A DNA stretch of 64,000 bases from Sanderia malayensis (lineage: Eukaryota; Cnidaria; Scyphozoa; Semaeostomeae; Pelagiidae). Location of the stretch: the NCBI GenBank assembly GCA_013076295.1, contig RQOL01000024.1, positions 62,001-126,000 on the forward strand, given 5' to 3'. Made by a program: the position numbers and the translations under genes. Each line of letters opens with the position of its first letter. Within the stretch, counting starts at the first letter, position 1. The notes beneath the pieces were generated by a model. It was given only the letters and a program-made list of their open reading frames with translations. It ran no database searches and was not told the DNA's origin. This document shows, in pieces, positions 1 to 64,000 of the stretch.

Positions 1-120
1 ATCAAATAAAAATGAAAGCAGTTGTCATTACTTCTTAAGAAAATCATATTTGATTTCAAAGTAGATCTATCAGTTCATTTCACAAATAACGCTCATTCTT
101 AATAATGCTCAGCCAACATA

Positions 121-579
121 GAGGATAACGCTCGCCTGGACATTAAAGCTAGAGGCTTCTTTAGGGAAGGACAAACGGCCTTTATCGATGTACCTGTCGC
201 AAATCTGAAAGCTCCATCTTACCAAAACAAGAAAAAAGAGACTGTTTTGAAAAATTCAGAACAAGAAAAAAAACGATCGTACAATCAAAAAGTAATGGAA
301 GTTGAGCATGGCTCTTTTACCCCATTGGCCTTTGGATCAAATGGAGCCATGTGACATGACTCGAAAAGTTATGCGCTCTTTTCTCATAACATGGCCCATG
401 TCATGAGAAAAGAGTGCATAACTTTTCACAAAAAACTTGTAGTGATAGCAGATAAAAAAGGGAAACAATACCACGAAGTAATATCATACATTAGAACTAA
501 AATTTCTTTTAAACTCTTAAAATCCATGCTTTTATGTATCCAGGACAGTTTTAAATTTTATACGTTTTTATTTTGTTAA
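121..579 (+). pseudogene. Broken mobile-element protein fragment of an RT-associated family
   Basis: Frame 1 from about 121 reads through the motif ARGFFREGQ, then FIDVPV, KKRSYN and VEHGSFTPLAFGS, before a TGA near 352. The reading resumes in a second open stretch (391-579) with KECITFHKKL and ISYIRTKISFKLLKS. This order of motifs (ARGFW.xGQ, FFDVRV, EKKRxYN, VEHGSFTPL, FYKRLA, LSFSLLRSA) is what I recall from a protein family found next to reverse transcriptases in cnidarian repeats; that link is from memory. The break between the halves coincides with an inverted duplication at 363-427. No upstream RT is visible because the window starts here. The copy is clearly non-functional. Its biochemical role is not known to me; a nuclease-like domain is only a guess. 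Confidence 0.5.
363..427. repeat. 25-bp-arm hairpin inside the broken ORF
   Basis: Arms 363-387 and 403-427 are inverted copies with one mismatch, separated by 15 bases (388-402). The right arm fits the conserved reading frame (KECITF), so the left arm looks like a templated inverted duplication that destroyed the frame. Confidence 0.8.
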
Positions 580-3500
580 TTTTTAATTTCCCCTTTTTTT
601 TGCTTCATGTATATTTTAATTTCGTGCATTGTTTTTCTGTCTTTGGAGTATGTGTGCATGCTTGCCCTTTTTGTTTTTATAGTATTTATTGTAATCAATT
701 TTTATCGAGAATGAAATGAATAAAAATTAAAAAATTCATTTTACAAATTTACTTTTGCCTTCTTTGCTTCAGAGAGACCTGAATCTGAAAAAATACAATA
801 TTGTCTTGATAAATATGTTGAATTCCGTGGACAGTGGAAAATCGAACATATACTCATAAATAGGGATTCCTCAAAAAATAATAAGCTAGCAAATGATACT
901 ATCCTATCCTGCCCTAGTTGGGGCTGCCAGGCGGAGCGGTAGGACTTGGTCAAAATGATAGTGATAGCAAAACTAAAACTTCGCAACTATGTGTTACTTT
1001 ATCACACCACTGTTGCATTTACCAGTCAGCATCGTATTCAGGGCCGTTGCTAGAAATTTTTTATGGGAGGGGTGGGGTGTAGAACAAGTAATTTGTCGAC
1101 AAAATAGGCGTGGCAGCAAATATCAGTGTGGCTTTCAAATGGTTTAGGAGATCATGAAATTATTGAGAAAGAGTTCATTACTATTTATAAAGGTTTTTTA
1201 ATGTCTGTGGATGATTATAGAAAGATCATCAAACGAACAAAATATTAATAGAATACAACTTTACAAAGAAACGTAAACAATAAACTGAAACATATACAAA
1301 CAAAAGTTAAGAGCAGTTTAATGATGTGTTTTAGTGTTTTAGTTTTGCCCAACATGCTGCCATTGCATTTATATTTATTGTATCCGTTAAATCCTTTTCA
1401 CATGAAAGCAACATTAAAGAATCTAACCAGTCATCTGTCATTGTTGTGCACAAATATGTTGTCACTAAACTTCAATCGGCTAAAGGTAAGTTCACCTTTG
1501 GCAATAGTGCCTGGTGCTGTCATTAACAACCGGTAGCATCTGTTTAAAATTAGAAAAAACTCCTTCTTTTTCTGAAAATTTGGCGGCATCAGCCACAGAT
1601 GTTATTTCCTTCCCGATAATTTGTCTATCTTCAATAACATTTCCAAACTACGCCAGGAAAGTGTAAGGGTTAATTAGGGGGGAACATTTTGATAAGATCA
1701 TTGACTTCTTCAAACAAAGGCTTTACCTGTCTTTATTTATTTACATTTTTCTTGTGATTTTATTCACACAATAATTATGCTTCTTTTGTTTATGGCTTGA
1801 ATATCATGCAAAAAGCAAAATAATGAAACAAATAAAGAAATTTGTGATTTGGATTTACTCGCCCTTTGCAGCTCATTTTGTTTATTTTGAGCAGTGTTCG
1901 CGATCGCAATCGAATCCGATGCTGAATGGCATGTTGAACCGGAGGATGAATCCGAATCGGAGGATGAACCGGGGGATGAATACGATGCTGAATGGTTAAA
2001 CTTCTATCTCTACACTATAATACTAAAACGTGAGCGGTGACGGAAACTCGCGTCAAAGACCCCCAGCGACGGCAGCTTTCCGACACTACTCCTCAAATTT
2101 CCCTCATCTGTTCTTTTTGAAAACTACTCAGATATGTTCCCAGTAATCTGTACATTTGTAATATGCATTTTGTTTTTTCGAATTCGTTTTCCTTTTCCAG
2201 ATATTTTCAGTTTTCTACTTGGGAAATTCTTCCGCCCTTTGTTTTCCTCTCATATGTGCTTTGTGTACTTTGTCAGATACTGCCGTGCCGAGGCTTTTGT
2301 TTTGCCTGCGAGGGGGACGTGACCCGAGCTCTGATTCGTACTTCAGCATTGAGTCGAACAAAACATGCTGTGCTCAGCGACCCCCTGGCAATTAATACGT
2401 CTGGATGATGTCATGATTCTGGAAAGATCCATCGTGCGTTGTTTACCGTTTTCGAAACAATCAATCCCTGTTGCGTTTGACACTAATCCGACAACCCCTT
2501 TTGTCACTGTGGCCTTTGATTGACGAGGAAGTTGCTTCCTTCCTTGAGCGAACGTGCAGTCGATGTCCATTTTCGAAGTTGGGACGGGACGGGACAAACA
2601 GAATGAAATTATTTCGTTTTGTGACTGCGTTTTATTTTTGCTGTCGTTTTACTCGAGCTTCCAAACGAAAAGCTTCTGAGGATTTAACTGGTAAGTGCCT
2701 AAGTTGTTTCCATTTGCCTCTACTAAACTCCTGTATTCTTTTTATTTTGTTTCCGATTTATTCTGATCCGTTGTTTATAGAAATTTTCAGGCGCCCTGAA
2801 TTCTAAAATTCTTTCCTTTACAATCTTTTGCGTACTAAATTGAATACTAAAACGATGAATGATCAATTTCTGCTTTTATAATAACAGGTCTGGATGCGAC
2901 GATCTAAAGAACGAATTTCGGAGACGGCACTTTCGTGATTTCACTGAAACGAAGCCATTCAAAGCACACGCAGTTGTCTAAAAAGCTATTCTGCCCTTCC
3001 TTGCAATCAACTGGAATTTTACTTCAAGCTTGCTACTCAGAACTGTTTCCCAAAGAACTTCACTGGTAAGTGGCTAAATTTTTTCTATATTTTCCCCTCC
3101 GTTGTACTGATTTATTCACCTCAGATGCCGTGATCAACAACTCGCTTTTAAAATTCATCCCAGCCGTGCAATAATTTTCAAATTTCACTCATATTCTCTA
3201 TAAATTGACTCTGATTTGTTTGAAACAGCTCTGATCGATCAATACTAAAATTCTAATTCGATTTTTGCAGATTTGGATGTTAAATTCTAACTCGCCAGAC
3301 TCGAAAACAGCTATTTTCGTATTGCATTGAAGCAGGGCGTGCGGAGAAGCATGGCAAATCCCACTTCACATGGATTCACTGACCACCTGCAATTCAAAAC
3401 ACGAAAGTCGTCGATTTGGCGTGTCACGTGTGAGTGAATTGATTGAGAACTTTCATGATCTGCTGTATTTAAAACCCTTTTATATCACGAATTTTCGAAT

Positions 3501-3785
3501 GCGTGTTCAGAAGCATTTCACTTTGGTGCCCTCTAAAATTTTCATAATGCGCTTTTGTATTGCTTGCATGGATTCCTGTAGTCGTAAATATGTTTTTACG
3601 GATTTGAGCTGTATTTTTAATATTGTATATTCTCCAATCGAAATTTCGAATTAAATGGATCCAATTATGATATACTATACTATACTATTCAATATGATAT
3701 ACATGTATGATATACTATTCGATCGCAATGCTTCTCTCTGTTCGGTTTAAATCGAGACATTTCTGGCACGCTCAGAAGTGCACGA
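580..3785. other. No gene recognised; AT-rich repeat debris
   Basis: No ORF in this stretch resembles a known family. At about 1900-1990 there is a short degenerate repeat of GAATCCGA/GAGGATGAA units. Two similar segments with donor-like sequences (near 2689 and 3064, both GGTAAGTG.CTAA followed by similar pyrimidine-rich DNA) suggest a local duplication. Nothing else can be supported. Confidence 0.4.
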
Positions 3786-3789
3786 ACAT

Positions 3790-4130
3790 TTGCATCGTGG
3801 AAAAAATGGACCAGGAACAACCTTGGGATGGAATCAGACCTCGGGACTTCCGTGGGGAAAAGGATGGAAATATGAGGATCAGAATCATTTCAAATTAAAT
3901 CATGGGAGAAAACATGGACCCAGAACAACCTTGGAATGGAACTCAGGATCTGGGATTCCATCGACCATGCTATGGGGGAATGGATACAACTTTGAAGATT
4001 TGAATGGTTTCAAGTTAAATCATCAGAGAAAACATGGACCTGGAACAACCTTGGAATCAAAATTGGAACTCACGGCTTCCATGGACCATGTGGTCGGGGA
4101 ATGGAGCATTTCAATTATTTCAAATAAAGT
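3790..4130. repeat. Tandem repeat, about three units of 109-120 bp
   Basis: The phrase GAAAA.ATGGACC.GGAACAACCTTGGAATGGAA recurs near 3799, 3908 and 4028, each time followed by a GGGAATGGATA-type stretch and TTTCAA.TTAAATCAT. Most copies are open in one + frame, giving a degenerate repeat of about 40 residues (GPGTTLxW ... FKLNH). I see no start, signal peptide or splice context that would make it a gene, so it is listed as a repeat. Confidence 0.7.
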
Positions 4131-4159
4131 TCCATTGCTTTGCGTGTCCGACGAACAGT

Positions 4160-4890
4160 GATCTTACTTATCGCAACTTAATCAACTTTAATTAGAACGG
4201 ATTGCTTAACGTGTCCGCCGCTGCAGGATGGTCTAATATATATATTTTGTGATGTCACGTGATGACGCATTTTCCCTGCCAAAAACAATAGATTCGACCC
4301 GAAACAATAGGTCGAACGCCCGAAAACAATGGGCCGAAACGGCGAACCGTGTAATCACAAAGGCTTTTTTGTATGTGGGTATATGGCAATGAAATTCACA
4401 CTGAATGTTTAGTTTATTATTTTAACCAGGGTAATGGATTTTGTTTTTCGATTTTCTCCTGAAATTTTTAATTATTCCACTAATTATTCTGCTAATTGTG
4501 CTATCACGAAAAAACTACGGTTTACGGTGGCGAAACTTCCAAATTCGCGTTGCAAACTCCATTTTCGAGCACAGTATTCGCTGTTCATGTGACCTGTTTC
4601 GCCTTTTGCTGTAATTTGATTGGCTCTTTCGCGACTTCACGTGAACAGTCACGCGTATTTCGTTATCATGCAAATTTGCCCTCGGGTTGAACAGCAGGTA
4701 CTTTTGGAGAAGACGCGTGTTTTTGTTTTCAACACAAAGGATAACTGGGCGCCTTTCAAAGTGTTTCACGACCTGAATTATCTTTGTAAAGCCTTGCTAA
4801 TTGTTTGAGAGACCTCTGGAAAATTACAGGAGACAATTGAGAACACAGGTGATAGCTTTTTTTTGTTTTTTGAGTGAGATAGTTTTAGTT
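4160..4890. other. Left flank of the kinase-MULE element, nothing recognised
   Basis: No protein family or RNA gene is recognisable. The last ten bases before the element (4891-4900, TTTGTACGAC) are the left target-site duplication. Confidence 0.4.
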
Positions 4891-4900
4891 TTTGTACGAC

Positions 4901-5342
4901 GGCTATCTGTAAAAGGGGGAACGGGGAATCAGGGAACGGGGAACGGGGAATAGAGAAAAGGGGGAATATGACGTCACACGATGTCGTATGACGTCATATT
5001 CCCCCTTTTTCAAATCTGTAAAAGGGGGAATCTGTAAAAGGGGGAATCTGTAAAAGGGGGAATCTGTAAAAGGGGGAATCTGTAAAAGGGGGAATCTGTA
5101 AAAGGGGGAATCTGTAAAAGGGGGAATCTGTAAAAGGGGGAATCTGTAAAAGGGGAATCTGTAAAAGGGGGAATCTGTAAAAAGGGGAATCTGTAAAAGG
5201 GGGAATAGTTTGCAATTAACTCAAAAATGACGCACTATTCATGTGGCTTTATAATTTATTTGTACAGTGCTTTTGTCGTATATTAAGTCATACGTTCTTA
5301 TCCCTTAAACTGGAAATACACTGAAACATCAACAAAACATGT
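4901..5342 (+). repeat. Left TIR of the kinase-MULE with 12 subterminal iterons
   Basis: In order: a terminal GGCTATCTGTAAAAGGGGGA; a GGGGAA/GGGAAC-rich stretch; an imperfect palindrome at about 4957-5012 built on TATGACGTCA; then 12 units of ATCTGTAAAAGGGGGA; then about 130 bp ending ...CAACAAAACATGT that is also found inverted at the right end. The palindrome and iterons are candidate transposase-binding sites; that is inference from position and repetition. Confidence 0.9.
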
Positions 5343-5854
5343 TAATCTCGAATTTTCATCACTTACAAGGAAAGAAAGCATATACACGGACAACCAGAGT
5401 GCTGATTTTTTCAACGCGAATATATTGACGTTGGTATCTTAGCATCTGAGTGACTTTTTCCTCACGTTACTTGCTATTTCCTTTTCTTACTGAAGCGCAT
5501 ACTTTTGCAATTAGAGGATCCTATACGGTTGATGAACAATACATCAAATGAGTAGTGATGTGACTGGAAACCAGCTATTTGACCCAGTGCGTTCTTTGAT
5601 TTCATGTTTACTTTTAGAATTTCTAATTATAGAAACCATTACAAAGTGAGATACATTTATTTTCAATACATCCAGATGGACTTCTAGACATATTTTTGGT
5701 CAGTTGTTAGTTGTTCATCTTGTATGGTGGTTACATGTTTATGTTATGTTCACAAGACGTGCTCGTTCAGCTCACAGCTGTGTTATTATCTTTCTGTCAG
5801 CTTTTATGTCTGACAGCCCAGGGTTTTGTTAGCCTGCGTGCACTCTCTGAACAG

Positions 5855-6272
5855 TCCTAACACAGAATAGAGATAATACAGAAGGCCAACTCGAGCATTT
5901 TCGATGGTCACGCATGTAAGCGAGGTTAAGGACTCCAAAACACGTGTTGTGTGATATGCTAAGTATAATAAATAAAAAAAACACAATAATTAGGCCTTCA
6001 TTTTGTTATTCCGTGTATCAGTAAAAGTTTCTTCACTTGTATGTAACGCCCTTTTAATGACATTCACGCACAACACCCGCTTTCCCTACCACAGCATTTT
6101 GTAACTATCCGCCATTAAACATAGGCCTATTCTCTTTTCCTATTGTTCGCCCATTGTTTGGCCACTGGCTACATGAAAACGAGTTTAAGGACTCCACAAA
6201 ATCCATGACCATGAGCTTCAAAGGATACCGACACGAGTTGGCCTTCTGTATTATCTCTATTCTGTGGTCCTA
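5855..6272. repeat. Inverted repeat with about 35-bp arms inside the kinase-MULE
   Basis: The stretch at 5855-5895 (ending GAAGGCCAACTCG) is repeated inverted at 6233-6272 (starting ACGAGTTGGCCTTC). The 340-bp interior holds no gene. It may be a small nested element or part of the 5' untranslated region; no target duplication was identified. Confidence 0.6.
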
Positions 6273-6487
6273 AGCCCCAACAGTCTGCGATTTCAGAAAA
6301 TTATGTATTGTTTCGTGATTGTGGAACAACAATGATTAGCCAACTTTTTGACTAACCAGCTGGTAAATTGTGAACATCGATACCGAAAGGCAAAGAAATT
6401 GAAATCTCAGGATGTTATGAAGTGCTAATTTTAATGTGTCGTAATTTTAATTGTGTAAGTCTTGTTCGGTTCTCACACTTTATCGGT

Positions 6488-6625
6488 GATCTTTGCTATT
6501 TCGCATGAATGACGTCAGTTCCATAGAAAAATAGAGCCTTGGGAATTTTATTTTTAAAACAATGGATATCTGGATTTTTTGAGCCTCGACTTGGGAGTTT
6601 TGAAGATTTCAATCTGACAGCCCTG
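6488..6625 (-). mobile_element. Truncated hAT-type MITE, same family as 19289-19784
   Basis: On the minus strand this reads CAGGGCTGTCAGATTGAAAT and continues for about 138 bp with strong similarity to the first part of the element in HLCS intron 4. Only one terminus is present, so the copy is truncated. It lies inside the kinase-MULE about 180 bp upstream of the kinase frame. Confidence 0.75.
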
Positions 6626-6810
6626 GCGATGGGTTTGGCAGGTGAAGTATTATTTTCAAAATAGAGGTACCATGCCAAATACCGCAAGGCATAAGATGTG
6701 ACAAAGACTAAATTTTTTGAGGCAGGATATTAGTCGACACACAACCACTCTGAGTTCATTCAACGTCTTTCTGCAATGGCAGAGAGAAGTCTTCCGAAGC
6801 CAAGCACAAA

Positions 6811-9800
6811 GTGCTTGATGGTCTTGACGGCGTACAGAAATTTAATTGGAATGAAGTCAACCTTATCAGTACTATCGGCACTGGAAGCTTTGGTTTCGTT
6901 ATGTTGGCGAAATACAAAGAAAATCATGTTGTGCTCAAACAGCCTTTGTGCGGCGAAGAAAATAAAAAGGAATTCATAAAGGAAGTGAAATTGCTTAATA
7001 GCCTAAAGGGGCATGACAACATAGCTGAATTTAAGGCAGTGTGTTGGAGTCCATTTGCTATCATGCAAGAGTATGTTAATTTTTCTTTTGCTGCCTTTGA
7101 AGACGAGACGAACGTCAGCTCGCTATCCATGTTTCTGTCTCATATAAACGAGGTATATGACTTTGCCGGCTTTGAACATGTTACAGATTTTATAGTTAAC
7201 GATATCCTGAACGGAATGCTTTATATCCACGAACGTGATATCATTCATCGTGATTTGAAACCAGCGAATATTTTGGTGAGTAATCAGCATATATTTAGCG
7301 AAGATAAGACCTCGTTCCTTGCCAAATGGATATCAGAGACACAGCCCGTAATATGCAAATTAAGTGACTTTGGTGAGAGCAGATCGCGGCTTGTTCAAAC
7401 TCAGACAGTATTGGTATCGAAGGTTGCACAAATAGATCGAGGCAGTCCGGTGTACATGGCACCTGAAATATTGCTGAAAAATTTGAGACCCGCATTAGCA
7501 GACATGGAGACATTGAAAGCAGCTGATATGTGGGCAGTTGGCATGTGCATTTTTGTTGTCACTAATGCGAACCAGCCGTATCCATTTCATGACGCTCTTT
7601 TAAAGTGCACCAACGACAACATCAGGGAAGCTCTTGAAGATCTAGTATCAAAACAACAGCGCCCCTCGCTATCAAGAAAGTATGAAAAGCTGCATGCTAC
7701 AGCTTGGTGGCCGTTAGTAAGCCTATCAGAAAGACTAACATCATATGACCAGGATGAGCGAATAACATCTGTAGAGAGTGCTGTTGGAGCTCTAAAGGAA
7801 CTTAAAAGAAAGTCAACTTCTGCAACTTTCAATTTAAAGATACATCAAGGCAGTGCATTCGAAATGGTATGTGAAGAATCGGCAAAGCAACTCCAGCAAG
7901 GCCTGCATCTTCCTGGAAACATCGATGTCACTAACGATGGCACAAATGCGTGTGTTTTCCTGGCCTTAAAATTGTGCGATGAATTGAGGAATTTTACAAT
8001 GGAGATAAATGAAGATGCAAGTCTCTCTACGATTGGGTCTAAAATTGCTGATTTGACACACGCCATTATAAACGACTTTCCTGGAATTATAAACCCGCTA
8101 CGCGATAGAGATCAAATATATACACCATCGGAGGCAAAGGTAATTATGGCCAAGCATGGATATTTAGAAGCAAGTACTGAACTATCAGAAGAAATGCCAT
8201 TCATTGATCCTTTGTTAAGTGCAAAAGGGCGAAAGAATTTGATGAACTCTTTGAATTGTCTAATGAAAGAAAAAAACTCTTTTCTTTCTATTTACACATT
8301 TGAACCATACAGTATCATCATAGGTAGAGCGGGGCGTATTGTTTTTTCGGTCGACACCCATGCGGTGCCCAAATTATGTGATGGAGATGGCAACGCTCAA
8401 GTGAAAGTTTATGACTGTGAAGATGTCAAGACACCCACTGCAGTTTGTCTATGGATATGGTCAAGGGCAGCAAACAGTGGAATATCAGCTGAAACTGCAC
8501 AATCGCTTGCAATAGTGTCCACATCAATTGTTTCCGAAAATGCAGAAAAGCAACCATACAATCCCTTTGCCGTTGAGTCCTGCCTCATTGATCTGACTGT
8601 TGAAGTAAGTATCAGACACAATTTATATGCTTCCAATACCTTGTTTGTAGCTGGCTTTTTCGTTGCGGCACATCCGAATGAGAAATGCGTTTCCAGATTG
8701 CAAACTACTATTTATGTTTGTTATAGACTGAGGGTGTGATAGACAATCATGATGCTTCATCAGCCTTTTGCAGCATTGCCGATGAACCAATTCATCAACT
8801 TCGTAAGCCCATCATCGAGGTAAGAATGGGGATGGGATAATTTCCAATATACTCCAAGCTGTGCTCTCTAGTCGTAAAGTCATTGTCATGTATTATTATT
8901 CTCTGATAGCCTAATTCACAAGATTCAAGTCTTCTGCACCAGCAATCAGCATTTGATGATAATATTTACTCAAGCAGACATGTAGAATCCAGTAACAGTG
9001 CCAGCAGCGTAATCTCCCTTGGCTCGACTCTCTCAGGGCGAAGCACAAATGAGCGGTAAGCTTGGGTGCATTAGTTTTTTTTGTTGCACAAGTTTTCTTT
9101 CAACTTTTCTTCTATCATTTCAATGCTGAGCATTGCTCTGGGATACTTACATATCTATATTGCTTAAATTGTGTTTCAGAGAAGAACAGTCTACTGGAAA
9201 GGAAAATACGTCACTGCAGCCTGATGGAGAGGCTTATAAAGGCGATACACGCACACCAGTTTTTTCATGGCGAAAAGAACCATACGAATTTGCGGACATT
9301 GCAAAAATCATGCTGTCGACTTACACAAGGGAATCCCTGTGTGTTGCACCACCGATTAATGTGTCTCACAACGTATCTTTTCTCGCTGAATATTCCAGCT
9401 TTACCAACTGGGAAGATTTGAAATGCGATGACATGGGAGCATGGAAGCATACAGGCTCACCAAAGCGCTATTACCATGTGGACATGATTGACGAGAAGCC
9501 TGCCACGGTTACCCCAGTGACAAAATCAGAGTTCGGAGAGCAAGGTGTATGGCGAATGAAGAGGATTTATTATAAAAACAAATCGGATTGCAGCATCCGC
9601 AAGACAATTTCCATCATGCAAGGTTGGTGTTATGGTTGTATATTTCATCGTGCATATATGAACCATATTGCTAGGTTAATTGTGTTGTTTGCTTGAATTG
9701 CTCTTCTAAATCATCATTCCAGATGCAACAGAGAAGTGTGGGGAGTACATATTTTTAGAATATCGATTTAAAGGAGAGGAACACGAGATGACAGCAATAA

Positions 9801-12664
9801 AACCTCATGGCAATAGCAAAAGCGGGAGACAGTATATCCGCGTATTTCCAAGTGTAAGAGACAAGCTGCGAGATTCGAAGTCAAAGAAACAAAGTAGCGC
9901 AAGTGGTGAGTTGGATAAGGTGTATCTATCCTCAGGAGACGTACTGGGAGCTAGAAGTCTGGGAGAGTTACCACGTGGACGTAGTGATCTCTACAATGCA
10001 AGAAGATCTGCTAGCAGCTCAACAAGTACAGGCAAACAGAATGGCAATGAAAAGGTATTGTGCGACGAATTCTGGTCGCTGCTGGAGAAAGCAAAAAGAG
10101 AGAGTTTGTCGGGAAAGGGTGGGTCATTTATAAGAGAATGTAGCGCACACCCAGAGCTTTTTGTTGTTCTGGCTACCGATCGGCAGTTGCAAGATATGGA
10201 AAAGTTCTGTACCGATCCAAGAGAATTCTGCGTGTATGGTATCGACCCAACGTTCAACATATTCAAAGAGAATATCAGTCTCACCGTTACAACATACAGA
10301 AATCTCCGCTTAATGAAACGTGATACCAACAAGCCACCAATGTTCATTGGCCCTGTGTTAATGCATCAGCGCAAAGATTGGAGAACGTATTCTAGATTCG
10401 CTCACCGCATTGTCTTGGAAAACCCAGCGTTGGAAGCAATTATAGCTTGTGGTACGGACGGTGAAAAGGCAATAATGGATGGCTGCAAAAGAAATTTTCC
10501 CTTTGCCATTTTCTTGCGATGTTTCATTCATTTCAAAGGTAAATATTTCAAAAGTACTTTTCTGTAACCCCTATGTAGATGAACAGTTTACCCATCTTGA
10601 TTTCATCATTGTATCTGGTATCAGCATTACTGAAATGTTTTCTGCGCTAGGTAACATCGAACGAGAGATTACGCGAAGAGGTCTTGGCACAAGCTTCAAA
10701 AAAGCCGTTATGAATGATATATTTGGCAAGCAAGAAGAGCATACAAAGTTCTATGGATTAGTGGACTGTGATGATGGAATTGAATTTGACACCAAACTGA
10801 AGGCATTGCAGGATGATTGGGTCGAAAAGGAAAAATGCGATCCATGTAAAAAACTTCCAGGTCAATCTTTCCATGCTTGGTTTACAAAAGAAAAGGTACG
10901 GTCTAGCAAATGCATTGTATTTTATTTAGAAATTCACATATGGTGCTAGATATTATAGACTTTGATCCAGGAGGTAGAATGTTATTATTTTTGTATTATA
11001 TTGTCATTTCTTTGCTATACTTATACAGGCAGAAGACATAAAGGATTTCCTTTTGAAGCCGGTGCGCATCGAAGCTGGGCTAGGAAATCCGCCAGACGAG
11101 TACACAACAAACGACAACGAGGCAGCAAACCAGGTGATAAAGAAATCGCTGCACTATGATCCTCAAGACCCACAGAAATTCATCGAACATATCCAGGATA
11201 TGATCGAGGGCCAATCCCGCAACGAAGATCGTGCAGTATTTGGCAAGGGACCTTACAAAGTGAGGGATCAATACTCACACCTAGAAATCGACGATCGAAG
11301 GTGGGGGAAAATGACATACGATCAAAAAATGGCACAGGCTGTGAAGTTTCGCAATGCTGGAATGGACAACGCACGGCGTGAGCTACCGGAGAAGGACAGC
11401 GACGATGATGGTGTTGATGATGATGATGATGATGACGATGCAAATCACCGAAACAGAAAATTGTCAATATCTGCAGTACAAAGTGGTATTAAGGTAGTTA
11501 TGTATGTATGTTGCTAACCGAGACAAGTGCCCAGCACAAGTATACAAATTCATATATACATTCTGTGATAACAGTGATGGATACGCAGAACTTGAAAGTT
11601 ATTCCTTGCAGAGCGATTCGTTTGCACAACAAGTTTTCATATGACATCGGTAACGTTATTTTCTGCTTTATGCTCACTGAAAATATAAATGTGTTTGCTT
11701 TATTATATAGGTAATTACACCGGCGATTCTGGAGTCAATGTGGGACAAAGCATCAGATCTTCTGCGGCAACCCAAACACGTGTTCCCACAGCCAGGTGCG
11801 ACAAATGGTGCATTTAGTGTCGTAGCAGCCAACAATAAGCTTTACAGTGTAATACCCGGCAAAGGTGGCTCATTTACATGCGAGAAAACTTGTATTCATT
11901 ACAGTACAAAGGTAGGGCATACTAATTCTAGACATTTTTATAGCTATCCACGATTCACAAAGGTTTCCTGGCAATAACAAGATGTTATGTATTTCCTTCA
12001 GATCTGTGAGCATACATTAGCAGCAGCCCAGGCAAACGGTACTATTCATAGTTTCATAAATTGGTTCAAAAGATCAAAAAAGAACAAAAGCCTGGTCGAT
12101 CTAGCTCTTGTAGGTGGGCCAAAAACAGCTGGAAAAAAGCCCTCCAATCGCAAACGGTCCAACAACAAGCGCAAATCAATTGAAGATATGGTGGACATCC
12201 ACAAAGATAAGATGCCTTTGCAGACACACAGTGCTCATGTTCAGACACCTCCTGTAAGCACGTGCCACCCAATACAACATGTGTTGCCGCCTGCTTCACT
12301 GCACCCTAGCCTTGCCCTTCCTGGAAAAGGTAACCGCTTTTCATTGAAATGGGTTGCAGGTACTCGTATATCAAAATGCTACGGTTGTCGTGGGGATATA
12401 ATAAACCCCCCTACCCAAGCTCCAGAGGATCTCGTGGTTGTATACCAGGACATGCGACAGTACCGAGACAGAGCTACAGGAAACATGGTGTTTACATCTG
12501 AAGCCCAAAATGTACATTTTCATTTGCGACTAAGATGCATCCTAGCAAAATATATGTTTTTCAATCCTGGTTTGCTGGAGATCCCTCCAGAATTCATTGC
12601 CTACTTTCAGGAGGCACATTTGCAACGACTTTCTTCCGAATTTGGGTTGATTTTCCATTTATAA
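6811..12664 (+). CDS. Kinase - protease-like - MULE transposase fusion protein, nine exons
   Basis: Exons 6811-8604, 8727-8819, 8910-9055, 9180-9622, 9723-10538, 10651-10895, 11029-11493, 11711-11911 and 12002-12664 join in frame, all GT-AG, giving about 1,621 residues. Numbering from 6811: residues 13-270 are a protein kinase (GTGSFG loop at 23, K43, HRD D148, DFG D186, APE E219). Residues 340-560 contain NDGTNAC (C381) and VDTH (D515, H517), resembling a papain-fold protease; this is inference. Residues 990-1220 are the MULE DDE core (D1000 in GIDPTF, D1071 in GTDGEK, CFIH, E1210 in TTNDNE). An acidic Asp run follows. Then come a SWIM-like finger (C1391, C1395, C1403, H1405) and a C-terminal CYGC/H/C zinc motif. 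The start is unresolved: 6811 is GTG, the frame is closed by TGA at 6751, and an ATG at 6776 lies in another frame. A 5' exon or a 1-base loss near 6808 is likely. Confidence 0.85.
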
Positions 12665-12763
12665 CTTTGCAATATTTACATAATTTGTTTTTCATCATTC
12701 TCTTCAGTTAAAGTTCGGTTGCCAATGTGCGCATTTCCACTTTTTTTATGTTAATCCAATTTT

Positions 12764-13131
12764 ACATGTTTTGTTGATGTTTCAGTGTATTTCCAGTTTA
12801 AGGGATAAGAACGTATGACTTAATATACGACAAAAGCACTGTACAAATAAATTGTTCGCCTGCAAAATGTTTGAGAATTTTTTCTAACTTCGTGCGTCAT
12901 TTTTGAGTTAATTGCAAACTATTCCCCCTTTTACAGATTCCCCCTTTTACAGATTCCCCCTTTTACAGATTCCCCCTTTTACAGATTCCCCCTTTTACAG
13001 ATTCCCCCTTTTACAGATTTGAAAAAGGGGGAATATGACGTCATACGACATCGTGTGACGTCATATTCCCCCTTTTCTCCATTCCCCGTTCCCCGTTCCC
13101 TGATTCCCCGTTCCCCCTTTTACAGATAGCC
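12764..13131 (-). repeat. Right TIR of the kinase-MULE with six subterminal iterons
   Basis: This is the inverse of 4901-5342. It has the same terminal sequence, the same TATGACGTCA palindrome (about 13021-13075) and the same inner block, but only six copies of the iteron against twelve on the left. A patch of about 40 bp next to the iterons (near 12851-12890) is unrelated to the left TIR. Confidence 0.9.
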
Positions 13132-13240
13132 TTTGTACGACCGCCATTGTTGCTTCGGCATACTGTGACGCTTAGGCCTAATGTAAACAAAGTCAAAGTT
13201 TTAAAAACAAATCAGTCAATGTTTCTTCATAACAGATAGA

Positions 13241-13352
13241 CAGGTGAGCGCAGCGAGCTAACCCATTGCACGTGGGGTTGAAAGAGGCATGAGCGAAGCG
13301 AATGCAGCGCACGAAGTGCGCCAACCATAGGCGAGCGCAGCGAGCTAACCTA
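13241..13352. repeat. Partial 87-bp minisatellite left of the LINE
   Basis: About 1.3 units of the minisatellite that continues at 15226-15815 (GAGCGCAGCGAGCTAACCCA ... GGCATGAGCG). The LINE between them therefore appears to have inserted into the array. Confidence 0.8.
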
Positions 13353-13512
13353 TTATTATTATTATTATTATTAACAATTTATTTTACGTTGGCAAGAAAA
13401 AAAAATATATATACATAGCTAATAAGCTAATTAACGCCAACAAGATAAAGTTTAAAACCTATTTTACAATTTCCCAAATAAATAAATAAATAAATTAATT
13501 AATTAATTAAAT

Positions 13513-15148
13513 TTACAAAAACCCTAAATCTTTAATAAAGACTTTGCACAATCTGCAGATGCAAGTATTTCCTTTCCATGATTTTATTTTTCGTTTGAAT
13601 TCAGCGAGTGTGCTGGAGTCTTTAATTTCGGTTGGTAATGAGGACCATAAATGACAGCCTCTGTACTGAATATTCTCTATTCCGTATGTGTTTGTCCTTA
13701 CTTCGGGCAACCGTAAATGATTTTCACTTCGCAAACTGTATTTAATATTTCTCTCTGTAAATATTTTTTTCATAAATGTTGGATTTAGATTGTTTTTTGT
13801 TTTGAATATTTCAATCATTAGCAGTTGCAGATTGTGCTGATGAACAGTGCCATATTTTTTCTTTAGTTTTTCTAGCTCTGATTCACTATCTTTGCATACC
13901 AACCGTAATGCTCTCTCTTGAATGCGATTTAACTTCGAATTAGTTGCCCTGTCATGAAACATCCATACAAGTGGACAATAATTAAACTGCGACCGGATGA
14001 AAGAATTCATTAAAATTTCTAATTTGATAGGATCAATGTAATTCGACAAACGAGCAAGCGCGTGAAGCTTTTGGTTGGCCTTTTTTGACAAATCATCAAC
14101 ATGTTTTTTAAAGCTTAGTTTCTTATCAAAGGTCACACCTAACAGTTTTTCGTATTCACTTTCATTAATCCTTGAATTTCCAATTGAAACTGTTGCTTCC
14201 GTACTTTTATCGCCAAATATCATCAGGTGGCATTTGTCATCATTTAATTTTAAAAAGTTGTCGGAAAACCATTTTACTATCACAGAGCTGTCTTCTTCTA
14301 ATTGTTTGATAATAGTATCAAGATCCGGTTGGCATGCAAAGATTGTGGTATCATCAGCATAGTTACAGATCTTTGTGCGATGTGTAGACCAGAATATGTC
14401 ATTTATAAAGACATTAAATAATAAAGGCCCTAGGACCGACCCTTGGGGTACTCCAATCTTGATTTCTTTCCAATCACTAAAAGAGTTGTTGATCTTTACT
14501 CTCTGTTGTCTATTGGATAGATAGCTTCTTATGAGCTGAAGGGCATCCGTGTTAAGTCCATAGGCACTCAGTTTTGCTATCAAAAGACCATGGTTTACAC
14601 AATCAAAAGCCTTTGAAAGATCCATGAACACTGCTCCTGCAAGTCCCTTATTATCAATGATGTTCTTACAGTATTGCAAAAAGTTTAACAAGACATGCTG
14701 CGTGTTATACCCTTGTCTAAATCCTCCTAATAGCGGTGAAAAAAAGCGTGCAGTAAATTCAGATAATTGCCTGTGCATTAGTCGCTCGAATATTTTACCG
14801 ATTGTAGGAAGGAGACTTATTGGTCTATAATTCTTTTTGCTCATGTTATCATCCTTCTTGAAGAGTGAAGAAACGTCAGCATTTTTCATATTATCTGGGA
14901 AGCTGCTTTCCTCAACAAGTTTATTAAAAAGCTCTGTGAGAGGAAAACAAAACAAATCTGCGTTGTACTTTAATATTTTTGCAGGGATTGCATTCTGTGG
15001 TGAACCCTTCTTAGGATCTAAATTTTGCAGCTGTTCTAGCATTTCTTCGACTGTGATTTTCCTGAATGAGAAGTTTATGGTGCTATTGACGGACGACTTT
15101 ATCCTAAGGACACTGGGGTGTGACTGAAAACGTTTTACAATCGTTAAG
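13513..15148 (-). CDS. LINE reverse transcriptase, 5'-truncated ORF2
   Basis: An open minus-strand frame of more than 509 codons. RT motifs appear in order: RPISLLPTIGKIFE, GFRQGYNTQ, FMDLSKAFDCVNH, GVPQGSVLGPLLF, the catalytic YADD (in CNYADDTTIF), LKLNDDKCHLMIFG and LLGVTFDKKLSFKKH. A typical C-terminal tail follows (YGIENIQYRGCHLWSSLP). All catalytic aspartates are present and no stop interrupts the frame. The endonuclease domain and ORF1 are absent, so the copy cannot be autonomous. The frame stays open upstream of the first Met (15042) through FQSHPSVLRI into the palindrome, showing that 15042 is not the original start. Confidence 0.9.
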
Positions 15149-15223
15149 CAGGGATCATCTTAACGATTGTAAAACGTTTTCAGTCACACCCCAGTGTCCT
15201 TAGGATAAAGTCGTCCGTCAATA
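15084..15223. repeat. Perfect palindrome with 65-bp arms and 10-bp spacer
   Basis: Arms 15084-15148 and 15159-15223 are exact inverted copies, separated by CAGGGATCAT. The inner arm is LINE coding sequence. The outer arm is its reversed copy at the 5' boundary of the LINE. Confidence 0.9.
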
Positions 15224-15225
15224 CC

Positions 15226-15815
15226 TATTGTAAGTGGGGTAGAAAGGGGCATGAGCGTTAGCGAATGCAGCGCACAAAGTGCGCCAACCATAGGCGAGCG
15301 CAGCGAGCTAACCCATTGTAGTGGGGTTGAAAAGGGCATGAGCGTTAGCGAATGCAGCGCACGAAGTGCGCCAATCATAGGCAAGCACAGCGAGCTAACC
15401 CACTGTAGTGGGGTTGAAAGGGGCATGAGCGTAAGCGAATGCAGCGCACGAAGTGCGTCAACCATAGGCAAGCACAGCGAGCTAACCCACTGTAGTGGGG
15501 TTGAAAGGGGCATGAGCGTAAGCGAATGCAGCGCACGAAGTGCGTCAACCATAGGCGAGCGCAGCGAGCTAACCCATTGTAGTGGGGTTGAAAGGGGCAT
15601 GAGCGTGAGCGAATGCAGCGCACAAAGTGCGCCAACCATAGGCGAGCGCAGCGAGCTAACCCACTGTAGTGGGGTAGAAAGGGGCATGAGCGTTAGCGAA
15701 TGCAGCGCACGAAGTGCGCCAATCATAGGCAAGCACAGCGAGCTAACCCACTGTAGTGGGGTTGAAAGGGGCATGAGCGTGAGCGAATGCAGCGCACAAA
15801 GTGCGCCAACCAGAT
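15226..15815. repeat. 87-bp minisatellite, about 6.8 copies
   Basis: Successive copies of GGCATGAGCG start 87 bp apart (15249, 15336, 15423 and so on). Because 87 is a multiple of three, long ORFs run on both strands (225 and 196 codons), with a 29-residue repeat containing SVSECSA on the + strand. I treat these as fortuitous. The array ends about 170 bp upstream of the HLCS start codon. Confidence 0.9.
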
Positions 15816-15988
15816 TAAGCCTTTTTTACTTGACGGGCTGGGGCGAACGAGCGAAGCGAGTGATGACCCCTAGTTCTTTTAATTTTGTGAACTTCTCCAG
15901 ATGTTTTTATGATACCCAGCGCTGGTAGAAAACTCTTCAGTTTACAGCAGATATTTCCTTTGAATATCTTGTTTGGATTTAATTCGAA

Positions 15989-18900
15989 ATGGATGAGGAT
16001 GCAACAGATGAGAAGCTTGCCTCCTGGTAAGTTTTATTCAGTTTAATTATCGCCATCGGATCAAACTAGGGGTGCATGAAGGAGGCCTAGGGGTGCGCAA
16101 CCGATATCAGATATGACACGGACTATTTTACGGCTTATTTGGATTGATATTAACGAACGGAGTGGTCAGAAATCAATCAATTATCTCACACACAATGGGG
16201 ATGGAGTGACATAACATACAATTTTGGGATGAATGTATATATTTTGGAAGACTAACATAGTTGATAGGCGGCATTCCCTTCATGCGGCAACCAATTTCCG
16301 ATGAATCACATGTGCAAAATGTAGCACTGGCAGGCACACTCTGGAGATAGATAAAGTTGGAACATTCTTTTAGAACAATGCTAGTTGTTCTTTTCTTTGC
16401 ATACTCAGATCTCATTTGAATTTGCCATAATCTACTGAAATTGTCATGTTCTTGAGCTGAAATGTCATAATTCTTATAATTTTGTGCCCTTATGGCTGGG
16501 TATATCTGTAACGGAATGTCCATATATATAAATAAGCGTGACACTGACACGGATATACATCAAATCACACAATTTTATGGTATTGAACATGACAGATGAT
16601 AATTGTTTGAAAAGCTTGGCCCTGCTTTGCTTGCAGCACTGATCACTGATCTCACACACACATTTAACATTTCTTATAAATACATTTGAATTTGTTGCAG
16701 AATTCCTCATTCAATCTTACTTGAATATTTTGAAGTTGACATTGATTTTAATGTTGTGAAATTTTTGTTTCTATTTCCCGAGATCTGCATTTTGAGCTTG
16801 CATAAACTTCTGTGAAACTTCCAACAAGAATATAATTTTCCTGCTATAATATTCCGCTGTGAATTTAATGTGGATAGTAAAAAAGTCAAACACAAAGATT
16901 CATGAGTGTTGAACAATTTTTTTGTAGCCAGTCAAGTAAAGCCTCCAAACATTGTCATTATCAGTCAGAAACAAGATAACTTTTCCAAATGGAAATTAAT
17001 TCTGGAGAGATTGCTGTCTCAACATACCTATGTTATTTACAACTTGGAAAGAAAAGAACTTCTTAAGACATACTGGTTGGATAATATTGAATTGGTTCTC
17101 GTTGATTATGTTACAAACCTGGAAGAAAAAGAAAGCCAAAACTTGAATAATTTCCTCAGAAAAGGTGGCAGTTGTCTAGCTCATTGCTGTTTTTTTCCCT
17201 GCAAAGATCATGTTATTGAGTATTCATCTGTTTTGTCAAAGCACGAGTGCTCATTTCCTATTGACAGAAGATTCAGTACATTTGATGGGCTTGTTAACTC
17301 AGGCCTAATGGATTATTGCGGTAAGAATGTTGAAAATCCCATCATAATAGATTTATCGCTGAGATAATTCTAAAATATCTACAATTTAATTCTGATAAGA
17401 TGTATAAATGGTCTGAAGTCTGGCAGCACTGTTTTATTGTCAGATCAAAATTTGTTATTTTAAAGTTAAGCCAGCCAGTTTAGTGTGACTGTTTTGTTGG
17501 AATTTAATAAAGTGATATTGCCTGCTGTGATTAATTTTGATTAATCAAAGGTTCACCAATTATGTAATTAGATTATACAATCAAGTTCTCTTACAATGAT
17601 GTGATCTTATCTCTATGCTATTTTAGGTATGCCACTACATGATACATTTTGCTGCACCAGTGCAGAGCAAAAGTCAGTATTGGCTGCAAAAAAATTTGGT
17701 ACTGGGCACCTTGTAGTTTCTGCACTTGATATACTTGCAACATTGGAGTTAAATGGTCAGGAATCCCTTTCTGATGTTAGCCAGTCAAATGTGCTTTCTC
17801 TGTTGTCAATAGTTCTTCAAAACCTAGGATTGAGTTGTCGCAAAGATGAAATTTTCGAACCAGTGCAATTAACACCTGGGTATCTGTTCGGTTTATCTCA
17901 GGTATTTCTGCAAACCAATCAATTGATTTTGATCATTTTATATTAATCACAGACAAAAGTCTTTAAACGATGATTTACCTATGTCATTTTTATCTGCAAA
18001 GCTAATATAGTGACCCCCATTACAATGAATTTCTCTAATTGCAATAGAGTACCACCCTTTATTTATTTGCAAGCTTATAATTGTGTAGCCCATTTGCAGC
18101 AATAGTCGCTTTCCGCTTTATGAATTTTTGATAGGGGGAGGGGGAGGGGACAGTGGTATCTTGATTGAAGTAAGCCATATTTGAGACTGTGAATGAATAA
18201 TCTTAATTGTAAAAATTTACTACATTTCAGAATGTTGGTAATTTCATCTCAAGCAATCAGCCGAAGCTCAATAAGCCACAACAAATGGATCAGCATTTTA
18301 CTTGTCAACTGTTCTTTTCAAATAATCATGAGATTGAAAGCTCTCTACATACTGATGATAATTATTTCCCCATTTTACTATGTGAGAAAGATGCAACCTG
18401 TGATGTTGTGAATAATTTCTTCAATATTCAAACATTCTGGAAACATTTGGATACTAAGAAACTTGGAAGACTTGCTATATATTCAAAGACAGTCACATCT
18501 ACTCAGTTTCTTCTGGAAAGGTATGAAGCTTTCGTATTTTATGAATGTGATGCCATATGAGTGGCATTGTTGTCTATGTGTGTTTGTCTCACCACTGCCA
18601 ATCAATCTTGCAAACCTTATAGATTGTGTAGAGTGGTGGATACCTGTCCCTTTGTTTTTTCGCCCTTAGTTGCGTGACAAAAAATGCCTTGCATTCCCCA
18701 CTATTTCCTGAATGATCTACTGTAACCATCTATCTATTGTTTTTATTTCTTTGGATGTGGTGTACATACTAAAACCTTTTTATACCTATATTGAATAGTG
18801 TGTATTTTCTATCATGGTTGTGGGCTTGAACGGGTTTTTGTAGATATTCCTGACAGTTTTACTTTAGCAAGCAAAGCAGAGGGAAATGTTTTGAAGAATA

Positions 18901-21900
18901 ACATCCCTTTGTTTACCAGCTAAATGAATTGTCAAACCGATTTGTGATCATGTCCTACAAAAACGTGTAGAAAGTATACAACCCTCATTGTGCGTTGAAG
19001 ACTTTAAAAGCATACTTTCATTGCAATAAAACAGCCAAATCTTTTTTGAAATTATGAAGTTGGCCTACAAACAGCTTGGGTAAAGTTTATTTGGTCACCT
19101 TTAGATGTTGAGAGTCCACAATATCTTATGCAATTTTAACGTTAATGTCCGAGAATCGAGTTAAGAAGTCTTAGTTTGTAAATTGAACTTTGTGATCTTC
19201 AAGATGTTCCATGAATGTGAATATTCAATTTTTGCTGTATTCAATATTTATGATTTTGGGGTGTTCTTGTGTTCTTGTGGGGGTGTTCCAGGGTTGTCAG
19301 ATTGAAATCTTCAAAATTCCCAAGTCGAGGCTCAAAAAATCCCGAAATCCATTGTTTTAAAAATAAAATTCCCAAGGTTAAATTTTTTCTTTGGAAATGA
19401 CGTCATTCATGCAAAATGGCAAAGATCCCGAGATTTTAGATTTCAGATCCTGAGATTTCAATTGTTTTTAAGCCTTCCATTATCGATGTTTACATTTTAC
19501 CAGCGTTTATAATTTTTCCAGCCACCGCAATCTACAGCCTTTTTCGCTAATTTGTTCTTATTTTCCAGTGGTGCCATCAAGCATCAACGACAAAATAATC
19601 AGTTTGAATGAAAATATGACTGATTTTTTGAATGTTCAAACAAAGTGAACAATTGCCGATAAACTTCTAAAATTCCCAAGATATATCCCAAGGTTTTTTT
19701 CGAAAAAATAATTCCCAAGGAAAATCCCATCAGCCTCAAAAAATCCCAAGACCTTGGGATAAAATCCCAAGTCTGACAACCCTGGGGTGTTCTTGGCTCT
19801 CATGCAAATGTTTTTGCCCTTTTTTATTCAGGATAACTTCGTCATTTTCTTCCTGTGATGGTCTTACAGTAATTGCTGGTCGGCAATTAAAAGGCAAAGG
19901 TAATTAACGTTGAGTGCTCTGTTTGTTCAGCAGAAATCAGATAACTGAGATTCTTCACACGGGGGGAATGCTGGGAATATCCTTTTGTCGTTAGACAACA
20001 TTGTCACTGAAAAACCACTTATGTGCAGTATGTGCAGCTACGCCTGGCTTAACAGATAACGGGGAGGATATAAATCACGTGAAAGTGGTTCCAGGGCACT
20101 ATGTTTTCGATTGTAAGGAGTCAAGTAGGTCATCAATTTTTCACCTCAGAACATCACCACCATTTTCATCACCTCAGAACAAAGCAAGTGTGAAATTGGA
20201 TGTTTTTCTGACTTGAGGAAAGTTCGAACTATCCAGGCCAGGAATTATGAGGCTCAGGGGAATCGATTTAGAGATTGTACAAAAACTCTTGTTTTGTTTA
20301 TAGGGAGAGGTGGAAATAAATGGCTTTCTCCAGACGGCTGCATGATGTTTTCTTTGGCAATGCATGTCAATATTTCTTCTGCGATTGGTAAGAGACTTCC
20401 TTTTCTGCAACATATTGTGGCAGTTGCCGTTGTAAAAGCAATAAGAGAAATTTATGGATACGAGGTTTGTCGAATTCTTTGTGACTTATCCTCTGATTCA
20501 CCTTACTTACTTGTTTTGAAAAGAATCTTGGAGCTTACGCTATTATTCTTTCTGTAGCTTTTGGAACACGAGGGTTCATTATCTGAAATATTTTTAACGA
20601 GCCTTAGCTTTATAGCATTACTGTCTTATCACTATGGGCTTAAAACTGAGAAGACTTTGCTTTCAATTATCATTTCATTAATTGATATGTTTGTATTTGG
20701 TGACATGATATTTGCTTCCTCACTTTCTAGGAATTAAAAATTGGTATAAAATGGCCTAACGATATATACTTTGGCCATAGCTCCAAGATCGGAGGCTTAA
20801 TCGTCAGTTCATCAGTATGTGGTGGAGAATTCAAAACTATCATTGGTATGTACTGGTATTCTATGCAGTGATTGTCTCATTTTTATTCTGTGCCATAGTA
20901 AACTCCCCTTTACTTGAACCCCCAATAAATCGAATGATTGTCTCTTTGTCCCTTTAAAAGTCCGAGCTATTGGGTATTTAATTTACGGCTGTATTTTCGA
21001 AGTTTTGTTTTATTATTTCATCCAAACATTGGGCTTTTGTAGGTGTTGGCTTGAATGTTGCAAACAAGAAACCTACGGTATGCTTAAACAGCATCATTGA
21101 TAAGCATAACTCGGAACATGCTTCGTATTTACAACATATATCTATCGAAGAAGTTATTGGACGCACATTGACAAACATTGAGGTATTGCAAGACATCTTT
21201 GAAAGAAGTGGTCATGCGACATTCTCTAACATCTATTACAAATATTGGCTTCATGGGTAAGTTTGATTTGTCATTCTAATTTATTCGTAGCAGTTCGATG
21301 GCATAAGTGAAGACTTTTCGTTCAGGTTTTTCCGGACTGTTTACACATACTACTGGTCCATAGTCCATAGTCCTTTTTCTGTTAGCTATGCTTGAGCACA
21401 TCTATTTCCAAATATCACATCGCCATTGTGATTTCAAACGGTCAAATTTGCACTAAGATGCCGGGTCTTATAAATTCATAAATTTCTACCGTATCTTTTT
21501 CCTGAGTGTTTTTTGAAAAAAGACGGCTTTGTAATAACTTATGGATAAAGAGTTTGAAAATTCCAACTAAAACAGCGAAGCTGTTTGATTTACTGAAGGT
21601 ACTGCTTGATTTTAACTGTGAGAATCACGTTCTTGTACTATTTACTATTTACGTTATCAGGCCTGAAAAATTAGTTTTCTAACCTGTTTCTAACTACTTT
21701 AAAATCCCCGAATAAGTCGGTTTCCAGCATATGCTATTGTCGTTTGCCATGGTTGGTTAACGAAACACCTAGAGTATGGAAATAAAGAACAACGGAAAGG
21801 TTCTACCTTTTATTTGCAAAAATGTTGAGTCTCAGTATGAGGACATTGAAGCTGTGAGTGTTGCAAAAAGCAATAAGTTTAAGCCAATAGTTTTAACTGG

Positions 21901-22312
21901 ATAACTGAATAGTGAATACTATAACTTTTATAAAGCTTCATATGCAGCTAAAATGTTGGTTTGCTTGTTACTAAAAATTGTTTAATAAAAACAGGTTTTG
22001 TTGCCTGAAGTTTCAACTTTGATTTTGCGTTAAAGTTCAACTTTCATGCCTCAAAGGCAAACATCTGAAATTTTCAGGGATTTTTCAAACAGTGAAGGGT
22101 GGCGTCACAACGAGCAATTTTTTTTTCTTTCTTGCAGCAGTCAACAGATTCGCCTTGGGGATGATGATGGCGAGCAAGTAATCATTAAAGGTCTTGATGA
22201 TAACGGATTTTTGTTAGTAGAAGGTGAAAATAGAGGACTGATTTCTGTCCAGCCGGATGGGAATAGTTTTGATATGATGAAAGGGCTGATTAAATTGAAA
22301 ACCAGTTATTAA
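15989..22312 (+). CDS. HLCS: Holocarboxylase synthetase / biotin-protein ligase, nine exons
   Basis: Exons 15989-16026, 16932-17320, 17627-17901, 18231-18520, 19832-19899, 20304-20464, 20731-20845, 21043-21256 and 22138-22312 splice in phase to 574 residues. The ATG at 15989 has an in-frame TAA nine bases upstream. The enzyme forms biotinyl-AMP and transfers biotin to carboxylases. The N-terminal half matches animal HLCS regulatory sequence in layout (VKPPNIVII; GGSCLAHCCFF). The catalytic domain starts at RITSSF and shows GRGGNKWLSPDG (biotin/ATP loop), KWPNDIYF and KIGGLIV. The C-terminal domain has GLDDNGFLLV and VQPDGNSFDMM. The N-terminal region is shorter than in human HLCS. The last intron ends in CAGCAG, allowing acceptor choice (22138 or 22141) that adds or drops one Ser. 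Intron 4 carries a hAT-type MITE. Confidence 0.93.
19289..19784 (+). mobile_element. hAT-type MITE, 496 bp, in HLCS intron 4
   Basis: The element starts CAGGGTTGTCAGATT and ends TCTGACAACCCTG. It is flanked by perfect 8-bp duplications GGGTGTTC (19281-19288 and 19785-19792), as expected for hAT. The interior is AT-rich with repeated AAATTCCCAAG and AAAATCCCAAG words and no ORF. Confidence 0.9.
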
Positions 22313-23586
22313 ATTTCAGTTAATGTGATTCAAGTTGGGTATTTCCGTGATTCAACCTCGGCCTCAGGGCTAATGTTGAGTATTTTGACTAGATTTGTTT
22401 TGAATGTATTCCTTAAATGTAAAAGGGCAACATGTTATGTGTGTTAGAAGAATCGTATTCGTAAGACGAGTTTACCAAAATATAATTTTAAGCCTTAATA
22501 GCGAGCGCCGTATCACTTAAGCTTCTTTTGCCTAAATCTAAAACTGAGTTTTTGTTGAAAATGTTTATCGCGGAAAACGAACATGTGGACAAATATTTAG
22601 GCGCAACTTTTGGCCAAAATTTGCCCCCCCCCCCATTCCTGCCTCAGTGGGAAATCGGACGACTTGAGTTTTTCAGTTTTGCCCGTACATAGTATTGGCA
22701 TATTCAGTACACATTGGTATATTCTTTATAAGAATAATGGAAGTCCCCGAGCCTCGGAAAGTTCTTAGCATTCTTAAACAAATGTGTAATACAACTGACC
22801 TTCTCGCTTCAATGGTTCTGCTTTTTAAGAAAGAAAATAACAGGATTGCCACTTGCACGCATTGATTTTTAAAAGGACGTACTATTTACAAGTTAGTTTA
22901 TCGATTTTCGTGAAAATAAACTTGTTCAGAAAATGACGGAGCCAAAAGAACCAAAGGTTTTATATTTTGCTTTTTTACGTGACGAATGAGCAAATGGCCA
23001 CGTAGTTACAAGGTTAAAAGTGTTTTGTTTGGCATTCTCCAGAAAAGGGTTTAATTGGCTCAAATATAATAAATTTTGTAGCTTTCTGTAGCTTTTATAG
23101 CCCTCTGTAGCTTTCCAGCTCTCTTTCTCTCATCACAAAAGTCGCACGGAACATTAATTCGGGATACAAGCGCTGGCTATTTCCTGGGGATCGCAGGGCA
23201 TTTTTAAGGATGTTTCACTGGTGGGGCATTTAACAAAAGGGTGCTGTAGATAATTGAAAATTACACAGATTAACAGGCTATCAAATCAACAGTACTTTTA
23301 TAATATGGCTATAGACCACAAAACGAGAAGACTGATTGATAGTTTATAACAAAAAGTGTCCATCTTTTCTGAAACTTTTCTTAACAAATTGACGTCTGAT
23401 GTAAGTCTCGAAGTCTGCTTCTCTGTTTCTTCGTTCTTTCGCAGCGCGAAAATGTGCAACAGCAGTGCTTCACATACACAATCTTTACGCTCCTGCAAAC
23501 AACAAATATGTCCGTTTTAAACAATGATCTCTTTATTCTACTACTATTTTCACAACAATTTTCAGGTTTAGTATAGTATCTCCCAC
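22313..23586. other. Intergenic, no gene recognised
   Basis: The region contains a C-homopolymer near 22623. At 22560-22860 there is a diverged copy of a dispersed repeat also seen inverted at 40740-40990 (shared core CGCGGAAAACGAA.ATGTGGACAAA). No coding or RNA feature can be supported. Confidence 0.4.
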
Positions 23587-25079
23587 TTACTTCACTTCTT
23601 CTAATCTCTTTCCCCCTACATACACAATCTTCACATACACAAATCTTCTGCTATTAAAAATAGATTCTTCTTGCCAATTTCTGAGGACAATTTTCCTGTA
23701 TTGGTCTTCAATGGTAACTTCTTTATCTTTTTGAAAACTGACAGATGGGAGCTCATGCAGAGGGCTTCTTGATGTTGCATTTAAGATCTTTCTTGGATGC
23801 AACAAGCTCATTCCTTTGAATAGATCTAACTAGCTTGGCAAGCGCTTATCGACTTGCTCTGTTGCTTCAATAAGGAAAAGAAGACACCGTTGCTGAACTT
23901 CAGTGATCTTTTCTTGAGCAAGAGCAGTATTTCCTTGTTTAGAAATAGACGACTGACAATCGTGCAGAAACTTCCCTCCGAACTGAACCTTATAAATATC
24001 CAAGTTGCGTGCGCAACTGTATATATGCATATAAACAATTTAAAGAATAAAAAACAGTCACAAGTTGGAAACAACGTTTCGGGCTTGACCCGTTATCAAG
24101 TAATGAACCTTGTTCAATGGTAGTAGATTACCATGGACATCACAGGTACGAGAACGCAAGGTTTTGTAGTGAAGTGACAACTCTTTTTGCATTTCCTCTG
24201 GGTCAGCATCAGTCGCTTGATAGAAGGCATTGACGTTTTCAAACTCTGTGACTAAATTTGACACGAAATGAAAATACAGCAAATTGACAGGATCATTGAG
24301 CATTTCCAAAATTGTGCACGCTTTGTAACGTGCATCTTGAGAGCTTGCATGCTCAGCAGCTGCAAAGTAGGCTTTTAACTCCTCCCAATTCACAAGGCAG
24401 TTGTATATAACTTTGCCCCTCATTAACCATCTTGTCTTTGAATATTTCTCAAAAGGTGATGGCATCCTTTTACGTTCATCGTCAGGATTCATCAAACTGA
24501 ATAATGTTTGAAAGGCATCTCTCCGAAGACTCCTCTTGGAAAACCATTTAGTTATCTCTGCAAGTAGATAACCAAGGCTTGACGGAAGCTTTTCGAAAGC
24601 ATATTTAACACACAATGCTGATGAATGGCAAATGCACTTTACCCAAATACAGTTGGGAGCAGCAGTCTTCATTCTAGACCAGACAGAATTATGCTCACCA
24701 ATCATCACTGAAGCTCCATCACACTCAAGTCCATTGCAATCCTTCATCTTTAATCCTATACTCTCTATGCATTCGCTCATTGCTTCAAAGAAATCTCTGC
24801 CAGTAGCCTCTATCAATGGAATCAGATCAACAAAAGCTGAAACGATCTTCTTTTCCTTCTTGCTATGATATCTGATAATAACAGACATAGACAACATTCC
24901 GGTGGAGGATCAGTGGATTCATTTACCATGATTGAAAAATTTTTACCCTTTACATCATCAGCCTCGTATTTAAACAATCTGGTCCTTCCATCACTCCCAA
25001 CTAGCAATTTGACGATTCTGTTAGTTTTCCAAAATGCTCTTTTTTCCTGTTTATTCCTGACAACGATAATGCCATTCAC
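23587..25079 (-). pseudogene. hAT-family transposase pseudogene (ZBED5-like type)
   Basis: On the minus strand: NFSIMVNESTD (RNase-H-like first Asp region), then after a frameshift near 24897 SMSVIIRYHSKKE, ECDGASVMIG, CICHSSALC, YLLAEITKWFSK, KTRWLMRGK, then FHFVSNLVTEFENVNAFYQA. After further stops come DIYKVQFGGKF and EVQQRCLLFLIEA near 23830-24030 and a last open stretch at 23587-23811. The order fits a hAT transposase of the kind related to domesticated ZBED5/FAM200 proteins. At least one frameshift and internal stops make it inactive. No terminal repeats were found. Confidence 0.75.
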
Positions 25080-25319
25080 ATTAATTCCAGGATTACTTGA
25101 CTAGTTATACCTTCGTTTTGGTTTGTACGCTCCCAGAAGACCTCATAGGTATTCATTCTTCCACAATAATGCAAATTTGTTCAGTAATCTGTGATTATAT
25201 TGTGCCCGTTTCGACAAAACGTTCGTCGTATTACAAATCTCGAAGTATGCGTCATTCGCCAAGCGATTTAAGTTTTGACCGCATGTCCATAGTTTCTTTC
25301 GGGAATCTCCAGACCTAAG

Positions 25320-25440
25320 GGCCTGTTTACACGAGGTGGGCCAGCCCGGCTAGCCGAGCCAGCTCACCTTGGTGAGAAATCTTTTTGTTTGTGTTTACAT
25401 GGGCAAATCCTAGCCCGCTTAACCGGGTCAGCCTCTTATA
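25320..25440. repeat. MITE-like insertion beginning GGGCCTGTTTACACG
   Basis: A GC-richer stretch, quite unlike its AT-rich surroundings, replaces the expected continuation of the gag frame right after GDVTNF. The sequence GCCTGTTTACACGAGG ... GTGTTTACATGGGC has internal near-repeats typical of a small nonautonomous element. Only one boundary is clear. Confidence 0.4.
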
Positions 25441-25445
25441 CGCAT

Positions 25446-25968
25446 GCGTAGAATTGTCATGAAAGTTGGTCACATCTCCATTGAATCTTTGCAGTAAAAT
25501 TTTTGGCAGTCTTATTCCAACATCTGCCATGTTTGAAGTTTGACTTCTGTATTCGTCGCTTCTTCTTAGTAATTGATGTGGAGACGTCATTTCAAATACT
25601 TTTAAATTTGGTTCTGTTCTTGCTTCACTAAAAACTGTTCCTCTCTTGTGCTGCTTTAACTTGCAAATAATTTCTTCTATTTTTAAGTTTGTCTCTGTGG
25701 TTTCTTCGATTTCTTTGTCTACATCGTTTATGGCACATGTGTCTGAAATTTCGTTGTTGAATGACGTGAGTAATTTCTGTTTTGCCTGGAGGGATTTTAC
25801 CATAGCTTCTACTTTTGCTCTCATTTCAAAATTCATTGGGTTTCTGGTTCTTATGATTTCGTTAGCTTCTCTTTCGATTTTTGACACTATGGTTCTGTTC
25901 CCACCGCGTATCTTCTTGATTGCTGGATTTTCGTTCGATGCTCCTTCATTGTTTTCTGAATTCGCCAT
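25446..25968 (-). pseudogene. BEL/Pao retrotransposon gag N-terminal fragment
   Basis: The ORF starts at 25968 (MANSENNEG), with a coiled-coil-like charged region (AKVEAMVKSLQAKQ, KEIEETTETNLKIEEI). It reaches the DUF1759-type motif GIRLPKILLQRFNGDVTNF and is then cut by foreign sequence. The same arrangement is seen in the second gag at 37925-38679. No LTR was identified. It is a remnant. Confidence 0.7.
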
Positions 25969-26799
25969 TTTTTACTTCTTTTGATTTGTGTACTTATGAG
26001 GCCTGTGTATTTATGTCATTGACAGGAATACACCTTTTGTCCTTCTCATAATACATTAGTTGGTTGAATGGATTTTCAGCAAAAACAATTGTAAAACAAC
26101 TCCAAGAGGCGAGCAAATGTAAAGCTGATAATAAAATCCAAATTACTTGATTATTGATAATAAAAATCTAAAATCTAAATTTTCCAGCATCTAAAACCTT
26201 CACTTGAAAGGCTTACATAAAATTGCTCTCAAATGCATTATCGGGAATTTCCATCTCTTCCTCGTCAACTGAACTATGCAATGAATTATCCTCTCTTGAT
26301 TTTCTGCTTTCAAAAAGAATGCCCAAAATATATTTTTATCTGACTCGGTTCGAAGCAAAACTCTACAACTCAATCAGTTAACATTCAGCAAGATCAACAA
26401 AAAAAAGAAAAATAGTCCCTCCTCGCTGGCACGTGCGTCCGCAATGTCTCCTGGGACGGTCCGGCGGTCAGGGGGTAAAGTCATGTTACAAGACATGCAT
26501 GGGGGTAATGTTACAACAATTACAATAACAACTAAAAGAATAAGTATCTGTCCAGTTTTTCTCATAACCTCACAAACACAATCGACATTTCTTGCCCCAA
26601 CGTTTTGGTTAGTGTAAAATTGAGATGATAATGTTTCTTCACAGATTCTTGCCTTCACTTTTACACCAGACGTGAACTCTAGCTCGAACCATTGTACTAA
26701 CGAAACTGTATCCAAAATATGGATCTTGTATATTCTGCTTCTGGTGAATTCTTCCACGTGGTCATCTTTTTCCGAAAGGAAAATATACTTATTACAGTT

Positions 26800-27470
26800 A
26801 CCTAGATTCTGCCATATCATCTTCTGCATTGTCAATTTCAGGTTTTTTCAGAACTATATCGCTGCTGTGAGGGAGCAATTCCAGTTCTTCCCTTTTATCT
26901 TGAAGAGCCACTACTCGTGGAAGCTCGCAAATAGTCAAATAGAATTCTTTGAACTCTTTTCTTCCAGATTCTTTCCAGATCACTCTATCCTGCCTCGGGA
27001 GTGTCAGCCCCCCCCCCCCCACAAGAGAAAATGTTTCCATGCTCGAGACAATGTCTTCATAGTCGAAAATATTTGCCAGTGTTGATAACTCCTTCGTAAT
27101 TATACTGTCATAGCGCTCCTCTCATACAATCCTTAGTTTCTCGCAAAGAACTAAGAGATCCTCTATAGTATCTCCCTTGTTCTCTTGCAGACCAATGTCG
27201 ATTTCTTCTTTCCTTGCTTTGCAGCCTAATATATATGCAAGAGAAAAACGATTACAACGACATATAAGGACATAAAATAATATCCAGTTGAAAACTATCT
27301 TCCAAAGCAATGTCATTATTCAAGATACTATGTAAATCCTCGAGAAGTTGCTACCGAAGTTCGTCTCTTTCATCCCCATCTTGCTTTAGCGCATCGTCAT
27401 TTTTGTTCAATAACCTCGTCGCAGTGCCACGGTGAGATTTTCTCATTCTCTTTGCTTTTTCCAGGTTATC
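26800..27470 (-). pseudogene. Second gag-like fragment, broken
   Basis: Minus-strand reading begins at MDNLEKAKRMRKSHRGTATR (near 27470), continues GDERDEL, then after stops QLLEDLHSI, KEEIDIGLQENKGD and a final open stretch ending in KKPEIDNAEDDMAE near 26800. The opening motif (a short Met-start followed by KAKRxR, RGxxTRL, DDAL, GDERDEL) is familiar from LTR-retroelement gag proteins in invertebrates, but the family is uncertain. Several stops and frameshifts make it inactive. Confidence 0.4.
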
Positions 27471-27815
27471 CATTTCTATTTTCTGCTAAACTTATCCAAC
27501 TTATTGTATTGGCTGGATTCCTTCTCTTTCATGTTTCTTTTGAATTTCAATATTATCGATGTTGATGTTAAGCTGTAGCGATTTTTCGAGTCACGTCGTG
27601 GTCACCAATTTGGTAATTTTAGAGAAATCTTTATTTACTGATGAATTGAAAGTTATTCTTTTTTAAGCTAACCTTACGAAGGCTTGAGCTTTGGAATTGC
27701 CAGAGTTGAACGAAGTTTTCCAATTTAAGTTTAATAGAGCTGTCGAAGGGTACAGAGATGACCTTTTTTAGATTCTCTGAAGATGTGGTAGCTTCTTGTG
27801 GAATTGAAACATCGG

Positions 27816-28740
27816 TCATTGGGAAGAAGGCCACGTGCAGAACCGTAGTTTTCCGTAATGAAAATGTTTGATGCTCTTCCACCATGCAATCTGACACAAA
27901 GGAAATCGCATTGCACATCTATCTGGCCATTTGATTAGTGGTTTCAATTCTAACGCCATTAACCGTACCCATGTAAAAACAATAGCTGTTACCAGCCCAA
28001 TAGCTACATCAAACCGATAAGCAAGGTCTTGCACTTTCAAATTACATTTCAAGCGCATCATCACTATCAATAACTCTATGTTGCCTGCCACGACTTTCGG
28101 GTGTTGGACCAAAGAGATCGATTAAGAAAACAGCTTATCAACTTTCAAACAACATGAAAAATAACGTAAAAACTCTCGAAGAATATCAGCAAGAGAATAT
28201 TAGAATTCTAACATCGACCACGCGGACCTGATAACTGGGTGTAGGCCTTTGTATGGGGTGTGGAATTACCACAAAATACAAAAAAAGTTAAATTTATCAG
28301 TACTAAAAGTTTAGCGTTCTTCACATCTAACTCAAGAGAGAGCTTTCTCTTCGAGCCTGGGCGTCTCTTAAAACTTCTAAATGTTCCTTCACTTGCCTGC
28401 ATTAATGCTTCTTCTGCTTTACTTTTCTGCTGTTCTTTCTCTCTCTGACCTTGTCCTTTCCAACATTGCATGCGACAAACAACTGGTAATAAATGGTTGA
28501 AAACTAGTTTTAAAATGTTTGCTCCCCCAAAGCCGGTGTAGAACTGCACTTTGTAATCTCTAGGAATTTGCTGTAGTTCATATTCAGGTCCTAAACTAGA
28601 CACAAATTCATCTAGAGTCTTTGGCGTGTATTGTTCTGTACTTGCAAAGAGCACTGTCTGGTTCATTGTTACCGGTATTTTTTGGGCTTCGACGCAAGTT
28701 TGTTTCGCCAGAAAGTGGCTTGCCGCGATTTTTTTCTCTT
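27816..28740 (-). pseudogene. DDE_Tnp_4-type (Harbinger/ISL2EU-like) transposase fragment
   Basis: Minus-strand pieces VQFYTGFGGANILKLVF, then KRRPGSKRKLSLE, and in another frame RLKCNLKVQDLAYRFDVAIG, FTWVRLMALELKPLIKWPDR match the conserved N-terminal half of DDE_Tnp_4 transposases (FYTGF, LxxLEFFLVLVRLR, QDLAYRF, IKWPSR). The catalytic half (IIDCTEIF and on) is missing or unreadable, and frames change at least twice. The fragment abuts the Pao integrase remnant at 28776. Confidence 0.6.
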
Positions 28741-28775
28741 CACTGGTGTCTTTTTCATCTCTGCATCGCGCCGTG

Positions 28776-29310
28776 TCAGGTATACATTGTTGGGTAATTA
28801 AAGTTGCCAAGTGGCTTCCCAAATTTGAAATGATTTGAATAAACGAGCATCCCATTGTCTGCAGCCTTGTACGCAAGACCATCGTCCGAGTTGATAAGGC
28901 TGGGGGTACCCGTCTTTGCATAAGGTCTCAAGCAATTCACAAATGTAGAGGTTTGCAAGTCTGAGATCAACTCTAGGTGCACTGGCCTGGCAACACAGCA
29001 CCTGAATAGAGTTATGTATACCTTTACCATTTCACCTGTGCTCTTTTTGATGTATAACGGACCTGCAAAGTCTACACCAGTGTTGCTCAAAGGTAAAAGT
29101 TCAGTTGCCCTAAAATTTGGCAGTTCGGTGGTGGGAGGTGGTTTAAAAGCTCCCGCCCTAGTCTGTTACAAGTCTCGCACTTGCCTACCACTAGCTTAAC
29201 CTGCTGCCTTCCTTGAGATACCCAGAACCTTCCTCTAAATTTGTTTAAAGTTGATCTGAGCTTGTTGTGGTGCACTCTATAAACTTTGTGAAAGAGCAAG
29301 TGAAATGAAA
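28776..29310 (-). pseudogene. BEL/Pao integrase fragment
   Basis: Minus-strand HHNKLRSTLNKFRGRFWVSQ, VKLVVGKCETCNRL is the zinc-binding HHCC domain of a Pao-type integrase. NTGVDFAGPLYIK, KVYITLFRC, ARPVHLELISDL and LINSDDGLAYKAA form the start of the rve core, with the first catalytic Asp in GVDFAGP and the second in NSDD. The third acidic residue is not seen. A frameshift near 29090 separates the two parts. It belongs to one of the minus-strand BEL/Pao copies, whose other pieces lie at 25446-25968 and 33157-38679. Confidence 0.75.
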
Positions 29311-29454
29311 CGCTTTGTAATCAAAACATAAACTAAATATTCAGATTTGTATAGTTCAAACCGCTTGGTATATATCATTCCACATTCTACTCCTTACCCC
29401 TATGTGTCCCTGTGGTCTTACACGTCATCACTGCAGGATCCATTGTGTGAACTA

Positions 29455-29950
29455 AGTCTTTGAAAGTTTCTCATCGAATTTTGCTTTTGCGAAACCACTT
29501 TGGAATTTCAGCCAGAAGGTAACCAAGATTGGATGGCATTTTCTCAAATGGTTTTTGAATATACAAAGCAAGGGAATGACAAATGCATCGGTTTAGCTGG
29601 CTATCAGGGGACTCTGCTTTTACCCTTGATCAGACTAAATCATGCTGTCCAGTCATCGCTGACGCCCCATCACTGCCAAATCCAATACAATTAGACAAGC
29701 TCATCCCCATTTCCTCCAATTTAGTCTGGAGATGTGCAAAATGTTCGATCCCCTTAGCTCCACAGACTGAAATAATCCAGCATAGTCAATTGCTCCTCTT
29801 GCCTCATCGAAATATCGAACTACTATGCACAAATACTTTTCAGAAGAAACATGAGTCCCCTTATCTATCAGAACAGAATATTTCTTGTCGCGAACTGCAT
29901 CTTTCAGGTTCTCGTGAAGGGCTGGAGAAATCACTTTCGAAATCAACTTC
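29455..29950 (-). pseudogene. hAT transposase fragment, second copy
   Basis: Minus-strand LHENLKDAVRDKKYSVLIDK, then KYLCIVVRYFDEARGAI is the hAT RNase-H-fold start. Downstream, in other frames, come GSDGAS, CICHSLAL, LGYLLAEIPKWF, parallel to 24520-24740. The protein is interrupted by stops and frameshifts. It is the same general family as 23587-25079 but only distantly similar. Confidence 0.65.
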
Positions 29951-30037
29951 CATACAGCTGCAAGTGTTTAAGGGCACTTCCTTTTCCATGCGTTTTCATT
30001 AATTCTACTCAACGCCTTTAAAATACTAGATAACGAA

Positions 30038-31165
30038 TTATGAACGTTGTCCAGAACCGGGGTTGATGACGAGGGTGCATCTGTTTCCAGCATGCTTTCC
30101 CCCACAGCCCGGTCTGTTGCATACATGTTTAAATCGGCAGGTAGCCTCGTTACAAAATCGTCCTGTATTAAACTTGCGGCATACATCGTCCTTTGTTGCC
30201 ACAAGGGATTTACTGTTAAAGGGTCCTTTGTTAAAAATACGATTCTCTCGTGGGCCGGCTGTGAACGTCATCAACCAGAGATGTTGGTCAATCCTTCCCC
30301 AGTCCATTGTTCAGTCATTGGCAGCCTTGGCGCGAAACTTGCGGTCGTAGAGCAGCCACCCAAGTGGTGGAAATGAAAGGCCGCATAGCGAATTGTCTCC
30401 AAATAGGAGAACAATTCAACATCCCTCGCCGGGAATTTTGAGGCGAGAATTTTTGAATACACGATAAATGCATCAGTCCACTTTTCGATGCGGGTGATGG
30501 GCTTGTCCCCGTAACCAGTTTCAGGTCTTTATCATCCCCCATAGAAATGGAAAACTTTTGTGATGCCGGGGGGATAATTTATGGACGCTCTCAGGTACTA
30601 ATTTTGACAAGTCAAAAAACTCACCACTCTGGATTTGCCTGACGAGGTTGCTGGAAATCTCCGGTGAGAAGGCATTGATCGTTTGCGTGGCCGGCATCAG
30701 TGGGGCTGAACAGCTTGGAAGATGCGACATTCTGAGTGAAACTGGCTGCGGCGTACTTGCTGGTCTATCTGTCTGTGGAGGCTTGTTGGCGGTCATCAGT
30801 TCACAGACGATGGTAGCCAGAGAACCCTCTATTGCAGTTTGGACGATTTGGTCTAACTCAATATGGTTGAGAGAGCTGGAAGCCGATGCTCCTGGATGCT
30901 CTGCTGAAGCAGTTGATGCTGACGAGGACGGTCCAGGTGCGGCAGGTCCAGGCGTTACTGCGAATGCTGGTTCTATGGTTGACACTTCCATGTTGGCTTC
31001 GGTTGCAACACTGGGCCATGAAATAGCAGTAGTCACTGCTGTAGACGGTCGCGTACTTCTCCGTATGCTTTGTTTCGCTGACTTGCTTTTAGGCATCTCA
31101 CCTAGCTTTCGTTGAGATAAATTTTTGCCCCAATCATCAAAATGTTCAGAAACTGTCTTATTCAT
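30038..31165 (-). pseudogene. DIRS-type retrotransposon gag-like ORF, frameshifted
   Basis: The minus ORF from 31165 has a low-complexity Ser/Pro/Ala N-terminus, then QIQSGEFFDLSKLVPE. After frameshifts come MGDDKDLKLV, YSKILASKFPARDVELFSYL, IDQHLWLMTFTAGP and a zinc-knuckle-like FNTGRFCNEATCRFKHVCNR. This order (SGEFxDLxxLLP, DKDLKL, ARxxELFxYLExIRYAA, CCCH-like finger) fits the first ORF of DIRS/tyrosine-recombinase retrotransposons of cnidarians as I know them. At least two frameshifts (near 30540 and 30320) inactivate it. No RT or recombinase follows. Confidence 0.6.
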
Positions 31166-31241
31166 GTCAAATTGCTACCCATTTCTGACTTACAGCCCAA
31201 ATTTCATAAGATTTGGGTCATCAAGCTCTAAGTAATTTCTA

Positions 31242-32180
31242 GGGTTGCCAGACCCTATCGGTCAGCAGTAGCCAAACATGATTCTGAAGGAGGCCAAAAT
31301 GTAGCCAGATTTTTCAGCAGAAGAAAACACATGGTTTAACAGAAATAGATCAATTTTTATATTTTAAAATGAACCATTTCCATGGATGCATCGTTCAGTT
31401 AATTCAGACTTAATTAAATTTAGTTAAAAAATAAACAACGTGAAGGGAAACAGAACCAAAATTTTGCCAAAGCAGTAACCAAGTTTATAACAGGGTAATT
31501 GTTTATAATGAATTATGTTTATATATCATATATTTTTCATTTCATGGTTGGATTGTTGTTATAAAATTTTTCACAAGTATTCATTCAAGCTACGTCCTTC
31601 ATCTGCCGAAGTTTCTCCTTGGCTGTAGATGTTTGCGGAATGGAACAACAACTGAAGCATTTCTTGTTAAACAATGAAGTCTCGGCAATATTTTTGCCCA
31701 AATTTGAAATTCACTCGAATTCTGATTACATCATCCAGCATAACAAGTCACATTCTGCTTCTTATCTTTGTTCTTACATTAGTATGTAACATGTGAAAAC
31801 ACTCTCTCGCATATAGCATTCCTCACTGGGGTCGCAAGGGCAGTTAAAGAATAGAGAGCCAATTTTTTGAATGGTTGCTTTCCTGTACTAGATGTGTATT
31901 TCAAAATTCTGCGCCAAAATTCAGCTGAATGTCTTGGAACAACTCCACTAAAAGCGCTTTTGGCTGCCCAATCGACGTGAAGTATCCTGCTGTATTCTTC
32001 CAAAACTGACGATATGTCAGCCATGGTGTGAAGCATGGGTAAAAAATAAAGTGGACGGTGAACCTGAGAGAGAACTGTCATTAGGGACAGGTAGTTGAGA
32101 CCTGAAAATAGTTTCATTCCCAGGAAGTCTATTTTCAACCTGTGTAAGCGCTTCAACGCAAGCTATTATTGCTATTGCTA
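31242..32180 (-). pseudogene. hAT element 3' part: dimerisation domain plus terminus
   Basis: Minus-strand LNYLSLMTVLSQVHRPLYFL, HTMADISSVLEEYSRILHVD, AEFWRRILKYTSSTGKQPFK and TPVRNAICERVFSHVTY form the C-terminal hAT dimerisation region. About 530 bp downstream the sequence ends in TAGGGTTGCCAGAC (31242), close to the hAT terminus CAGGGTTGCCAGA. Upstream the frame breaks at about 32180 against an unrelated fragment. Confidence 0.7.
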
Positions 32181-32189
32181 CGTAACTAT

Positions 32190-32600
32190 TGCTTCTAATA
32201 GCAAATCCGAAGTAATTTTGGATGCGTTTTATAGTCTGTTTTGTCAGTCGACCAGCACCTCCAACCGTCTTTCCATCTGTTAACTTTGTCCCTTTTGTTC
32301 TTTCTTGTATTTTGTAAGAGTTGTCCTCATTCTTTTCTGTATATGGCCAACACATACCTCCTTGGTAATTTTATAAAGTTCTCCATACTCCTCTTCCAGT
32401 GCTTTAGAATCTTCTCCAAAGCAACTGCTATCACCTTCCCCTACCAATTGAGTGTACTTCAGTTCACTCGACTCAATGCTTCGCTTAAAAATCAGAATTG
32501 CTCCTTTATTCTCCATGTCTCGAGATGACTCTTTGTGGTTTATGTCACATGAGTCTTGATGGTTCTCATACCATTGTGCAAAATCGTCTGCAATTAAATC
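32190..32600 (-). pseudogene. Mutator-like (PF20700-type) transposase fragment
   Basis: Minus-strand ILIFKRSIESSELKYTQLVG, EGDSSCFGEDSKAL, KEVCVGHIQKRMRTTL and, in another frame, GGAGRLTKQTIKRIQNYFGF match the central part of the Mutator-like transposase domain family (motifs GDGDS, KxxCxGHVQKR, GKGRLTDxxIxxLQxYYG). The Asp of GDGDS is present as GEGDSS. The fragment is joined directly to a hAT remnant at about 32180, so one element probably inserted into the other. Confidence 0.6.
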
Positions 32601-33156
32601 TATGCTCCATCACGGAATATTAGGATTTGATTTCAGTGATGAGAAGACGCTGAGCCTCTGCATCTCGCTGAAATGTTTTCTGTAAACCTGTAAGGATTTC
32701 AAGGATGTCACAAATGAGAAATATAGGCCAAATGTGTTTTTCATCCCAAGTCTTGAAAAAAATCTTGATTGAATCCCTTTAGGTTCTTTCTAAAAAAGTG
32801 AAAAGTGGAAATACTGGAACTTGTTCTTATTTGCAATGGAATTTCGTTGCATGTCTTTGCACTTGTGTAGAGAAAAGGTGTTTTAGAGAACTTTAGGATT
32901 GAGCCTTGAGATGTCTAAATCAAGTTGATTTCTTGTTTGATAAGTCTGGTGCTAAGTCCACCCATCTTTCAATCCAGAGCTCTCAATCAGCGTCTTTGCT
33001 CTGTTTTGGAAACGCTGGAGATGATCAAGTTGCAGTACCATTAAAATGAAAAATAGTATAAAATGTTTAAAAGAAACTAATGGTCGATGAAGGAGTATAG
33101 AAGCTATTTAACAAAAATGTGGAACTGTTTAATTATGGGACAATAATGTAAGCAAG
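32601..33156. other. No gene recognised
   Basis: AT-rich sequence between the Mutator-like fragment and the BEL/Pao remnants; nothing identifiable. Confidence 0.35.
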
Positions 33157-33602
33157 TCACAAGATGTAATGTTCAGCGATATGCTGCAGCACGTTATCCA
33201 AGTCTTCTGCCCCATGCATCCTATATCGCTCGTGCCACATAAGCTCATCCAGGTAGGATGGCACCCTTAATGTTGTCCCAAGTAATGCCAAGCACCTTAG
33301 TCTTTTCCCCATGCTCACGGTGCACCTAGGGTATCCTTGGCACAGTTCAGGTTCTTTCACTCCATCTCCTTCCTTAACTGCAATCTCCCGGGCTAACTCT
33401 ATCATTTGTTTTCCACTTACGCAAGTGAAATCCTCCTTCTTTCTCGCTCGCGCCCTCTCATACATACTCACAGCCTCCTTCGTGTTCTCACATCTCGTCA
33501 CTAAATTGTCTCCTATCATTTAGCTCTCAAAGTCTGGGTCTTCCTTTTCATACTTCTGGATGTGATGCCTAAGAGCACAGTTTAGGAGAAATAGCGACTG
33601 TT
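33157..33602 (-). pseudogene. BEL/Pao RT fragment (third copy of one family)
   Basis: Minus-strand LLNCALRHHIQKYEKEDPDF, MIGDNLVTRCENTKEAVSMY, ELAREIAVKEGDGVKE. It is closely similar to the RT downstream of the catalytic box at 36777-37040. The expected FxDDL box reads IGDNLV, so the catalytic aspartates are lost. The 5' side is replaced by LINE sequence at 33603. Confidence 0.7.
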
Positions 33603-33939
33603 TTAATACTTCATCATAGGTGGTTTGATGGAGGAAGAAAGACACTTTGTCGTTGTTTGGGAGACCATAGATGAACTGCCTCGTTTCTGCAACAGGGACA
33701 GCTTTCTTGTTTAGTGGCAACAGTTGCAAATATTTATTCAGTACAGATGGACTCAGTGTTGAACGCTTAGCTGGTGGGTGTAAGACGCTATGAATGACTT
33801 TCCATACCTCTTTCTTGTTTTGCTTTGAAAGTGCCTTATGATAAAAAGAAGCTTTCGCTTTTCTCACTGCTTTCTTTACGGCACGTTTACTTTCTCTAAA
33901 TTTCTCCCACAACAGACTACTGTCAGAGTGACTCTCCAA
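33603..33939 (-). pseudogene. LINE fragment between endonuclease and RT
   Basis: Minus-strand WEKFRESKRAVKKAVRKAKA, SFYHKALSKQNKKEVWKVIH, LLPLNKKAV reads like the linker region of non-LTR retrotransposon ORF2 (the basic stretch before the RT, with W..I). It passes in frame into BEL/Pao sequence (LNCALRHHI) near 33602, making a chimeric ORF of 139 codons. Confidence 0.5.
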
Positions 33940-34025
33940 TTAAACTTCAACTGTTGGTCGTCTCGTCTGGCCGTCCTGCTCATGTGGGGTGTTCTGCAAG
34001 CATGAAGCATGAAAGCATAACAAGA

Positions 34026-34559
34026 TCATGTCCTTACATAAGAATCGAATTTGTATTCACTTTTGAAGTTGAAGTAAGCTACCTCTTTGCATGACACACC
34101 CATTTGAGTCATACGACGACAACCAGGAGATTCAGGGTGACGCGCTCTTGCTGGTTGTGATGATGGTGATGCATGCGGTGTTGATGTTCGCAAAGGAGGC
34201 AACAACGATAGCAGTAGCGGTGATGGTGTGTTTTTTGGACGAAAATAATTTTTGTTGTTCCGATAATGGTCAGCGCTATTGCTGCTGCTGTGGAAGTTAA
34301 TCGGTGGTGTGTGAATGTGTTGTGAAGTAATTTGAAACAGTCCTGTTGTCGTCGTCATCATTTCCATTTGATTGAATCATTCAAGTCTGGGTGATTTTGG
34401 AAGGGCAGAACTCTGTGAAGGCGGTCATTGCAAGTGTGTAGCATTGGCATAGTTGCAGTTGATGATTTCAATAGAAAACCTACACATTTTAAGACACTGC
34501 TGCTGTTGTTGCAGGGCTGCTCACTATTGGTGAGGGGGTGTTAGTAGCGCTGCCGCTGG
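34026..34559. repeat. GTGATGGTG/GCTGCTG-rich low-complexity stretch
   Basis: Degenerate trinucleotide repeats (GATGGTGATG, TTGCTGCTGCTGTGG, CTGCTGTTGTTG). They keep short ORFs open on both strands, but no protein family is recognised. They interrupt or border the BEL/Pao copy that resumes at 34560. Confidence 0.5.
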
Positions 34560-35700
34560 TGATGCGGGTGGCGGTGGTAGTGTTAATAACAAAAAATATC
34601 CCGGTAACGAGCCCAGACTGCTGACACCACTATTCAATGTGCCCCTTTTAGCTGGCTTATTCATCACCATAGCTTTTCCCAGCTCCGAACGGCCACATTT
34701 TAACATATCCTTTTCACATGCCCAACCTATACCAAGTACTTTAGTCTCTCCTCCAGCTTCTCTTGCCCCAATGTATCCTTGGCATAGGATTTCGTCAACC
34801 TGTCCTTGCGACATATCACTACCAGACTTCCCTTCAACCTACAACATTTTCTCTCCCAAGCCTTTATCATTTATCTTCCATTTTCTTACCTGAAAACCTC
34901 CTTGCCTTAACCTATTCCATGCCTTGTTGAATGGCTCAAAGGCTGCATCCTTATTGTCGGCTCCAGCTACCAAATCATTCACATAGAATGACTTAGACAA
35001 AAGAGCAACAAAGTCTGGATCTAATTCTCCAAGTCTGCAAATGGTGGCGAAGAACTGCATTCAGTAAAAATGGTGAACTGTTTACCCCAAACACAACCCG
35101 ATTGAACCTATAAATAACAACCTCTGACTCTTTATGTCATCAACCCAGAAAAATCTCAAGCAATCTCTATTTACTAGGTTCACTTCAATGTTCAAAAATG
35201 CCTCAGCAATGTTTCCAATAAGGCCTGCTCTCATACCACGAAATCTCAGTAATATATCAAATATATGTGGCATCAATGATGGACCAACATGGAAAGAATC
35301 ATTTAATGATATTTTTGTTACCTTATCTTTGCAGGAAGCATCATACACAATTCTAACCTTAGTTGTTTGTGAATCCTCCCTGACTACAGCTGAAGGAGGA
35401 AGATAAGATACCTTGTCTGCTTGATCCATATCTAGAACTCTGGATATAGTGCCTTGTTCTACCTGCTCTGCTATTATCTGATTATACTTCCTAAAGGTTT
35501 CTGGGTCCTGTCTGAGCTTCTTAACGTGGTTCTTCAACCTTGCCAGTGAATTGTTATAGTTCAATGGCAAGGGACCATGACCAGCTTTCTATGGCAACCT
35601 CACTGAATACCTACTCCCTGTAAATGCTATGTTATCTCCTAACAACTCCTGAGCTTCACCCACTGGTCTAATTCCTAAGCTATCCAGATTCCCTAGCTTA
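34560..35700 (-). pseudogene. BEL/Pao pol fragment, family B
   Basis: Minus-strand GNLDSLGIRPVGE, then [74 protein letters not shown]; after a frameshift FYVNDLVAGADN (where FYVDDLV is expected), QVRKWKIND and KVLGIGWACEKD. This is the Pao RT and the start of the connection. It differs clearly from the family at 36777-37574. The catalytic box has lost an Asp and the reading is broken near 35075. Confidence 0.75.
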
Positions 35701-35704
35701 TGCT

Positions 35705-37574
35705 ATGGGAAATATTGACTCTTTTGAAATCAGCATTTCCCAATCTCACCTTGTACACCAAATGTTAATCCTCATTCCTTACTCCTAATTGCACTGACAA
35801 TTTTTTGAACTCATCACTTCCTCTTAATGATTCTTGGGCATCCTTGATTCAAGTTCTCGCTGCTCTTTCAACTTCCTCTACTTCCAAGGCTCCTAATTTC
35901 GCTTTTCTCCCTGCCTTCAGCTTTATCAGGTTTACAATAAATCTCTGCACATAGGCAGTCACTCTGAGCAGCTTGGACAATGTGCTATGCTTATCTATCT
36001 TCACTATTTCATTCACTCCTGCCTTGCTTCTTAAGGTGACTAGAACATTTACATTCTTCTTTTGTCAATCCAAGAATTTCATTGACTCAGCACTGGACAA
36101 ACTCTTTCCACTCTCCATTGTTGTTGATCCAATAGAGAGCGGTCTTGCTGTCCAGCCTGACGCTGTCAAGCTTAAACTGTGGACTTAAAGCTTCGATCGC
36201 TGTGTTCTTGAGGGTTGCTAACATTCTCGTTCACATAAGCTCTAGCCGTGGAATGCTTAGTTCCGTAAGCGGGGCTACTCTGGTCTTCGCACACAAAAGC
36301 CTAGTAAAAATTCCTTCAGTTGTTTCTTCTACCAGGTAGATCATACCGCAATAAGCCTTTTGGCTGCCATCTGCAAAACCATGTAATTGCCTACTCAATA
36401 ATGTGCTTTTGTTTGTGGATACAACACATCTACGGAGGCAAATGCTTCCTGTTTCCTTCAAGTCCTTCAGCCACTGACACTCTTATCTGAAGGAATGGGA
36501 TCGTCCCAGCCCAATTTTTCAAGACACCATTCCTGGAATAGGATCTTAACTGAGACAGCTATGGGACTGACCAAGCCATGTGGGTCGAATATAGAGGCTA
36601 AGGCACTGAGGATTCCTCTCTTAGTGATTGGGACAGTCTTAATGATTTCTTCACTTCTATTTCCTAGATTGAATTCCCAGGTGTCCTTAAGATTGTCTCA
36701 CATAATGCCGAGCACCTTTTCTTTTCCCCCATACTCACCAGTGCACGTAGGGTTTCCTTGACATATGAGGTGTCTTCTATTCTAGTTCAAGTGTTAGTCT
36801 CTCTTTCACTCCCTCTCCTTCCTTAATGGCAATCTCCCAGGCTAACTCTCTATCATTTGACTTCCACTTACGCAAGTGAAATCCTCCTTCTTTCATTCTG
36901 TCTTTTGCCCTCTCATAGAGACTCACAGCCTCTTGGGTGTTCTCACATCCCGTCACTAGATCGCCTACAAAGAACCCTCCTATCATCTTGCTCATAAAGT
37001 CTGGGTCCTCCTTGTACTTTTGGATGTGATGCCTTAAAACACAGTTTAGGGGGAGTGGTGAAAAGTTACACCCAAAAACTACCCTGTTAAAGCGGTAAAC
37101 TACAACCTCTGGGTCCTTGGCATGTATGTACTTTAACCAAAGAAATCTAAGGCAATCTCGGTCCTTGGGGTGAATTTCAATGTTTAAGAAAGCCTTCTCA
37201 ATATCCCCCACCAAGGCTACTGGATTGGTCCTAAACCTCGGAAGAACATCAAATATTAAAGGAGTCAATGCAGGCCGTACATTTAAACAATCATTTAACG
37301 AGGCATCAGATTTACGATCCTTGCTTGAAGCATCGTACACTACTCTAACCTTAGTGGTTTCTGCATTCTCTCTCACCACAGCCCTGTGAGGGAGATAGTG
37401 TACAGTACCCGTGGCTTCAAGTTCTGTGGTCTGCTCTATTCCCTGTGCTGCTTGCTGGGAAATAATATCGTTGTACTGCTCATAAATAATTGGACTTTGC
37501 TCCAGTTTCTTGACCTGACTCTTCAAGCGTTGCAAGCTGACATTATAATTGGAGCCCAGGGGTTTATGCCCCAA
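35705..37574 (-). pseudogene. BEL/Pao pol, RT to RNase H, family A, decayed
   Basis: The minus ORF 37574-36777 starts MGHKPLGSNYNVSLQRLKSQ and has YLPHRAVVRENAETTKVRVV, YDASSKD, SLNDCLNVRPALTPL, DIEKAFLNIEIHPKDRDCLR, then FFVGDLVTGC where FxDDL is expected. Broken frames follow: KRGILSALASIFDPHGLVSP (near 36600), LHGFADGSQKAYCG and CAKTRVAPLTELSIPRLELM (36231-36461; RNase H-like start), ALYWINN (near 36140), and YVQRFIVNLIKLKAG with LEVEEVERAAR (35850-35950). The order is that of a Pao polyprotein. The mutated RT box and many stops make it inactive. The family B copy starts directly after it. Confidence 0.75.
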
Positions 37575-37583
37575 TTTGGGTTG

Positions 37584-37919
37584 TTAGTGCCGGCTACGTA
37601 CCCTCAGTCCTCCTTTTGTCAATTTGCTCACAAAGTCTGGGTCTTCTTTTTCATACTTCTGGATGTGATGCCTAAGAACCCAGTTTAGGAGAAATGGCGA
37701 AGAGTTACGCCCAAAAACTACCCTTTTGAAACGATAAACCACCACCTCTGGGTCCTTGGCATGTATATTTTTTAACCAAAGAAATCTGAGGCAGTCTCGG
37801 TCCTTGGGGTTTATTCCAATGTTTAAGGAGGTCTTCTCGATATCACCTACCAAGGCTACTGGATTTGTCCTAAACCTGAGAAGAACCTCAGAGATTAAAG
37901 GAGTCAATGAAGGCCTCAT
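37584..37919 (-). pseudogene. Duplicated RT segment of BEL/Pao family A
   Basis: Minus-strand PSLTPLISEVLLRFRTNPVA, LVGDIEKTSLNIGINPKDRD, HAKDPEVVVYRFKRVVFG, LRHHIQKYEKEDPDF is near-identical in layout to 36960-37290. A third copy of the end of this segment is at 33540-33602. The duplication lies head to tail with the larger copy. Confidence 0.75.
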
Positions 37920-37924
37920 TCAAG

Positions 37925-38679
37925 ATGTATGTTCAAATTGTCATACACTTCACGAGTGGACATCACTGTTGTCTTGTGTCCAAGATTGAGTAACGCTTGA
38001 ATATGGGAGCCTATTATTTGCTGCGTTTTCCCAAATCCTGATTTCAGAATTTTCTTTACTTCATCATAATTACGTTCTGTTAAATCCGTACCTTCTATTG
38101 CTTTGTACGCCTGTGGCCTGTCCTTCTAACGCGTTCACCAGGTAGCTCATCTTTTGGATTTATGGTAACTCTTCATTCTCGTCAATCGTACACATGAAGG
38201 ACTGTCAGTATGCTTGGAACTTCATCACATCGCCATTGAACTTTCCCAAACTAAATTTCGGTAGCCTTATTCCAGCTTGCATTCTGCTGTTGCTTGATGA
38301 ATGACTGTTGTTAAGGTGAGTTGGCGTTGAATTTCGTCTCTCTTCGTGAACATCCTCATTTGTCGTTCTGATCTTCATGGACTCAAGCCTTGTAACAATC
38401 TCTGTGATATTTGCATTTATTTCGTCGGATTCTTCCACTTCTCTTTCTATGTCATCCATATCACAAATTTCCATAATTTTTTCATTTAACTGGTGGAGGT
38501 ATTTCTTCTTTTCCCTCAAGGCATTTATCAATGAATCAGCCTCGGTGATCACTGCATCGCGCGGTATAGCCTCTGATTCTCTCAATATTACGTATGCCTC
38601 TCTCTCGACTTTCGTTACTGTAGCTCGCTTACCTCCTCGGATTCTTCGCAGTCTGTGCGCTAATCCTTTCTTTCATTGA
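37925..38679 (-). pseudogene. BEL/Pao gag fragment, second copy
   Basis: Minus-strand RGGKRATVTKVEREAYVILR, then EKIMEICDMDDIEREVEES and AGIRLPKFSLGKFNGDVMKF (DUF1759-type). It continues with decay through a stretch resembling KMSYLVNALEGQA. The gag then joins the RT segment at about 37920, with protease and N-terminal pol missing, so this is an internally deleted copy. Its 5' edge is at 38679-38680, where Harbinger sequence begins. Confidence 0.7.
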
Positions 38680-39222
38680 ATGGCATTGTACTATTCGAAA
38701 TTTACTACAATATCACCACTCCCAAATGTTTTTGCAGTAATAGATGGAACCCATGTAAAGACCATAGCACCTGAAAAAGGTGCTGTTGATTTATTTGCCC
38801 TAAAACAACAGCATAGTATAGTTTGTCAAGGTGTATGTGATGGAGCAATGAGATTCTTAGGCATGTCTGTCCACGATTCTCGTATGCTGCGAAATTTGTG
38901 GTTCTACAATGCAGCAAACAACGAAGATATTCTTCATGCTCCCCAGTGGTCCATGAATGAAAGTGTTCATCTGAAGCCGTATTTGGTTTGTGATGCGGCT
39001 TATCGTTTGTCCAGGTGGCTAATGAAGCCGTTTCCCTATTGTAAAAACATGCCAGAGCATCAGAAGGCATTTAATCTTGCACTGTCTCAAGAAAAAGTTT
39101 CGATTGAAATGGCTTTCGGTTTTTTAAAAGGAAGACGGAGGGTTTTACTTGCAAAAGTTTGTTTAAAGCCTTCTCTTGCAGCAGACCTTGTTGTTGCTTG
39201 TACAGTGCTTTTCTTTATCTAA
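38680..39222 (+). pseudogene. PIF/Harbinger DDE transposase (HARBI1-like), N-terminally truncated
   Basis: 180 codons, open: LPNVFAVIDGTHVKTIAPEK (first Asp), HSIVCQGVCDGAMRF, HDSRMLRN, VCDAAYRLSRWLMKPFP (second Asp) and EKVSIEMAFGFLKGRRRVLL (Glu). The spacing and motifs are those of HARBI1-type nucleases. The usual VGxPGS before HDS is missing (RFLGMSVHDS), which suggests a small deletion. The N-terminal third is absent because the gene starts at the junction with BEL/Pao gag. A convergent Myb-like ORF lies immediately downstream, as expected for the two-gene Harbinger system. Confidence 0.8.
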
Positions 39223-39946
39223 ATCTTCGGAGCTCTTCTTGTTGTTTTCTGAGAAGATCTTTGCAATTTCAATTAAAGTATGCTGGGTATGTATTCCGCT
39301 GTTATTTTCCATTTTCTCCATAGCTTCAAGAAACTGCTTCATCGAGTTGGTCTGTTGTTCTTGCACTTTATTTAAGCATTCCATTAAATGGGTTGCTGTT
39401 TGCGATTTTGATGCTTCTTTTCCTTCGTTCTTTTCTGCCGGACCTCTTCATCTCCTTTGTCTTCCTTATCCAGATCTTTCCTTTTCTCATTTATTACCCT
39501 CTCTGCATCTACTTTTGCACTAGGATTTTCTTCTGTCTCCCTGACTTGACTTCATTCATTGTAAGAAGACGTCTTGTTCTATAAACCTCATCAAAAATAT
39601 CATAGTACTTCGCAACATTCCTGGCACCCCCACTTCTCTTATTTGTATCTGCTGCCTCTTTGTAGCGATCTTTTAAATATCGTAATTTCTTCTTTTCTTG
39701 CTCCATTGTCTTCTCTATGCCTTTCTCATTCACTTTTCCTAGTATTCTGCGCCATGCTGGATTTCTGTGAATTACAAGATCTGCAAAGCATTCACGCCAT
39801 GTGTGCACCAAAGCATCGGTTTGTTCCACAGACCATCTACCACTGCCACCTTCATGTTGAGTCCTTTCTCCTTGATTTTCTGCAGCCTTTGTCTCTTTTC
39901 TTGCATTTTGCAATTCCGTCTGTCTCTGCTCAGGAAGCGAAATCAT
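39163..39946 (-). pseudogene. Harbinger Myb/SANT-like DNA-binding protein
   Basis: The ORF 39946-39509 (145 codons) contains GRWSVEQTDALVHTWRECFA, WRRILGKVNEKGIEKT and KKKLRYLKDRYKEAADTNKR, a Myb/SANT-like trihelix domain of the type that partners Harbinger transposases. After a frame change near 39530 the protein seems to continue with charged coiled-coil sequence (VDAERVINEKRKDLDKED) and then the piece 39384-39163 (QTNSMKQFLEAMEKMENNSG), which overlaps the end of the transposase on the other strand. Either an intron or two frameshifts separate these parts. The DNA-binding part itself is intact. Confidence 0.65.
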
Positions 39947-39968
39947 TGGGGCGCAGTATTTTTGTTAC

Positions 39969-39998
39969 CCATCTTACCCCGGGACCGGGGTAAGATGG
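39969..39998. repeat. Perfect 14-bp-arm palindrome CCATCTTACCCCGG
   Basis: CCATCTTACCCCGG-GA-CCGGGGTAAGATGG lies just upstream of the Myb-like ORF. It could be the fused ends of a small element or a regulatory hairpin. Confidence 0.7.
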
Positions 39999-40130
39999 CA
40001 ACATCATACCCAGGCTCAGTAGTGTGAATAGGTAAACAATGTTGCAATTTTTTGCAATACTCTCGTTCTCATCTGACATTTCATCAAATTTCTCAGTCAG
40101 CACACGCTTTTTGAAGCTGTATTCCTTTTT

Positions 40131-41164
40131 CACTGTCTTTGTCTTACAAAAGCTTTCAATTATTTGAAAACTGGATTGACCAGCTGTGTTATTGGTTTCC
40201 TCCTTTTTTCTTCTCTACTCTCGTAAACTCTTCTTCTTTCAGTCTTTCAATAACATCTTCCGCTGTGAGCACGTAGTGCTGTTGGAGGATCAAGCAATCT
40301 TGCTAAACTTTTGCAGCAGTCATTTAAATTCAGCCATCAATTTTCAAAAAGTGTTTGGAATGAAATGAAATAGATCAGGAGAGCTCTCAGGGTTGCGTTT
40401 TTAGACCCCAATCAAGTCTACAAAATAATCTTCACATTTGTGAAAGTAATTTAATTTTTAGTTCCTGGGAAACAACATTTTATTTATGAGCTATTTACAG
40501 AGCTACAGGGAGCAGGGTAAAAAGCTGCGATGCGCTCCAATACACAAGCTTGAAATGTGTCTTGGGCTACGATGTCGCAGCACCAGTTGCGAAGTTGTCT
40601 TGGTTCAAATGCCAAAATGGAGCACTTGCAAAAACGAGGGCTTGCAAAAGCAGTTCTAGTGGATTAATTCTGAAAACGGTTTTATGATCAATATTTAACA
40701 ACGTGGTAAAAAAATGTCATTTCTGGTTACAGTAGGGCTTAATAATACTTAATAATGTGTGTAAGTGCTATCCTTGTTATTTATTTTTTTACAAACACTT
40801 TGAGAAATGGAAGAAGGACGAGTTGTATTGCGCATTTTTTCCTGAGAATGCTTACATTTTGTAAGAATAATATAATTGGTGATTGAAATTACACTTGGGT
40901 CTTTGTCCACATATTCGTTTTCCGCGAAAAATAAGTAAAATTGGGCAATCGAAGCTTTAGAGGTATCTCTAGATGTAAGGGACACCCCATATTTGGTTGA
41001 TAAAGACAAACTAACACTTACTGAAAACCGGGGTGTCTCAAAAATTAAGGTTAAAGCTATTGAATTTTAGAACATGTGGTTTGGGACCATTATGCATGTA
41101 TGTTTTTGCATTTAACAGTTAACTTCTGTGTTTTATTAATGTGATGTTTGTTTTAAATTTACTA
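40131..41164. other. No gene; contains a dispersed repeat at 40740-40990
   Basis: The minus strand at 40990-40740 carries a repeat also seen, diverged, at 22560-22860 on +. Shared words are CGCGGAAAACGAA.ATGTGGACAAA and AATACAACT.GxCCTTCT. Nothing else is recognisable. Confidence 0.4.
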
Positions 41165-41434
41165 TTATTTCTTTCTTGCATCTTCAACATCGCCATCATT
41201 AAGATATAAGTTGCCATCACAAAATTCCATGCCAGAGAACCCAAATATACGAGTATTAAAGTAGCTATGTCCTGTTTTTCGATTGCCGATAATTTGCAGT
41301 TGCAAGATCCGAATATACCCTTCTTGGACCACTTGTGTTATGTGGGTCGTTGTATTTGATATCCATATGTTTACAGTATTATTAAGTAAGCATTGTTGGC
41401 TGGTGCACTTGCTTGAAAGTATAAAGGCAGGCAA
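41165..41434 (-). other. Possible last coding exon, galactose-binding (DOC/APC10-like?) fold
   Basis: The minus-strand ORF of 89 codons ends in a stop at 41165. It includes NTVNIWISNTTTHITQVVQE, GYIRILQLQIIGNRKTG and NTRIFGFSGMEF, a pattern of beta strands reminiscent of DOC/APC10-like galactose-binding domains (QI.VxxNHxxGxDTHxRxI). A pyrimidine-rich acceptor (TTTATACTTTCAAG) sits just inside the ORF start, so this may be a terminal exon, but no upstream exon was found. The match is weak and this could be a repeat remnant. Confidence 0.25.
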
Positions 41435-41854
41435 GTGTCAATACAGGTGTACGTGTACATTTTTTTCTTGACATTATCCCTGTTTTCCGTTTTGTTTCTA
41501 TTATTTGATTTAAGAACGTTGTTAATAACTTTTTTAAAATAAAAAAGTATTGTCCTCAAATTTTTTGTTATTTTTTCTGGAGGTACTGTGGGGGGTTTTA
41601 CTCGAGTTTGACGACGACTTAGGATGTCTTTTAACCCCCCCCCCCCTCCCCCAAGGGCTGTAGAGAAAGTTTGCGTGGGGAAAACAAAATACACGCGCGA
41701 TGGACGAGAAGAGGTGTCGTGTCGTTCATTCTAAGTTCACTGGTTCACTTACCTCACGTGGAGTGGGTGTGGTGAGTGACAAACAACTTTATTTCTGTTC
41801 ATGTGCCTGGCCTGGCCTGCTGTGTTGTTGTGAGAATGAAGAAGAAGATTGGAG

Positions 41855-44800
41855 ATGGAGAAGGAGAAGCTCGTGCAAGCAAGAAATGAAACCAAGCTCA
41901 AGAATTATTCCTGGTAAGCATCAGCTAACTATTTTTCGCTTTAAATTTGCCAGTTGATGTAAGCAATAAATATGTTCATGGTATTTTGGCTGCAGAGTTT
42001 GTTGCAAATAACGGTCGATAACCTAAAATGGCAACCCAACCTAGGCTTATGGCCTAATCCAGTCAACTTTTATGGCAGTTGGAGTCAGACATCCATTTTT
42101 CATATTTTTGTGTAGTTTTTAGTCGACACAAAAGCTAATTTTGATGCCTCTCTTTCCTTACTTTTTATTTGTGTGAAGTGATTTGTGTCTAAATTCGTCA
42201 ATATTAATATCCAGGGTCTACTAAACAAATCTGACTTTCATGTCCCTGGAACCAGATTCAGATTCAGATTCAGAATTAGATTCAGATTCGACAATAACCA
42301 ACAATTGATTGTCCATAAATCTTTGGGTTGTAAATATTAAAATACCAAACCTGAATTATAGCCACCCCAATGCAATTACCTGTATTTTGAAGATTTTTCG
42401 AAAATTTGTCAGACAGGGGGTTCGTCTATAATTCAACTCATACAAGCAACTGCGGAAATTTTAGGCCAAGCCACTCTTCTGTAAATCTGCCTGAAACAAT
42501 TCGTAAAACAAATTTTCGTCTTTCAAACCTGAATTATAGCCATCCCAATGCAATTTCCTGTATTTTGAACATTTTTTGAAAATTTTTCAGCCAGGGGGTT
42601 CGTCTATAATTCAACTCATACAAGCAACTGCGGAAATTTTAGGCCAAGCCACTCTTCTGTAAATCTGCCTGAAACAATTCGTAAAACAAATTTTCGTCTT
42701 TCAAACCTGAATTATAGCCATCCCAATGCAATTTCCTGTATTTTGAACATTTTTCGAAAATTTTTCAGCCAGGGGGTTCGTCTATAATTCAACTCATACA
42801 AGCAACTGCGGAAATTTTAGGCCAAGCCACTCTTCTGTAAATCTGCCTGAAACAATTCGTAAAACAAATTTTCGTCTTTCAAACCTGAATTATAGCCATC
42901 CCAATGCAATTTCCTGTATTTTGAACATTTTTCGAAAATTTTTCAGCCAGGGGGTTCGTCTATAATTCAACTCATACAAGCAACTGCGGAAATTTTAGGC
43001 CAAGTCACTCTTCTGTAAATCTGGCTGAAACAATTCGTAAAACAAATTTTCGTCTTTCACACTTGAATTATAGCCATTCCAATGCAATTTTCTGTATTTT
43101 GAACATTTTTTGAAAATTTTTCAGCCAGGGGGTTCGTCTATAATTCAACTCATACAAGCAAGTACGTAAATTTTAGGCCAAGCCACTCTTCTGTAAATCT
43201 GTCTCAAACAACTCATAAAATATATTTCCGTCTTTCAAACCTGAATTATAGCCATCCCAATGCAATTATCTGTATTTTGAAGATTTTTAAAAAATTTTTC
43301 AGGCAGGGGGTTGTCTATAATTTGACTCATAGAGGCAAGTGCCTGGTTCTGGGCCCCGGACTCTTATGCTATTCTCACTGAGGGCACATTCGTTCAAACG
43401 AGAACTAAGATCATTTGACCACTCTTATATCCCTGCAGCGTCCACAGGGATACAGGGGGGGTCCCAATTAGCGGGGGGGGGGTTAGATTTTTGTTGATTT
43501 TCATGACTAAATTTTTATCTTATTTTGTCTATGCAAGACTGGTATCTATTTATTTTGTGATTTTGAATACTCTGATATGAATTTTCAATACGCGTCACTC
43601 ATGCGAAGTTGAAAAATTTTCGAAAAATCTTCAAAATACAGGTAATTGCATTGGGGTGGCTATAATTCAGGTTTGGTATTTTAATATTTACAACCCAAAG
43701 ATTTATGGACAATCAATTGTTGGTTATTGTCGAATCTGAATCTAATTCTGAATCTGAATCTGAATCTGGTTCCAGGGACATGAAAGTACAAATCTGCCAA
43801 AGAAATTTTTGTGTGACTAAAGTTAAACAGGGTATTTCAGTATATTTCATGGGTATGAAGTGTTCATCAGTGTTCTGCACAGATTATCAATGCCAAATTG
43901 AAATTGACCATTGCAACACTTTATACAGAAGAAACATGCAAACGTTTGATTCTGGGCTCCTTGGTGCTGACATCATCACTAACTTTGGTCTGATGGTGGA
44001 CATTAGACACAATCAATAATCTGATCCAGGTTTACCTGCACTACGAACATCATCACACAGCTTCAGGAATGCTTGCTACCCACAGTTTTCAGCACTTATT
44101 TCTGAGATATAGCAACAATAATACTTTGCTTATTCATTCCTTTGCTTTATCGTTGTCTGATTTTTGGCAAGCTTCAAAACCTTTTTCATCCCAGAATCCA
44201 AGCTACAAAACTACTGATCAATGCAGTTGTGATCTCTGCCATTGGACAGTGTCTTGCCTTCAGTGCCAGATAAGCCAGATATCAAAGATTCAACATCACA
44301 CAGCTAGTCTATTTGGCACATTTGCAACTCTAGATGCTAATTTTGATCTTTTGCACCTTGATATTGTTGGAAATTTGGTGTATCCTTCAAAGCTTTTTAT
44401 CACAGCTACGATTATCTCACTCTGAAAATGGTGTCAATGTTTTAAACAATAAGTCCTACTGTTTGAATCCAGCGCATTTGGATCCAGACACCATGGACAC
44501 ATGGGTGTTAATATTTCCTCCAATGACAAGATCTCTGCAACCATTGTTAATGGCATTCACAATTACCCGTCCTCCCCCAGTCCCAAATCCTCAGTTAACA
44601 AAATCCTGACTGTACTACTATTACAAATGGAAATTCTCGTAACAATCTTGCAAACAAGATAGCTGAGAGCTCAGTTTTTGAAACACGTTGCAGGTGGGTA
44701 AGGTCTTAAAGTCAACCAAGGGACAAACTTTTTGGGGTTATGGACTCATATGATTGTCTATGTCACAATTTGCTGGGGGCGGGGTCAATGAACCTATCAA

Positions 44801-46929
44801 AGCCCAACAATATTAGTATCATTTTATAGAGCATTTTAAAACAAACAAAAGTGTGTAAACATTAGGGCTATAGAATCTGTGTATCAAAGAATTGGAAATG
44901 GAAAATTGGAAAGGTTGGAAAAAATGTTTTTGTCATGATGTCGTCAAGCTGGACTAAAGTTTATGTGATATACTTTTTCAATTCATTTTGAGTTTGGAAT
45001 TACTCCCACGCATGCAAAGTCATGATTCAACACAAAAGAGCATTTGTTTTCAAATGCTCTTTTGTTTTCAAATGCTCTTTTGAGTTGTACGTGTTTTGTT
45101 AAGATCTGGTCGATATAAGTCTTATTGGTCCCAAGATGTGACATAGGCAATGACTGAGGCAAACTTCCTTTCCAAATTGTTGTCCCATTTTTGATTTTGA
45201 TACCCATACTTACCAGCAAAATGTTTAACAGGCAGAATCCTGGCTACCCCATTCGCTCGATTTTTGTGAGAATTTCCCTTTCTAATGTCATTTTGAGCAC
45301 TTGATTTTCTCTTTTACCATTCTCATTGTGTAATGCATTATGTCAGTATATTTTTAGTCTTGCATCGTGATCATAGTTTCATAATCCCTTCCAGAAATAT
45401 CTAGAATAATTTACTTAAACATTCTGACTTTTATAAATACTCTACAGATAATCTTCCAGTCACTCGGCCGCGCACACTCGAACATCGCATTAATTTAAGC
45501 TTTTGTGTCATCGTGTTCTCTCTTTGTTTAACTGTTTATTATTAGTGAAGTAATAATTGCAATATTTTGACAGGTTGACTCGTTCAGACATTAACTATCT
45601 GCTTCATTCAAGAACCTGGAATCCTACTTACTCACAATCATTGCAGTTAAAATTAAGGTAAAGAGTAGTATAAAATGAAGATGACTTCATGTAAATTAGA
45701 GAATAAGAATTTCAATTACGTTGGGCATCCACAAAGTGTAGGACAGTTTTAGTTTTTTTAATAACAAGATGGATATTTTGTCACGCGTTGTTTTTCGAGT
45801 CGGTTGAAGACGCGGTTTCCCTTGTAAGCAAGCGACTTTTTCCAGTTTCAGTGCACATTATTCGTAAAACAAAACAAGAGCCATTGCCTCGTTTGTTTAT
45901 TTCATACTCACATCTTTCGAAGTAGCCATTCAGGTCTTCAGGTAGTAGATTTTTCAATGGTTTAAACGCATCAATGATAACCCTTGGGCTTCGTGTTTTT
46001 TTTTCAATACGTCCCCTGCCTGACGTTATCTTACACTAGCAGTACAACAATGGTGACCATATAATTGTTTTATATATCGACTCTGCTTTGTAAGGACTGA
46101 CATTTTTGCGAATACGAAATAAAAGCTTTACTCTAGCTGAGGTTTTTTGTGCATATTTTCAAGACGCCTATGTACAATTCTATACCGAGGTACTTGTATG
46201 ATTTTGTCTTATGAATAATTTGATTTTAAATTTGATGATTACGTTTGGTTGTTTGAACAACTTTTGATGTGATCCACATACCACAAATTCAGCTTTACTT
46301 TTTTCAAGTTAATGAACAAGTTATGCAACCTTTTGCAGTTCACGTTATGTAAACGTTCTATTTCATTTGAATCCCCCCTGCACAGTACTGTATCATCGGC
46401 ATATAGAGACAATTTCAGGATCAGTGAGAGAAAAGTGGATATCGTTGGTTATCAGCCCAAAGAAAAGTGACGTTTTTTTCGCATGAGCTGGTATTGCAAA
46501 AAATCAATGTTTGCTTCCTATGGAAGAGATAATAACCTATCCATTGTAATTCCACATTGTCTATCCCACATCGTCTATCCCATGACTTGATAATTTCTCC
46601 AGCAAGGTTGCATGACGTACTAAGGCTTTTCGGGGGTCAATATACACTGCACCAATACATAACCCCCAAATTCAGCCAAAAGTGATATATGGATAGTTTT
46701 ACTGAAATTGATAGGTTTGAACGTGTTTATAAGCATGCTGCGTATAGAATGTGAATATATTTTTTAGTTTTTGAGTTATTCATTGTACAATTTTTGCAGA
46801 AATCGTGACATGGCAGTGATGCGCACTCCCAGGCGCCTGTTTGAACCACATCCATCAACATCAAAGCAAGTCGGTAGGGGAGCTACATCACAGCAAACGG
46901 CATTCCGAAATGGCGACGAAATCTTGTAG
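41855..46929 (+). CDS. Possible three-exon gene for a 90-residue protein, unrecognised
   Basis: Exons 41855-41913, 45574-45657 and 46800-46929 have consensus donors (GTAAGC, GTAAAG) and acceptors (TTTTGACAG, TTTTTGCAG). The phases match (2 to 2, 2 to 2), ending at TAG 46927-46929. ATG 41855 lies in a good context (GGAGATGG) and follows an in-frame TGA at 41837. The product is small, basic and soluble: MEKEKLVQARNETKLKN at the start, LTRSDINYLLHSRTWNPTYS in exon 2, VMRTPRRLFEPHPSTSKQ in exon 3. I do not recognise the family. The first intron hosts a 1.55-kb foldback element and a gypsy protease remnant, the second a LINE remnant. An upstream ORF (41700-41957, other frame) overlaps exon 1. The model rests on phase and splice consensus alone. 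Confidence 0.45.
42234..43787. mobile_element. MULE-type foldback element filled with a 179-bp satellite
   Basis: TIRs 42234-42409 and 43611-43787 (about 176 bp, almost identical) start ACTTTCATGTCCCTGGAACC. The flanks carry a perfect 9-bp duplication, ACAAATCTG (42225-42233 and 43788-43796), typical of MULEs. The interior is mostly a tandem array of a 179-bp unit that itself begins with sequence from the inner TIR (AAACCTGAATTATAGCCA). No transposase is encoded. Confidence 0.88.
42345..43335. repeat. 179-bp tandem satellite, about 5.5 units
   Basis: CAAACCTGAATTATAGCCA recurs at about 42345, 42524, 42703, 42882, 43061 and 43236. Each unit carries CAGGGGGTTCGTCTATAAT and GGCCAAGCCACTCTTCTG. 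The central three units are nearly identical and the outer ones diverged, as expected from unequal exchange. Confidence 0.9.
43790..44019 (+). pseudogene. Ty3/gypsy-type aspartic protease remnant
   Basis: The open frame ends with DSGLLGADIITNFGLMVDIR, which resembles the C-terminal part of gypsy retropepsins (LLGADFLxxFGLxVDxxxxR). The preceding MGMKCSSVFCTDYQCQIEID is weakly compatible with the protease N-terminal half, but the catalytic D(T/S)G is not clear. Following frames to 44610 (SDFWQASKPF and so on) are decayed and cannot be assigned. It lies directly right of the foldback element. Confidence 0.45.
46260..46640 (-). pseudogene. LINE reverse transcriptase fragment, decayed
   Basis: On the minus strand: GAVYIDPRKAL (degenerate FxDxxKAF), LLEKLSSHGIDD, VELQWIGYYLFHRKQT, and after a gap EIVSIYADDTVLCRGDSNEI with the YADD box intact, then LHNLFINLKK. 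Order and spacing match motifs of a non-LTR RT. Motif 4 (GVPQGS) is lost. It lies in intron 2 of the putative small gene. Confidence 0.65.
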
Positions 46930-49300
46930 AAGAAAAGGGATTTTTATAGTCGTTCCTGTGTTGCAGGGGGTACTGAATGGGGAGAGTTACAATTAGTTGA
47001 GGATATTTCACTTCATGAGTAAGTTGATTTTTGATTTTGTTCAAGTTATTAAATTTTCCAAAGTTTCGACGTTGCTTTGATTAGGCCTAGCCAGCCACCT
47101 ACTTCGTGTCAGGCAAAAGATTGTCCTTTGTACGGGTTAATGCACCAACTACCGATTAGTCGCTATCATCTTCTCTATGAAGGAGACTTCTCCGAATTTT
47201 TGAAAAGATTGGCAAGTTTATCAGGACAAATATTTGACCGGTACATCTATCAGAGGAAATATTTGAGCGGCTAAAAACTTGTCCGGTACTGTGTAAAACG
47301 TGGCCCGGACACAGAGTCCAGAAAACATCACGGCCCCACGGCCACTGGCCGGAGGAAGGTTGTGGAAACAAAGAAAAAATTGAGGAAGGTTTGCAAAAAT
47401 TTTGAAACTTGAGGAAGTTCTCAAGACTGTTAACCTTTTCGGATTTCACAACACAGCACAAAAGAAACTGTGTAAAGAAAACCTAATCAACTTTTAGATG
47501 CATTGAAGCCTGAAAACAAGTGCAGGTGCACATATGCACATTACATTGCACTGGATAGGACTTCACTTGTTGATCTTTTGTTTGTGTGGCTGTGCTTATG
47601 ATGCATGATACTGTAGAGAGCCAATAAAGTGTGGAAAAACAACAATAAAATAAGCCTTTGCCTTCACACAATTTGCAATTGAAAAACATTGTAGCATCAA
47701 GTCAAATACTATAATTTATGGACGGACTTTCAAATAGATGAATGAAAAAATTTATCTTGGATTTGAGTCTTTTAATTCTGTGGGTATTGTTGGTAGTTCA
47801 ATGATTAGAGTTCTAATGATTTCACGACCTTTTAATTTTCGAAGTTGGCTGACTGAAGACAATAAGTATGGCTGTTTTCATTCATGCTCAGAACAATTAA
47901 TAGTACAACATACTTGTTACATGGCAGGCATACTGAAGTTTTAGTTTTTAATTCAGCAAAAAACACTGCAGGAAGTCTTAGTCTTGCATAGGGTTCTTTT
48001 CTTTGAACAAAGTACTCCTAGGCCAGGCCAGGAAAGGCAAGCCCAAGCCTGCCTTAAGTGAGACGAACAAGAAGGCCTCTCGCTCTCGTGTCGTGCTCGT
48101 CTCCTCAGCTTTCTTTCGAAAAGTTAGTAGCTGTGAGATGGCTTTTTTCTTGCTGAAGAGATCGGATGAACAATGTCGAAAAGTCGCCATTAGAACTCTG
48201 TCTTGTCTTGGTGTTGTTGTTGTTTGCGGCTTCGTTGTTGCTGTTGTTAATTTGTGTGTTTCTTGATGCGTGGATGGTCGGTTAGAAAATAATTGAGTGG
48301 AGATAGAGTTTTGGGTTAATTTTGTGGCGTTTTTCAGTTTGTGTATGTGATTATTAGATTGAAAAAAAACATTTATATTTGTCGAAATTGTGAGTGGCGC
48401 CTTACAAAAACCCCGCCCATATTTACTGACCACGCCCATTTTTGTTCACCAATTGTGAGGAAGGTTTTTTGGCAGATTTTGTTGGCCGGAGGAAGGTTGA
48501 CAACTTTTCCGGACTCTGCCCGGACACTGTTTCCTCTGTGGCTTTTCTTCAGAGAACAATAGCTGGAAAATAATGGCTTTTTTCAATCTTACGTCGCAGT
48601 GAGCCAATATCACGAAAGTTTATTTTTTCAATTATTTAAAATGGCGCTAATTAACATTGTCAATCAACGAGACGTAAATTATGACATGCTTTTTGAAAAA
48701 TGTCCAAATTAAGAATAGATTGTATATATTTTACAAGCATGAATCATAAACTAGAGTACCAAGATTGCTTGCTATTGATTCATGTAAATGGCATATCATA
48801 AGGCAATCTAACCACCAATGAGGTTGTGAGAACGACCAATATCCTAGAATAATAGTTTTTGCCGAATGAATAAACTCTTAATAATTCGCATTTTGCATTT
48901 TGATAGGTAATTGAAGATCACTTGGAGGATAGTTGGAGAGATTCGAGTGAAAGAAATAGAGGAAAGTTTTTCACGAAAAATTTTTTATAAACAATAATGT
49001 CTATAGATATTATAACTATTTTCAGGTTTTATTTACATTTTGTAAATTTTCATTCATAATAAAACGTTAGGGCTTGTTTGGATTTTTGGGCAAGAATATA
49101 GGGATAGGTTGAATGAAAACAAATAAAGAGTAATCGTAAAGTAATAAATTAACAGTTAGGATATGCAAGGAATTCTCTTCTAGCTATAGGATAATCAAGT
49201 TAGGCTAATTTAAGGAAGCGCACATTTATTTTAGGATAGAAGCGCTGTAAAATAGCGTAACAATGTAATTAGATTAAAAGGAGGTTGGGATGGGGTAGAT
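46930..49300. other. No firm gene; GGCCGGAGGAAGG repeats
   Basis: The words GGCCGGAGGAAGGTTG and CCGGACxCxG occur at 47280-47360 and again, partly inverted, at 48485-48540, suggesting ends of an unrecognised repeat. A 42-codon ORF at 48138 (MAFFLLKRSDEQC, then a Val/Leu-rich segment) has a good start context but no other support. Confidence 0.3.
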
Positions 49301-52300
49301 GTGGGTGGTTTAAACTGGGGGGTAGGGCTGCTGCAATGGCTGTGGGAATAAACCCCTGCAGTCATTGTAGCCCATGGCCGTAGGGAACCTGTGTCGCTAC
49401 AGTCGCTGGTTTGTCCCGGACGCTCTGTTCCGTGAAAGGTGGGAGGAAGTAAAACAAATTTTTAAAATATCCCGACCTTGTCCGCCATGCCAAGTTCTGT
49501 CCTGCTTCTTGCTGTTGTCTACCTTGCTTTGCCATATGATGTCATGTGCTCATGGTCCCCTATCTGACTCGACCAAGTTGCCATGTCCTTCGAGGACGGC
49601 TCTATTCCCAATAGATGAGAAAATGATGTGGCTATATTACGTTACTCAAACACAATGCATCATTGTCACAATCTATATCCAAGCTCATTAGTCCGAAATA
49701 ATACGTAACAAAACAACTGGCTGTGGGGCATGTTACAAATCAACAAGACCCTGAAATATAACTGTCAAAGTCAGAAAACGTAACCTGTTCACATATTAGC
49801 CAAACGTTCCTAGTGCCTCAAGTTTTGAAAGTAATGCAACCTCCTTTTGATGTGATGAATGTGAGGCGAACTATTCATGAGAGCATTAAGCATTGCCCCC
49901 GCGAAGGCCATAGCGCCATTGCATTTACTGCACCCCCCAGGCCGTATCATCATTATTTGATCAGGCGAATGGCTGAACATCACAATACAAAAGCGAGGAC
50001 CATATATATTTTAGCCCATTTCAGTACGAAATAATCCACGTCAAACAAAAATGAATTTATTTTGTGCAAAAAAATCAAACTTATTTATGAATTAAAAAAT
50101 AATAAAAAAGGATGACGTTGTAAAAAGAAAATGTTTCAAAACTTGCAGGATAAAGATATTTTTAAGCTTCCAAACCCTTTCTGGGATATATTTTTAGTAG
50201 TTGTAGACAGTTTTTTACTTCCGACAGCAAAAAATGGGGAATGTGCTTTGTATATAATTTTACTCCGTCTGTCCCCAATACCCTGCAATCTCTGAAACAT
50301 TGCCCGTAAAAGGAAAGATGCACTGAACTAACTATATAAATAGTGCTTTACTAATAAGAAAGAAATTAAAAGACATTCTTAGTAATATAGAAAATGTGTG
50401 AGAATAATGATTAAAATAACTTTTAATAAGATAAAACAAAAGAAATATCCCCATACGTCCTTTATTTTATCTTTCCAAACTATATAATGTAATAAACTAT
50501 AGCATTCAATACCTCATAACAAAAAAGCAAATTCTACGCTGTGTCTTTTCGGTGCTAGTGTTAAATGACTGGCACTAAAGCAACCAGAAATTATTGCTAG
50601 AGCTTCTGAATGAAAACCCAGCCGAGAAAAACTGAAGATACTTTGACTAAGAGCTGCTATTACCTTTATGTCTAACTATTGGTCTTAGGCTGTCGGCTGG
50701 CAAGAGTCATTCAATAAGTGCAAGAAGCAACTACAAAACTACTTGCTACAAATTACAGGAAACAAAAGCATTAAATCCAGTCTAGCTAACACTGTACATA
50801 CAAAAGACACCACTATAATCTGGTTAAAGACCTAAAATACAGCACTAAAAAGACCTCAACAATAGGATCAGACCAAGTGCATCAATTGAAGTTGACATAA
50901 TACGACTCTATTTTCAAATACCATAAACATTCAGTTTCAAATAAACATGATATCACTTCTGCGATCACTGCTATAACTCCTACTAACTTACGGAAACTTT
51001 ATCACCTCCATAACAAATGCCCAGGTCTACAGTGACAACAAAAAATACTACTACCAAACTATTACCCAAACTAATGCCATCAAAACTACAGATAAGCATT
51101 AAACGGAGAGCTCATTATCTAGTTAACTGCAACTCAAATCTGTCTGCAATTACTTTCTATCTAAAACTAGCATTTAATAAGAAGTAAATGATAATATGGG
51201 AAAAATAAATCAAAATATTATAATCTTCAAAGATTTGTAAATTAAAAAATTTCAGCATTGCACAAAACAATTCGTTTGAATCGGCGGATTGCAGCCTAAT
51301 GGGAAGCCCCGGGTATAAAGGATTCGGAGTACAAGCTTTTGCGTAAATGATGTCAGAGCAGACCGATATCAAATTCAGCGACCCAGGCTTCAACTACGAT
51401 GACGCGTACAATGCTTAATACATCTCCTAGTTTTAGATGCGAACAGATCACAATTCTCCTCCTCATCGAGAAATACTCCACAGAGATGAAAATAAATAAC
51501 AGCCCCAAGCCTTTTAATCCCAGTCCTTAGATTGTTAGAAGCTTGGATATTCATGTGACATGAGAACATTATAAAAGAGCAACATTAATATAGACACGAA
51601 CATTTTCTCACCATAAGAATAGAGCCGCAACATGACAACAAGGTTGAGCCAGAATCAGAGACCATGAGCCATGAACACCATACGACGCAGCAAGGTAGTC
51701 CAACAGCAATCCACAGGACCAGAACTTGGCACGGCGGACAAGGCCGGGCGGCGTACATTCACGAAATCTACAAGAAAAATATTACAAAATTATTAAAATA
51801 AAAAATGTAAGAAAAAATGTCTATGAATATAAAAAGAATGTTCATCTCGTCCTTTTTCTTTCAATACCCAAAGTCTTCAATAAGCTTTTATCTTCATTAT
51901 TCTGGATGTTCAACTGTAATCTTCATTCCCAAAGCCAAAGAAAAACCTAAAACAAAAGAAAGGGTTGTAAGGTCTTCTTCATATTGTCAATTGTTATCTA
52001 CATATCAGAATCTTGGGGTTGAAAGGAGATGACTCAAATACGTTACTCTTCTTTGAAAATGACTGTCTGAAAAATTTAGTTGATAAATGTAGTCCAATTA
52101 CGAAAGGAGGGCAACAAATTACAGAGCACGCACTAGATAGATCCACAAAATGTTGTTCCAATGAGATACGTTCTGGTTTGCAGTTGCCAATTCTAACATC
52201 GGAACGGAAAGCGATTAGCTGAAAACACTATGTGAAGACGAAAGGCGCAAAGATCTGACCACAGGTCATTTGTAATGAACTACGTTTCAGCAAGAGATAT

Positions 52301-55300
52301 CAGCGAAATTCTGCCAAGATTATAGGCCTACTTAAGCAGATTACTTTGCATAGCTTTACAGTGAACATTATATATCATATATATACTACAATTGAAATGC
52401 CAATGAAGTCACAAGAAATGCATTGGTTAGATTTTAGAGAAAGTAATGATAAATAAAACTATACATACATAATAAAGAATCCACCGGATCCTGGTTATAA
52501 ATTTGAGCTCATACATCTTCAGGATTTCTTATGGAAACTTTCTCTGCTTTATATTGTTCTCTCTTTATGTGCCATTTCCTTTCAAGATGTGGGCAATCGT
52601 GGCTTTCCACAGCTTCATTTCCTTTGTTCTTTTTAGCAGTTCTTGTTCTTTCATTCCCCCTCTTTGTCCTGTAATCTTCAAACTGTGCATTGCCATGATT
52701 GTTCTTGGGAGGTATAGTGGAGTGGTCTCCCGTTGCCTTCTACACGGTGTTTTTATTAAGACACAATCTCTGGTTAGTTGGTCGTTGACTCTTTGAGTTC
52801 ATCCGCCCTTTGAGGGGTCTTGTTTTTAGTCCTGCTGGGTTGCTAACCACCTTCCTCATTTACGCCAAAAGTAGATAGGGATGCCGGTTTAGTCGCCGAC
52901 GACCAAACCATGCAACAGGTAGTACTTGATTACATGTTACCAGTAGCAGGTATGACCTGACCTGATTGTCTTTATATTGTTACTTGCCTAAAATTAAGAG
53001 ACTAACAATTAGAACGAGTGGTAAAATAATGTTCAAATTAAATGTACATAGACAATAAAAGAGGGAAGAATAGTTGCAAAACAAGATATAAGAGCTTAAA
53101 GATGATATCCCATATAAAACAAATCAGGAAAATGAAGAATGAAACAAACCTATTAAATGCAAATACTCTAAAACTTTATTAAGCCCGATGATAAGTTTGT
53201 GATTGATTACACCATAAATGCTCGTAAATTAATTTGCAGTTATTTTACACAAATTTTCTTCTGAAGTTTTTTTTTTAATTTTATGAGGAAGAACCAAAAT
53301 TAAATAAACCGCCTTTCAAGGGGGTCAACAGAGGTTTTAAGGTGGTCCAAAAATTGTTGCAAACAAGCAAGAAACGCTCAGAGCAACATTGCTTCTAAAA
53401 TCAGAAATAGGATGGTAACTTTAGCCAAGCAAGAAAAGTGGAAAACTCTGAAATTTTGGAGCAAGATTCGAGCGATTTGAAGCACATGGTTGATCTAACG
53501 AAAAAAACGGTCAAGGTTTCAAAAAGAAAAATAAAAATAAAAATTCTGAGTCCTTAATCTTGGTCAAAGAGAAAGGCTGCCGAAGAGTTTGAAGCCAAAA
53601 AACATTCAAAAGGCTCGCAAATTAAATTAGAAGAAGTCGCTATTTCACTACATGACTTAATAATTGCCGAAAAGATGGACAAGCATATCATTAATGCATT
53701 GAATGCAATATACATTGATGATGAACATTGTGGACAACTTTTTGGTATAAAATGTGAACAGGGCTAAAAATAATCACATTTCCAAGCAGCTGATTTTAGG
53801 CAATTTGAAAGAGTTTCATGAAATTTTCAAAGAAATAAATTTAGAAATGAATACATGATTTCAAAATTTGTCACATTTAGATCAAGTGATACGTACCTGT
53901 AGAGCCAAAAGGAACTCACTCCGTATGCATTTGCACTATTCGACAGAACTTGAAACTGATACTGGAGGCAGGCAACTCTCTGTGAAAATAATTACAATGA
54001 ATTTATTATTATTAAGTGATTGTTTGCACATGTGTATCATATATATTAATAAATTATCAAATACAGACGTGAAAACTGTCGAGACTACCAAATCAAGGTA
54101 ACTCTAAAGTGAGAATAGAAATAGAAATAGATAATTTTTGACAAAGATTATAATGATAAGTGACTTAGAGCAAGATACCAATGTTGACGAATCAATAACA
54201 TACACACAGAGGGCAAACGATAGAACAGGGCTCGTGTCTATCAAAACCACAGTTGAAAAACTCAAGCTAGATACAAAAACTGCGCATTCTTCTATAACTA
54301 AAGTGCAAGCAAATTACTTAAGGAAAATGGGAAGGGATGAAGTAATTGTGCTAGAAATTCTGCCAAAAATTTTAAGTTTGTCGTGCAAGATGAAACCAAA
54401 AAAAGCACACTTTGCATCCAATGGTAATTTTTCAAAGGTGCACTCAAAACTCTCATCTTGCATCGAGACAATCATGTTTTAAATGGGATGACATGAATCA
54501 TGGTGTCTGCACATGCAATATGAAAAGTTCAACCATGGCACCATGTGGAAGATTTTTGAATTAGTTGCCAGTGGAATATCTTGGAATTTCAAACAGAGAA
54601 TCACTATGCGTTGGGGATTTTCATCACACAGGATCGAGGGAACCCCAAAGGAAAGTCAGCAACGATCCATGGAAGATAAATTTCTGACAGCGCAGACAAT
54701 GTTTGAATAATATAACCAAGAAATTTTGGGAATCAATTTTTCTGTTTGGAGAAATCTAGTGTGACTCAAACAAGAAAAGTAGCGTGTGGGGATGGCAAAA
54801 ATAGTTCCTGAAACATGTAGCATTTGACAATTTGTTCCTTTATCACAAAATGATATTGGTGTCAAGAAAACTCCAGAAGATAATTAAAATTTTGATCATT
54901 AAAATGCACCAGGCTTCAAGGTACTTTGGTTATTAAAGAAAATAGTGGTCCTTAGATACCACCAATTCAGGGCTTTTGAAAATCAATGCTTCTATGCAAT
55001 CCAAAGCAAGAATTTAAAGATGGTATCTTCACAGAAAAGATAAATAAAAAGTAAAGAAAATATACCAGATCTTCTGCACATGAAAATTGCCCTATACTTA
55101 GCCTACTGTCTTAGAGCCATTAGATTAGAGTTATCCTGCCATTAAAGTTTCTGTTTCTTTGGGGTATGACATTCCATTTAAGGAATTTTATGAGGCTTTG
55201 AACCAAAGTTCATGCTTCCTAAAGGCAAGAATAATCAAAATCATTATGATCATATGTGATTCTTATGATATAATAATTCTTAAATCATGTCATAATCATG

Positions 55301-55312
55301 AGTAACTGTTCA
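49301..55312. other. Long AT-rich region, no recognised gene
   Basis: Scattered short ORFs resemble no family I know. At 53500-54480 the + strand has decayed coding-like stretches (SQIKLEEVAISLHDLIIAEK; TVEKLKLDTKTAHSSITKVQ) broken by stops, perhaps an old unidentified element. Nothing else stands out on either strand. Confidence 0.35.
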
Positions 55313-55648
55313 GTTTCATTCACATTCAGATGTGGAATTAGAATCAGATTCAAAAGCATCCACCAATTTGTTATCTATTATAGGTCTTCGAGTTGAGTTG
55401 TAAATATTAAAACACAAAATTAAATTTAGAGTTGAATTATTGACCCCCCCCCCCCTGGCTCGAAAATTCCCAAAAAACCTTTAAAATATGTGATATAGCA
55501 TTGAGATGGCTATAAAGTTGGCTTGGAATTTTAATCTTTAGAGCTGCTGGAAGACTGATGATAGATAACGAATTGGTGGATAGGATAGTGTCGAACGAAT
55601 CTGAATCTAATTCCGAATCTGAATGTGGCTCCATCCAGGGACATTAAA
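55313..55648. repeat. Diverged relative of the 42234 foldback element
   Basis: The left part (GAATTAGAATCAGATTC ... CACCAATTTGTTATCTAT) is repeated inverted at the right (ATAGATAACGAATTGGTGG ... GAATCTGAATCTAATTC). Both ends share the GTCCCTGG/CAGATTCAGATTC and TTGTAAATATTAAAA words of the element at 42234. The interior is a single unit with a C-homopolymer. No clean target duplication was found. Confidence 0.6.
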
Positions 55649-57558
55649 GTGGATGTAGGCCTATTGTATCAGTATATCTTTATTTAGTATATATAACTTA
55701 CTTTATACGCTTCTTCAAGTGACTTTTAGACCTTCAACTCCTCATTCGTGCAGCTTCAAACCGTACCAAACAAGTAAATTTAGATGCATCTGCTATTCTG
55801 TGGCCACATCACATTCTGGCCTGGCTTTGTTCGCTTGCACTTTTCTTTTCATTCTTCCCGCTTGTATGATACGCATGCGCGTCACTAAGACTCACCACCG
55901 TCTCTTCATGTGCCGCACCCTGCTCTCAACTCTATCCCGTGCCAGCATTCCCAGCTCTCAGCTCTTGACCCACATCCCTGTCCAAGATCCATTGCCTTCT
56001 TTGTCTCCTACATGGTCTGTTCCTTCCTGCCCCCCCAAGGAGAGAGGAGGGGTACTTGACAAGTGAAATGACGGACGGGTATGTGGCAAACCTCTCCCTA
56101 CCCTGTGCCCTGTCGCATACAATGTGCGCCAAAAGTACACACAATTCATTGTTCCCAATTCCATATGAAATATATACTTACCCTGTCCCATAATTCTGTC
56201 AATTTTGTTACCCATTATAATACCGTGGCGCTTTAAAATTTTAGGGGAGTGGATACCGGACTTCAGAGACTTATAAGACATTCTGTTTAAGCGGCTAGTC
56301 CGCAGTTATGTTTGGTTGGTTTAGGGACTGGGTCCGAGCTCGGGACACTTCTATCGGACATACGGCACATGTTCGTGGACTTGTGGACTTGTTAGTTTTG
56401 GAGTTTTGTGAAAAATATCGATTTTAGTGAACGAGATTTACGGGAAATATTGTAATTCCCTGGCGACCCTACTGTGAAGGTGTGCCTAGACAAAAATACG
56501 TTGGCTTTTAGAAGCTGGTGTATTTGTTCGGTACAGCGCAAAAATTAGAAAAGGAAGCCCTATCACATAATTTTTACTGTAAAAGGACAACCTGTTCAGC
56601 GGCATCCCAACTGGTCGGTCAAGCATGGAATACGTTACAATACAAATTTGAAAATACCGTATTTATGTACTTGTTCAGTTACACGGAACAACCTCTAATC
56701 GAAAAACCAATCGCTCGAGTAAATACGGTGCCTGATATTGCAGGGCACAACCCAGAAGCCAAAGTGAGCTTAACAACACTCAAAGTCCATTCTCGGATCA
56801 ACTCTCGAATTGAAGATCTACTTTTAAGGCGGCAGACGCAGCGCAGGGGCGCATTTGGGCACCGTATATTAAATTGCCGAGATATACGTTCAAATAACGA
56901 AAAACATTTTGATTATATCATATATTCTTGAAACAATATAACTAAAGGTATAGCTGTTGTTACAAGGAAGAATAAATTAAGATATATAAAACTGCATTGG
57001 TTAAATATGGCTGTGCTAGTTATACAATTACTTTTATACAAATTGATACACACACCACACAAGCAAGTAACTGTACAAAAACGAAATATGTATATTTCCT
57101 GTTTATTGTCATCAACAAGTAAAGTTCTACTAAATCAAAGTAAGGAATACGCAAAGTTTGGTTTGTACTCTATCTACAATTTACACAACACTCGTGAAAT
57201 TAATCACAAACATTCAGAATTATTCCCTTGGATTACATCGTTGACATATAATCAACATCATTCGTGAAGAATCTTAAAATGCAATTCTCAATCTCCCCAA
57301 AGTTTAGCTACGGACTTAAGATGTATTATGCATGCAACATATTGTTTATGCAAACACGGGGTAGTGGGTAGTAGGAAAGCGTTCTCAAAGCTATAAAAAG
57401 ATCATAATTGAAACAAATTGGAGAAACATCTAATAAGTAATTCTCCCGCCAAAATTTTCTTACTTGTGGACCCCAGAAGCTGAAGATATGTATGTAATAG
57501 AAGTATACAAGTGTGGACGTGCTTATAATGAGTAATGCATTTTAAGTCGTAACTGGGC
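55649..57558. other. No recognised gene
   Basis: ORFs at 56518-56931 and 57007-57267 (+) show no known motif. They sit about 300 bp or more beyond the SLC28 stop codon and could be old repeat sequence. Confidence 0.3.
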
Positions 57559-60500
57559 TTACAACAAACCAGTGGAATTAAATGCGGTGATAACTGACTG
57601 AGTAGTAGTGGAATATAATGATGAAAATACTGTGGTGTTTGGTTGAATTGTGCTGTTTAACAATGCGGCCGCGGTGTTTGATGATGCAACAACTGATGCT
57701 ACTTCCAATGATTCCTCGTAGAGGATTCCTGAAACATGCAAATATATAGAATCAACATTCCTCAAAATGATAAAATAAAAACAACATGATACAAAGACAA
57801 ACAGACACTAAAATATAATATTACCAGCAATACAGGCTGTCATAAAGCATGCAATAGTGCCAGAGACCAGAGCTCTGAAGGCAATTTTTGCCAGATCAGA
57901 CGTTCGCGAGGGTGCCAGGGCACTTATGCCTCCAATTTGAATTCCAATGGAAGAAATATTGGCAAATCCACACAGTGCGTATGTTGCAATAGTTTCTGAT
58001 CGTATCTGTAATGAATGTTCAATAAAGGCATCTGTTTAATTGCACAGGATTTAACAAAATTAAATCACACAAAATATAATGTTGGTATTTCATTAATTTC
58101 AATTCCAAATCTTACCGATATTGCTGGTCCATCAAGATCCAATTTCCTGTTTGAAATCAACTTTGACAATTGTTTATATGCAACAAATTCATTGATGAAG
58201 GTCTTTGTACCAAGAAGCTGGCCAACTTTAAAAGCATCCTGCCATTCAACACCCATCAGATATGCAAATGGCATACAAACATAAGCAGATATTAGCTGAA
58301 ATACAATGATACACAAAGCAATTATTTCAAACCATTATTGGGAGGTGGACAGGAAAATTTGTGAGCAATTTGAGACATGCTGTCTATAACTTCACATGGT
58401 TAGATTCACGCATAAAAACTCACCCCAAATGTCAAATTAGGCAAACCAACTAAGCTACCAAGCCACTGGAGTATACCATCGATGAAAGCAAGAACAGCAA
58501 CAAATGCAATCAGGTTAACTGCAATATTTGCAACCAGTGAAATGGACATGCTAGCACCTGCAGCCAGTGCTTCAACAATGTTCTTTTCCTTTCTAAAATA
58601 AATCAAGCAAAATATTATTTATAGTTTACTTCTAAGAAACTGAAGACATTCCATTTATGTGTAGCCAATATTCATAAACTCATGTTGTAATCAGGCAGCA
58701 AAAATTCAATACCCCTCAAAACAATGCTTGTAACTTATAGAGTGAACAATGGGGCAAAAGAAAGCAGCAAAAAGCCAGCAAATTCCTTGATTGCAATGAA
58801 AAATAAACTAATTCCTTTACCCCTTTTCAATCTTGATCTCATCCACTGTTCTGCTCTTTGGAGTCTCTGTTTCTGGATAAATTAATTTTGATACTGCAAG
58901 TGCTGCTGGTGCATTCATAAAGGAAGCTGACAGTAAATGTGTGGCAGGAACACCAAATGAGATATATGCTCCAAGAACACTTCCAGCAATTGTGGCAAAT
59001 CCACTTGTCATGACAGCATGTAATTCTGACATGGTGAGATCGGGAAGAAATGGACGAATCAGCAAAGGTGCTTCAGTCTAACAAAATAAAATAAAATCAC
59101 ATTAGCCCTAAGAAGAACACATGAAAAGAAGATCTTTTTGCTCAGAGCTCAAGAAAGCATGTAAATAAACTATTGTTGTGTGCATGGAGGGTCACTTTAT
59201 TGTTATTGTTCTCATTTGTGAGCTACATGTTGTAAATGGTTGCAGATATCTTGTTATGTGTTCTTGTTTGTTGTCTTTATCAGCATTGTTAAGTACTTGC
59301 TGTGTTTTCTTAAGGTATTATCAAGTGTTGACGTTCTTTGGGTGCGTACTTACTAAAACGCGGAACGACCCAAAACGACCCAAAACGACCCAAAACCACC
59401 CAAAACGACCCACAACGACCCACAACGACCCACAACCACCTCATAGCAACCAACCACCAACAACCACCTCTTTGAAATTTTTGAAGAAATACATACTTTA
59501 ATCGGAGAAACTTTCGCGGAAAGAAACTTTCGCGATTTTCGCGTTTTTGGCCAAAATTCGCGAAAGTTTATTGCGCGAAATTTTCTAAGAAAAGAAATTC
59601 GCGAAAGTTTATTCTTGATAAAAATCTCAAAATTGTAAATTCGCGAAAATTTATTCTCGCAAAAAAGCTATTGTGAAAAACTGGTAATCCCACAGTGAAA
59701 GGCGATTAACACAGAAAAATATTTATTCATTAGTTAGTTTCATGGAAAGAAAAGGGAAGGCAGAAAAGGCAGAGTCAGAGTGAATATGGAAACGAAGCTG
59801 ACTTATTACAATATTGTTCTTCTTCTGTTAACGTTGTAAAAATGACAAAAATTTATGGAAAAGTTTCACTTTGAATAAAAACTACTTCAAGGTTTCTGTT
59901 TAAAGTTTCTGTTCAGACTTGGAATTTGCGAAAGTTTATTCTCGCAAAATATCCGATTTTGCCTAAAACGCGAAAGTTAATTCCAGAAATTTCGCGTTTT
60001 TTTCGCCTCGCGAAAGTTTCTTCCCGCGAAAGTTTCTCCGATTAAAGTATTTTACGGATGTAATATTATGCTTGCGTACAGTGCCGCATTTACCCATGGG
60101 CCAACTGGGCCCGGGCCCAGGGGCCCCCTAAGATTCTTAGATTTAGGGGGCCCCGAGCAAAATTTCGAAAAACCTAGAGAAGTAATGTCTTCAAACAACA
60201 CAGTGGCGTCATTTTTTGACAATATGTGATGCTCTAGATGATACATTATTCCTTGAAGCTGGATGTCATAAACTGATTTTGGCGCCATCAGCCAGTAATC
60301 ATGATTTTCTTTTAATTTTATTTCCGTTAGCAAGTTGTCAGTATGCCAATAAAATTGTGCTTACAGGGTACTGAGGACTATACACGTGACAAAAAAACTT
60401 TTTTTTACATATTTCAAGGGGCCCAAATCAATTTTGGGCCCAGGGCCCCAACTGACTTAAATGCGGCCCTGCTTGCGTAAGTATAAATTGTATCATGTCT

Positions 60501-62482
60501 GTGTTAAAATATTAGAAGTAGAATCATGTTCGTGTTAGTTATATTGTTTTCCTGTGATGTACTTGTGACCGTGTCGTTTGTCTATATTATATCCGTTGTT
60601 GCTGTCACTATTGATTGATGTGTCATATATTATGATTGTTTTAACTTATGCGAATTTATAATAGTATTTTATTTGAATGATTGATCTCGAGCAAGCAACA
60701 TCTCTCATTCTCTTGAGTACTTTAAGTGTTAAAATAATGATAAAATAAAAAAATTAAAAAATTAATCGGAGAAACTTTCGCGATTTTCGCGTTTTTGGCC
60801 AAAATTCGTGAAATTATATTGCGCGAAATTTTCTAAAATATGAAATTCGCGAAAGTTTATTCTTGATAAAAATTTCAAAATTGGAAATTCGCGAAAGTTT
60901 ATTCTCGCAAAAGCCTGATATAATGTTTAAGTTGTAATTTTCGGGTCGTTTTGGGTGGTTATGAGGTGGTTGTGGGTGATTTTGGGTCGTTGTGGGTCTT
61001 TTTTGGGTCGTTTTGGGTGATTATGAGGTGGTTTTGGGTGGTTTTGGGTCGTTGTGGGTCATTTTGGGTCGTTTTGGGTCGTTCCGCGTTTTAGTAAGTA
61101 CGTCTTTGGGTGTGTTGCGTAGAGAGATTTCTTTTCTTTGTTTTTAAATAATCTTAAATTTTGTTGCATTGAAAGATCACTTAAGATTCAGCTACAACTA
61201 GGAGGCTTTTGAAACAAACTTTTTAAATTTTGTAATTAATGATTTTTGAACTTGGAATTTGTATGTCAAATGACTAAGCAAATAAAGAGCATGACTTACT
61301 TGTCCAATAAAAATGTTTCCAGCAGTATTGAGGGACTCTGCAGCAGATGTACCAAGGGTGCATTGCATGAGCCAAGCAATGCGTTTGATGACTGCTTGCA
61401 TGATACCAAGATAATATACCATATATATGAAAGAGCTGAAGAATACCACAACTGGAAGAACCTGGAATACAAACAGGCAGAAACAATTAAAATCAGCATT
61501 TGAATGTGTCTGTGATAATAGCAAACATAACTGAGTCTACAGAAAAGTGTATGGAGTGAAAGCAAAACCTGATAAAACAAACCTTAAATGCAAAAGGGTG
61601 AGCCAATAGATTTTTGCCAAAAATAAAATGTGCACCAGCATCCGAAAAGCTTAGGAAGATTCCAGCTCTGTCACCAAGCCATCTGAATACAAAGTAACCA
61701 GGTTTCGTTCGTAAAATAAGAAGACCAAGACAGAACTGTATGCCGATCCCCCACAACACAGGTCTCCATCTTATCTAAAACAAATAAAATTTTATGAATC
61801 GAAATTTGTTGAATCCTAAAATGGGATTCTGCCCATCGCAATTGGCATTGATTATACCTACCCTTGTTCTGTGTTTTGATGCAAGATAGCAAAGTGCAAT
61901 GTACATCAGAAAACCAAATGCAGAGATGAGTCGTTTCAGATCTTTAACAGTATCAAAGCCAATCCAGAGGCCAATCAGGCTGAGTAAACCCAAGTAAACC
62001 ACCCTGGAAGAAATCAAGTATATGGTAAATTATTTTCTGATTTTTCCTGGTCTAATCAACAAAAAGAAAAACCCATGTGTCATATGACACCAATTGTACA
62101 AATTTACTCACCATCTCAATATTTTCCATTTTTGATCAATTAGCTCTGACATTGTCACATAACAGTTTTTGTAAACCCAGGATCCACAAAGATGTTTAAG
62201 TCCAGCATAAATGAAAAAGAACACAGTTACCGAAGTAACAATGACCAAGTCTCTTGCTCTTTTGAAGTCAAGGTAACATGCAACAGCAAAGTAGCCAATG
62301 AAACCCAGCAGCAGAAGAACCAATAAAACAAGCTTAATTGCTTTCTTATTCTCTTTGAAAAACATTCCCAGCCTTGTGCCACAATTCGGCTCCTCGCAAG
62401 GCTCAGACAATGTACTTGAATTGGGACTCTCTCCACTCTGATAGTTGTTTTGTCTCTTCCAAGGTGATAAATTGTCAGCCTC
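57559..62482 (-). CDS. SLC28A3: Concentrative nucleoside transporter (SLC28/CNT family), nine visible exons
   Basis: Minus-strand exons 62482-62112, 62003-61862, 61774-61583, 61461-61300, 59077-58821, 58592-58424, 58295-58116, 58005-57825 and 57728-57559 join in phase to about 607 residues, ending TTGTAA. Family motifs: hydrophobic N-terminal helices ([16 protein letters not shown]), [46 protein letters not shown], the Na+/nucleoside site region [105 protein letters not shown]. It is closest to CNT3 in motif wording; the paralogue is not certain. The exon at 62482 begins in phase 0 without Met, so a short N-terminal exon lies upstream; a donor at 63629 (GTGAAG/GTAAAA) is a candidate 5' exon boundary. 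The 2.2-kb intron 61299-59078 holds nested transposons. Confidence 0.92.
59496..60047. mobile_element. Mariner-like MITE, nested (552 bp)
   Basis: The inverted ends are CTTTAATCGGAGAAACTTTC and the reverse, flanked by TA on both sides (59494-59495, 60048-60049), compatible with Tc1/mariner. The interior repeats TTCGCGAAAGTTTATTCTCG in both orientations and contains no ORF. Confidence 0.7.
60079..60471. mobile_element. hAT-type element, 393 bp, nested
   Basis: It begins CAGTGCCGCATTTA and ends TAAATGCGGCCCTG, with perfect 8-bp duplications CTTGCGTA (60071-60078, 60472-60479). GC-rich termini (GGGCCCGGGCCC) enclose an AT-richer core. A minus ORF with [18 protein letters not shown] is a by-product of the terminus seen in hAT elements. 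Confidence 0.88.
60763..60918 (+). mobile_element. Truncated second copy of the 59496 MITE
   Basis: TTAATCGGAGAAACTTTCGC and about 150 bp after it match 59500-59660 with a few changes. The right half is missing. Confidence 0.75.
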
Positions 62483-64000
62483 CTAGAATGAAATAACATT
62501 GTTCTATAAAGCTACACAATGCAAGAAGAAAGTTGTTGCCATAATATAAATATTGTAAATCCTCAAATAAACTGCCAGGGGTGTAAAGCAACAATGAATT
62601 TGCTGGTGGGGGCTTGGTTCAAAAATTGGCACCAATTAGTATTTTTCTCAAATGATGACATAAAAACACAATTTTATTTTTATGTATAGCCACATTCAAT
62701 GCTTAAAGAAAAATATCACTGCAGTTAACTTTATTAGCCACGAAAAATTTTTTCATCAGAATTGTTTAATAAATCAATCAACAGTCCTTAGATGTCTTCC
62801 ACATTTGAAGGCTTTTTCAAGGGCTTATGGTAGGTTGCAATAAAATTGTAATCATCTCCATGTTGGGGCTTTTGGACAATCAACAAGTGTTAAGTTATCA
62901 CCTTTGTCCCATGGTAAGAAAATCAAAGACAGAAAAGAGGGTATCAGATGAATAATAATCATAATACTTAGGACATTAAAAACAATCCTTAGAATAATTT
63001 TGTCTACATGCTTGGGAGCTCAAAGATTAGTATCTTAGTGACCAAATGAATGAAATTCCGCGTGGTTTATGAATGATGGCTGATCATTGCTTGATAAATG
63101 AAAACATCACCAATCTATACAGTTTGAGATTTAAATTATAATTACTGAAAAGTATAGTTTAAATAAAAGAGATTATGAAACAATTTACATTGTTCACATT
63201 GCAACTCGAGTCATTTCAAAAACAGCATTCTTCACAAACAACATGCTTTGCAGAATTTTGTATTACAAAGAACTCCACTCTAAAATTTTTTCTGAATTTT
63301 TGAAGGCACACCAGAAAATATTTCTCGCAGTTTTTACAGCGTGAATGCAACAAAATTTTATAGACTTCTCGAAATACGTATTGATAAATTCTAATGTTGA
63401 CGTTCCACAACTGTTCCGCACAATATAAAAGACAACGCACAATTAAAAACGATATTTTTACGAATAGAAAATAAATCACAAATGTACAAATAAAGCTAAA
63501 TGTACAAATTAAAACAAGCTTATATTTTCATGAGTTCGTTTATAACCGTGTAAAATTGCTTTTTAAATTGTGCGTCTCTCTTTTATATCTATTTCATTTG
63601 CCATGACTTAAATACCTATTATTTTACCTTCACAGATTTGAGATTAGCATATGAAGGGTTAGTGGCAATTCTAGCCGTATCAGAGGAGGCTTTAAATAAC
63701 TTATGAATTTTAAACGCTTTACGGAAACGATTACACTATCAGCTGATTCCGTGAGGACTTAACTTGGAGCAGGACTGGTTGGAGGTGTGTCGCAGGTGTG
63801 TGTGCTTTGTTTACATATATCCAGTTCATGTGTCGTTACAAAAAGAGCGTTTGAATTAAATTAATATCCAGATATATATCCAGATATCGTTATTATCAGC
63901 TTCTCTCATTTGACCTCTTACTTCCACGGCATTATTTCATCAAAAAACTTGTTAAACCATTTCCTTCATCTATTTAAACCTCACCCGCTATCGCTCAGGC
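62483..64000. other. Upstream region of the SLC28 gene
   Basis: No Met-starting exon could be placed. Minus-strand sequence ending at 63630 stays open for about 40 codons in phase with the first visible exon, up to a stop, but contains no ATG, so it is more likely untranslated. No other gene is seen. Confidence 0.3.

Follow-up and report, generated by a model that had tools for sequence, protein, structure and literature searches.

Does a transposon whose gene encodes both a transposase and a protein kinase owe its kinase to a single accident, or have the two been kept together? This is the question raised by the element at 4901-13131 of the window, by which we mean the whole stretch of 64,000 nucleotides analysed here. 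As to where the element begins and ends, the initial annotation was right about both the borders and the perfect 10-bp TSD. Namely, inverted arms of 218 nt are 99% complementary, more inverted blocks extend the pairing inward as far as 5345 and 12761, and the same ten letters flank the pair on either side. Long TIRs and a TSD of 8-11 bp, both of them MULE features, are thus present. The parts of the element and its insertion site are as follows.

4901..13131: transposon, whole element, bounded by the TIR pair and the 10-bp TSD
4891..4900, no strand: left TSD, 10 bp, TTTGTACGAC, a direct sequence match to the right TSD
13132..13141, no strand: right TSD, 10 bp, TTTGTACGAC, a direct sequence match to the left TSD
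4901..5111, plus strand: left TIR, outer part (arm 4894-5111, 99% complementary to 12921-13138)
5013..5206, plus strand: subterminal tandem array of a 16-bp unit, 12.2 copies, from tandem-repeat detection
5253..5345, plus strand: left inverted repeat, inner part (99% to 12761-12853)
5861..6266, no strand: nested MITE of about 0.4 kb, with 33-bp inverted ends and flanking TCCTAA
12761..12853, minus strand: right inverted repeat, inner part (99% partner of 5253-5345)
12921..13131, minus strand: right TIR (arm 12921-13138; 6.2 tandem 16-bp units at 12921-13019)

The insertion site lies within a dispersed repeat, of which L056 has two copies without the element; these are 84-87% identical to the joined window flanks and differ from them by an indel of 5 nt at the junction, as well as elsewhere. 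The copy had been described as intact-looking, and this part of the description fails: compared with three other long copies in the genome (C481, C464 and C686), it has a one-base frameshift just after the start codon of the kinase exon, as well as the nested MITE, which is missing at that place from all three.

Between the TIRs, GT-AG exons with matching phases give one predicted frame of approximately 1630 residues, running from the kinase to the C-terminus, in agreement with the earlier claim that the kinase is encoded in the transposase gene.

6776..8604, plus strand: exon 1, start codon (from comparison with C481), kinase and protease-like domain; frameshifted within the first codons in the window copy
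6811..7812, plus strand: Ser/Thr protein kinase domain, with Lys, HRD, DFG and APE present (Pfam, residues and fold; model residues 9-342)
7834..8526, plus strand: cysteine-protease-like domain with conserved NDGTNxC and DTH, borders approximate (alignment and model)
8727..8819, plus strand: exon 2, linker (GT-AG, phase consistent)
8910..9055, plus strand: exon 3, linker (predicted gene model)
9180..9622, plus strand: exon 4, upstream of the DDE domain, putatively DNA-binding (gene model)
9723..10538, plus strand: exon 5, transposase with DPTFN (first D), TDGE (second D) and CxxH (gene model and DDE alignment)
10651..10895, plus strand: exon 6, transposase (gene model)
11029..11493, plus strand: exon 7, transposase with the catalytic E in TTNDNEAAN (gene model and DDE alignment)
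11711..11911, plus strand: exon 8, start of a SWIM-like Cys/His motif (gene model, motif by eye)
12002..12664, plus strand: exon 9, end of the Cys/His motif and C-terminus, stop codon at 12662-12664 (gene model)

A hypothetical upstream exon at 6629-6641, part of our first gene model, was dropped: in C481 and C464 the start codon corresponds to 6776, and just after this position the window copy has its frameshift. P0001, a gene model from the databases, corresponds to the product of C481, with 0 mismatches and one 37-residue intron retained, and P0002 agrees with the kinase exon of C464 at 610/610 residues; the source of both models is thus the window's species or one identical at these loci.

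Would the kinase-protease exon and the transposase rather be separate products? On this main rival reading, unspliced or early-terminated RNA would yield a kinase-protease on its own, which would act in trans on signalling or silencing in the host. The frame of exon 1 (6754-8736) indeed stays open for 44 codons beyond the donor site, and the corresponding frames measure 681 aa in C481 and 676 aa in C464. What is more, when the kinase and the middle domain were used together for a profile search, 123 proteins came up at E<=1e-20; the best 25, ORFs with 519-788 aa, cover 78-98% of the exon used as query, although each may be one exon of a larger gene. Against separate products, the phases of the splice sites bring kinase and transposase into one frame, and the predicted proteins P0001, P0002, P0087 and P0120 are all fused; we hold this alternative to be possible, but rather unlikely.

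Returning to the fused gene that we prefer, its first domain is, as had been claimed, a complete protein kinase. It matches Pfam Pkinase (PF00069) with an E of 4.9e-30 and 105.3 bits, above the cut-off of 31.7, and the kinase fold is recovered by an AlphaFold model and PDB fold search, the model being built from 41 sequences (a 4-sequence input gave a poor pLDDT of 43.5). The catalytic Lys, the HRD Asp and the DFG Asp are found in the window and in the lettered alignment rows of relatives, the catalytic residues being conserved across 32 rows, most of them at about 30-45% identity to the window; the DFG segment is missing from P0120 and L072. Among known structures, RIPK2, ALK2 and BRAF are 23-25% identical to the window kinase, which differs from them in being fused to a transposase.

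Between the kinase and the transposase lies a cysteine-protease-like domain that was missed in the initial annotation. Its Cys is conserved in 30/30 and its His in 28/29 lettered rows. In the window and nine relatives the domain has no Pfam match above cut-off, including to any OTU model; matches to ColA_N (E 0.0026), DUF5662 and Cpn60, each in a single member, were taken as chance. A likeness to the herpesvirus tegument protease-like domain (Pfam Herpes_teg_N) is suggested by weak profile matches in 3/9 relatives, the best having a non-significant E of 0.089, and the arrangement of Cys and Asp-x-His is similar in the two. A PDB sequence search with the protease-like profile gave chance-level matches only. 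The region is modelled confidently by AlphaFold, and the fold-search lists from the PDB and a viral library were filled by kinases. By inspection, P0087 and P0120 have no such middle domain and, given its absence there, the module is, judging from the sequences, an optional part.

As for the transposase, it had been assigned to the MULE type. Its DDE residues, with a CxxH between the second D and the E, read DPTFN, TDGE, CFIH and TTNDNE in the window, and the same motifs are present in most aligned relatives, with P0010, P0011 and P0051 as exceptions. A SWIM-like Cys/His motif can be seen by eye in the window and in P0003, with no Pfam match for the window motif. The window protein itself, however, matches neither Pfam MULE (PF10551) nor Transposase_mut (PF00872) at E<=1. 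When eight chosen homologues were compared with both models, P0107 and P0121 reached the cut-offs of both, five more (including P0087) stayed below them, and P0005 matched neither. The MULE assignment thus stands on the anatomy of TIRs, TSD and DDE residues together with the relatives that match these models, and not on a Pfam match of the window protein.

Is this a single insertion? A 30-bp TIR pattern, allowing up to 3 mismatches, has 66 forward and 58 reverse matches (124) in the 184 Mb of genome searched, the reversed control giving 0+0. Among the matches listed, TIR ends were paired by eye into 30 candidate elements, a set that includes the window and C464 (whose right end is an estimated position only, no right end having been found at the estimated place) and excludes the TIR pairs C481:86053/92841 and C828:76703/76858. 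A perfect 10-bp TSD flanks 22/30, one more has a TSD with one mismatch, and 7/30 are without. In a control with mismatched end pairings, 8/870 match, which would be explained by copies that share a site: namely, one site is common to C303, C415 and C453 and another to C655 and C3, and these copies are probably haplotigs. Allowing for the shared sites, at least 19 distinct sites with a perfect TSD are left, so that other copies with these TIRs and different TSDs, which the initial annotation had proposed looking for, do exist. Nine short derivatives were sampled over their first 1.5 kb each: the TIR is present in all nine, and at least six have, among the matches listed, stretches that come from the long element's 5' non-coding part. 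From this, the sampled short copies look like deletion derivatives of the long element.

The long copies differ in their state. C481 (55944-64041) is flanked by a perfect TSD and can be read through for 1633 residues with no stop. In C464, two stops interrupt the transposase exons that were examined, and the first intron contains an insert of 4.4 kb. A DNA search brought up C686 as a further candidate kinase-MULE locus. Whether other copies also have the kinase was likewise a question put forward earlier, and the answer is that C481, C464, C686 and divergent relatives all carry it. Among three long copies, dN/dS is 0.35-0.53 for the kinase, from 2-3 synonymous changes, 0.28-0.45 for the transposase and C-terminal exons and 0.47-2.14 for the protease-like part, again from few changes. 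These values are compatible with constraint on kinase and transposase, for which residue conservation in the divergent relatives is the stronger argument.

How far does the pairing extend? In the genome, the kinase has 50 matches, which fall into 40 clusters, and the DDE region has 123, which fall into 82, the cluster counts being lower bounds that include fragments and distant relatives. Of the kinase clusters, 22/40 are followed within 12 kb by a transposase further downstream on their own strand, where 0.11 would be expected by chance. One of the relatives, C103, has the order kinase, protease-like domain and transposase at 37-51% identity, over a compared part that lacks the C-terminus. 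In 12 elements with 54 usable pairs, kinase and transposase distances correlate at 0.868, a value reached by 0/5000 permutations. The correlation is partly due to near-copies, and the use of the window protein as anchor may add slightly to it; in thinned sets of 7 elements, with most near-copies removed, it is 0.58 (9/5000 permutations as high), 0.62 (4/5000) and 0.74 (51/5000). On these alignments, the pairing of kinase and transposase looks old and not accidental.

It is our belief that the locus probably belongs to a recently mobile MULE family in which a single predicted gene fuses a kinase, a cysteine-protease-like domain and a transposase, and in which the kinase, presumably active, is kept by selection. 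Against this reading, the window copy is frameshifted and C464 has its two stops and its insert; the uninterrupted copy is C481. Also against it are the few changes behind the dN/dS values, the missing DFG segment of P0120 and L072, the 60/82 transposase clusters with no kinase detected, the 18/40 kinase clusters with no MULE detected nearby in any arrangement, the small share of kinase annotations (4/120) in the transposase homologues listed, and the place of P0087 outside the DDE clade.

One could argue instead that the kinase was acquired anciently and has since become a passenger, or is used by the host, and that it plays no part in transposition. Consistent with this, 60/82 transposase clusters are without a detected kinase, and C289 and C675 have kinase and protease-like ORFs with no MULE match nearby among the matches listed. 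However, neither the conservation of the catalytic residues across divergent rows nor the co-divergence with the transposase is what a passenger would lead one to expect, and we regard this alternative as improbable. A one-off capture of a host kinase by the window copy, Pack-MULE style, has parallels in the gene fragments captured by MULEs (PMC6446971) and in the kinase gene piece of a mosquito MULE derivative (PMC5225508), but it is refuted by the same kinase in the same order in C481, C464, C686 and divergent relatives, and by the co-divergence, which leaves it next to no probability.

Going back to the selected, fused kinase that we favour, how widely is it distributed? With four transposases as the profile, 121 proteins were found, and the best 120 include four with a kinase annotation; many entries among the 120, though, are ORFs taken from DNA contigs, in which a separate N-terminal exon would be missed. 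The four are P0002 and P0114 (named like the window's own models), P0087, whose names beginning Seg and GoldUCD we take to be those of an Aurelia annotation, and P0120 from Dendronephthya gigantea. In the DDE tree, the window, C103, C303a, two Dendronephthya proteins, P0009 and P0011 form a fully supported clade of seven rows; P0087, whose branch is long, falls outside it, and 3 changes are needed to account for the kinase label. In the kinase tree (44 rows), the sequences of the window's genome lie in three branches among ORFs of other sources. As to that genome, 45 matches to Wnt exons, with 0/14 control genomes having any, point to an animal, Wnt being specific to animals, and a cnidarian is suggested by the named sources of the element's relatives. 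Taken together, the trees suggest either that the kinase joined early and was then lost repeatedly, or that it moved between MULE branches. A more far-reaching reading is that of a deep, cnidarian-wide MULE branch, with an active kinase and often a deubiquitinase-like protease in the transposase polypeptide, by which transposition would be coupled to phospho-signalling, and with some annotated cnidarian "kinases" being parts of transposons; for us, the arguments for and against it are in balance.

What would such a kinase do? It has stayed in one gene with the transposase while the elements diverged widely, and this suggests that the two act at the same place. Its most likely targets would be the transposase itself, by autophosphorylation of the complex, or nearby chromatin and repair factors at the break; in either case, phosphorylation might license or limit transposition. 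The protease-like domain could trim a polyprotein or remove ubiquitin, both being possible. C481, in turn, could provide the enzyme that mobilises the many short derivatives. In other words, elements with their own kinase may control their movement through cell signalling, a putative role that we propose from sequence.

Several transposases are regulated by host phosphorylation; compared with these, the window element would bring its own kinase and, if this is true, a DNA transposon would be dealing with its host in a new manner, through a conserved kinase encoded together with its transposase. Counts of cnidarian kinases may also include transposon genes. In particular, P0120, a transposase fusion, is named "probable myosin light chain kinase", and another Dendronephthya protein, P0151 ("calcium-dependent protein kinase 2-like"), matches the kinase-protease profile.

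Among known systems, the MULE groups surveyed by Dupeyron et al. 2019 (PMC6446971) resemble the window element in their long TIRs, their TSDs of 8-11 bp and their DDE transposase, with a SWIM-type zinc finger being common. Table 1 of that survey gives zinc fingers, FAR1, SET, PMD, DUF and OTU as accessory modules and lists a kinase for no group, nor does the word kinase occur in its main text. The same survey lists MuDR-6_HM (group 14), also a cnidarian MULE, with an accessory protease motif given as Ovarian Tumour Gene; compared by description, that listing has no kinase, and the protease-like domain of the window has no Pfam OTU match. In the open-access literature, covered by titles and abstract openings and with Repbase and subscription journals outside this scope, we found no kinase-transposase fusion, and a MULE with a kinase in its transposase gene is likely new. 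According to the account of Muta1 (PMC5225508), an animal MULE of Aedes aegypti with non-autonomous copies, one of these, Muta1NA3, carries a 276-bp fragment of a host Ser/Thr kinase gene at 97.5% identity. On that account Muta1NA3 is the nearest precedent, a captured fragment and not a transposase fusion, whereas the window element has a whole kinase domain in its predicted transposase gene, in common with divergent relatives.

Two further loci of this genome, L072 on contig C289 and L073 on contig C675, carry open frames (544 aa) with the kinase and the protease-like domain, and no MULE match was found near either among the matches listed. The kinase of L072 is missing its DFG segment. These loci are possibly domesticated, or else remnants of a deletion.

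In the divergent relative on C103, a tandem array sits between the protease-like part and the transposase part. The element in the window carries subterminal repeats, and an open frame lies beside it:

L110 (C103) 2439-3413, tandem array, 6.0 copies of a 162-bp unit
window 5013-5206, left 16-bp subterminal tandem repeats, 12.2 copies
window 12921-13019, right 16-bp subterminal tandem repeats, 6.2 copies
window 13516-15159, 548-aa open frame on the minus strand

The 162-bp unit looks like one short exon plus its intron, and the predicted product of the units would appear to be a repeated acidic peptide. The minus-strand frame, judged by eye from its YADDT motif, reads like a reverse transcriptase. 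Elsewhere, on C616, three derivatives (at 4191160, 4204260 and 4219551) share one neighbourhood and have imperfect or nested end sequences; perhaps one inserted into another.

The element's kinase was matched by P0120 and P0151 (Dendronephthya), P0164 (Paramuricea) and P0189 (Desmophyllum), all of which public annotation names as ordinary kinases; P0120 is a kinase fused to a transposase.
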